From the NCBI GenBank assembly GCA_027023165.1, contig JALVWX010000148.1, positions 1-32,212 of the forward strand: 32,212 bases of DNA, read 5' to 3'. Below, piece after piece: positions 1 to 32,212 of this stretch. Numbering within the stretch: the stretch's first letter is position 1; each line of letters opens with the position of its first letter. The translations under genes were made by a program, and so were the position numbers. The DNA comes from Thermococcus sp. Lineage in GTDB: Archaea > Methanobacteriota_B > Thermococci > Thermococcales > Thermococcaceae. Below the pieces are notes generated by a model. That model searched no databases. It saw only the letters and a list, made by a program, of their open reading frames with translations, and was not told where the DNA came from.

Positions 1-484
1 GGTCGGCGTCGGCGTTGGCAAGACGCTGAAATACTACCCGGGGGACGTTGAGCTCTGCGGGATTGATGCCGTTCCAGAGGCCCTTGTGATAGCTGAAAAG
101 AAGGCCAAAGCGCTGGGTCTGAACGCGTGTTTCATGGAGGCCGACGTTGAGGAGCTTCCCTTTCCAGATAAAAGCTTTGACACCGTTGTTTCTTCCTTCG
201 TCTTCTGCACGGTTCCCAATCCCGAGAGGGGAATGATGGAAATCCTCCGCGTCCTGAAACCCGGTGGAAGGGCGATTTTCCTCGAGCACACGAGGAGTGA
301 CTCAAGGCTTATCAACTACCTCTTCCTCTGGCCGATGAAACTGATACTCGAGCCCCTCCTGGAGGACGACCCCCTCCGCGAGACCCACAGACTTGTTGCC
401 AGATACTTTGAAATTGAGAGGGAAGAAAGCCATTACAGGGGAATCGTCCGCCTCCTGGTGGGAAGAAAGCCAGGGAAAGTGTGA
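1..484 (+). CDS. Class I SAM-dependent methyltransferase, 5' truncated
   Basis: The gene is cut by the window edge; the reading frame is open from base 2, so the true start lies upstream and the internal GTG at 86 is not the start. The first visible residues, VGVGVGKTL, are the Gly-rich motif I that binds S-adenosylmethionine. An acidic residue follows in CGIDAV (post-I), then SFDTVVSSFVFC (motif II region) and the classic RVLKPGGRAIFLEH (motif III/post-III). This layout is that of small Methyltransf_11-type enzymes related to UbiE or phospholipid methyltransferases. The substrate cannot be read from the sequence. The gene ends 55 bases before the signal peptidase stop on the other strand, and the gap holds the box C/D RNA. 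Confidence 0.85.
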   Translation, partial: VGVGVGKTLKYYPGDVELCGIDAVPEALVIAEKKAKALGLNACFMEADVEELPFPDKSFDTVVSSFVFCTVPNPERGMMEILRVLKPGGRAIFLEHTRSDSRLINYLFLWPMKLILEPLLEDDPLRETHRLVARYFEIEREESHYRGIVRLLVGRKPGKV

Positions 485-485
485 A

Positions 486-548
486 GGGGAGGGTCAGGGG
501 CCGATTAGCTCATCACGGTTCAGCCACCTACCCTCACATCATCCCCCC
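486..548 (-). ncRNA. Predicted box C/D guide sRNA (2'-O-methylation guide)
   Basis: Read on the minus strand, the elements are in canonical archaeal order. Box C is ATGATGT (536-542; one base off RUGAUGA). A 12-nt guide (524-535) leads to box D' CTGA (520-523). A 4-nt spacer is followed by a perfect box C' GTGATGA (510-516), a second 12-nt guide (498-509) and box D CTGA (494-497). The ends can pair: GGGGGG (543-548) with CCCTCCCC (486-493), giving the terminal stem. Both inter-box distances are exactly 12, the spacing known to be needed by archaeal L7Ae-Nop5-fibrillarin particles. By the fifth-nucleotide rule the predicted targets are the fifth bases of CCACCUACCCUC and GGGCCGAUUAGC. I could not place these in an rRNA or tRNA from memory. 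The 5' end overlaps the signal peptidase stop codon, an arrangement known for such RNAs in Thermococcales. Confidence 0.75.
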
Positions 549-1018
549 AAGCCAATGGCATCCCTTATCCAGAGGGGTATGAGGCCGACCTTCGGGAAGA
601 CAAACAGGGCCTTGTCCTCAACGGCGTAGGCCGGAACGCAGGGTATCTCACCGTACTGGGTTGGATACGGCGGATCGGGCGCCCAGTTGTTGTCGCCCCA
701 TGTCAGGAAGCACTTCTCGGTCTTTCCACCGAGGTTTACCTCGCTTATCTCCCTCACCCTGTGGATTATGGGGTATTCGTAGCCCGGGCGCTTGTAGACT
801 ATGACGTCGTTGACGTGGACGTCGTCGATGTTGTCCATGCTTATCCCCTTGAGAAGAACGACGTCGCCGCGGTAGAAGACAGGCTCCATCGAGCCGCTGA
901 CGACTATAACGAGCGGAGAATCTGTGTGGAGGGCGAACTTGAGGCCGTATTCGAAGGCAAAGACTGCTATTATCGCTATCATGATCCACGCGAGTTCCTT
1001 CTTCCATCCGTCTTCCAT
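539..1018 (-). CDS. Signal peptidase I (archaeal/Sec11 type)
   Basis: This 159-residue membrane protease removes signal peptides from proteins leaving through Sec. One N-terminal membrane segment lies at about residues 9-30. The catalytic serine box SGSMEP is at 41-46 (nucleophile Ser43). The general base region IIHRV has His86, the form used by archaeal and ER enzymes in place of the bacterial lysine. A GDNN motif has Asp109. A second hydrophobic stretch near the C-terminus (LFVFPKVGLIPLWI) may pack on the membrane. Length fits the archaeal family. The start (ATG at 1016-1018) lies 40 bases inside the upstream DUF531 gene, so the two are co-transcribed and probably translationally coupled. 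The stop codon falls inside box C of the overlapping C/D RNA. Confidence 0.92.
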   Translation of the reverse strand: MEDGWKKELAWIMIAIIAVFAFEYGLKFALHTDSPLVIVVSGSMEPVFYRGDVVLLKGISMDNIDDVHVNDVIVYKRPGYEYPIIHRVREISEVNLGGKTEKCFLTWGDNNWAPDPPYPTQYGEIPCVPAYAVEDKALFVFPKVGLIPLWIRDAIGLGG

Positions 1019-1542
1019 TTCAGGGCCTCCATAAACGTGCTTATCCTCACGGGAATGGCTCCTATCGCGGTGCAGGTTTCGAGGCTGATTCCTTTCCCTG
1101 TCACATCCATGTGGTGGTGGGCCAACTTAAAGGTTTCCTTTGGGAGGCCGTGCCTTCCGAGACCTACTAAGAGGAGAAAGCTCTCGCCCCTCACAGCTCT
1201 ATCCGCTATTTCAAGCGGTGTAACCGCTTTCTCCGGCGAGGGCTTCCTCGTGGTTGCCACGACTGTCCCGAACTGCGGTGGGAAGCCCTTTCCCGGGAAT
1301 TCGAGCAGGTGAAAGGCGTTCCTCTCGGCGAGTTCGATGAGGTATTTCCCGCCTTCCCCTATCGTCGTGTGTCCGCTTATCTCCCCCGCGACATCGAGGG
1401 GTTTCCCCTCGAGTGGAAAGCCCACCAACGCTAAGTGGAAGCCGTAGGCGTGAGCTATAGGCCCGGCCCTCGCTATTGCCCTCAGGTGGGCCTCGTGGAG
1501 CCTCCTTTTGTCGTAAGTGTTGTAGAGCGCGAGAGTCAGCAT
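979..1542 (-). CDS. DUF531 family protein
   Basis: This 187-residue soluble protein resembles the archaeal DUF531 (COG1772) family of unknown function, recognised from the N-terminal LTLALYNTYDKR, the central HTTIGEGGKY and the LVGLGRHGLPKE and TCTAIGAIPVRIS blocks. The Gly-rich LVGLGRHGLP followed by a hydrophobic TAIGAIP segment recalls the knot region of SPOUT RNA methyltransferases; that is inference from pattern only. The start at 1542 suits the TATA element at 1569-1580 on the minus strand. The 3' end overlaps the signal peptidase gene by 40 bases; the last residues (WKTDGRRNSRGS) are encoded in that overlap and look like an unconstrained tail. Confidence 0.75.
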   Translation of the reverse strand: MLTLALYNTYDKRRLHEAHLRAIARAGPIAHAYGFHLALVGFPLEGKPLDVAGEISGHTTIGEGGKYLIELAERNAFHLLEFPGKGFPPQFGTVVATTRKPSPEKAVTPLEIADRAVRGESFLLLVGLGRHGLPKETFKLAHHHMDVTGKGISLETCTAIGAIPVRISTFMEALKWKTDGRRNSRGS

Positions 1543-1568
1543 GGCTACCGCAGGAGATGGCCGACAAA

Positions 1569-1580
1569 GGTTTATAAGTA
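1569..1580. promoter_or_regulatory. Shared bidirectional TATA element, DUF531 / helical-repeat operon
   Basis: TTTATAAG on the plus strand is followed by about 27 bases to the ATG at 1605, so that transcript is probably leaderless. The same box read on the minus strand (ACTTATAAACC) lies about 28 bases before the DUF531 start at 1542. The gap between the genes is only 62 bases and no other TATA-like sequence is visible in it. Confidence 0.65.
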
Positions 1581-1604
1581 TTTGGAGTGGACTTTTAATT
1601 TGAT

Positions 1605-2681
1605 ATGACGACGCTTGATGATGTGGTGCCTCTAATTGAGAGGGGACACTATGAGGAAGCCATCGAGAGGATAGCGGAGCTTGACGATCCCCTTGACAGG
1701 GTTGAGGCCATCACCAGTATCATACGCAGGATTCACCGCGATGGACCGTCTGACTGGATACCGGAGCTTGTGGAGGACGTGGTTTACATCATCGAGAGGA
1801 TGAGTGATCCGTCTGACAGGGTCGCCGGATACGCGCTTCTCGCTTCTACGCTCTCATCGATCGGCTACACCGACGAGGCGGTGGACTTCTTTGACCTCGC
1901 AGTTGTCGAGGCGGACTCCATTGGGGAGCCTCTTGAGAGGGCCGTCTCCACGTCGATACTTGCATACTACCTCGCGGTCTCGGGCTATCCCGAGCAGGCC
2001 CTTGAGACGTTCAACGCGGCCTTCAATGCCATCGTCGGTGCGGAGGTGGCCTACAGGCTCAAGGTCGACGGGATGATAAGGATAGCGGAGCTCATGGAGA
2101 AGGCCGGCGATGGACTGCCGTCCAAGGACGCTCTGGAGTTCTACAGGGCGGCGTTTGACATCTTCGACAAGCTCAGCGTCAACCAGAGGGCCGCGATGGT
2201 CGAGAAGAAGTTAGATCTCGCCAGGACCCTTTACGATGTTGGGCTGCCCTCTATCAGGGAGGCGGTTCTCGAGGGAAGGAACCACTACGCCCTCGCGCTG
2301 ATAGACAAGATGTACAGCGGCGTTGCGAGGCTTATTGGCTATCTCGAGGTCGCGCTCTGGCTGAAGCGGGTCAACAACCCGGAGTACCTCGATATAGTGG
2401 ACGAGGCCTTCAAGAAGTGCACCCACCCGCGTTTCACGGACTCGAACGTCCAGCTCATCGCTAAGCTCCTCACCGAGCTTGGGAACCTCAAGGAGGCCCT
2501 GAAGTTCGCCACAGGGATCGCGGACGTTCGCAGGAGGAGCGAGGCGATGAAGGCCATAGCCTTTGAACTCTTGGCCAGGGACGATTACGAGGCAGCTATC
2601 AAGGTCGCCAAGAGTATCCCCGACCCCGTCGTCAGGAACGAGGCCATCATGGAGATAAACACCGTGAGGGGAGGGAGATGA
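1605..2681 (+). CDS. Alpha-helical repeat (TPR-like) protein of unknown function
   Basis: This 358-residue protein is almost all predicted helix, with a repeating unit of about 35-40 residues. Landmarks are D(P)xxR followed by a hydrophobic helix: LDDPLDRVEAITSI, MSDPSDRVAGYALL, IGEPLERAVSTSIL, IADVRRRSEAMKAI and IPDPVVRNEAIMEI, each preceded by a YxEAI/ALEF-type helix. This is a TPR/alpha-solenoid scaffold, likely a protein-interaction platform; no catalytic motif is visible. There is no membrane segment or signal peptide. It lacks a Shine-Dalgarno site and its ATG lies about where transcription should begin, so it looks leaderless. It heads an operon, overlapping the dipeptidase start by four bases. 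Confidence 0.7.
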   Translation: MTTLDDVVPLIERGHYEEAIERIAELDDPLDRVEAITSIIRRIHRDGPSDWIPELVEDVVYIIERMSDPSDRVAGYALLASTLSSIGYTDEAVDFFDLAVVEADSIGEPLERAVSTSILAYYLAVSGYPEQALETFNAAFNAIVGAEVAYRLKVDGMIRIAELMEKAGDGLPSKDALEFYRAAFDIFDKLSVNQRAAMVEKKLDLARTLYDVGLPSIREAVLEGRNHYALALIDKMYSGVARLIGYLEVALWLKRVNNPEYLDIVDEAFKKCTHPRFTDSNVQLIAKLLTELGNLKEALKFATGIADVRRRSEAMKAIAFELLARDDYEAAIKVAKSIPDPVVRNEAIMEINTVRGGR

Positions 2682-3610
2682 TATTCGATGCCCACTCCGA
2701 CATACCGACGCTCATTTACTCCGAGCGCTCCAGGAGACACACGGGAGTTCTTGAGGGGAACTTCGACCGCTTCTTCCGGAGCATCTCCTCGAGGGTGATG
2801 GCCGTGTGGACGCCGCCCGAGAGGAGGGTGAGTGCTGTCGAGTACGGACTCAGCGCCGCAAACGCCCTACTCAACGATATAGCGGAGAGCAGGCGCTTTG
2901 AACTCGTGAGGAACACCGGGGAGATGGATTTCGCAATAGAAAACGGGAGTGTTGCCCTGTGGCTCGGACTCGAGGGAGGGGAGCCGATAGGAACGAGCCT
3001 CGACCTCCTTGAGGTGTTTCACCACCTTGGTCTCAGGGTGCTCACCTTAACCTGGAGTCTCCGGAATGCAATCGGCGACGGAGTCTTTGAGAGGACGAAC
3101 GGCGGCCTTACGGCCTTCGGCGTCGAAGTGGTTGGAAAGGCCGAGGAGCTCGGAATTCTCCTTGACCTGAGCCACATAAACGAGGCCGGCTTCTGGGATG
3201 CGCTCGATGTCACCTCGTTTCCGGTTATAGCCTCCCACTCCAATGCGAGAACCCTCTGCGACCATCCCCGGAACCTCACCGACGAGCAGCTGAAGGCCAT
3301 AGCGGAGCGCGGCGGTGTCGTCGGTGCCGTCGCAATCCCCGGCTTTGTTGATTCCCAAAACCCCACCATCGAGCGCTACGTCGAACACATCGCCTACATG
3401 GCCGACCTCATAGGCTACGAGCACGTTGGCCTCGGCTTCGACTTCGTCTACTACCTTCCCGGCTGGAGCGGCAGAAGCGTTGAGGGCTTCGAGAATGAGT
3501 CAAAGATACCGCGTTTAATCGAGATGCTCAACGAGAGGTTCAGTGAAAAGGAGGTCGATGCAATCACCTTCGGAAACTTCAGGAGGGTCTTTGAACGGGT
3601 GGTGGGGTGA
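2678..3610 (+). CDS. Membrane-dipeptidase family (M19) zinc peptidase
   Basis: This 310-residue TIM-barrel hydrolase is of the renal dipeptidase family, which cleaves dipeptides (often including D-amino-acid or dehydro forms) with a binuclear zinc centre. The expected ligands are all present: H6-x-D8 in FDAHSDIP, bridging Glu99 in LGLEGGEP, His166 in DLSHIN, His187 in ASHSNA, followed by the DHPRNLTDEQ motif and Asp255 in LGFDF. No signal peptide is present, so it is cytoplasmic despite the family name. The ATG overlaps the previous stop (ATGA), and the next gene begins 4 bases after its stop. The set helical-repeat protein, dipeptidase and DUF257 therefore forms one operon; a link to peptide recycling is inference. 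Confidence 0.88.
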   Translation: MIFDAHSDIPTLIYSERSRRHTGVLEGNFDRFFRSISSRVMAVWTPPERRVSAVEYGLSAANALLNDIAESRRFELVRNTGEMDFAIENGSVALWLGLEGGEPIGTSLDLLEVFHHLGLRVLTLTWSLRNAIGDGVFERTNGGLTAFGVEVVGKAEELGILLDLSHINEAGFWDALDVTSFPVIASHSNARTLCDHPRNLTDEQLKAIAERGGVVGAVAIPGFVDSQNPTIERYVEHIAYMADLIGYEHVGLGFDFVYYLPGWSGRSVEGFENESKIPRLIEMLNERFSEKEVDAITFGNFRRVFERVVG

Positions 3611-3614
3611 TACC

Positions 3615-4811
3615 ATGCTGGAATTCCTGCTCGATGTTATGACGCCGGGTGAAACCGCCCTGGTGGAGTACGATCCGCTATCAAGCCCGGAACTTGCCTT
3701 CCGCGACATCGTCGAGAGGTACTCCTCCCTCGGCTATCCGATTCTGGTAGTTGACATACTCGACACGCTCCATCTCTTTGTGGCGCACCTCCGCGCCCGC
3801 GGCCTGTCCGTTCCCCTTGACACAATAAGCGTCGTCAAAGAGGGGGGCAGGGTTAGGCTGGGCAACATCATAGGGGAGGTTCCTCTAGGGGTTGATGTTG
3901 AGTACCATGCCCCCAGATATTCGAGGGCGGTCAAGGATTTCTTCACAAGAAACGCGGGTTCCCCTAAGGTCGTCGTTGTCCTCGGGCTTGAGAAGTTCAT
4001 CTACCCCTTCCAGGACAACCCCTCTGCACTCGAACGCTATTTCGAAATCGTTGAGAGGCCCCTGATCGCCCCGGAGAACAAGCTCACATTCCTCTTCCTC
4101 AACAGGGGGGCGGTGAGGAGGGAGGTCGTCGAAAGCTTTGAATCGGACAAGCATCACGTCGTGGAGATAACGCCCTCAACGGCTCTGATTAAGACCGAAG
4201 CCTCCTTTGAGAGACTCTCAAAGGGAGTTGGAGGTGGCCTCACTGTCGTTGAATACACCCCCACCGCTCCCAAGCGCTCCACCCTCCTTGACATTCTCAA
4301 GACCGTTGACGGTGGTGTGGTCGCTGTTGATGTGGTTGACATCGGGGTGACCTTCTGGAAGGCCGCCGGAAGGGATCCCGGTGAGCTTAAGGAACTCTTC
4401 GACAACATGTGGGTTATAAAGGTGGGGGGGCGGACAGAGTGGGGCGTGAGAATCCTGAAGCTCGACCCAAGGAACGACCCGGCTGTGATAATCGAGAAGA
4501 TCTCGCGGAAGCTTGATCAGTTTGAGGGCACCGTACTGATGTTCGGAGTGGAACGCCTTCCGATGATACACGGCGGCTCTCCTCGTGTGGTTCTGGGGAT
4601 ATTCGACTACGTATCGCTCCTCCTTTCCGATAAAAACAAGCGCGTCGTGTGCTTCGTCAACAAGAATCTCTCGGACCCAGGCTTTCTGGCGCTCCTCGAG
4701 AGTGCCGCCACCACCGTTGTGGATGTCCTCACAGGCGGTTTCGTTGTGAAGAAAGTCCTTAGAGGCCCCTCCGCAGAAACCTTGGACTCCGGAGCATTTC
4801 TCCCTTTTTGA
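3615..4811 (+). CDS. DUF257 family protein, two tandem domains
   Basis: This 398-residue protein of unknown function belongs to DUF257, a family I know only from Thermococcales. The start at 3615 has a strong GGTGGGGTGA just upstream; the in-frame extension to 3543 lies inside the dipeptidase gene and is not needed. The N-terminal half starts PGETALVEYD, with a hydrophobic strand YPILVVDILDTL and VRLGNIIG. The second half restarts with LTVVEYTPTAPK, GVVAVDVVDIGVTF and VIKVGGR, matching the first half and the single-domain paralogue at 27819. The pattern G-x-T-x-LVEY then helix then VVDxLDT resembles the RecA/KaiC core with the P-loop lost; that is inference. Its last 53 bases overlap the convergent gene at 4759. 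Confidence 0.8.
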   Translation: MLEFLLDVMTPGETALVEYDPLSSPELAFRDIVERYSSLGYPILVVDILDTLHLFVAHLRARGLSVPLDTISVVKEGGRVRLGNIIGEVPLGVDVEYHAPRYSRAVKDFFTRNAGSPKVVVVLGLEKFIYPFQDNPSALERYFEIVERPLIAPENKLTFLFLNRGAVRREVVESFESDKHHVVEITPSTALIKTEASFERLSKGVGGGLTVVEYTPTAPKRSTLLDILKTVDGGVVAVDVVDIGVTFWKAAGRDPGELKELFDNMWVIKVGGRTEWGVRILKLDPRNDPAVIIEKISRKLDQFEGTVLMFGVERLPMIHGGSPRVVLGIFDYVSLLLSDKNKRVVCFVNKNLSDPGFLALLESAATTVVDVLTGGFVVKKVLRGPSAETLDSGAFLPF

Positions 4812-5190
4812 GTACCGTGGGGATGTTCAGAACTCCGGCCCGGTTGAGCATTTTTCCCCTGCCCTTTTTGGTTCTTTGCTCTTCTCCGGTGGGAACTACA
4901 GGGACCCTTACAATGCTCTCTCCCCACTCATCGGCCCTGTATGATAGCCCCCTTAGGATTTCACCCTCCCTGAGGGTTCTCCCCTCATCCTTACCGGTTC
5001 TGTATGCATTAAGCGCTTCCTTGAGCTTCCCTGAGTGCTCCGCCCAGTTAAGGGCGAGCCTCTTAAGCTCGTTCCCCCTCCCAACCCACTCGGAGCTTCC
5101 AGTGTAGCCTATCCAATAGCCCGCTAAGAAGGCCCTCTTAACCGGATCCTTCTCCTTCTTCACGTCTTCGATTTTTGGGGGTTTATCCAT
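4759..5190 (-). CDS. Small conserved-looking protein of unknown function downstream of the KaiC-like ATPase
   Basis: I do not recognise a family. The product (143 residues from the ATG at 5190, 145 from 5196) is soluble and charged. The first two thirds look like a real fold (FLAGYWIGYTGSSEWVGRGNELKRLALNWAEH, with a helix of amphipathic character). The last third is basic and low in hydrophobic core. The ATG at 5190 has GAGGGGG about eight bases upstream and overlaps the end of the ATPase gene, so the two are coupled. The 3' end runs 53 bases into the convergent DUF257 gene, so the encoded tail (LRSPRFLRRGL) is probably not constrained in its own right. A role as partner of the KaiC-like ATPase is suggested only by coupling. 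Confidence 0.6.
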   Translation of the reverse strand: MDKPPKIEDVKKEKDPVKRAFLAGYWIGYTGSSEWVGRGNELKRLALNWAEHSGKLKEALNAYRTGKDEGRTLREGEILRGLSYRADEWGESIVRVPVVPTGEEQRTKKGRGKMLNRAGVLNIPTVLKKGEMLRSPRFLRRGL

Positions 5191-5890
5191 CCTCATTCCC
5201 CCTCACGACCTCAAGCCCGCGGGAGGAGAACTTCAGCGGGAATATCCTCGTGTCGTGCCTCGTTCTGCGCATTTTGAGAACCTGTATTCCCCGGACCATC
5301 CTTCCCGACGAGTCGTCCATGAAGTAGTGGAGCATTATCACCCCATCCACGAGGTAGTGCTCGTCCGTGTACTTGTCCATGTCCATCAGCTCCGTCACGA
5401 GAATGGTCGTTATGCCTATTTCTTCTATTGCCCTTATGAAGTTCGCGAGCTGTGCCCTCTTCTCCGCTGGATTGGTGTTGTGGAACTCTATCGCACTTAG
5501 GGGGTCTATCACCAGTCGGTTTACCCTTTGAAAACTCGCCAGCTCTTTGATGCTCATCAGAACGCTTCCCCACGTTGGTGGCTTTCCAGCACTCTTCCAC
5601 AGGCTCTTCCCATAGTCGTGGAGGAGTATTCTGCCGGACTTTACATAGCTCCACACGGAAGGGTCGAAGCGGGCAACGTCTTTAACTGCCTCATTGGGGT
5701 CGTGGATGAGGGAGATGTAGGCGGTGTTCTCTCCCCTTCGCGCTCCCTCGAGGAGGAACTGCATTGCAAAAGTTGTTTTGCCGCTTCCCGGAGGCCCCAC
5801 GAGAAGATACGTCTTCCCCGCCAAAAGACCGCCTTCTATGAGTTCGTCAAAGCCCTTTATGCCAGTTGGCACCCTCTCGGGTAAATCCAT
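5183..5890 (-). CDS. KaiC-like RecA-superfamily ATPase, single domain
   Basis: This is a 235-residue, one-domain KaiC homologue. It opens with the typical VPTGIKGFDELIEGGLLAGKT, followed by Walker A GPPGSGKTT at 32-40 and Walker B RLVID at 125-129. At the position where KaiC proteins carry the catalytic Glu-Glu pair (FEE), this one reads ISLIHDP, with Ile62-His63 in place of the two acids. The nucleotide may therefore be bound but hydrolysed slowly, or the chemistry may differ. The C-terminal KMRRTRHD segment matches the KMRGSxH motif that contacts the neighbouring subunit's nucleotide in KaiC hexamers. The start at 5890 has GAGGTGA at 5895-5901. It overlaps the next gene by 8 bases. Archaeal relatives often act in signalling or regulation; the target here is unknown. 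Confidence 0.85.
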   Translation of the reverse strand: MDLPERVPTGIKGFDELIEGGLLAGKTYLLVGPPGSGKTTFAMQFLLEGARRGENTAYISLIHDPNEAVKDVARFDPSVWSYVKSGRILLHDYGKSLWKSAGKPPTWGSVLMSIKELASFQRVNRLVIDPLSAIEFHNTNPAEKRAQLANFIRAIEEIGITTILVTELMDMDKYTDEHYLVDGVIMLHYFMDDSSGRMVRGIQVLKMRRTRHDTRIFPLKFSSRGLEVVRGNEDG

Positions 5891-5929
5891 GCGCCCTCAC
5901 CTCTCCATATCAAAACTTCAACCACCAGG

Positions 5930-5937
5930 TATAAAAG
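5930..5937. promoter_or_regulatory. Shared TATA element, KaiC-like gene / COG2521 methyltransferase
   Basis: TATAAAAG on the plus strand lies 33-40 bases before the GTG at 5970. Its reverse (CTTTTATA) lies 40 bases before the KaiC-like start, leaving room for a short leader with GAGGTGA. No second TATA box is evident in the 79-base gap. Confidence 0.6.
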
Positions 5938-5969
5938 GGTTTTCGGGGCCTAATGTTTCGGTGGAAACG

Positions 5970-6827
5970 GTGGACGAAGTGTACTTCCTCACGCACAGGG
6001 AGGCGGGAAGACTGCTAATTTCGGACGGTAAGGTGAGGCTCAACCTTGACCTCCGAAAGACCAACAGGACGTTCGAGATAATCAGGGATGGCGATGAGTT
6101 CGTCTTCCCGGACGGGACAAGAGTCGAGAGGGGTGTAATCGAGAGGATTGCGAGGGATAACTCCTCAATCTACTTCGTCAAGAACGGCGGCGTCTACAAG
6201 GCGGCGATAGCCAACGAGAACGGATTCTACAAGCTCGTTCCGACGATTCCGCCGACGATCGAGATAAACGGCATCCGCATGCACCGCACAAAGGAGGTCA
6301 ACCCCCTCCAGGACACGAGGAACAAGGTGAACGCTGTGAAGCCGAGGGAAGGCGAGACCGTCCTTGATACCTGTATGGGACTGGGCTACACGGCGATAGA
6401 GGCCTCCAAGCTAGGAGCCTACGTGATAACCGTCGAGAAGGACCCCAACGTCCTGGAGCTGGCGAGGATAAACCCCTGGAGCAGGGAGCTGTTCACCGGC
6501 GGGAAGGTTCAGGTTATCCAGGGTGATTCCTTCGAGGTCATCAGGAGGTTCAAGCCGGGGAGCTTCGATGCTGTCATCCACGACCCTCCGCGCTTCTCTT
6601 TGGCGGGCCAGCTTTACAGCGAGGAGTTCTACCGCGAGCTTTACCGCGTTCTAAAGCCCGGCGGAAGGCTATTCCACTACGTCGGCAACCCGGGGAAGAA
6701 GTACCGGAAGAAAGACCTCCAGAAGGGGGTCATGGAGCGCCTGAGGAAGGCGGGCTTTGTTGGCGTTAAGCGCGTTGAAGAGGCTCTCGGAGTGGTCGCG
6801 AGAAAACCGGGAGGGGAAAAGAGCTAA
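5970..6827 (+). CDS. Predicted archaeal methyltransferase (COG2521 type)
   Basis: This class I SAM-dependent methyltransferase has about 285 residues from the GTG at 5970. The N-terminal 100 residues form a separate strand-rich domain (EVYFLTHREAGRLLI, then FVFPDGTRVERGVIERI). The SAM site is VLDTCMGLGYTA (Asp133), with VEKDPNVLELA as the acidic ribose-binding motif. A catalytic-type HDPPRFS motif has Asp205. DPP(Y/F/R) motifs are typical of N-methyltransferases, many acting on RNA; the substrate of this group is not known to me. The start is not certain: GTG at 5961 would be nearly leaderless, while GTG at 5970 has GGTGGA just before it. An in-frame extension to 5724 is rejected because it crosses the promoter and the divergent gene. 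Its end overlaps the hydrolase gene by 4 bases. Confidence 0.82.
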   Translation: MDEVYFLTHREAGRLLISDGKVRLNLDLRKTNRTFEIIRDGDEFVFPDGTRVERGVIERIARDNSSIYFVKNGGVYKAAIANENGFYKLVPTIPPTIEINGIRMHRTKEVNPLQDTRNKVNAVKPREGETVLDTCMGLGYTAIEASKLGAYVITVEKDPNVLELARINPWSRELFTGGKVQVIQGDSFEVIRRFKPGSFDAVIHDPPRFSLAGQLYSEEFYRELYRVLKPGGRLFHYVGNPGKKYRKKDLQKGVMERLRKAGFVGVKRVEEALGVVARKPGGEKS

Positions 6828-8224
6828 ATCCCCCCGACTTCTTCCATCTCCTCAAAGGCTTCGAGGTTCGTGTAGTAGTCCATGAGCTGGTTTATCTCCC
6901 GTCTCAGCTTGAAGCTCCTGACTATTGCTATTCCAAAGCCTATTATCGACGGCCATATCAGGTAGAGGAGCAACCTCGCGTCGCTGATCGGGATCGGCCT
7001 CGGGTCGGTGAAGCGGTTGAAGTTCCATATCATCAGCGCTATCATCAGCCAGGCGGTGGAGAAGTTCGTTAAGCCGCTGCCACTCTCGCCGAGCTTGAAT
7101 CCAGGGATGACGTCCTTGGTGAGCGGCGGGAAGAGGTTGCTGCCCATGAAGCCCAGCTGGTCCTCGAAGACGTGGAGCCACTGGCCTATCATCGATGCCA
7201 GCGCCAGAGCGGTGGCATGCTCGTAGCCTATCAGCTTGAAGACGGCGAAGACGACGAGGCCGATGATAATGCCCATCGTGAGAGAGTGGCTGAAGCCGTG
7301 GTGCCAGGGCAGGAAGCGGTCTTTGACGACAGTTTTTCCTTTGAACTCCGCCCTTCTAAAGGCTATCTCGGGGCCTGAGAACGAATCGATCCTCGTGGGC
7401 TTTGGATAGGTCTTGATGAAGGGAACGTCAACCTTGGCCACCCCGTACTTCCTGTACTCGGGCACTTCGCCGCCTATGGCAACGCCGCCGGGAGTCACTA
7501 TCGGCCCCATCTCGACCCTTACCTCTCTCTTCGGCGGGTCGAGGTGTATCATGAAGCGCCTGTAGACGTCCCCGGGCAGGCGGATGTTGTGGATCTTGAC
7601 TATCCTCTCGCCCTCGCGGTAGGCCTCCTCAATGGCTTTGGCTATCGTGTCGGCTATGCCCTGCGGGTGCGGCGCGTCGCTGACGACGAGTTTAAGCGAG
7701 CCGTCCTCGTCGACGTCAACGTAGCCGAAGATCAGAGTTTCTTTCCCTTCCTCAATGGCCCCGAACTCCTCCTCAAAGAACCTGTAGTCGTCGCCAAACG
7801 CTTCGACCGTTATCTCGCCGGTGCCGTCGTCGAGGGTGAAGACGATGCTGTTGTACTCCTCGGTTACCGTCTCCTCGCTTCCATCCTCCTTGAGAACCCT
7901 GTAGGAGACCTTTCCGGAGCCTTTGGCCAGTATCTCCTTAACATTCCCCTTCAGGGCGAAGAACTGGTAGCGGTTCTTCTCGCTCAGCTCGCTCACATTC
8001 ACCAGCTTCGGCGCGTAGTGCTTCTTCTCGTCCCAGGGTGCCGGGTCTATCTCGTAGTCCCTCCTCGCGAAAAACTTGCCGAACTTGAAGTCAACGAAGT
8101 CCGGGAAGTAGGCAGCTGCCGCAGCTATGACTGGGATGAGTATGCCCAGCCTAAGGTCACCGACGAGCGCCGCGAAGAAGGTCGCCGCCGCGAGACCGGA
8201 GATGTAGTGTGTGAAGCCCCTCAT
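6824..8224 (-). CDS. Membrane metal-dependent hydrolase (YdjM/COG1988-like) with inserted OB-fold domain
   Basis: This 466-residue membrane protein has three parts. The N-terminus (1-60) has the metal motif start GFTHYISG (His6), a membrane stretch and YFPDFVD (Asp42, Asp45). A soluble insertion of about 200-230 residues follows. Its part at about 85-190 reads like an OB fold (FFALKGNVKEI, VFTLDDGTGEITVEAF, LIFGYVDVDEDG). The C-terminal part resumes with LPWHHGFSHSL (His308, 309, 313) and further membrane segments including WLHVFEDQLGF. The paired HxxxH and DxxD residues suit the LexA-binding/YdjM hydrolase family, whose substrate is generally unknown. It starts 6 bases after the TctA-like gene ends, with GGTGAT as ribosome site, and closes the OB-fold operon. 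The OB insertion links it by content to the operon's first gene. Confidence 0.75.
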   Translation of the reverse strand: MRGFTHYISGLAAATFFAALVGDLRLGILIPVIAAAAAYFPDFVDFKFGKFFARRDYEIDPAPWDEKKHYAPKLVNVSELSEKNRYQFFALKGNVKEILAKGSGKVSYRVLKEDGSEETVTEEYNSIVFTLDDGTGEITVEAFGDDYRFFEEEFGAIEEGKETLIFGYVDVDEDGSLKLVVSDAPHPQGIADTIAKAIEEAYREGERIVKIHNIRLPGDVYRRFMIHLDPPKREVRVEMGPIVTPGGVAIGGEVPEYRKYGVAKVDVPFIKTYPKPTRIDSFSGPEIAFRRAEFKGKTVVKDRFLPWHHGFSHSLTMGIIIGLVVFAVFKLIGYEHATALALASMIGQWLHVFEDQLGFMGSNLFPPLTKDVIPGFKLGESGSGLTNFSTAWLMIALMIWNFNRFTDPRPIPISDARLLLYLIWPSIIGFGIAIVRSFKLRREINQLMDYYTNLEAFEEMEEVGGI

Positions 8225-8229
8225 TCACA

Positions 8230-9561
8230 TCACCCCAGCCCGAGCAGGTGCATGAAGTAGCCCGTGTGCCCGGTCATGCTGATGAGCACCGGCAGGATCA
8301 GTCCGCCGAGGCAGTAGCTCCTCCTCGTGTTGAAGGCTGCTGCCATCATGCCTATCGCCGTCGAGACGAGGAGCACCGCTATGCCCATCGGGCCGGTCAG
8401 GACGTAGGAGATGACCACCAGCGTCACTGCCACGACGTAGGAGAGCTTCTTGATGTGGACGACGTTGAAGCTCCTCGCCATGAGCTTGGAGATGTAGTAG
8501 GTGAAGAGAAAGCTTATGCCCGCGCTTAGGAGGATGACGCCTATCGCCGCTAAGTACTCCGCGTAGCTCTTGGGGGTGTAGATCGAGCTGACGAGCCAGG
8601 CAGCAGCTCCCCTCGTGAGCCTGAGCTGGGGCAGGAAGAGTAACGTGAAGGCCCCAACGTAGTAGATGACCCTGTTGACGCCCTGGCTGATGATAAAGGC
8701 GTCGTCGCCGCGCTGGCTCGTCATGTGGCCCGCAACGAGCGCTCCCATTCCACCGGTGATTATTGGATAGACTGCTGCTATCGTTCCTCCGAGTGCACCG
8801 CCGAAGCTGGCCTTGAGGGTGTTGTAGACGCTGCTCTCGACTTTGTCGTCGGGAACCTGCTCGAGCATCGGAGGGTTGGAGAGGATGTTGAGTATGACCC
8901 ACGACATTCCAAAGAAGCCGATGAACATCGGCGTCAGCCTCGTGTAGGCGCTCGTTGTTGGCAGCAGGTTGGTGTTCATGACGACGAAGCCGAGGATTCC
9001 CGAGATGAAGAACACCGCTATTCCCGCCAGGATCTGCCTCTAGGCCAGCCAGAGCCTCTCAGCTGGAGTTCTGCCGCGGTCGCCTTCCTTGGGCCACTCG
9101 CTCATGAACATGAAGAGCACTATCGCCACTAGGAAGTAGGTGATGTAGGAGCTTGTAGCCTGGTAGATTGGTGGGAGAACGCGCGGGAAGATGAAGAGCG
9201 CGCTCAGCACGAGTATCAGCGTTCCGGCGACGGCTCCTATGAGGTAGAGAAGCACTGCCTCGTGCCCCCTTCCGAGGAGTAAATAGCGCTGCGTCGGGAA
9301 GAGGAGGAAAACGGCGCTCTCATCTGCGACGCTGAAGTAGACACTGGAGATCGCGCTGACGTAGGCGTAAGCCACTATCGCCCCGATGGCGAAGAACGGG
9401 AACGCCTGGACCGGCATAAGCTCGCCCACGCCGAAGACCGCCACCAGTAGGGCCATGATGTTGAATATGTGGAATCCCGGGATCCACGAGATGAGGGAGC
9501 CGAAGAGCACCCCCGCGAGCGACCAGAGCAAAATTGTGGAAAAGGGGAGCATGGCCATCAC
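8230..9561 (-). pseudogene. TctA-like (tripartite tricarboxylate transporter permease family, COG1784) gene split by an in-frame TAG
   Basis: Two minus-strand reading frames, 9561-9040 (173 residues) and 9015-8230 (261 residues from a GTG), lie in the same phase. They are separated only by one TAG at 9040-9042 and eight sense codons (RQILAGIA). Joined, they give a 443-residue polytopic membrane protein with the family's opening pattern LAGVLFGSLISWIPGFHIFNI and about 10-11 membrane helices, the usual size for these permeases. The break falls in a cytoplasmic loop (GDRGRTPAERLWLA) just before a helix. A single base change (AAG, CAG or TGG to TAG) explains it, as would a sequencing error. A working split protein is possible, but the GTG at 9015 has only a weak ribosome site. 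The start at 9561 overlaps the OB-fold gene's stop (ATGA). The transported substrate is unknown; family members move carboxylates. Confidence 0.65.
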
Positions 9562-11984
9562 CTCACCACGATGTCCTTCGGGTTGTAGGGTATGACCTCA
9601 ACGGTGCCCTTATACTCGCTGACGTATCCAGCAACGCTTATCCTCTGGCCCTTCTCGAAGGTCAGGTCTCCCGCGACGGCCTTGGGTATGAATATCACAA
9701 GCTCTCCGCTTCCGTCGTCGATGGTCAGCTTGACGAAGCTCCTGCCTGTGTAGACGTCCTTGATCGTTCCCTCCACAGCGACGGTCTCGCCGATGAGCGA
9801 GTCGCTCACCTTCCCGGTTGCATACTTCCGAGCCGGAACCGCCCTGAGGACGGTTATCGAGACGACCTCACCCCTGCCCGTGTCGTAAGCTATTTTCAGC
9901 TCGCTTCCGGTGCCGGCTTTGAGCGGGTTCGGGAGGAGAGAGCGGTCGATGGTGAGGGTGACGCTTCCGGTGTGGTCGTGGACGGTGATGAGGTAGTCGG
10001 GCTTCTGGTATCTCAGCGCGTCCCAGGTGACCGTAAGGAGGAGCGGCTGGACGGCGTTTTGGAGGTCGCTCACGGTGCCCTCGATCGGTCCGCTCACCTG
10101 CATCTTCTCAACCGCGGCCGGGTTGAAGACTACGACCTCCGGACTTCCGCGGTAAAGCTCCACGTAGCCGCCTATCTCAGCTAGGTCACCCTTCTTTGGC
10201 ACGTAGGAGAGATTCTCCGCAGTTGCCCTCGGGATGAAGACCGGGAGCGGGCCGAGGCTGACCTTGATGTTGCCGCTGAGGTTCGCGACGTCGGTGACCC
10301 TTCCCGCGACGAGGACGAGCTTTCCTTCCATGTCCTGCGTCACCTCGTCCGGCCTGAGCGGAACCGGCGGAACCGGGACTTCAACTGTGAGGTTCCAGCC
10401 CTTGACGAGCTTCGCGCTCTCGACCACACCCCTGACAGTTACCTGGCTTCCTGTGCCTGCTTCGAGCGGGTTGAGCTTCATCACGGCCTCCCTCGGTAGG
10501 GACGCCATGACGCCGTCGACGACGAGGTAGTAGGTGTGGTTCTCGTAGGTTAGGCCATCGAGCGAGCCTGTGAAGTCGACGAGCTGGCCGATATGGCTGC
10601 CAAGCTCCCCCGCGGTGACCTTTGGAAGCTGGATTTCCCCGGGTGGCACGGGCTTTCCGAGGGCTTTTATGCCTTCCTTGGTGTAGACGACGATCTCAAC
10701 GGCCCCGCGGTACTCTTCAAGGTAGCCGGCCACCTCGACGCCGAGTCCCTTCCTGAGGTTCTCCTTCGTCTTGTTCGAAAGCTCCGCGAGGGTTGCCGAA
10801 GGTATGAAGACGTCGAGCTTCCCAGTGGTGTCGTCGATGACGACCTTGAGGTTCGAGCCTACCTTGTCAACTTCATCTATGTTGCCCTTCACTGCAACTA
10901 TCGAGCCGCGCATGTCCGTGGTGAGGACACCTACCGGTTTGAACTCCGTCTTAACTGGCTTGATTACCTCAAGGTAAGCCCCGACGAGCCTTCCGTCGCC
11001 TCCCATCTTGCCGGCAACCTTGAGCGTGCTTCCGTCTGCAGCCTCGAACGGGTTGAGCTTTGCAAGGATCTCCCTTGGCACCAGGGCCGTTAGGTAGTTC
11101 GTGCCGTCCGTCAGGAGGAGTGCGTAGTGGCCGTTCTCGTAGCTTATTCCCGCGAGCTTTCCGCTGACGGCTATTACCTCCCCCGCATGGAGTCCAGCCT
11201 CGGCTAGTGGAACCTCCGGGGCCTCTTCAATGGGGGTAATCTTAAGGTCGGTGAGGTTCCTGACGACTATCTCAGGTGAGGAGCCGTGGTAGAGGTAGAC
11301 TATTCCCGGGGCGTAGATGGTGTCGCCGACCTTGGTCGAGACGTTGTTGAAGACGAGGAGAACCCGCGGTATGAGCACTGTGACCCTCGCCTCGCCAGTA
11401 TCGAGGGTGAGCAGGTAGCCGGAGCTGACGTTCGAGAACTCCGTGACTATACCCTTGACGGCGACGTAGGTGTTGGCCATGCTCTCGTTGAGTGATGTCA
11501 CGAGCTTGGGCTTCTCCTTGTAGAGCCTTGAGTTGAACTTAAGCCCTCCCAGGTAGTTGAGCATCGCGTAGGTGTAGGTTTCCCTCACGCGCAGCTGGAC
11601 TTCGGCCGTTATGTTGTCTCCGGGGAACGGGACGAGGCCTTCCTTTATCATTTTGTCCGCCAGAGGAGAATAAACCCTGATGTCTATCGTTCCGCTTCCG
11701 TCGCTGACGCTGAATGTCAGCCCGAGCTTCCCTCCGGTTTCCGCGACCCTGGGAACACCGGTGACGGTTCCCTGAACCCTAACGACGGCGTAGTTCATCA
11801 GGTAGTTGCCGTAAACGTCGCCCACCTTCATAAGGGGGGCCTGTGCTCCCTGAGCGGCCACTAGGAGGAGCGCAACACCGATTACCGAGATCAGCAGCGA
11901 GATGTATTTGAGTTTTGACACGTCGAGCTTCTTCTGCTCCGTTAAACCATGGTAGTAGAGCTTTTTCTCGCCCTTCTTCTCCAT
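9558..11984 (-). CDS. Membrane-anchored multi-OB-fold protein
   Basis: This protein has about 808 residues from the ATG at 11984, which is preceded by GGAGGTT; an ATG at 12014 is in frame but has no ribosome site. A basic N-terminus and one membrane helix (about residues 25-48, YISLLISVIGVALLLVAAQG) anchor it, with the rest probably outside. The rest is about eight OB-fold-like modules, each with a strand such as VAVKGxI, a middle LTLDDGSGxLxVFIP and a closing VxGYVxxYxGxxEVVV. Odd and even modules differ: one type ends LPREAVMKLNPLEAGTGS, the other FIPRATAENL...KG..GGYVE.Y. OB folds of this tRNA_anti type bind nucleic acid or other ligands; which one here is unknown. It heads an operon with the TctA-like and hydrolase genes. 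Confidence 0.75.
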   Translation of the reverse strand: MEKKGEKKLYYHGLTEQKKLDVSKLKYISLLISVIGVALLLVAAQGAQAPLMKVGDVYGNYLMNYAVVRVQGTVTGVPRVAETGGKLGLTFSVSDGSGTIDIRVYSPLADKMIKEGLVPFPGDNITAEVQLRVRETYTYAMLNYLGGLKFNSRLYKEKPKLVTSLNESMANTYVAVKGIVTEFSNVSSGYLLTLDTGEARVTVLIPRVLLVFNNVSTKVGDTIYAPGIVYLYHGSSPEIVVRNLTDLKITPIEEAPEVPLAEAGLHAGEVIAVSGKLAGISYENGHYALLLTDGTNYLTALVPREILAKLNPFEAADGSTLKVAGKMGGDGRLVGAYLEVIKPVKTEFKPVGVLTTDMRGSIVAVKGNIDEVDKVGSNLKVVIDDTTGKLDVFIPSATLAELSNKTKENLRKGLGVEVAGYLEEYRGAVEIVVYTKEGIKALGKPVPPGEIQLPKVTAGELGSHIGQLVDFTGSLDGLTYENHTYYLVVDGVMASLPREAVMKLNPLEAGTGSQVTVRGVVESAKLVKGWNLTVEVPVPPVPLRPDEVTQDMEGKLVLVAGRVTDVANLSGNIKVSLGPLPVFIPRATAENLSYVPKKGDLAEIGGYVELYRGSPEVVVFNPAAVEKMQVSGPIEGTVSDLQNAVQPLLLTVTWDALRYQKPDYLITVHDHTGSVTLTIDRSLLPNPLKAGTGSELKIAYDTGRGEVVSITVLRAVPARKYATGKVSDSLIGETVAVEGTIKDVYTGRSFVKLTIDDGSGELVIFIPKAVAGDLTFEKGQRISVAGYVSEYKGTVEVIPYNPKDIVVR

Positions 11985-12000
11985 AAGCCAACCTCCGGTT

Positions 12001-12055
12001 ATTTGACGTAGCATGGGAGTTGACGGACGGCTTTTTTAACACTTTCGCGTCAAAT
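12001..12055 (-). promoter_or_regulatory. Promoter of the OB-fold operon with flanking inverted repeat
   Basis: Minus-strand GTTAAAAAA (12032-12040) with CGAAAGT upstream is a TATA/BRE pair, predicting transcription from about 12010 and a leader of about 25 bases. An exact 8-base inverted repeat brackets it: ATTTGACG at 12001-12008 and CGTCAAAT at 12048-12055, 39 bases apart. One arm would lie upstream of the BRE and the other just after the transcription start, as expected for a looping or paired-dimer repressor. Confidence 0.5.
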
Positions 12056-12115
12056 GCTGGCAGAACTGGGCAGGTTTGGCCAGGAAAAGACGTTACGAAG
12101 AGAAAAGATAAGGGA

Positions 12116-13981
12116 CTACTCCCCCTTCAGGACGGCCTCGACGTCGAAGCCCTCCTCGTACCTCCTCAGCTTTCTCTCGAAGAACTCGACGAAGAGCCTG
12201 TACCTCTTCGCCCTGTGCTTCGGCTTGCCGCGGATGCTGTGGCCGTGCGGGCCTCTCCTGAATATCACTATGTATGCCTCCTTCCCCATGTCCCTGAGCA
12301 CGTGGTAGAACATCAGGCTCTGGTCGAGGGGACAGCGGTAGTCCTCCAGCGAGTGGATGAGCAGGAGTGGCGCTTTAACCCTATCAGCGTAGAAGAGCGG
12401 GCTGAGCTTCCTGTAGTTCTCGTTCTCCAGCGGGTTCGGGCCGATGACCTCAACGTCGTACCAGAGGCCGATGTCGGAGAATGCGTGGCTCGTCAGCCAG
12501 TAGCTTATGCCGTTTTCACTGATGCCGGCCTTGAAGAGATCGCTTTGAGTTAACGCCCAGTTGGTCATGAAGCCCCCGTAGCTTATTCCGGTTATTCCAA
12601 CGCGCTCCTTATCCGCTTGCGGCTCAAGCTTAAAGAACTCCCCAATGCCGTTCATGATGTCCTGGAAGTCCTCAAGACCGGTTCTCTCGAGAACCCTCAG
12701 GGCAAAGTCCTCGCTATAGCCGTTGCTGCCGCGTGGGTTCACGAAGACGACGTAGTAGCCTCTGCTGGCCATCAATTGCATCTCGTACTTGAAGTAGTGG
12801 CCGTACATGCCCTTCGGACCGCCGTGGACGAAAACGATGACGGGAGCCTTCTCGCCTTCCTTGAGTTCCGGCTTTAAGTACCATCCGTCTATCTCCAGGT
12901 CAATGCTCTTGAACCTGAAGTGCCTCGGCTCGAAGATCCTGAGCCTCTCGAATATCGGCCCGTTGTAGTCCGTCAGCTGTCTCAATTCACCGTCGTAGAT
13001 GTAGAGCTCCCTCAGCCTCGTCGCGGTCTCGATTAGGGCCGCAACCTTCCCGCCGTGAACGTCAAAGTCCATGACCCAGTGGTCGCCGACGATGAGGGGC
13101 TTTGCCTCGCCGTCCCAGACGTAGAGGTTCACCCTTCCTGCATCTGCGAGTGTGAAGTAGACCTTTCCGCCGTCGAGCTTCGCCTGCCCCGCGTTGAGCG
13201 GCCCCTCGTAGACGGGCTTTAATTCACCGTCCCAGAGGTAGAGCCAGTCGTGCTCGCTCATGAACCTCTTCTCCCTCTTTCCGCGGAGGAGGGTGATCTT
13301 TCCATCGGAGTCCACGGCGTCGAAGGAAACCCGCTCGAAGAGCTTCTCCTCTTCCCCGTCCTTCCAGAGGTAGATGTCCCAGAGCTTGAAGAGGGCAGGT
13401 TTGCTTCCCTCGCGGTGGGGGACGTTGACCACTATGGAATCGCCGTGCCAGAGGCCGAAACTGAAGCGCGGCTTCTCAAACTTCTCTATGACCTCCTCGC
13501 TCTCCGTGTCGAGCACCCAGAATGTCGTTTTCTCACCGTCGAAGAAGCCCATGCCGTCGAACCAGGCCGGAACGTCGTCGTCGAAGACGAAGTCCTCGTC
13601 GTCTCTCCTTTTGAAGCCGACCATGAGCAGCCTCCTTGAGTCGTCGTTCCACTGGACGGAGCGGACGTTTTTGGCGGTAAGAACTTTCTTGGCGCTCATA
13701 GTCCTCAGATCCGCGACCCATATCTCGCTCGCCTTCTTCTCCTCGTTGGGCCTCATAAAGGCGAGCTTTTTGCCATCCGGGGAAATCCTGGGCATCGAGG
13801 CGTTCTCTACGAAGCGCCTGGCCCCGGTTTCGAGATCCTCGACAACTACCGTGCTCTCGTACCTGTCGTCCTTCATGTTGGCCTTGGTGAGTGTGTAGGC
13901 GACGAAGCTGCCCCTTGTCTCCGGGTCTCCGAGGTAGGCGAACTTAGAAAAGGTCTTCTCATTCCATTCGATACTGTTCAT
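12116..13981 (-). CDS. Acylaminoacyl-peptidase-like S9 serine peptidase
   Basis: This 621-residue prolyl-oligopeptidase-family enzyme removes N-acylated residues or cleaves short peptides in the cytoplasm. The first about 350 residues form a beta-propeller with WD-like blades (for example DGKKLAFMRPNEEKKASEIWVAD). The alpha/beta-hydrolase domain follows: oxyanion region VFVHGGPKG, nucleophile Ser467 in GISYGGF, Asp547 in HSLEDYRCPLD and His581 (or 579) in GPHGHSI. Length and all three catalytic residues match thermococcal and pyrococcal acylamino-acid-releasing enzymes. There is no signal peptide. It is transcribed alone; 131 bases and a separate promoter separate it from the OB-fold operon downstream. 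GGTGAT lies just before the ATG. Confidence 0.9.
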   Translation of the reverse strand: MNSIEWNEKTFSKFAYLGDPETRGSFVAYTLTKANMKDDRYESTVVVEDLETGARRFVENASMPRISPDGKKLAFMRPNEEKKASEIWVADLRTMSAKKVLTAKNVRSVQWNDDSRRLLMVGFKRRDDEDFVFDDDVPAWFDGMGFFDGEKTTFWVLDTESEEVIEKFEKPRFSFGLWHGDSIVVNVPHREGSKPALFKLWDIYLWKDGEEEKLFERVSFDAVDSDGKITLLRGKREKRFMSEHDWLYLWDGELKPVYEGPLNAGQAKLDGGKVYFTLADAGRVNLYVWDGEAKPLIVGDHWVMDFDVHGGKVAALIETATRLRELYIYDGELRQLTDYNGPIFERLRIFEPRHFRFKSIDLEIDGWYLKPELKEGEKAPVIVFVHGGPKGMYGHYFKYEMQLMASRGYYVVFVNPRGSNGYSEDFALRVLERTGLEDFQDIMNGIGEFFKLEPQADKERVGITGISYGGFMTNWALTQSDLFKAGISENGISYWLTSHAFSDIGLWYDVEVIGPNPLENENYRKLSPLFYADRVKAPLLLIHSLEDYRCPLDQSLMFYHVLRDMGKEAYIVIFRRGPHGHSIRGKPKHRAKRYRLFVEFFERKLRRYEEGFDVEAVLKGE

Positions 13982-14014
13982 AACGGTATCACCGATTTAT
14001 GAGAGAGGCTTAAA

Positions 14015-14024
14015 AGTATATAAG
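14015..14024. promoter_or_regulatory. Shared TATA element, S9 peptidase / small membrane protein
   Basis: GTATATAAGG is nearly symmetric. It lies about 26-35 bases before the plus-strand ATG at 14050 and 34-43 bases before the peptidase ATG on the minus strand, in a 68-base gap with no other candidate. Confidence 0.6.
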
Positions 14025-14049
14025 GCTAATCCCTAGGTCAGGTGGTGGT

Positions 14050-14376
14050 ATGAAGGAGGAACACGCGGTTGGAATCATCCTTACGATAGGAATCGCCATA
14101 TCTCTGCTCTTCAGGACTTACCTTGGCATAGCCTTTGCCGCGGTGGGAATACCCCTCTACCTCGCGTACATTGCCAGAGAACAGAACATCCTCGCCAGGT
14201 CAAGGCTCTACGACAGGGACCTCTTTCTCATGATAGGAATAACGATAGTCATAATTCTCGGCTTCGACTACTTCTGGGATCCCAGGATGGGCCTTATAGC
14301 TCTGGCCGTCCTCATACCGCTGCTCGCCCTCTACGCGGATAGGCTAAAGGTCAGAGAGGAGGCTCAGAAGGCCTGA
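14050..14376 (+). CDS. Small four-helix membrane protein, function unknown
   Basis: The product has 108 residues and is very hydrophobic. Four likely membrane helices are visible at about residues 5-22, 24-41, 58-75 and 81-97. They are separated by a basic loop (IAREQNILARSRLYDR) and a short acidic turn (DYFWDP). The charged ends (MKEEH, RLKVREEAQKA) put both termini on the same, probably cytoplasmic, side. No catalytic or transport motif is recognisable. AGGTGGTGGT precedes the ATG. Its last 33 bases overlap the 3' end of the convergent kinase gene. Confidence 0.7.
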   Translation: MKEEHAVGIILTIGIAISLLFRTYLGIAFAAVGIPLYLAYIAREQNILARSRLYDRDLFLMIGITIVIILGFDYFWDPRMGLIALAVLIPLLALYADRLKVREEAQKA

Positions 14377-14976
14377 GAGTCTCCCCGTTCTCTTGTATTT
14401 CGAAAGCTCTTCTCTGAGGACGGAGAGAAAGTCCTCACCTACTCCAAGCTTCCGCCTTATCCTCTTTGAGATGAGGTTGTCGTTCAGGAAGAGCATCGCC
14501 ATCGCCGAGGTGAGGTTCTTAGGCTTCCTCCAGTTGGCCTTCTCGAAGTCTATAATCCAGATCCGCTCCCCGATGATTACGTGCCTGCCCCCCTGTATCT
14601 GACCGTGGTCGAGGCCGAGCCTGTCGAGCAGGGCCGTCTTCTCAACTATCTCAAAAATGTGGCGCTTCTCTACATCCGCCCGGAGGATTATCTCCCCCTT
14701 GGCGAACTCCCTGATGAGGTACTCAAGCCCCTCGAATTCTTCGTAGGCGACCAGGGGCGGCGTTACTCCAAACGGCTCGATTGCCCTTATTATCTCCGCC
14801 TCCCGGGCAAAGTTCTGCCTGGGCGAGTCTGGCCTCTGGAGCTTGACCACGACCCGCTTCCCCCGGAACTCGCCTAAGAAAACAAGCCCCGTAGTCCCCT
14901 TGGAGTACGGATGGAGGTTTTTGATCCCCAGGGATTCAATATGCTCCATGAACCCTTCCAGCGTAGCCGCGCTCAT
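14344..14976 (-). CDS. Predicted Ser/Thr protein kinase, COG2112 (RIO-like fold)
   Basis: This is a short archaeal kinase-like protein of about 210 residues from the ATG at 14976. A nucleotide loop GTTGLVFLG (27-35) is followed by VVVKL with the ATP-binding Lys45. A catalytic-loop equivalent LDHGQIQGGRHVII has Asp123, and IIDFEKA with Asp143 is the metal-binding DFG equivalent. The protein lacks the substrate lobe of eukaryotic kinases, as RIO and lipopolysaccharide-kinase-like families do. Its target is unknown. An ATG at 14991 is in frame but lies only about 13 bases from the TATA element, so 14976 (nearly leaderless) is preferred. Confidence 0.78.
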   Translation of the reverse strand: MSAATLEGFMEHIESLGIKNLHPYSKGTTGLVFLGEFRGKRVVVKLQRPDSPRQNFAREAEIIRAIEPFGVTPPLVAYEEFEGLEYLIREFAKGEIILRADVEKRHIFEIVEKTALLDRLGLDHGQIQGGRHVIIGERIWIIDFEKANWRKPKNLTSAMAMLFLNDNLISKRIRRKLGVGEDFLSVLREELSKYKRTGRLSGLLSLLSDL

Positions 14977-15003
14977 GATGTGGTCGAACATGTCCCTCGA
15001 TAG

Positions 15004-15013
15004 ACTTAAATAC
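15004..15013. promoter_or_regulatory. Shared TATA element, kinase / RAM-domain gene
   Basis: ACTTAAATAC reads as GTATTTAAGT on the other strand. It predicts starts near 14984 (kinase, ATG 14976) and near 15035 (RAM gene, ATG 15045). A second AT-rich run, AATAAAATAC at 15021-15030, is too close to the ATG at 15045 to be its TATA box unless the start is further in. Confidence 0.5.
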
Positions 15014-15044
15014 TCACGGGAATAAAATACTTTTGGTGATAGCT

Positions 15045-15272
15045 ATGGTGACGGCTTTTATTTTGATGGTTACGGCCGCTGGAAAGGAAAGGGAAGTCAT
15101 GGAGAAGCTTCTGGCCATGCCCGAAGTTAAGGAGGCCTACGTGGTCTACGGAGAGTACGACCTCGTCGTCAAGATCGAGACCGATACGCTGAAGGACCTC
15201 GACCAGTTCATAACCGAGAAGATAAGGAAGATGTCCGAGATCCAGATGACCTCGACGATGATAGCCATCTGA
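15045..15272 (+). CDS. Stand-alone RAM (Lrp/AsnC ligand-binding) domain protein
   Basis: This 75-residue protein consists only of the RAM domain, the amino-acid-sensing C-terminal half of Lrp/AsnC regulators, with no DNA-binding helix-turn-helix. The pattern FILMVTAAGKEREVMEKLLAMPEVKEAYVVYGEYDLVVKIET is diagnostic (beta-alpha-beta-beta-alpha-beta with the VYGEYDLVVK strand). The C-terminus is IRKMSEIQMTSTMIAI. Such stand-alone domains assemble into rings that bind amino acids at dimer interfaces and may modulate full-length Lrp proteins by mixed assembly. The ATG at 15045 has GGTGAT at 15035-15040; the in-frame TTG at 15033 precedes that site and is less likely. Confidence 0.88.
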   Translation: MVTAFILMVTAAGKEREVMEKLLAMPEVKEAYVVYGEYDLVVKIETDTLKDLDQFITEKIRKMSEIQMTSTMIAI

Positions 15273-15359
15273 GCCTCTCGTTCTTCCTCTTGCTATTCTT
15301 CATCCTTCGATGAATGGTTCCTGATGAGACGAAAAAGTGTAGAGAAGGGAGATAAAAAC

Positions 15360-16277
15360 TCACTCTACGAGTTTTAGGAATATTTCTTCTAAGCTTGGTT
15401 CTTTTACTTGCATCGTCAGGATTTTTGCTCCTTGAGAAGCCACGAAGTCGTGCAACTCTTCCCTTATATCATCCGGGGCAACGACGCGATACTTGTTCCC
15501 ACCGAGGGGAGTCACGCTCCACTTAGCGGAACTCCAGTCAACCGGCTTATTGGTCTCAATGATAATCGTGTAACCGGCCTTCCTCAGGAATTCACGCTTG
15601 ATGTTCTCAATGCTGTCCTCAAGGATTAGCCTGCCCTTAACAATCACTCCAACCGTATCACAAACCTCCTCAACGTGGGCCAGAATATGACTCGAGAAGA
15701 AGACGGTTTTTCCAGCCTTTCTCTGCTCTCTAATGACCTCCTTGAACTCGGCGATGCCCTTTGGGTCGAGGCCGGTCATTGGCTCGTCGAGGATTAAAAG
15801 CTCCGGGTCGTTGATTAACGCTTGAGCTAAGAGAAGCCTCTGGCGCATTCCTTTAGAGAACTTGCCAACCTTCTTGTTCTTAACGTCCTTGAGTCCAACA
15901 AGGTCGAGAAGCTCGTTAATCCTCCTTTCCCTCTCGGCCTTTGGAATTCTGAAGGCGTCAGCGATAATGTCGAGGGTTTGGACTGGAGTTAGGAAGTCCC
16001 AGAGGGTAGCGTGCTCGGGCATGTAGCCGATTCTGGCTTTAGCCTCGACGAGCTTTTTCTCGTCGAACTTTCCGTTCCTGAAGACTTCCTCGCCGAGGAG
16101 TTCGATTCTTCCCTTTTGGGGAAAGACCAGGCCGAGTAAGCTCAGGATTGTCGTGCTCTTTCCTGCTCCATTCGGGCCGAGGAAGCCGTAAACCACTCCT
16201 TCTGGGACTTTGAGGTTGAGTCCGTTTAAGGCCCTGACATCCTTGTAAGTCTTGACAAGATTCTCAACCACAATCAT
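15360..16277 (-). CDS. ABC transporter ATP-binding protein (ABC-2 export type)
   Basis: This 305-residue protein is the only ATPase of the four-gene export operon. Walker A is GPNGAGKST (34-42), the signature FSKGMRQR, Walker B LLILDEP, and a switch-type FFSSHILAHVEE is present. After the ATPase core comes a C-terminal domain of about 90 residues (YTIIIETNKPVDW, ending EPSLEEIFLKLVE), as in NatA/CcmA-like exporters. The ATG at 16277 has GAGGTG six bases before it. GTG at 16286 and ATG at 16283 are in frame but lie on that ribosome site. The site overlaps the stop of the upstream permease, so translation is coupled. The exported substrate is not readable from the sequence. Confidence 0.9.
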   Translation of the reverse strand: MIVVENLVKTYKDVRALNGLNLKVPEGVVYGFLGPNGAGKSTTILSLLGLVFPQKGRIELLGEEVFRNGKFDEKKLVEAKARIGYMPEHATLWDFLTPVQTLDIIADAFRIPKAERERRINELLDLVGLKDVKNKKVGKFSKGMRQRLLLAQALINDPELLILDEPMTGLDPKGIAEFKEVIREQRKAGKTVFFSSHILAHVEEVCDTVGVIVKGRLILEDSIENIKREFLRKAGYTIIIETNKPVDWSSAKWSVTPLGGNKYRVVAPDDIREELHDFVASQGAKILTMQVKEPSLEEIFLKLVE

Positions 16278-16282
16278 CACCA

Positions 16283-17203
16283 TCACCTCAAATCCATTCT
16301 TTTGAACCTGATTAATGCCAGAGCGAGGTAAACGGGGATAAGACCCACTATAACTCCAGTTTGAACAGGATCCTGTGAGAGGGCATGCCTGACTCCAAGA
16401 TACTCAACGGTGTACGTGCCGTCGGCGTTGAACTTCATCGTCTCAACGTCTTTGATAACGTCCAGCATGAGCACCTGCGGAACGTAGAAGAGGTACTTCA
16501 GATGGTACTCCCTGTAAAGCTCGTCGAGACGCTCCTGGTAGGCCGTTCTCTGCTCGGGGGAGAGCTTTACAAAGTCGCCTCTCTCATGGAGCCCGAACTC
16601 CTTGTCAACCCTGTCCTTTGCCCATCCATCAACGATCTGGGGAGCTACAAGGCTTGTGACGAAGAATATCACAAGGGCCAGCCCCAATGCAGTGTTCGAG
16701 GAGCGGACGAAGGTTGAAATGAGCAAACCGAGGGCTAAAAGCTGGAGCATCGCCAGGAGAACCAGGCCGTTGGCCAGCGTAAGGTCCGAGACCAGTCTCC
16801 AGCTGAGGGAGAGGCCGTAATGCTTCGTTATGGCGAAGGAGAGAAGAGTTGCGAATATCATGGCGGTTACTATGCTGACGCTCTGGCCAAGGAACTTTCC
16901 GAGCAGGTAGGAAACCCTCCCAAGTGGCTTGCTGAGGGCTATTCTGACCGTTCCGTCCTCAAGGTCGGAGTTCACGGAGGTTGCTCCTACCATGAGGGCG
17001 TAGACGCCGATAAAGAGGAAAGCGCTGATGGCAATGTAGCCGATTAGACTCGTGACGAGCACCTCCTGTGGATTTGTTGCCCCTTCAAGGTTGTCCTTTA
17101 TCTCCCTGAAAGCCATTGCGTAAATCAGCAAAATCAAAACCAGTATCAGCCAGAACTTCTTCGTCCTGAGACTTTTCTTCAACTCCAGCTCAAACCCCCA
17201 CAT
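16283..17203 (-). CDS. ABC-2 type permease subunit, single module
   Basis: This 306-residue permease has about six membrane segments. It begins with a basic LKKSLRTKKFWLIL helix typical of ABC-2 permeases. After the second helix it carries the cytoplasmic LEDGTVRIALSKPLGR motif that is thought to contact the ATPase, followed by YLLGKFLGQ. A soluble loop of about 60 residues (VDKEFGLHERGDFVKLSPEQRT to LYREYHLKY) precedes the last helix. It ends by overlapping the ribosome site of the ATPase gene and starts 4 bases after the preceding permease. Confidence 0.87.
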   Translation of the reverse strand: MWGFELELKKSLRTKKFWLILVLILLIYAMAFREIKDNLEGATNPQEVLVTSLIGYIAISAFLFIGVYALMVGATSVNSDLEDGTVRIALSKPLGRVSYLLGKFLGQSVSIVTAMIFATLLSFAITKHYGLSLSWRLVSDLTLANGLVLLAMLQLLALGLLISTFVRSSNTALGLALVIFFVTSLVAPQIVDGWAKDRVDKEFGLHERGDFVKLSPEQRTAYQERLDELYREYHLKYLFYVPQVLMLDVIKDVETMKFNADGTYTVEYLGVRHALSQDPVQTGVIVGLIPVYLALALIRFKRMDLR

Positions 17204-17207
17204 TCTA

Positions 17208-18761
17208 TCACCTCAGATCAGCTTTCTTAAACCTGAGCCACGAAATTGCGAGGTAAACCATCGTGGGCACGACCAGCATAGATAGATTACTGGGATAGTT
17301 GAGAATCTCATTAAGGGACTTTGGCGGAAGGTTCCTCTTCGGGGAGACCGCCATCTTAAGTACGTTGTAGTGCAGGGTAGGGCTCGGCGCGGGAAGGGAG
17401 TTCTTGGATAAGGCATCAACGAAGGAGTCTCCTGAAGAGGCCGATGCAATGGTGACAGAGATGGGCACGGCGAAGGCCAGCAAGAAGGCGAAAACCAGCG
17501 AGAGGAGGAGTGCCTTCCTTCCCCTCATGAAAACCGAGAGAAGGTAGCCGAGGGCCAGATACTGGAGGAGCGAGAGGAAAAGGAGGGAACCAAAGGCAAG
17601 GCCGAGTTCGAAGGTTCTGCCTGAAGGAGAGCCGAGGTGCAGGGCGTAGGCAACGATGAGGGCCGCGTAGAAAGCAACGCCCACAAAAACCGCGAAGATA
17701 TCACTGAGGAGCGTTCCGAGGAAAAAGTCTCCCCTCTTCATCGACTTGCTCAGGAGAACCCTGACGGTTCCGTTCTCAATTGCCGAGCCAATCGAGAGCG
17801 CCCCGAGGGGCAGGACTACGAAGGGCAGGAAGACGCTGTTCAGGGCCGAGATTACGGCATTCAAAAGGCCTGGAACGCCGAAGTCTGAGTGATAACCCCC
17901 GAGCATGTCAAAGTTAAGGAAGACCGTCATGATGGCCAGGGCGAGGAAAGCTATGAAGCGCCTGCTCTGAAGGCTTAACCCGAGGAAAACGCCGTAAAGC
18001 CCGCGGGGGGAGAAGGAAAAGCCGGAGACCGAGAATGACTCAGGGCTCCTCAGCTCCCTCCTCCGGAAGGCTTCCATCCCAACGAGCGAGAGTGCAACGC
18101 ACAGGGCTAATAGCCCGGCAACGGCGCGATAAGAGACCGAGAGGCTCTCCCCGAAGGAAAGAGCTCTTTCAAGGTAAACCGTCGGGATGAACGAGTAATC
18201 GGACTTTGCAAGGAGAAGGAGCACGACGAACGCTCCAAGCCCGAGGAAGACTCCCGAATCTCGGGAAGTTGCGAAGGGAAGGAGGAGCAGGGCGATTCCA
18301 ATCACACCAACCAGCGAGAGCGAAAGGGCGAGGGAGCCGGAGAGGTAGTCTCCAACCGCGAAACCGTGAGCCAGCATCGCGAGTGCTCCCGAGAGGACTA
18401 TTCCAAGGGTGGAAAGTAGGGCGAGCTTCAACCCCTCAGAGATCCAGTCGAGGAAGTAGCGCCTCCTAGTGAGGGGTTTTGAGAGAAGGAGCGTAACGTT
18501 CCCCCGCTCGAAGTCCGAGCCGAAGCGCGAGAGGAGAATGATTAGCAGGACCGGTATGAAGAGGAACTTGATGAAATTCGGAAGCCATTTGACTAGCAGG
18601 TCGGCGGTGATAAGATAGGCAAGCTCCTCGGCCGGAATATTCGGGTAATGGGCGGTAAATCTGTAAACATCTATCTCGACTGCTATGGCTGGGAAGAGGG
18701 AAATCAGGACAAGCGCTATCCCCTGACCTTTTAACCAGCCCATTACCTGTGGTTTTCTCAT
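17208..18761 (-). CDS. ABC-2 type permease, internally duplicated
   Basis: This 517-residue protein has about twelve membrane segments in two repeated halves. Each half carries the ABC-2 coupling pattern: FERGNVTLLLSKPLTRRRYF in the first (about residue 90) and ENGTVRVLLSKSMKRGDFF in the second (about 330). An extended loop (SGDSFVDALSKNSLPAPSPTLHYN) lies before the last helix. The start overlaps the end of the preceding permease by 4 bases, so it is translationally coupled. The fused halves suggest it could form a full channel alone, or pair with the neighbours. Confidence 0.85.
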   Translation of the reverse strand: MRKPQVMGWLKGQGIALVLISLFPAIAVEIDVYRFTAHYPNIPAEELAYLITADLLVKWLPNFIKFLFIPVLLIILLSRFGSDFERGNVTLLLSKPLTRRRYFLDWISEGLKLALLSTLGIVLSGALAMLAHGFAVGDYLSGSLALSLSLVGVIGIALLLLPFATSRDSGVFLGLGAFVVLLLLAKSDYSFIPTVYLERALSFGESLSVSYRAVAGLLALCVALSLVGMEAFRRRELRSPESFSVSGFSFSPRGLYGVFLGLSLQSRRFIAFLALAIMTVFLNFDMLGGYHSDFGVPGLLNAVISALNSVFLPFVVLPLGALSIGSAIENGTVRVLLSKSMKRGDFFLGTLLSDIFAVFVGVAFYAALIVAYALHLGSPSGRTFELGLAFGSLLFLSLLQYLALGYLLSVFMRGRKALLLSLVFAFLLAFAVPISVTIASASSGDSFVDALSKNSLPAPSPTLHYNVLKMAVSPKRNLPPKSLNEILNYPSNLSMLVVPTMVYLAISWLRFKKADLR

Positions 18762-19996
18762 CTAACTCCCTCCCATCTACCCAGCTCCATTCTAGTCGCA
18801 CGCATGTAAGCCAAGGCAATGAACGGAAGAGTGATGATCATGAACAGGAAAGCCACCAATAGTGATTCCTCTTGAAGTGCTGGGCTGATAATGAGTGCGA
18901 GGAACGGTAGCAGGGCAAGTGCCAGTTTCCTGCTGAAGAGTCCTATAAAGAAGGTAACCGCCCCCGTAAGGAGAACTACTAAAATGGAAAAACCCAGAAC
19001 GGGTGTAAAAAGGGCAAAAAGTCCAGAGATTACAAGAAAACGCCTTATCAGATAAGTTCTCTTCACTGGCTTGCTGAGAATCAAAAGGGGATTTTCGGAG
19101 AGAAGCTCAATCACGGACAGTGGAAGAAGAAAGAGGGCAAAGAAGGCCTTCATTATTCTACCAACGGGCAGGAGAAGAGCAATTAAAAACACAAAGAAAG
19201 CACGCGAGGCCCACAAACCCGCGATCTCCTTACGAACCCACCAGGGGAGAAACCTGAGATACACCGCCGGAATTGAAGGCCTGAGGAAGTCTCCAGGTTC
19301 GAAACGGAGGAAAATCAACAGGGAAAGGGATAGCAATAGTACTGTAAAACCAATCGTGATTCCAACCCTCAGGTACGCATCACCCATATCCTCAGAGCCC
19401 AAATCCCTAGAAAAGAGTTCAAGCTGTACTCCTGGGGAGAAAAAGGCATAGTTGCCGTACCTCCGTTCGAGAGCATGAACAAGGTGGGAATACTCGGCCT
19501 TCTTGGACTCATAATCCGCCAGGGTTTTGATTCCCAGAATTTTCTGGGCATCATTTTGAACCTTCATATCTATATACCCCATGGGCACGAACGTGAGGAT
19601 TAGGAAAACCAGAGTACCGACAAGGAGGGTTCTTCTCGGATTTCTCGTGAGAAAGGCTGTAAGATATCCCAGCGGGAGAAACGGAAGGACAAAAATTGCA
19701 TAGATGAATGCTGTGGGCTTCACGAGTGCTGGGAGGACCACAATAAGTGCCAAAAGCATGTGCGAGAGCAGAAAGCCTACAAACACTTCAATCCTCTTAA
19801 AGGGCTTTGAGAGGATTAGCTCCAAGCCCGTGGCTAAACCGGCTGGAAAAACCGAGGAGAGGAGAAAACCGAGAACGATGTAAGGAACCACGGGAGAGAT
19901 CTCCACATCAGCAAGCAAAGTAATAAGCGTGAGGACTAAGGCAATGAGAATGGTTAGGAAGAGACGATGTGCTTCTATCTTGAGCAGTGCTCTCAT
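18758..19996 (-). CDS. ABC-2 type permease, internally duplicated, first gene of the export operon
   Basis: This permease has about 412 residues from the ATG at 19996, which has GGTGAT a few bases upstream; the GTG/ATG codons between 20026 and 19996 lack one. Nine to twelve membrane segments fall in two halves, each with the coupling motif (LILSKPFKRIEVF and LLILSKPVKRTYLI). The first half has a soluble loop of about 80 residues (DAQKILGIKTLADYESKKAEYSH and after). The coding sequence is visibly richer in A and T than the surrounding operons (many AAA and ATA codons), suggesting faster drift or acquisition. A TATA-like box at 20033-20041 starts the operon. Confidence 0.83.
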   Translation of the reverse strand: MRALLKIEAHRLFLTILIALVLTLITLLADVEISPVVPYIVLGFLLSSVFPAGLATGLELILSKPFKRIEVFVGFLLSHMLLALIVVLPALVKPTAFIYAIFVLPFLPLGYLTAFLTRNPRRTLLVGTLVFLILTFVPMGYIDMKVQNDAQKILGIKTLADYESKKAEYSHLVHALERRYGNYAFFSPGVQLELFSRDLGSEDMGDAYLRVGITIGFTVLLLSLSLLIFLRFEPGDFLRPSIPAVYLRFLPWWVRKEIAGLWASRAFFVFLIALLLPVGRIMKAFFALFLLPLSVIELLSENPLLILSKPVKRTYLIRRFLVISGLFALFTPVLGFSILVVLLTGAVTFFIGLFSRKLALALLPFLALIISPALQEESLLVAFLFMIITLPFIALAYMRATRMELGRWEGVR

Positions 19997-20032
19997 GCTA
20001 TCACCTTTTGTCATCCGAGTGACCATATGAGG

Positions 20033-20041
20033 CTTTTAAAA
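20033..20041 (-). promoter_or_regulatory. Promoter of the three-permease ABC operon
   Basis: Minus-strand TTTTAAAAG predicts transcription near 20010 and a leader of about 14 bases carrying GGTGAT. The T-rich tract just upstream (20042-20066 in minus sense) could also terminate the peptide operon, so the two units may be separate. Confidence 0.5.
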
Positions 20042-20070
20042 ATAAAATGTTAAAGTCTAAAAACCAAACA

Positions 20071-20253
20071 CTAAAAAGGATCTAAATTACACAGGTCCAA
20101 TCGTCCGCAAGTGTCAATCAGTAGGCATCCTGCTCCGTCATAGTCACAGCTATCCCACAGTCTGTAGCCACCATTGTCTTCCACACATGAATCGCTAAGC
20201 CAGCACATGGGTTCTATTCCAGTTTGGGGTCCCCCTCCAATTTTCCGGAACAT
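20071..20253 (-). CDS. Cys/Asp-rich small peptide A (60 residues)
   Basis: I do not recognise a family. The 60-residue product has six cysteines at 17, 23, 36, 43, 49 and 55. The spacing C-x5-C, then x12, x6, x5, x5, gives a repeating unit C-x-x-x-D-(S/T/L)-C: CWLSDSC, CLLIDTC, CGRLDLC. Tryptophan and Asp are frequent, basic residues few, and the first 16 residues (MFRKIGGGPQTGIEPM) are Cys-free and could be a leader. There is no hydrophobic signal peptide. A strong ribosome site, GGAGGT at 20262-20267, lies 8 bases before the ATG, which argues for real translation. It follows the related 37-residue peptide by 18 bases. Disulfide-rich, metal-binding or modified-peptide roles are all possible; none is shown. 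Confidence 0.6.
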   Translation of the reverse strand: MFRKIGGGPQTGIEPMCWLSDSCVEDNGGYRLWDSCDYDGAGCLLIDTCGRLDLCNLDPF

Positions 20254-20261
20254 TAGTATGT

Positions 20262-20267
20262 ACCTCC
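20262..20267 (-). promoter_or_regulatory. Ribosome binding site of Cys-rich peptide A
   Basis: GGAGGT, a full match to the anti-Shine-Dalgarno sequence, sits 8 bases before the ATG at 20253 and 4 bases after the upstream peptide's TGA. It decides that the 60-residue frame starts here rather than being the tail of one longer gene. Confidence 0.7.
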
Positions 20268-20271
20268 AAGG

Positions 20272-20385
20272 TCACTTGTAGTCTCTGCCACAGCTATCTC
20301 TGATCTTGCAGTTCCCGTAGTCGTAGTCACAGCTGTCAAATAGCCAGCATCCCCCACTGTCAATGGTGTTGCTATCCAAACCCAT
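20272..20385 (-). CDS. Cys/Asp-rich small peptide B (37 residues)
   Basis: The 37-residue frame has four cysteines at 13, 19, 26 and 32, spacing C-x5-C-x6-C-x5-C: CWLFDSC, then DYDYGN, then CKIRDSC. It shares CWL-x-DSC and DSCDYD with the 60-residue neighbour and has a similar C-terminal CGR-x-D. No signal peptide is present. A stop codon immediately precedes the ATG, so the frame cannot be longer at its 5' end. The ribosome site is weak (GATGGG would serve a TTG at 20379), so the exact start is open; coupling to the lipoprotein gene that ends 28 bases upstream is likely. The shared pattern with peptide A is the main reason to believe it. Confidence 0.5.
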   Translation of the reverse strand: MGLDSNTIDSGGCWLFDSCDYDYGNCKIRDSCGRDYK

Positions 20386-20413
20386 CTACAAGCTTGAATC
20401 AACTATCGTTTAA

Positions 20414-20761
20414 TCACTTCCCTCTGAGGCTTATGTCGAGGCTTATGGAACTATCACCCTCGTTTCTGATGATGACCCTCCAGGAACCCTCTGGAAGCTC
20501 CACCGTCTCCTTGACCTCGGTTACATTTGTTCGCTTGAACAGCTCCTTCGAGCCATCGGACGATATTATGAGTAGGGTAAACGGACCGTTTCCAGAAATC
20601 TTTATCTCCAGAGTGGCAGGCCCCTTAAAGGGATACATAATCTCGGAACCCGACTTAAGGACTTTGCCCTTTGAGTATACGAAATTTCCACCGCCAAGGC
20701 ATCCTCCTAGCAGGGCACTAACCAAGATTATTGTTAAAAATTTCATTGATGCCATTCTCAT
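20414..20761 (-). CDS. Small secreted lipoprotein of unknown function
   Basis: The product has 115 residues, with an N-terminal signal FLTIILVSALLGGC ending in a lipobox (LGGC, Cys21) and a glycine spacer, so the mature form of about 95 residues is tethered outside the cell. The mature part is strand-rich (ATLEIKISGNGPFTLLIISSDG, TVELPEGSWRVIIRN, SISLDISLRGK). It reads like a small beta-sandwich, similar in feel to emp24/GOLD or pre-peptidase folds; this is inference. The start at 20761 has GGGGGGA a few bases upstream; ATGs at 20755 and 20746 are alternatives. It is first in a unit with the two Cys-rich peptides, so it may bind, present or protect against them. Confidence 0.68.
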   Translation of the reverse strand: MRMASMKFLTIILVSALLGGCLGGGNFVYSKGKVLKSGSEIMYPFKGPATLEIKISGNGPFTLLIISSDGSKELFKRTNVTEVKETVELPEGSWRVIIRNEGDSSISLDISLRGK

Positions 20762-20850
20762 ATAATCCCCCCGTTATGCATTTGTACAAAATAAAGCTCA
20801 GATCAAGTTGCCAGACATTGTACTCTAACACCTCCGAAAAAATTGTAGTT

Positions 20851-20862
20851 AATATTTATAAG
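20851..20862 (-). promoter_or_regulatory. Promoter of the lipoprotein / Cys-rich peptide unit
   Basis: Minus-strand CTTATAAATATT is a strong TATA box within a 132-base, AT-rich gap, predicting transcription from about 20830. The leader is then about 70 bases, unusually long for this genome. It begins with GGAGGTG (20830-20836), which has no gene behind it apart from a six-codon frame at 20818. The remainder of the gap shows nothing else that I can identify. Confidence 0.6.
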
Positions 20863-20893
20863 ATTTTCTATTCATTTAAAGAATAATAGAGTA

Positions 20894-21892
20894 TTAAAAT
20901 TTTTCTACCCTATCAAAACGACCAAAAATAAGCAAAAACACATCTTCAAGTGATAGCTCCTCAACCCTAATCTGGAGAGCACCCCTTGAGGAGAGAAACC
21001 TCACGAACTCATCGACCTCGTTGAGTTTGAGGTAAGCCGCGACGTGAGTGTAGTCCCCTTTGGTGAGACACCGAGCCATGGGCAATTTACCACATTCGAC
21101 CCTTCCCCTAACAATCGCGCTGACCTTTTTATCAACCGGAACCCTGAGCTTCTTGCTTATCTCCTCGGGCTTTCCCTCCAGGATAGGCCTCTTGTTGAAG
21201 AGCAGAACCCTGTCGCTCAGCTTCTCCGCCTCCTGGAGGTCGTGGGTGGTGAGGATAACCGTTGTCCCAAAGTCGCGGACGAGGGCCATTATTGCGTCAT
21301 GTATCTCGCTCTTGGTTATCACATCGAGAAAAACCGTCGGCTCGTCGAGTATGAGGTACTTCGGCCTTACCACCAGGGCGGAGGCGATGTAAACTTTCTG
21401 CTTCATTCCGGCCGAGAGCTTCTGGTACCACTCGTCCCTCTTCTCCCACAGGTTCAACAGCTTGAGCGCGTACTCTATGCGCTCCCCTATCTCACCCTCG
21501 GGGACTTTCCACAGCCTCGCGATGAACTTAAGGTTCCGATGAACGCTTAAGCGCCACTGGAATACCCCCCACATGTCCCTCTCGCCGGTGAAAACCGTGA
21601 ACATCTCCCTCGCAACTTTGCCGTGCTCCCTAAAGCTGTCGTGGCCGCCGATGAGCAGTTTTCCAGAACTCGGCTCGAGGAGGCCGTTGGCAATTTTACA
21701 GAGAGTCGTCTTCCCCGCGCCGTTGGGGCCGAGGAGGCCAAATATCTCTCCCTCCTCCACCCGGAAGTTCAGGTCTATGAGGGCCGGAATCTTCTCCCTG
21801 GGCCTTCCGAGAAAATCACGGAGGCTATCGAAATCGAAGAAGCCCCTGAAAGGGGGTGGGTAGTACTTGGTGAGATGCTCTGCTTCTATCAT
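20894..21892 (-). CDS. ABC transporter ATP-binding protein (DrrA/NatA-like)
   Basis: The product has 332 residues. An unusual insertion (PPPFRGFFDFDSLRDFLGRPREK, residues 12-34) precedes Walker A GPNGAGKTT (55-63). The signature is LSAGMKQK, Walker B is YLILDEPT, and the switch region is LTTHDLQEAEKL. A C-terminal domain of about 100 residues ends EELSLEDVFLLIFG, as in exporters of the DrrA type. The same N-terminal insertion style (P-F-x-G-F with a K-I-P-A-L continuation) occurs in ATPases paired with ABC-2 permeases resembling ABC-type multidrug or polysaccharide exporters. It lies 9 bases downstream of its permease. Confidence 0.9.
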   Translation of the reverse strand: MIEAEHLTKYYPPPFRGFFDFDSLRDFLGRPREKIPALIDLNFRVEEGEIFGLLGPNGAGKTTLCKIANGLLEPSSGKLLIGGHDSFREHGKVAREMFTVFTGERDMWGVFQWRLSVHRNLKFIARLWKVPEGEIGERIEYALKLLNLWEKRDEWYQKLSAGMKQKVYIASALVVRPKYLILDEPTVFLDVITKSEIHDAIMALVRDFGTTVILTTHDLQEAEKLSDRVLLFNKRPILEGKPEEISKKLRVPVDKKVSAIVRGRVECGKLPMARCLTKGDYTHVAAYLKLNEVDEFVRFLSSRGALQIRVEELSLEDVFLLIFGRFDRVEKF

Positions 21893-21901
21893 CCGACCAC
21901 C

Positions 21902-22699
21902 TCACACGTGCCCTAGGGTGCCCAGCTGCATCGCCTTTCTAACACCCCACCGAAACATCGCGATTCCAACCAGGAGCATGACACCCGTGGTCAGGGCAAG
22001 GTTCACGAAGCTGGGCCAGATCTGGGACACTGAATAGCCCCCACCCATCGTCAGCCTAGCCATCTCAAGAATGTACCTCTCGGGGTGTATCTTGGAAATA
22101 GGCTGGAGCCACCAGGGGAGCGCGTCGGGCGGGAAGTAGAGACCGCTCACGAGCTGGGAGGTGAGGTTGAGGAACCAGTTTACAGGGTCCTGTCTCGCTT
22201 TGGTGGCAGCCCGAAAGCCCGCCGAAAAAAGTTCGAGTGCGAAGGTGAGGGTGAATCCCGCGAGGATAACGAGCAGGGCACCGAGGTTGATGTGTATGAC
22301 CAGGCCGTAGAAGAGAACGAAGACTGCCGTTATCAGGCCCATTATCATGAGGCTCCAGACGACGTTCCAGGCGTTTATTCCCACAAAAATTGCCACCATT
22401 CCGGCGGGGGAGGCGTAGAGCATAGGGAAGCTCCGTCCAATTAGGAGCTTGGAAAGGCTGCCCCTCGGAAGGAATATTAGGTTGTGCACGATGAAGCCTA
22501 TCAGAAAGAACTGGAGGAAGGAGTCGGTTCCATACTGTTCGATGTTCGCATTTATGGTCACCAGACTGGCGAATATTCCCATCACCGCAACTTGGATCAG
22601 AAGACCTATCAGATAGCTGACCACGTCCCAGCGGTAGCTGAAAAAGACTTCTCTTTGGATGTCGAAGAACTCGTGGACTATTTTGGCATCTTCTTTCAT
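21902..22699 (-). CDS. ABC-2 type permease (DrrB-like)
   Basis: This 265-residue protein has six membrane segments. An N-terminal amphipathic stretch (FFDIQREVFFSYRWDVVSYLIG) leads into helix 1. The ABC-2 signature appears before the last helices (LVSGLYFPPDALPWWLQPISKIHPERYILE), which matches the FPxxxLPxWLxxIsxxxPxxy pattern of drug and polysaccharide exporters. ATG at 22699 is preferred. GTG at 22705 is in frame, but the TATA box at 22727-22734 predicts a start of transcription near there. The gene is followed closely by its ATPase. The substrate is unknown. Confidence 0.87.
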   Translation of the reverse strand: MKEDAKIVHEFFDIQREVFFSYRWDVVSYLIGLLIQVAVMGIFASLVTINANIEQYGTDSFLQFFLIGFIVHNLIFLPRGSLSKLLIGRSFPMLYASPAGMVAIFVGINAWNVVWSLMIMGLITAVFVLFYGLVIHINLGALLVILAGFTLTFALELFSAGFRAATKARQDPVNWFLNLTSQLVSGLYFPPDALPWWLQPISKIHPERYILEMARLTMGGGYSVSQIWPSFVNLALTTGVMLLVGIAMFRWGVRKAMQLGTLGHV

Positions 22700-22743
22700 T
22701 TCCACCGGACAAAGTTAAAAAAGAGATTTAAAAGAATATCGGC

Positions 22744-23418
22744 TCACTTGTTCATCATGAGCCTTATCCTCTCGGCGGCATCCTTCGCCTTATCGGAGAT
22801 GTTGCTGAGCGTTCTCGCTATGTTAAGGATGCAGAACCCGTCGCCCCAGCTCAGCTCCCCGTCCATTGCCAGAACCTTCCTCATCAGTTCGGTGTCGAGG
22901 CCGTCTATTTTGCTCTCCACGCTCTCGATCTCGTGGATTATCCTGTATTCCTCATCTATCTCCTTCTCCGCAAAGCCGCTCTCTATGACCCTGTCCATCT
23001 GGACGATGGCCTCGTGGACGAGCTTCGCGGCCTTTATGCTCTCCACGCCCATCTGGATTATGAGGGATTTAATCTCGTCCGGAACGGTTCCGGGCCGCTT
23101 TATGAGGAGCCACTTGGCGGTGTCCTCGGCCGCATCCGCCACCTTGTCCTGCATGTGGAGGTAGATGAGAACGTCCTCCCTCGCGACGGCCATCATGAGC
23201 CTTGAGCTGAGCGAATCGCGGATTTCCTCCTTTATCCTGTCGGCTACATCCTCAAGCCTGTCCACCTCGACCGCTAGTCTTTTCATCTCCTCGCAGTCTC
23301 CTCTCTCCCAGGCGCGGAGCGCTTTCTCAAGGGTCTCAACCGTGCTGAGAACCACCTCGGAGTGCTTTATGAGGGGCTTAAACGGGCTTTTGGCGAAGAG
23401 CTTGTTCCACACCTGCAT
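22744..23418 (-). CDS. DUF47 / PhoU-like protein, PiT accessory
   Basis: This 224-residue all-helical protein is of the TIGR00153/DUF47 family, distant relatives of PhoU that sit beside PiT phosphate transporters and are thought to control them. The features are two three-helix bundles with the metal-binding-type acidic repeats (EVDRLEDVADRIKEEIRD, and EIESVESKIDGLDTELMRK). A conserved LHMQDKVADAAEDTAKWL and a closing LNIARTLSNISDKAKDAAERIR are also present. It starts 4 bases after the PiT gene, so the pair is an operon. Confidence 0.9.
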   Translation of the reverse strand: MQVWNKLFAKSPFKPLIKHSEVVLSTVETLEKALRAWERGDCEEMKRLAVEVDRLEDVADRIKEEIRDSLSSRLMMAVAREDVLIYLHMQDKVADAAEDTAKWLLIKRPGTVPDEIKSLIIQMGVESIKAAKLVHEAIVQMDRVIESGFAEKEIDEEYRIIHEIESVESKIDGLDTELMRKVLAMDGELSWGDGFCILNIARTLSNISDKAKDAAERIRLMMNK

Positions 23419-23422
23419 ATCA

Positions 23423-24634
23423 TCACCCCGCTAACATCAGAGCCTTGAATATAACCGCGCTGATTAAACCGGCCACAGGGACGGTGACGAACCAGGAGAT
23501 TATTATGTCCCTCACGATGTCCTTGTTTATTGCCTTTACTCCCCTGGCGAGGCCTATCCCTATCACCGCCCCAACCACAACGTGGGTCGTCGAAATCGGC
23601 AGTCCGAGCCAGCTCGCTATCAGGACCACCGTTGCGGCGGAGAAGTCGATGGTGAAGCCGCGCGTGTTCGTCAGCTCGGTTATCCTCTTTCCAACCGTCT
23701 CCATGACGCGGTAGCCGTAGGTGGCAACGCCGACCGCTATTCCCAGGCCTCCAAGGGCGAGTATCCACCTCGGAACGGGCACCTTCATTCCAGCTATCCC
23801 CATGCTCGCCACAGCGTAGACCGCCGCCACCGGTCCTATTGCGTTTGCCACGTCGTTGGCACCGTGGGCCAGAGCCACGTAACCTGAGGTGACGACCTGA
23901 ACCCTTCTGAAGATTGACTCCACCCCTATGAGGGGGTCGCTTATCGGGAAGCGAAGCTTAATAAGGGCGTATGTGATGAAGAAGACCGCTATTCCGGCAG
24001 GTATGCCGTAGAGAACGACGCCGGTTCCGAGGTTCTTCCCGTGGAGAACTTTGATGTAGAACATCGTTCCAATGACCACGAACGCCAGTCCTATCCAGAA
24101 GGGCGACCAGAGGCGGGCGCTTCTCACTGGGTTTTTCCTCTCGAAGATGCTCTTTGTCAGGGCCTTGAAGATGAAGTATGCCATTATAGCTCCAATTATC
24201 GGGGAGAGGATCCAGCTCAGGACGACCTGGGTCATCTTGCTCCAGTTGACTATTGCCGTTCCCGCGTAGACCATGCCGTAACCGACTATTCCTCCTATTA
24301 TCGAGTGGGTTGTCGATACCGGGAGGCCGAAGTTTGTGGCTATGACGAGCCATATCGTTGCCGCCAGAAGTGCCGCTATGGAGCCGTAGATGAGAACCGT
24401 GGGGTCGGTTATCCTCGTTGGGTCGAGGATTCCCTTCCTTATTGTCTCTGTGACGCTCTTTCCGAAGAAGTAGGCGCCGGTGAACTCAAGTATTCCCGCT
24501 ATGATGACGGCCTGCTTCGGCGTTATCGCCCTCGCGCCGACGGCGGTGCTCATCGAGTTGGCGGCATCGTTCGCTCCTATCGCCCAGGCCATGGTGAAAC
24601 CGAGGATTATCGTTATGAGAAGCCAGGGGTCCAT
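23423..24634 (-). CDS. Inorganic phosphate transporter, PiT family
   Basis: This 403-residue membrane protein has about ten to eleven helices. It carries phosphate in with a cation. Both inverted halves bear the family signature: GANDAANSMSTAVGAR near the N-terminus and HGANDVANAIGPVAAVY in the second half, each followed by SxxHxxxG-type motifs (GLPVSTTHSIIGGIVG and GLPISTTHVVVGAVIG). The ATG at 24634 is preferred over GTG at 24643 because the ribosome site CTGGTGA overlaps that GTG. It is transcribed with the DUF47 gene from the TATA box at 24663-24675. Confidence 0.93.
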   Translation of the reverse strand: MDPWLLITIILGFTMAWAIGANDAANSMSTAVGARAITPKQAVIIAGILEFTGAYFFGKSVTETIRKGILDPTRITDPTVLIYGSIAALLAATIWLVIATNFGLPVSTTHSIIGGIVGYGMVYAGTAIVNWSKMTQVVLSWILSPIIGAIMAYFIFKALTKSIFERKNPVRSARLWSPFWIGLAFVVIGTMFYIKVLHGKNLGTGVVLYGIPAGIAVFFITYALIKLRFPISDPLIGVESIFRRVQVVTSGYVALAHGANDVANAIGPVAAVYAVASMGIAGMKVPVPRWILALGGLGIAVGVATYGYRVMETVGKRITELTNTRGFTIDFSAATVVLIASWLGLPISTTHVVVGAVIGIGLARGVKAINKDIVRDIIISWFVTVPVAGLISAVIFKALMLAG

Positions 24635-24662
24635 GGCGTTCACCAGAAATGGGTAAGGGACG

Positions 24663-24714
24663 CTCTATAAATATCTTGCCGCAGTAGAATATAGTTCGAT
24701 GGATATCTCTATAT
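24663..24714 (-). promoter_or_regulatory. Promoter of the phosphate transporter operon, with possible operator
   Basis: Minus-strand GATATTTATAGAG (24663-24675) is the TATA box. Further upstream (24689-24714) the arms ATATAG and CTATAT, 14 bases apart, form an inverted repeat around GGATATC. It is a candidate activator or repressor site for phosphate control; no thermococcal phosphate operator is known to me to compare with. Confidence 0.4.
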
Positions 24715-24742
24715 AGACATAAATAGTGAGAAGAAAGGGGCC

Positions 24743-26383
24743 TCACGGCGAGACCTTAACCACCTTTATGCCTATCCTACCGTCCGGTCCCATAGTCAGG
24801 ATAACGAAGTGGTGGAAGCCGCCCTCGTTCGGCGGGGCGTAGAGCGGGGCACCGCCACCGCCCGTTATTATGAAGTGAACCCCCTCGTAGGTTCCGTTCC
24901 AGTAGAGGTGAATGTGGCTGAAGATTCCGAAGGCGTTGTATTCCTTCATGAGCTTGAGGAGCCTCTGCGCGCTCTGCTCGTTCATCGCGTGGTCGTCCCC
25001 TCCGGGTCTCGGGTCGTAGGGCGGCGCGTGCATAACTATGACCGGCCTCTCGCCGCGTTCTCTGGCCATCTCAAGCTGCCTCTGGATCCAGGCAAACTGC
25101 TCGTCGCTCAGCCTGTAGTTGTTCATGACGTCGTTGGCGAAGATGTAGCGGTAGCCGCCGAGGCTGAAGGCGTAGTCGGTCGGTCCGAAGAGGCGGTGGA
25201 ATATGCTTATACCGTCGCCCTGATACTCATGGTTGCCAGCCGCTATGAAGATGGGCTTGTTCCACTTCCAGACCTTCAGCAGGGCCGCCCACTGCTCAAC
25301 GGTTCCCGTGTAGACGAGGTCGCCGCCGTCTATGACGAAGGCGCCATTCTCCTCGTTGATGTCCTTCATTATCTTGAGGAACACCTCGGGCGGCTTGGTT
25401 CCGCTCGCCGGCCTGTGGTCACCGAAAGCGAGAACGGTGTAGTTGCTCACGTTCTTCGCAACTATCGAAAAGCTCGACTCGTTCGTCGTGAACTCCACCG
25501 TTGTGTTGTCGAGGACTTTGGCGTTCTCCGGGAGGACCATCAGCTTCGGGTTGATGTTCTCGAGGACGTAGGTCAGCTTTGCCCCGCTGGGGTTCTCAAC
25601 CTTGACGCTCACGTTGAAGCCGAGGGCGTGGATGTGAACCGTTGAGCCGTTTACGAGCCTTATGAAGCCCCCGCTGACTGTGACGTTCTCGCCGTCCACA
25701 ACGCGCCAGTAGTAGATGAACGGCTCGACCGTGCTGAATGGTTCAACCGTCCAGTGCTCCCCCTTGTCGGGCAGACCGTTCCAGTCGTTGTCACCTATTA
25801 CCTTCAGAACGACACCCTCGAACTGACCGCGCCGGACGACGTCTCCAGCTGGAACCTTCGCACCGTTCTTGAGCTTCATGGCGTAATCGACGGCCGCTCC
25901 GGCGCCGGCTTTGCTAAGCCCCGTGAAGACGACGTAGGCCTTTCCGTCCCTGTTGAAGGCCGCCATCACGCCCTTGTCCGCTCCAACGAACTCGAAGCCC
26001 ATCTTGTAGACGATGTAGCCGAAGTAGTCGCGAACGGTTATCACTATCGGCTTGCCCCTGAGGAGGGGCCTCGCGTCAGCCGGTGAGAGTATCGCCACGC
26101 CCCCCTTGTACTCGCTCGCGGGGAGTATCTTGGCGTTGGGGAAGTAGTGCTTGGCTATGTCCTCGTAGCCTTTGCTGACGTAGACGATGGAGGTATCCGC
26201 GAGCTTCGCCCAGTTCTCCAAAACCTGCCCCTTTCCATAGGCGCTGAAGTCTATTCCCCCGCTTGGGGTTGAGGTGGTTGCCGCTGGAGACGTCGACGTT
26301 CCCGTTCCGCTCCCGCCGGAGCCTACGCAGCCCGCCGCGAGAACAACGAGGGCGAGCAGAACTGCCAGTGCGTACTTTCTCAT
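24743..26383 (-). CDS. Secreted lipoprotein metallophosphoesterase (calcineurin-like)
   Basis: This protein has about 546 residues from the ATG at 26383 (GGTGA just upstream; GTG at 26392 is less likely). A signal peptide ends in the lipobox LAAGC, followed by a Gly/Ser/Thr-rich tether, so the enzyme faces outside. An N-terminal half of about 290 residues has no motif I know (it contains DNDWNGLPDKGEHW, which could bind calcium). The phosphoesterase domain then shows all dimetal motifs in order: FGDHR, GGDLVYTG, AGNHEYQ, VMHAPPYD and FSHIHLYWNG. Substrates may be phosphate esters or nucleotides. Lying next to the phosphate transporter operon, it may supply phosphate for uptake, but it has its own promoter (TATA at about 26411-26423). 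Confidence 0.85.
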   Translation of the reverse strand: MRKYALAVLLALVVLAAGCVGSGGSGTGTSTSPAATTSTPSGGIDFSAYGKGQVLENWAKLADTSIVYVSKGYEDIAKHYFPNAKILPASEYKGGVAILSPADARPLLRGKPIVITVRDYFGYIVYKMGFEFVGADKGVMAAFNRDGKAYVVFTGLSKAGAGAAVDYAMKLKNGAKVPAGDVVRRGQFEGVVLKVIGDNDWNGLPDKGEHWTVEPFSTVEPFIYYWRVVDGENVTVSGGFIRLVNGSTVHIHALGFNVSVKVENPSGAKLTYVLENINPKLMVLPENAKVLDNTTVEFTTNESSFSIVAKNVSNYTVLAFGDHRPASGTKPPEVFLKIMKDINEENGAFVIDGGDLVYTGTVEQWAALLKVWKWNKPIFIAAGNHEYQGDGISIFHRLFGPTDYAFSLGGYRYIFANDVMNNYRLSDEQFAWIQRQLEMARERGERPVIVMHAPPYDPRPGGDDHAMNEQSAQRLLKLMKEYNAFGIFSHIHLYWNGTYEGVHFIITGGGGAPLYAPPNEGGFHHFVILTMGPDGRIGIKVVKVSP

Positions 26384-26448
26384 GCCCTTCACCGGAGTGA
26401 GTTGGGTGGTTTCCTTAAAGCCTTTTGCAGTTGCCCGCGGTTTCCAAA

Positions 26449-26461
26449 TGCCTTTTAAGAT
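26449..26461 (+). promoter_or_regulatory. Promoter of the TldD/PmbA-family gene
   Basis: GCCTTTTAAGATG contains a TATA box predicting transcription near 26480, with CCGGTGAG (26478-26485) before the ATG at 26489. The divergent phosphoesterase has its own box at 26411-26423, so this pair does not share one. Confidence 0.55.
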
Positions 26462-26488
26462 GCCCCCTCAACTTCGGCCGGTGAGAAC

Positions 26489-27766
26489 ATGCTCGACGAA
26501 CTCATCGAACTTCTTGAGAGACGGGACGTTGAGTGGGAGGTTTACTGGGAAGTTGGTAGAGGCGGCTCCTTCAGGATAGAGCACGAGAGCCTTGAGCGCT
26601 CCCAGCGTAAGTTCTACTCAGGAATTGGCCTCAGAATTGGCTACGAGGGCATGCAGGGATTTTCCTACATAACGGGGATGGGTCACAGCCGGGAAGAACT
26701 CGAGAGGTTCGTCGACAGGACGGTAAAGCTCGCCAGGGTTAGTGAGGTCCCCTTCAGGGGGTTTCCTGAACCTGGGAGGCCGGCCGATGTTAAGGGCATC
26801 TACGACAGGAGAGTTGAGGAGATACCCTTTGAGGAAGCCCACACCCTGGCCAGTAACTTCGCCGGGTTGATGGCCGACCTCAAGGGCGATGCCACACTCT
26901 CCGGCTCAATATCCCTCGGCTTCAACCGCTATGGCGTCGTCAACTCGAACGGGGTTGAGCTTGAGGGCCGCTCCACGGGCATGGGCGTCTCTGTCTACGC
27001 CGTCCTTGGGAGGGGAACAGGCTCCTATTACCAGACCTACCGCTCGCTCCAGCAGCCTGAGGAACTCGAAAAAGGCGTCCATGAGGCCCTCCGCGATGCA
27101 GAGCTTAGCGCGAGGGCGAGGCCGATTAATGGCCACTCCGGGGAAATTCTATTCGAGCCAGAGGCCTTCCGCTCCATCCTTGAAACCCTCTTGGAGAACC
27201 TCTTCGGCGATAGCGTCTACTTCCGGAGGAGCAGGTTCTCATCGCTTGGTGAAGATGTGGGGAGCGAGCGCCTCACCATCGTCGACGATGCGACCCTTCC
27301 AGCCGGCTCCGGGAGCTATCCCTTTGACGGCGAGGGTGTTCCGGGTCAGAGGACGGTTCTGATTGAAAACGGCGTTCTCAAATCGTTCCTCTTCGACCAC
27401 ACTTACGCCTCCTTCCTCGGCATGGAGAGCACGGGAAACGCGGTCAGGGACTTCAGGACGAAACCGCACATAGGGACGAGCAACCTCGTCGTTGAACCCG
27501 GTAGGGAATCACTGGAGGACTTCGAGGGGGTTGTCATCAAGGAGGTATTCGGCGAGCACACTGCCAACCCGGTAAGCGGGGACTTCTCCCTGGCGGTGGG
27601 GCTGGGCTACGCCGTTGAGAACGGTGAAGTTAGGCCGTTCCGTGACAACATGCTTTCCGGAAACATCTTTGAACTTTTGAAGTCCATAACTGCCGTTGGA
27701 AGGAAACCCGTCCGCTTGGGGGGCTTTGTTTCCCCCCGCGTCCTTTCCATGGCCAGGGTTGTCTAA
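26489..27766 (+). CDS. TldD/PmbA family protein, PmbA-like subunit
   Basis: This 425-residue protein is homologous to PmbA/TldE, the non-metal subunit that forms the TldD-TldE protease, which degrades or trims peptides inside the barrel. The typical features are an N-terminal domain with the RIEHESLERSQRKFYSGIGLRIG block, and a C-terminal beta-sandwich with DDATLPAGSGSYPFDGEGVPGQRTVLIENGVLKSFLFD and SNLVVEPG. No HExxxH zinc motif is present anywhere, which places it with the PmbA/TldE side rather than TldD. A TldD partner is not in this window. In other systems the pair matures peptide antibiotics and degrades small unfolded peptides. It stands alone with its own promoter. Confidence 0.88.
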   Translation: MLDELIELLERRDVEWEVYWEVGRGGSFRIEHESLERSQRKFYSGIGLRIGYEGMQGFSYITGMGHSREELERFVDRTVKLARVSEVPFRGFPEPGRPADVKGIYDRRVEEIPFEEAHTLASNFAGLMADLKGDATLSGSISLGFNRYGVVNSNGVELEGRSTGMGVSVYAVLGRGTGSYYQTYRSLQQPEELEKGVHEALRDAELSARARPINGHSGEILFEPEAFRSILETLLENLFGDSVYFRRSRFSSLGEDVGSERLTIVDDATLPAGSGSYPFDGEGVPGQRTVLIENGVLKSFLFDHTYASFLGMESTGNAVRDFRTKPHIGTSNLVVEPGRESLEDFEGVVIKEVFGEHTANPVSGDFSLAVGLGYAVENGEVRPFRDNMLSGNIFELLKSITAVGRKPVRLGGFVSPRVLSMARVV

Positions 27767-27818
27767 CCCTCGCTAATTTTTTATATTGGAGAGCTTAATT
27801 ATTCATGGGTGATGGTGG

Positions 27819-28463
27819 ATGGTCATAAAAGATGTCTTCGACCTGTTCTCGTATCTCGTTCCCGGTGAGACGGTTCTGGTTGAGTATCCCTCCGAGTTTC
27901 CGGTTGAGGTCCTCTTCTCAAAGCTCCTCGCGTGGGCGGAGGAGAGGGGCATTCCGGTCGTTATTGACGATGTGCTCGATACCTTTCCCCAGTACCTCTC
28001 GCGGCTGGAGTTTAAGCCCGTTGACGTTGAAAAAATCTCCTCGGTTCCGGTCATAAAGATAGGCGGCCGCTGGAAGGCCGGGAACGTGGTCGGGAGCGTT
28101 GACGTCGACAAGCACTCCCTCGACACCAAGTACTACGAGAAGATCTACGTCAAGACCTCGGGGGGCAAGTTCGTCCTCAATCCCGTTTTGGGGTTCTACA
28201 AGTTCTTTCTGAGCCTTCAGGGCAGGGAGCTTCTCCGTCTCGTACGGAACATCTCAACCTTCGTCGGGAGAAAGGACCGCATTGCGGTTTACTTCATTAA
28301 CACGGACGTTGTTAAAAGCGACCCCTCCTGTGGGGGCTATTACGTCTTCAGGGAAATCTCCACGACCGTTGTTTCCATTGAGCACTCCGGTGATGGCTAC
28401 ATCGGCAGGGTTCCAAAGGCAGCGGACGACAGGATCATAGGTGCCAAAATCCCTCTGCCGTGA
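27819..28463 (+). CDS. DUF257 family protein, single domain
   Basis: The 214-residue product is a paralogue of each half of the protein at 3615. It starts DVFDLFSYLVPGETVLVEYPSEFP, with IPVVIDDVLDTFPQYLSRL, then VIKIGGRWKAGNVVGSVDV, matching VRLGNIIGEV and VIKVGGR in the longer protein. The C-terminal part has hydrophobic strands (RIAVYFINTDVV, TTVVSIEHS). There is no signal peptide or membrane helix. The ATG at 27819 is preceded by GGTGATGGTGG, with a TATA box at about 27778-27788. It lies just before the amylase, but that gene has its own promoter and operator, so a shared role is not implied. The function is unknown. Confidence 0.8.
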   Translation: MVIKDVFDLFSYLVPGETVLVEYPSEFPVEVLFSKLLAWAEERGIPVVIDDVLDTFPQYLSRLEFKPVDVEKISSVPVIKIGGRWKAGNVVGSVDVDKHSLDTKYYEKIYVKTSGGKFVLNPVLGFYKFFLSLQGRELLRLVRNISTFVGRKDRIAVYFINTDVVKSDPSCGGYYVFREISTTVVSIEHSGDGYIGRVPKAADDRIIGAKIPLP

Positions 28464-28464
28464 G

Positions 28465-28473
28465 GTTTATAAG
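28465..28473 (+). promoter_or_regulatory. TATA box of the amylase/CGTase-like gene
   Basis: GTTTATAAG with GA-rich sequence before it predicts transcription near 28497, about 8 bases before the TTG start at 28505. Confidence 0.65.
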
Positions 28474-28483
28474 TTCCCTTCTT

Positions 28484-28500
28484 TATCACCTCTGGTGATA
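28484..28500 (+). promoter_or_regulatory. Thermococcales glycolytic motif (TGM) operator
   Basis: TATCACCTCTGGTGATA is an exact match to TATCAC-N5-GTGATA, the established binding site of the TrmB-like regulator Tgr/TrmBL1. It lies downstream of the TATA box and over the predicted transcription start, the position at which this regulator represses sugar-catabolic genes until maltodextrin is present. Its right arm doubles as the ribosome site GGTGAT. Confidence 0.88.
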
Positions 28501-28504
28501 CGAG

Positions 28505-30688
28505 TTGAGACGGGGCTTGAGTATAATAACCCTGCTGTTTGCTTTACTGCTCCTCCTGTCCCCACTGGCGTCTGCATATACCTACATGGTTCCCGAGAGG
28601 GGCGTAATCTACCAGGTTATGGTCGACAGGTTCTACGATGGCAATCAGAGCAACAACTGGCCGTTCTATGATCCGAGCCACAGGAACTACCGCCTCTACT
28701 GGGGCGGCGACCTTGAGGGTCTCATCGAGAAGCTCGACTACATCAAAAGCCTCGGCGTCTCAATGATATGGGTCTCCCCGCTGGACGACAACATCAACAG
28801 GATGGCCTCGGGAAGCGCTCCCTACCACGGCTACTGGACGAGGGACTACAGGCGAATAGAGGAGCACTTCGGGGACTGGGGGGACTTCAGGCGTCTGACC
28901 GAGGAGGCGAGAAAGAGAGGAATCTGCGTTATAGTTGACTACGTGCCCAACCACTCGAATCCCGCAACTGACGGCGAGTTCGGCTCCCTCTATGACAACG
29001 GGACGAAGGTGACCGACTACTACGCCGACGCCAAGAATGCAAAGCTCAACCCCTACACTGGAAGCAGGGAGGCGATATACCACCACAACGGGGATATAAC
29101 GGAGTGGCGCGGCTTCCAGCTCAAGTACGCGAACCTCTACGGCTTGGCCGACTTCAATCAGCTCAACCCGTGGGTTGACTCGTACCTCACTGAAGGGGCT
29201 AGACTCTTCGTCGAGAACGGCGCTTGCGGCTTCAGGATAGATGCAGCTAAGCACATGGACCTCGGCTGGCTTGAAACCTTTTACCTCCGCCTCTACGCGG
29301 AGAGGCCGCTCTTCATCTACGGCGAGTACTACGTCCTCTCCACTGACAGAACCGCGGATCTCTACGACTTCTACCGCTACTCCAACGTCTCACCCCTCCT
29401 CGGAATTCCCATCCGGAGCGATATGGCGCGCACCTTCGCCTTCCTCGGCAGTCTGAAGGACCTCTCGAAGGAGCTTTCCGCATACTACTCCCTCTTCACC
29501 TACCCGAACAAGCAGGTGAACTTCCTCGACAGCCACGATCTGGTCCGCTTCCTCAACATGGCCGACAGGAAGGACAAGGTGGAGCGCTTCCACATGGCCC
29601 TCGCTTTGACGATGACGCTCCCGGGAATCCCCGTCATCTACTACGGCGACGAGAGCTACCTCGTGAGCAGGGACGGGAAGGGTGACCCCTACAACAGGCC
29701 GATGATGGTCTTTAACAACACCACCGAGGCGGCGCGCATCATTAGAACCCTCTCGGAGCTTAGGAAGACCAACGACGCTTTGGCATTTGGGGACTTCAGG
29801 ACTGTTTACGCTGACTACTCCACCTGGGCCTTTGAGAGGACCTTTGGAACCCACAGGCTTCTTGTTATCATGAACAAAGGTTCCCCAAGGAACCTCACCC
29901 TGAGCCTCGACTGGTCGGACGGGGTTTACCGTGATGTCCTCTACAATGCCGAGATGGCTGTAAAGGATGGGAAGGCCACGCTGACTCTCCAGAAGGACGG
30001 CTTCTACGTCTTCCACATCGAGCGCCCGCAGGAGAGGCCGCTCATCGGTTCTCTAACCCCTTACACTGCCCGGCCTGGCCAGGAGGTGCTCATCGGAGGT
30101 GCTGGCTTCGGGAATGGTGGGATGGTATTCATCGGTGGCGAGGAAGCGGAAGTGCTCTCCTGGAACTCCACGGCAATACTCGTCCGCGTTCCGGAAGTTG
30201 AAACCTATTCCGCATGGGTGAACGTCACGGTCGAAAGCGGGGGGAAGAGAAGCAACCCGGCGAAGCTCCGCTATTACTCGGGGAACGACGTTCCCGCGCT
30301 GGTCGTAATCAATGGGACGAACCTGACTGGCCAGCTGTGGATAAGGGGCAACATCTCCGAGCTTTCCGAGCCGAGGCCGCTCCTGAGGTCCTCGAGGGGT
30401 TACTACTTCACCGTTGTCCCGCTCCCGAAGGGGACGGCCTTCTCGGTCAGGCTCTACCGCGGTCTGCCTTGGGAAAAGCTCGAACCTCTGAACGTCACCC
30501 TCTACGGGGTTGGCAACGGAACGGTCCTCCTGGGGGCCGAACCGGAGGAACCGTCTACCACGACTTCCCCGGAGACTTCGACGGAAGCGCCTCCGGAGAA
30601 AGGATCAGAAAACGGGAAGGTTCTCTACGCCCTCTCAGCGGGTTTCGTGGTTTTGGCCCTCTGGGTGGTGTGGAGAAAGATGCGTTAA
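28505..30688 (+). CDS. Secreted, membrane-anchored GH13 amylase / cyclodextrin glucanotransferase-like enzyme
   Basis: The product has 727 residues from TTG at 28505 (GGTGAT five bases before). The order is: signal peptide (1-24, ending PLASA), GH13 barrel, beta-domain, IPT/TIG-like domain (about 513-595), a CBM20-like starch-binding region (about 600-680, LWIRGNISELSEPRPLLRS), a Ser/Thr/Pro linker (about 681-700) and a C-terminal membrane helix with basic end. Catalytic residues are Asp246 in GFRIDAAKH, Glu274 in YGEYY and Asp345 in FLDSHD; DYVPNH is region I. It acts on starch at the cell surface, making maltodextrins or cyclodextrins for uptake. Hydrolase versus transglycosylase cannot be settled by eye. 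The TGM operator ties it to maltodextrin control. Confidence 0.88.
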   Translation: MRRGLSIITLLFALLLLLSPLASAYTYMVPERGVIYQVMVDRFYDGNQSNNWPFYDPSHRNYRLYWGGDLEGLIEKLDYIKSLGVSMIWVSPLDDNINRMASGSAPYHGYWTRDYRRIEEHFGDWGDFRRLTEEARKRGICVIVDYVPNHSNPATDGEFGSLYDNGTKVTDYYADAKNAKLNPYTGSREAIYHHNGDITEWRGFQLKYANLYGLADFNQLNPWVDSYLTEGARLFVENGACGFRIDAAKHMDLGWLETFYLRLYAERPLFIYGEYYVLSTDRTADLYDFYRYSNVSPLLGIPIRSDMARTFAFLGSLKDLSKELSAYYSLFTYPNKQVNFLDSHDLVRFLNMADRKDKVERFHMALALTMTLPGIPVIYYGDESYLVSRDGKGDPYNRPMMVFNNTTEAARIIRTLSELRKTNDALAFGDFRTVYADYSTWAFERTFGTHRLLVIMNKGSPRNLTLSLDWSDGVYRDVLYNAEMAVKDGKATLTLQKDGFYVFHIERPQERPLIGSLTPYTARPGQEVLIGGAGFGNGGMVFIGGEEAEVLSWNSTAILVRVPEVETYSAWVNVTVESGGKRSNPAKLRYYSGNDVPALVVINGTNLTGQLWIRGNISELSEPRPLLRSSRGYYFTVVPLPKGTAFSVRLYRGLPWEKLEPLNVTLYGVGNGTVLLGAEPEEPSTTTSPETSTEAPPEKGSENGKVLYALSAGFVVLALWVVWRKMR

Positions 30689-31266
30689 ATCTGCTCCAAC
30701 AGCTTTTTTCTCTTTTCCTCATACTCCTCCGGGCTTATGGCACCCATATCGTAGAGTTCCTTCAGCTTCTTGAGCTTCTCAAGCGCGTCCTCCTTCGCGG
30801 CAGGCTCGTGCTCTATCAGCTCCCCTGCAGGGGCAACGCGGGTCACGAACTCCTTCGGCTTTTCAAGCGTCCACTCCTCGCTCGTCAATCCCTTATGTAC
30901 CTCTATCGAGACAGGCTCGACCGCTATGGCGTTCAGAGCATCTTTAATGGCGTTTATGGTTGCCCTCGCCTGTTCCTTGTTCATCCAGCCGAGCCTGAGC
31001 CTGAACTCGTCTTCCTGCTTGATGACGAAGTCGGAACTCATGATACCGAGCTTTACGGTGATCTTCTCGAGCTTCTGGTAGGGGATGGTCTTTATCTCAT
31101 ACCTTCCGAGTATCTTCTCGTCGAGGTAGATTATCCTCCTGTCCGTCACGATCACCCACTTCGGCTTCTCCAGGCTGACCTTCTTCTTCACGCTGTAGAG
31201 CACCTTCTCGTCCGGCTCAAGGACCTTCTCAAGTGCCCTTGGCAGCTCCTCACCTTTTCCGCCCAT
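30685..31266 (-). CDS. PH-like / SHOCT domain protein
   Basis: This 193-residue soluble protein has an N-terminal bacterial-PH-like domain of about 110 residues (YSVKKKVSLEKPKWVIVTDRRIIYLDE, with the conserved VTDRRI turn, then YEIKTIPYQKLEKITVKLG). An acidic linker (ELIEHEPAAKEDA) follows. The last 30 residues form a SHOCT motif (LKKLKELYDMGAISPEEYEEKRKKLLEQI), a short helical oligomerisation element common in prokaryotes. The role is unknown; such proteins may bind membranes or act as scaffolds. The last 4 bases overlap the end of the convergent amylase gene. Confidence 0.82.
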   Translation of the reverse strand: MGGKGEELPRALEKVLEPDEKVLYSVKKKVSLEKPKWVIVTDRRIIYLDEKILGRYEIKTIPYQKLEKITVKLGIMSSDFVIKQEDEFRLRLGWMNKEQARATINAIKDALNAIAVEPVSIEVHKGLTSEEWTLEKPKEFVTRVAPAGELIEHEPAAKEDALEKLKKLKELYDMGAISPEEYEEKRKKLLEQI

Positions 31267-31292
31267 GTTCCCACCGCTCCCAATTGGTCAGT

Positions 31293-31305
31293 GTTGTATA
31301 TTAAC
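31293..31305. promoter_or_regulatory. Shared TATA element, PH/SHOCT gene / BtpA-family gene
   Basis: GTTGTATATTAAC holds the only TATA-like sequence in the 90-base divergent gap: TATATTAA for the plus-strand gene and TTAATATACAAC for the minus-strand gene, about 27 bases before that gene's ATG. On the plus side transcription would start near 31328, giving a leader of about 30 bases that carries GGAGGAGGTG (31341-31350). Confidence 0.5.
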
Positions 31306-31356
31306 CTGCCGGAAGTCTTTAGTACGTCCACCGCTAAATGGGAGGAGGTGTGCAAG

Positions 31357-32133
31357 ATGGAGTTCGAGAAAAAGCCCCTCATAGGGATGGTTCACCTAAA
31401 GCCTCTCCCAGGTTCCTACCTCTACGACGGCGACCTTGATGGGATCGTTGAGGCCGCACTGAGGGACGCCAGAACGATTGAAAAAGCCGGCTTCGACGCG
31501 GTTATGGTCGAGAACTTTGGAGATATGCCCTTCCCGAAGTACGTTGACAAGACGACCGTTGCGGCTTTCACCGCGGTTGCTAAGGAGATCCGCGACGAGA
31601 TCAGCCTTCCACTCGGTATAAACGTCCTCCGGAACGACGGCATAGCCGCTTACTCCATAGCCTACGCGGTAAAGGCGGACTTCATACGCGTCAACGTGCT
31701 GAGCGGAGTAGCTTACACTGATCAAGGAGTTATAGAGGGCATTGCCCACGAGCTTGCAAGGCTGAGGAAACTCCTCCCGGGCAAAATCAAGGTCTTCGCG
31801 GATGTGCACGTCAAGCACGCGGTTCACTTCTTCGACTTCGAGGACGCGGTAAGGGACACGGTTGAGAGGGGTTTGGCAGATGCCGTCGTCGTGAGCGGAA
31901 GGGCAACTGGAAAGCCCGTCGATTTGGAAAATCTGACCCTGGCGAAGAGAATCTCACCCGTCCCGGTTCTGGTTGGCTCTGGAACGACCTACGACAACCT
32001 TCCCGGGCTGTGGGAGCACGCCGACGGGTTCATAGTCGGCACGTGGATCAAGCGGGACGGAAGGGTCGAAAACGAAGTTTCTTTGGAAAGGGCAAGAAAA
32101 CTGGTTGATTTGGCGAAAAATCTTCGAGCTTAG
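31357..32133 (+). CDS. BtpA family TIM-barrel protein
   Basis: The product has 258 residues from the ATG at 31357, which has the very strong GGAGGAGGTG at 31341-31350; the frame is open far upstream, but that stretch is antisense to the PH/SHOCT gene. The BtpA/SgcQ family (named for photosystem I biogenesis in cyanobacteria) adopts a TIM barrel, as shown by the ordered strands IGMVHLKPLPGS, DAVMVENFGDMPF, PLGINVLRND, FIRVNVLSG, KVFADVHVKHA, DAVVVSGRATG and VPVLVGSGTT. Archaea have no photosystem, so the role here is different and unknown; a nucleoside or sugar-phosphate activity is suggested by the fold. It stands alone at the right edge. Confidence 0.88.
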   Translation: MEFEKKPLIGMVHLKPLPGSYLYDGDLDGIVEAALRDARTIEKAGFDAVMVENFGDMPFPKYVDKTTVAAFTAVAKEIRDEISLPLGINVLRNDGIAAYSIAYAVKADFIRVNVLSGVAYTDQGVIEGIAHELARLRKLLPGKIKVFADVHVKHAVHFFDFEDAVRDTVERGLADAVVVSGRATGKPVDLENLTLAKRISPVPVLVGSGTTYDNLPGLWEHADGFIVGTWIKRDGRVENEVSLERARKLVDLAKNLRA

Positions 32134-32156
32134 GGGTTTTTCGGTTGTTTTAATTC
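32134..32156 (+). terminator. Probable transcription terminator after the BtpA-family gene
   Basis: Directly after the stop come T5 and T4 tracts (GGGGTTTTTC then TTGTTTTAATT), the oligo-T type of archaeal intrinsic termination. The rest of the window (32157-32212) holds AT-rich sequence with another T-run and no visible gene. Confidence 0.5.
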
Positions 32157-32212
32157 CAATTCGAATTTTCTTTTCCGAAAGTCTTATTACCCAGAAATGC
32201 GTAACACTATAG

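Follow-up and report, generated by a model that had tools for sequence, protein, structure and literature searches.

Two small open reading frames rich in Cys and Asp lie in tandem on the minus strand of the analysed 32,212-nucleotide stretch of Thermococcus sp. DNA (hereafter the window), between a small lipoprotein gene and a run of transporter genes (Table 1). The original prediction described them as related micro-peptides of 60 and 37 residues. Both frames are present at these lengths and begin with ATG, and the Cys spacings given for them are correct (x5, x12, x6, x5 and x5 in the longer frame; x5, x6 and x5 in the shorter), as is the Shine-Dalgarno sequence GGAGGT of the longer frame (20262-20267), which ends 8 nt before its start codon. 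The two frames share the motifs CWL-x-DSC and DSCDYD, but the 37-residue frame has CGRD in place of the CGR-x-D ascribed to both. The tandem arrangement is also real, but the shorter frame (fragment A) preserves just the 3' portion of a gene. No Shine-Dalgarno sequence was seen in the 30 nt before its ATG, which falls in a segment whose homologue in another genome, G017, flanks a lipoprotein gene on the 3' side. In the longer frame (peptide B), residue 30 is Tyr where the relatives in genomes G071 and G041 have Cys.

Table 1 Features of the locus (positions in the window unless a locus is named)
Feature	Position	Strand	Description
ABC ATPase	15360..16286	-	308 aa
ABC-2 permease	16283..17203	-	306 aa; PF12679
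ABC-2 permease	17208..18761	-	517 aa; PF12679
422-aa membrane protein	18758..20026	-	directly downstream of the peptides
Peptide B, precursor-like	20071..20253	-	60 aa, ATG start; leader MFRKIGGGPQTGIEP, core with 6 Cys
Fragment A	20272..20385	-	37 aa, ATG start; precursor core without leader and first Cys motif
Recombination junction	20372..20373	.	lipoprotein 3' flank joined to G071-like peptide A core
Small lipoprotein	20414..20761	-	115 aa; lipobox-like LLGGC by eye
Maturase gene remnant	20798..20818	-	ATG TCT GGC AAC (MSGN, 20807-20818), then LI-stop from beyond the deletion
Deletion junction	20806..20811	.	about 1.74 kb lost relative to G056
Maturase upstream region	20819..20900	-	Shine-Dalgarno GGAGGTG at 20829-20835
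ABC ATPase	20894..21892	-	332 aa
Second-maturase peptide	L106, 2921-3067	+	
Second-maturase peptide	L119, 1241-1390	-	whole frame
Second-maturase peptide	L120, 1259-1408	-	whole frame

Single-sequence searches with peptide B were unproductive: none of 28 pattern matches in the genome contigs was confirmed, and the protein collection held no match. Because these searches were empty, we reached relatives through the neighbouring 422-residue membrane protein. Among 94 Thermococcaceae genomes, peptide B has matches of 78% and 53% in G071, where two homologues lie in tandem (E 6e-25 and 2e-12), and of 69% in G041, which has a single homologue (E 2e-25). These homologues occupy the same position as in the window, upstream of relatives of the 422-residue protein that are only 49-50% identical to it. 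Profiles of 5 and then of 14 sequences, searched against the genomes at a threshold of E 1e-7 or better, reached nine genomes (G086, G041, G017, G094, G062, G024, G071, G056 and G018), and a tenth, G044, was added by inspection. Weak matches (E above 1e-7 in the 14-sequence search, except those followed up) were left uncounted. Relatives of the window frames are thus present in 10 of the 94 genomes, as two or three tandem peptides in eight of them and as one each in G041 and G044.

These relatives keep the open frame and the Cys pattern, as had been predicted of close relatives, but no peptide was detected by profile in G059 or G028, the genomes with the closest 422-residue proteins (92% and 80%). 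The absence from G059 is weak evidence because its contig starts 482 bases before that gene. The expected synonymous-rich change was also found: over their 44-codon cores, G071 and G041 agree at 42 residues, with 24 synonymous and 2 non-synonymous codon differences. Chance frames in an intergenic region might have been suspected from the failure of A and B to match any curated family and of B to match the protein collection. Homologues, synonymous-rich change and a conserved location make this reading scarcely credible; the homologues refute it for peptide B, and fragment A may be untranslated.

The original prediction left three options for the frames, and the last of these, a substrate for peptide modification, is supported because the peptides lie directly behind an orthologous radical SAM/SPASM enzyme in all nine genomes that have the enzyme. 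In nine of the ten peptide genomes, the first peptide gene overlaps the 3' end of the gene for this enzyme of about 483 residues. Profile-detected peptides occur in 9 of the 94 genomes and the enzyme in 9, with 8 in common (Fisher p 7e-10, for sets cut at thresholds picked after the lists were seen and leaving out G044). Among 115 genomes of the phylum, which include the 94 Thermococcaceae, the orthologous enzyme is confined to the same nine, and one weaker match lies outside the family (G114, E 2e-72, 37% identity).

Pfam matches, alignment and a structural model identify the enzyme as a radical SAM/SPASM protein, with a CX3CX2C motif, SPASM cysteines and an N-terminal recognition domain. Ten cysteines (C109, C113, C116, C341, C359, C397, C400, C406, C410 and C429) are invariant in an alignment that took in 34 of the 78 proteins found. 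The model aligns from residue 7 to 447 with 5wgg, the structure of CteB (PMC6231123). The enzyme resembles ranthipeptide maturases, PapB by profile and CteB by structure. Of five maturases scanned, PapB is the best-scoring family for four and the second-best for one, at 273-289 bits against a cut-off of 340 (NF047865). The same five score 247-255 bits against the SCIFF cut-off of 425 (TIGR03974), and no NCBIfam family cut-off was reached among the best 25 of 73-78 families. Profiles of the nif11 and QhpD maturases give scores similar to that of PapB, and for the G071 enzyme nif11 is slightly ahead.

The peptides show the leader-core division expected of precursors. The family leader is typically MF[KR][KR]LN...P.EP, and the core is hypervariable. 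Among first peptides from nine loci, leader identity exceeds core identity outside matched Cys and Asp in 34 of 36 pairs. In comparisons between G071, G062, G024 and the near-identical G017/G056/G018 group, 13-14 of 15-16 leader residues are identical, against 2-6 of 14-23 core residues outside matched Cys and Asp. The leader is conserved but not fixed, since those of G086, G094 and G044 are more divergent. These loci show what generally marks a RiPP system: an encoded precursor, a conserved leader with a variable core, and clustering with a modifying enzyme.

The cores of 21 peptides (a set that includes fragment A and excludes both a partial copy on contig C46 of G056 and the CefA-like peptides of G048 and G024) hold 130 Cys, 147 Asp, 14 Glu and 26 Lys or Arg in 764 residues. 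Asp stands at +3 (CX2D) after 60 of the 130 Cys and at +4 (CX3D) after 51. One or both positions carry Asp after 109 Cys, compared with 44.2 +/- 4.8 in 2000 shuffles, a contrast that is descriptive only and overstates significance because the 21 peptides are related and not independent. Unmodified disulfide-rich or metal-binding mini-proteins with an incidental enzyme neighbour would account for the wealth of Cys and Asp, and metal binding by the unmodified peptide is compatible with our results. This explanation is nevertheless improbable in view of the overlap with the enzyme gene at nine of nine loci, a leader more constant than the core, and the regular spacing between most Cys and a following Asp. 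Peptides are, moreover, the described substrates of radical SAM/SPASM enzymes that carry recognition domains (PMC6231123, PMC8172795).

The original prediction named no family with such a pattern, but Cys-X3-Asp repeats are the pattern of PapA, the freyrasin precursor (PMC9413430). PapB is reported to join Cys to the beta-carbon of Asp in CX3D motifs and in vitro to accept spacings from n = 0 to n = 6 in CXnD, though poorly at either extreme (PMC9413430). A review takes a stricter and conflicting position, stating that PapB does not process CX4D and for the most part does not process CX2D either (PMC8172795); both sources stress the acceptor carboxylate. Under the strict rule, the excess of CX2D over CX3D in the cores counts against a PapB-like reading. 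A different radical SAM product, such as an alpha-carbon sactionine or a carbon-carbon link, might also be considered given the enzyme's failure to reach any cut-off among its best 25 families and the similar nif11 and QhpD scores. We regard this as unlikely, as the placing of Asp after Cys and its tenfold preponderance over Glu match the donor-acceptor pairing of PapA. With Asp-paired cores, a leader and the enzyme taken together, a Cys-Asp thioether is the likeliest modification.

The window holds a broken copy of this arrangement. The original prediction saw no modifying enzyme there, and no complete one exists, but the surviving start of the maturase gene was overlooked. The stub MSGN is identical to the start of the enzyme in G017 and G024, and the region upstream is conserved with G056 and, by alignment, with G017, G024, G062 and G071. 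Homology to G071, G062, G024 and G017 extends from the upstream ABC ATPase gene to the first maturase codons and then ends. Past this point the window runs on colinearly with G056: the match (85% over 445 columns) starts at the stop codon of the second peptide there and reaches into the lipoprotein gene. Relative to G056, the deletion took peptides 1 and 2 and all of the maturase gene except its first three or four codons. Searches of the window with four maturases (tblastn) found no maturase gene beside the peptides, the best match being elsewhere (E 0.01).

A second junction created fragment A. Positions 20373-20686 match the G017 lipoprotein and its 3' flank (81%), 20066-20372 match the core of G071 peptide A followed by peptide B (70%), and the short sequence TTGGATA is shared at the join (by eye). 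Given the deletion of the maturase and two precursor genes, peptide B is left as an orphan precursor and peptide A as a leaderless fragment. On these comparisons, neither peptide would be matured there unless a maturase acts in trans, and the window copy is a relic of a system that some relatives keep intact. The predicted peptides are real, but their meaning lies outside the window.

At seven core positions peptide B departs from a residue common to G071 and G041; C30Y, D35S, D56N and G37D are among these changes, which cost one Cys and two Asp and bring one new Asp. Synonymous and non-synonymous differences over the 44-codon core number 22 and 8 between the window and G071, and 16 and 8 between the window and G041. 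In this small sample, the extra replacements in the window would be consistent with a constraint relaxed once the enzyme was lost. Fragment A differs from G071 by 13 synonymous and 3 non-synonymous changes in 31 codons, which shows that much of this history predates enzyme loss.

Peptide B could still be in use, either because a maturase encoded elsewhere in the genome acts on it in trans or because it functions unmodified, with the local enzyme dispensable. It retains its leader, its Shine-Dalgarno sequence and six of seven core Cys, and the main point in favour is that the G041 core is nearly unchanged although G041 also lacks the orthologous enzyme. A second maturase, 35-44% related to the first, is present in 11 of the 94 genomes, G041 among them. 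Against continued use stand the core changes in peptide B, with their loss of Cys and Asp, and an internal TGA in the second maturase gene of G041 (C5:47794-49155, L107), which marks either a pseudogene or a sequencing error. Its relatives in G017, G018 and G019 adjoin a different peptide with another leader, and the synonymous excess may be older than the enzyme loss. We therefore consider continued use of peptide B doubtful.

In G019, G017 and G018, the second maturase is 38-42% related to the first, and its gene also overlaps that of a small Cys/Asp peptide, with a different leader (MEFEVVNPGD...CPFP.D.ECWWPEDICYRPEPI). Of these peptides one was scanned, and it matches no NCBIfam family. 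In G041, we saw no Cys/Asp peptide next to the second maturase.

Our preferred explanation, which we hold to be very likely, is that the two frames are what is left of a pair of RiPP precursors whose intact, ranthipeptide-like system survives elsewhere and whose maturase has been deleted in the window. The precursor family, its leader and core, the gene overlap, the enzyme domains with their cluster ligands and the window deletion are established by comparison. Homology and the Cys/Asp pairing make a ranthipeptide-like product with Cys-Asp thioethers probable. In an intact system, by analogy with PapA/PapB and CteA/CteB, the leader would dock on the N-terminal recognition domain of the maturase, which would link core Cys by thioether to Asp 3-4 residues downstream. 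The leader would then presumably be removed, and we would guess that the product is exported by the neighbouring ABC-2 transporters and has a role in competition or signalling.

The closest known counterpart is PapA/PapB of Paenibacillus, with which the family shares multiple Cys-Xn-Asp motifs, a leader and core, and a radical SAM/SPASM maturase; a P. kribbensis protein named PapB is 31% identical to the Thermococcaceae enzyme over 93%. PapA is described as having six CX3D motifs (PMC9413430), whereas CX2D and CX3D are about equally common here. Also unlike PapA/PapB are the archaeal host, the two or three precursors at eight of ten loci, the overlap of the first with the enzyme gene, and maturase scores below the PapB cut-off. 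In the SCIFF system CteA/CteB (thermocellin), the acceptor in CteA is Thr (PMC8172795), whereas the Thermococcaceae core offers Asp, and the enzyme scores far below the SCIFF cut-off. CefA/CefB (NF038108/NF038107, Cys-every-fifth) likewise combines small Cys-dense precursors with a radical SAM/SPASM enzyme. Membership was rejected on both counts, at most 20.8 bits against 30 for the 18 of 21 peptides scanned and 104-125.3 bits against 600 for five maturases. CefA-type precursors do occur in Thermococcaceae, at L118 924-1329 (G048) and L095 1156-1671 (G024), where the two tested reach 50.9 and 58.7 bits; they have another leader, MEWIV.P, and G024 carries both kinds of peptide.

The class is known, and archaeal ranthipeptide clusters have already been predicted in bulk (PMC12144867). 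That source counts only two Haloarchaea lanthipeptides as validated in earlier research among predicted archaeal RiPP clusters, and its main text contains no word beginning with Thermococc. For the precursor family itself, we recognised no description among the matches listed in the open literature (titles and abstract openings, with subscription papers mostly outside), which is weak evidence of novelty. An enzyme and a precursor whose genes overlap make this family, from hyperthermophile relatives, a compact unit open to testing, and each link is predicted to lower the mass by 2.016 Da. With every Cys linked, the calculated masses of the untagged G071 peptides would fall from 6033.61 to 6021.51 (A) and from 6835.99 to 6821.88 (B). 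Maturases of such hosts may be unusually stable, and the natural mixtures of CX2D and CX3D would probe the stringency of PapB-type chemistry. The window itself shows the breakdown of a cluster nearly to the base, which explains orphan Cys/Asp peptides that are puzzling in isolation. More tentatively, this could be a thioether-peptide family of very hot archaea whose cores are swapped behind a stable leader, with G041 and the window having lost the enzyme and kept precursor and transporter. If so, core swapping would resemble an arms race, and a bare precursor, or the transporter as immunity, may still pay.

Of the 94 genomes, 18 carry the 306-residue permease; among them are 8 of the 9 in which the profiles detected peptides (p 3e-6) and 7 of the 9 with the enzyme. 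The presence of the permease in 10 genomes without such peptides led us to reject the transporter as an exclusive part of the system; the permease is not dedicated to it, and may or may not serve in export or immunity. Occurrence of the 422-residue protein is not associated with that of the peptides (2 of 9, p 0.36). The protein has no Pfam match at E 0.1, its closest relative is a Thermococcus sp. protein (93%), and PF12679 is found in 2 of its 14 homologues; it is a probable ABC-2 permease. A homologue of the 332-residue ABC ATPase lies directly before the maturase in G071, G062, G024, G094, G017, G056 and G018.

Similar lipoproteins accompany the peptide clusters of G056, G018 and G017, and lipoprotein-matching DNA also occurs at loci where no peptide was found (L041 of G025 and L068 of G001). 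Between the lipoprotein and the third peptide of G017, the flanking sequence (L067 9520-9690) looks by eye like the 3' end of a maturase gene, which would fit duplication of a cassette that took the enzyme's tail along. In G001, a short Cys/Asp-rich frame without a leader, CVIDLCPEESCGTVRDTDCLRLDII, stands ahead of a transporter gene (L001 3370-3468, plus strand) and is possibly a decayed core, uncounted among the peptides. Window positions 15360-22705 and the matching loci form a variable stretch between transporter and ATPase genes, in which peptides, maturase, lipoprotein, dipeptide-type permeases and a changing first permease are gained and lost across species.
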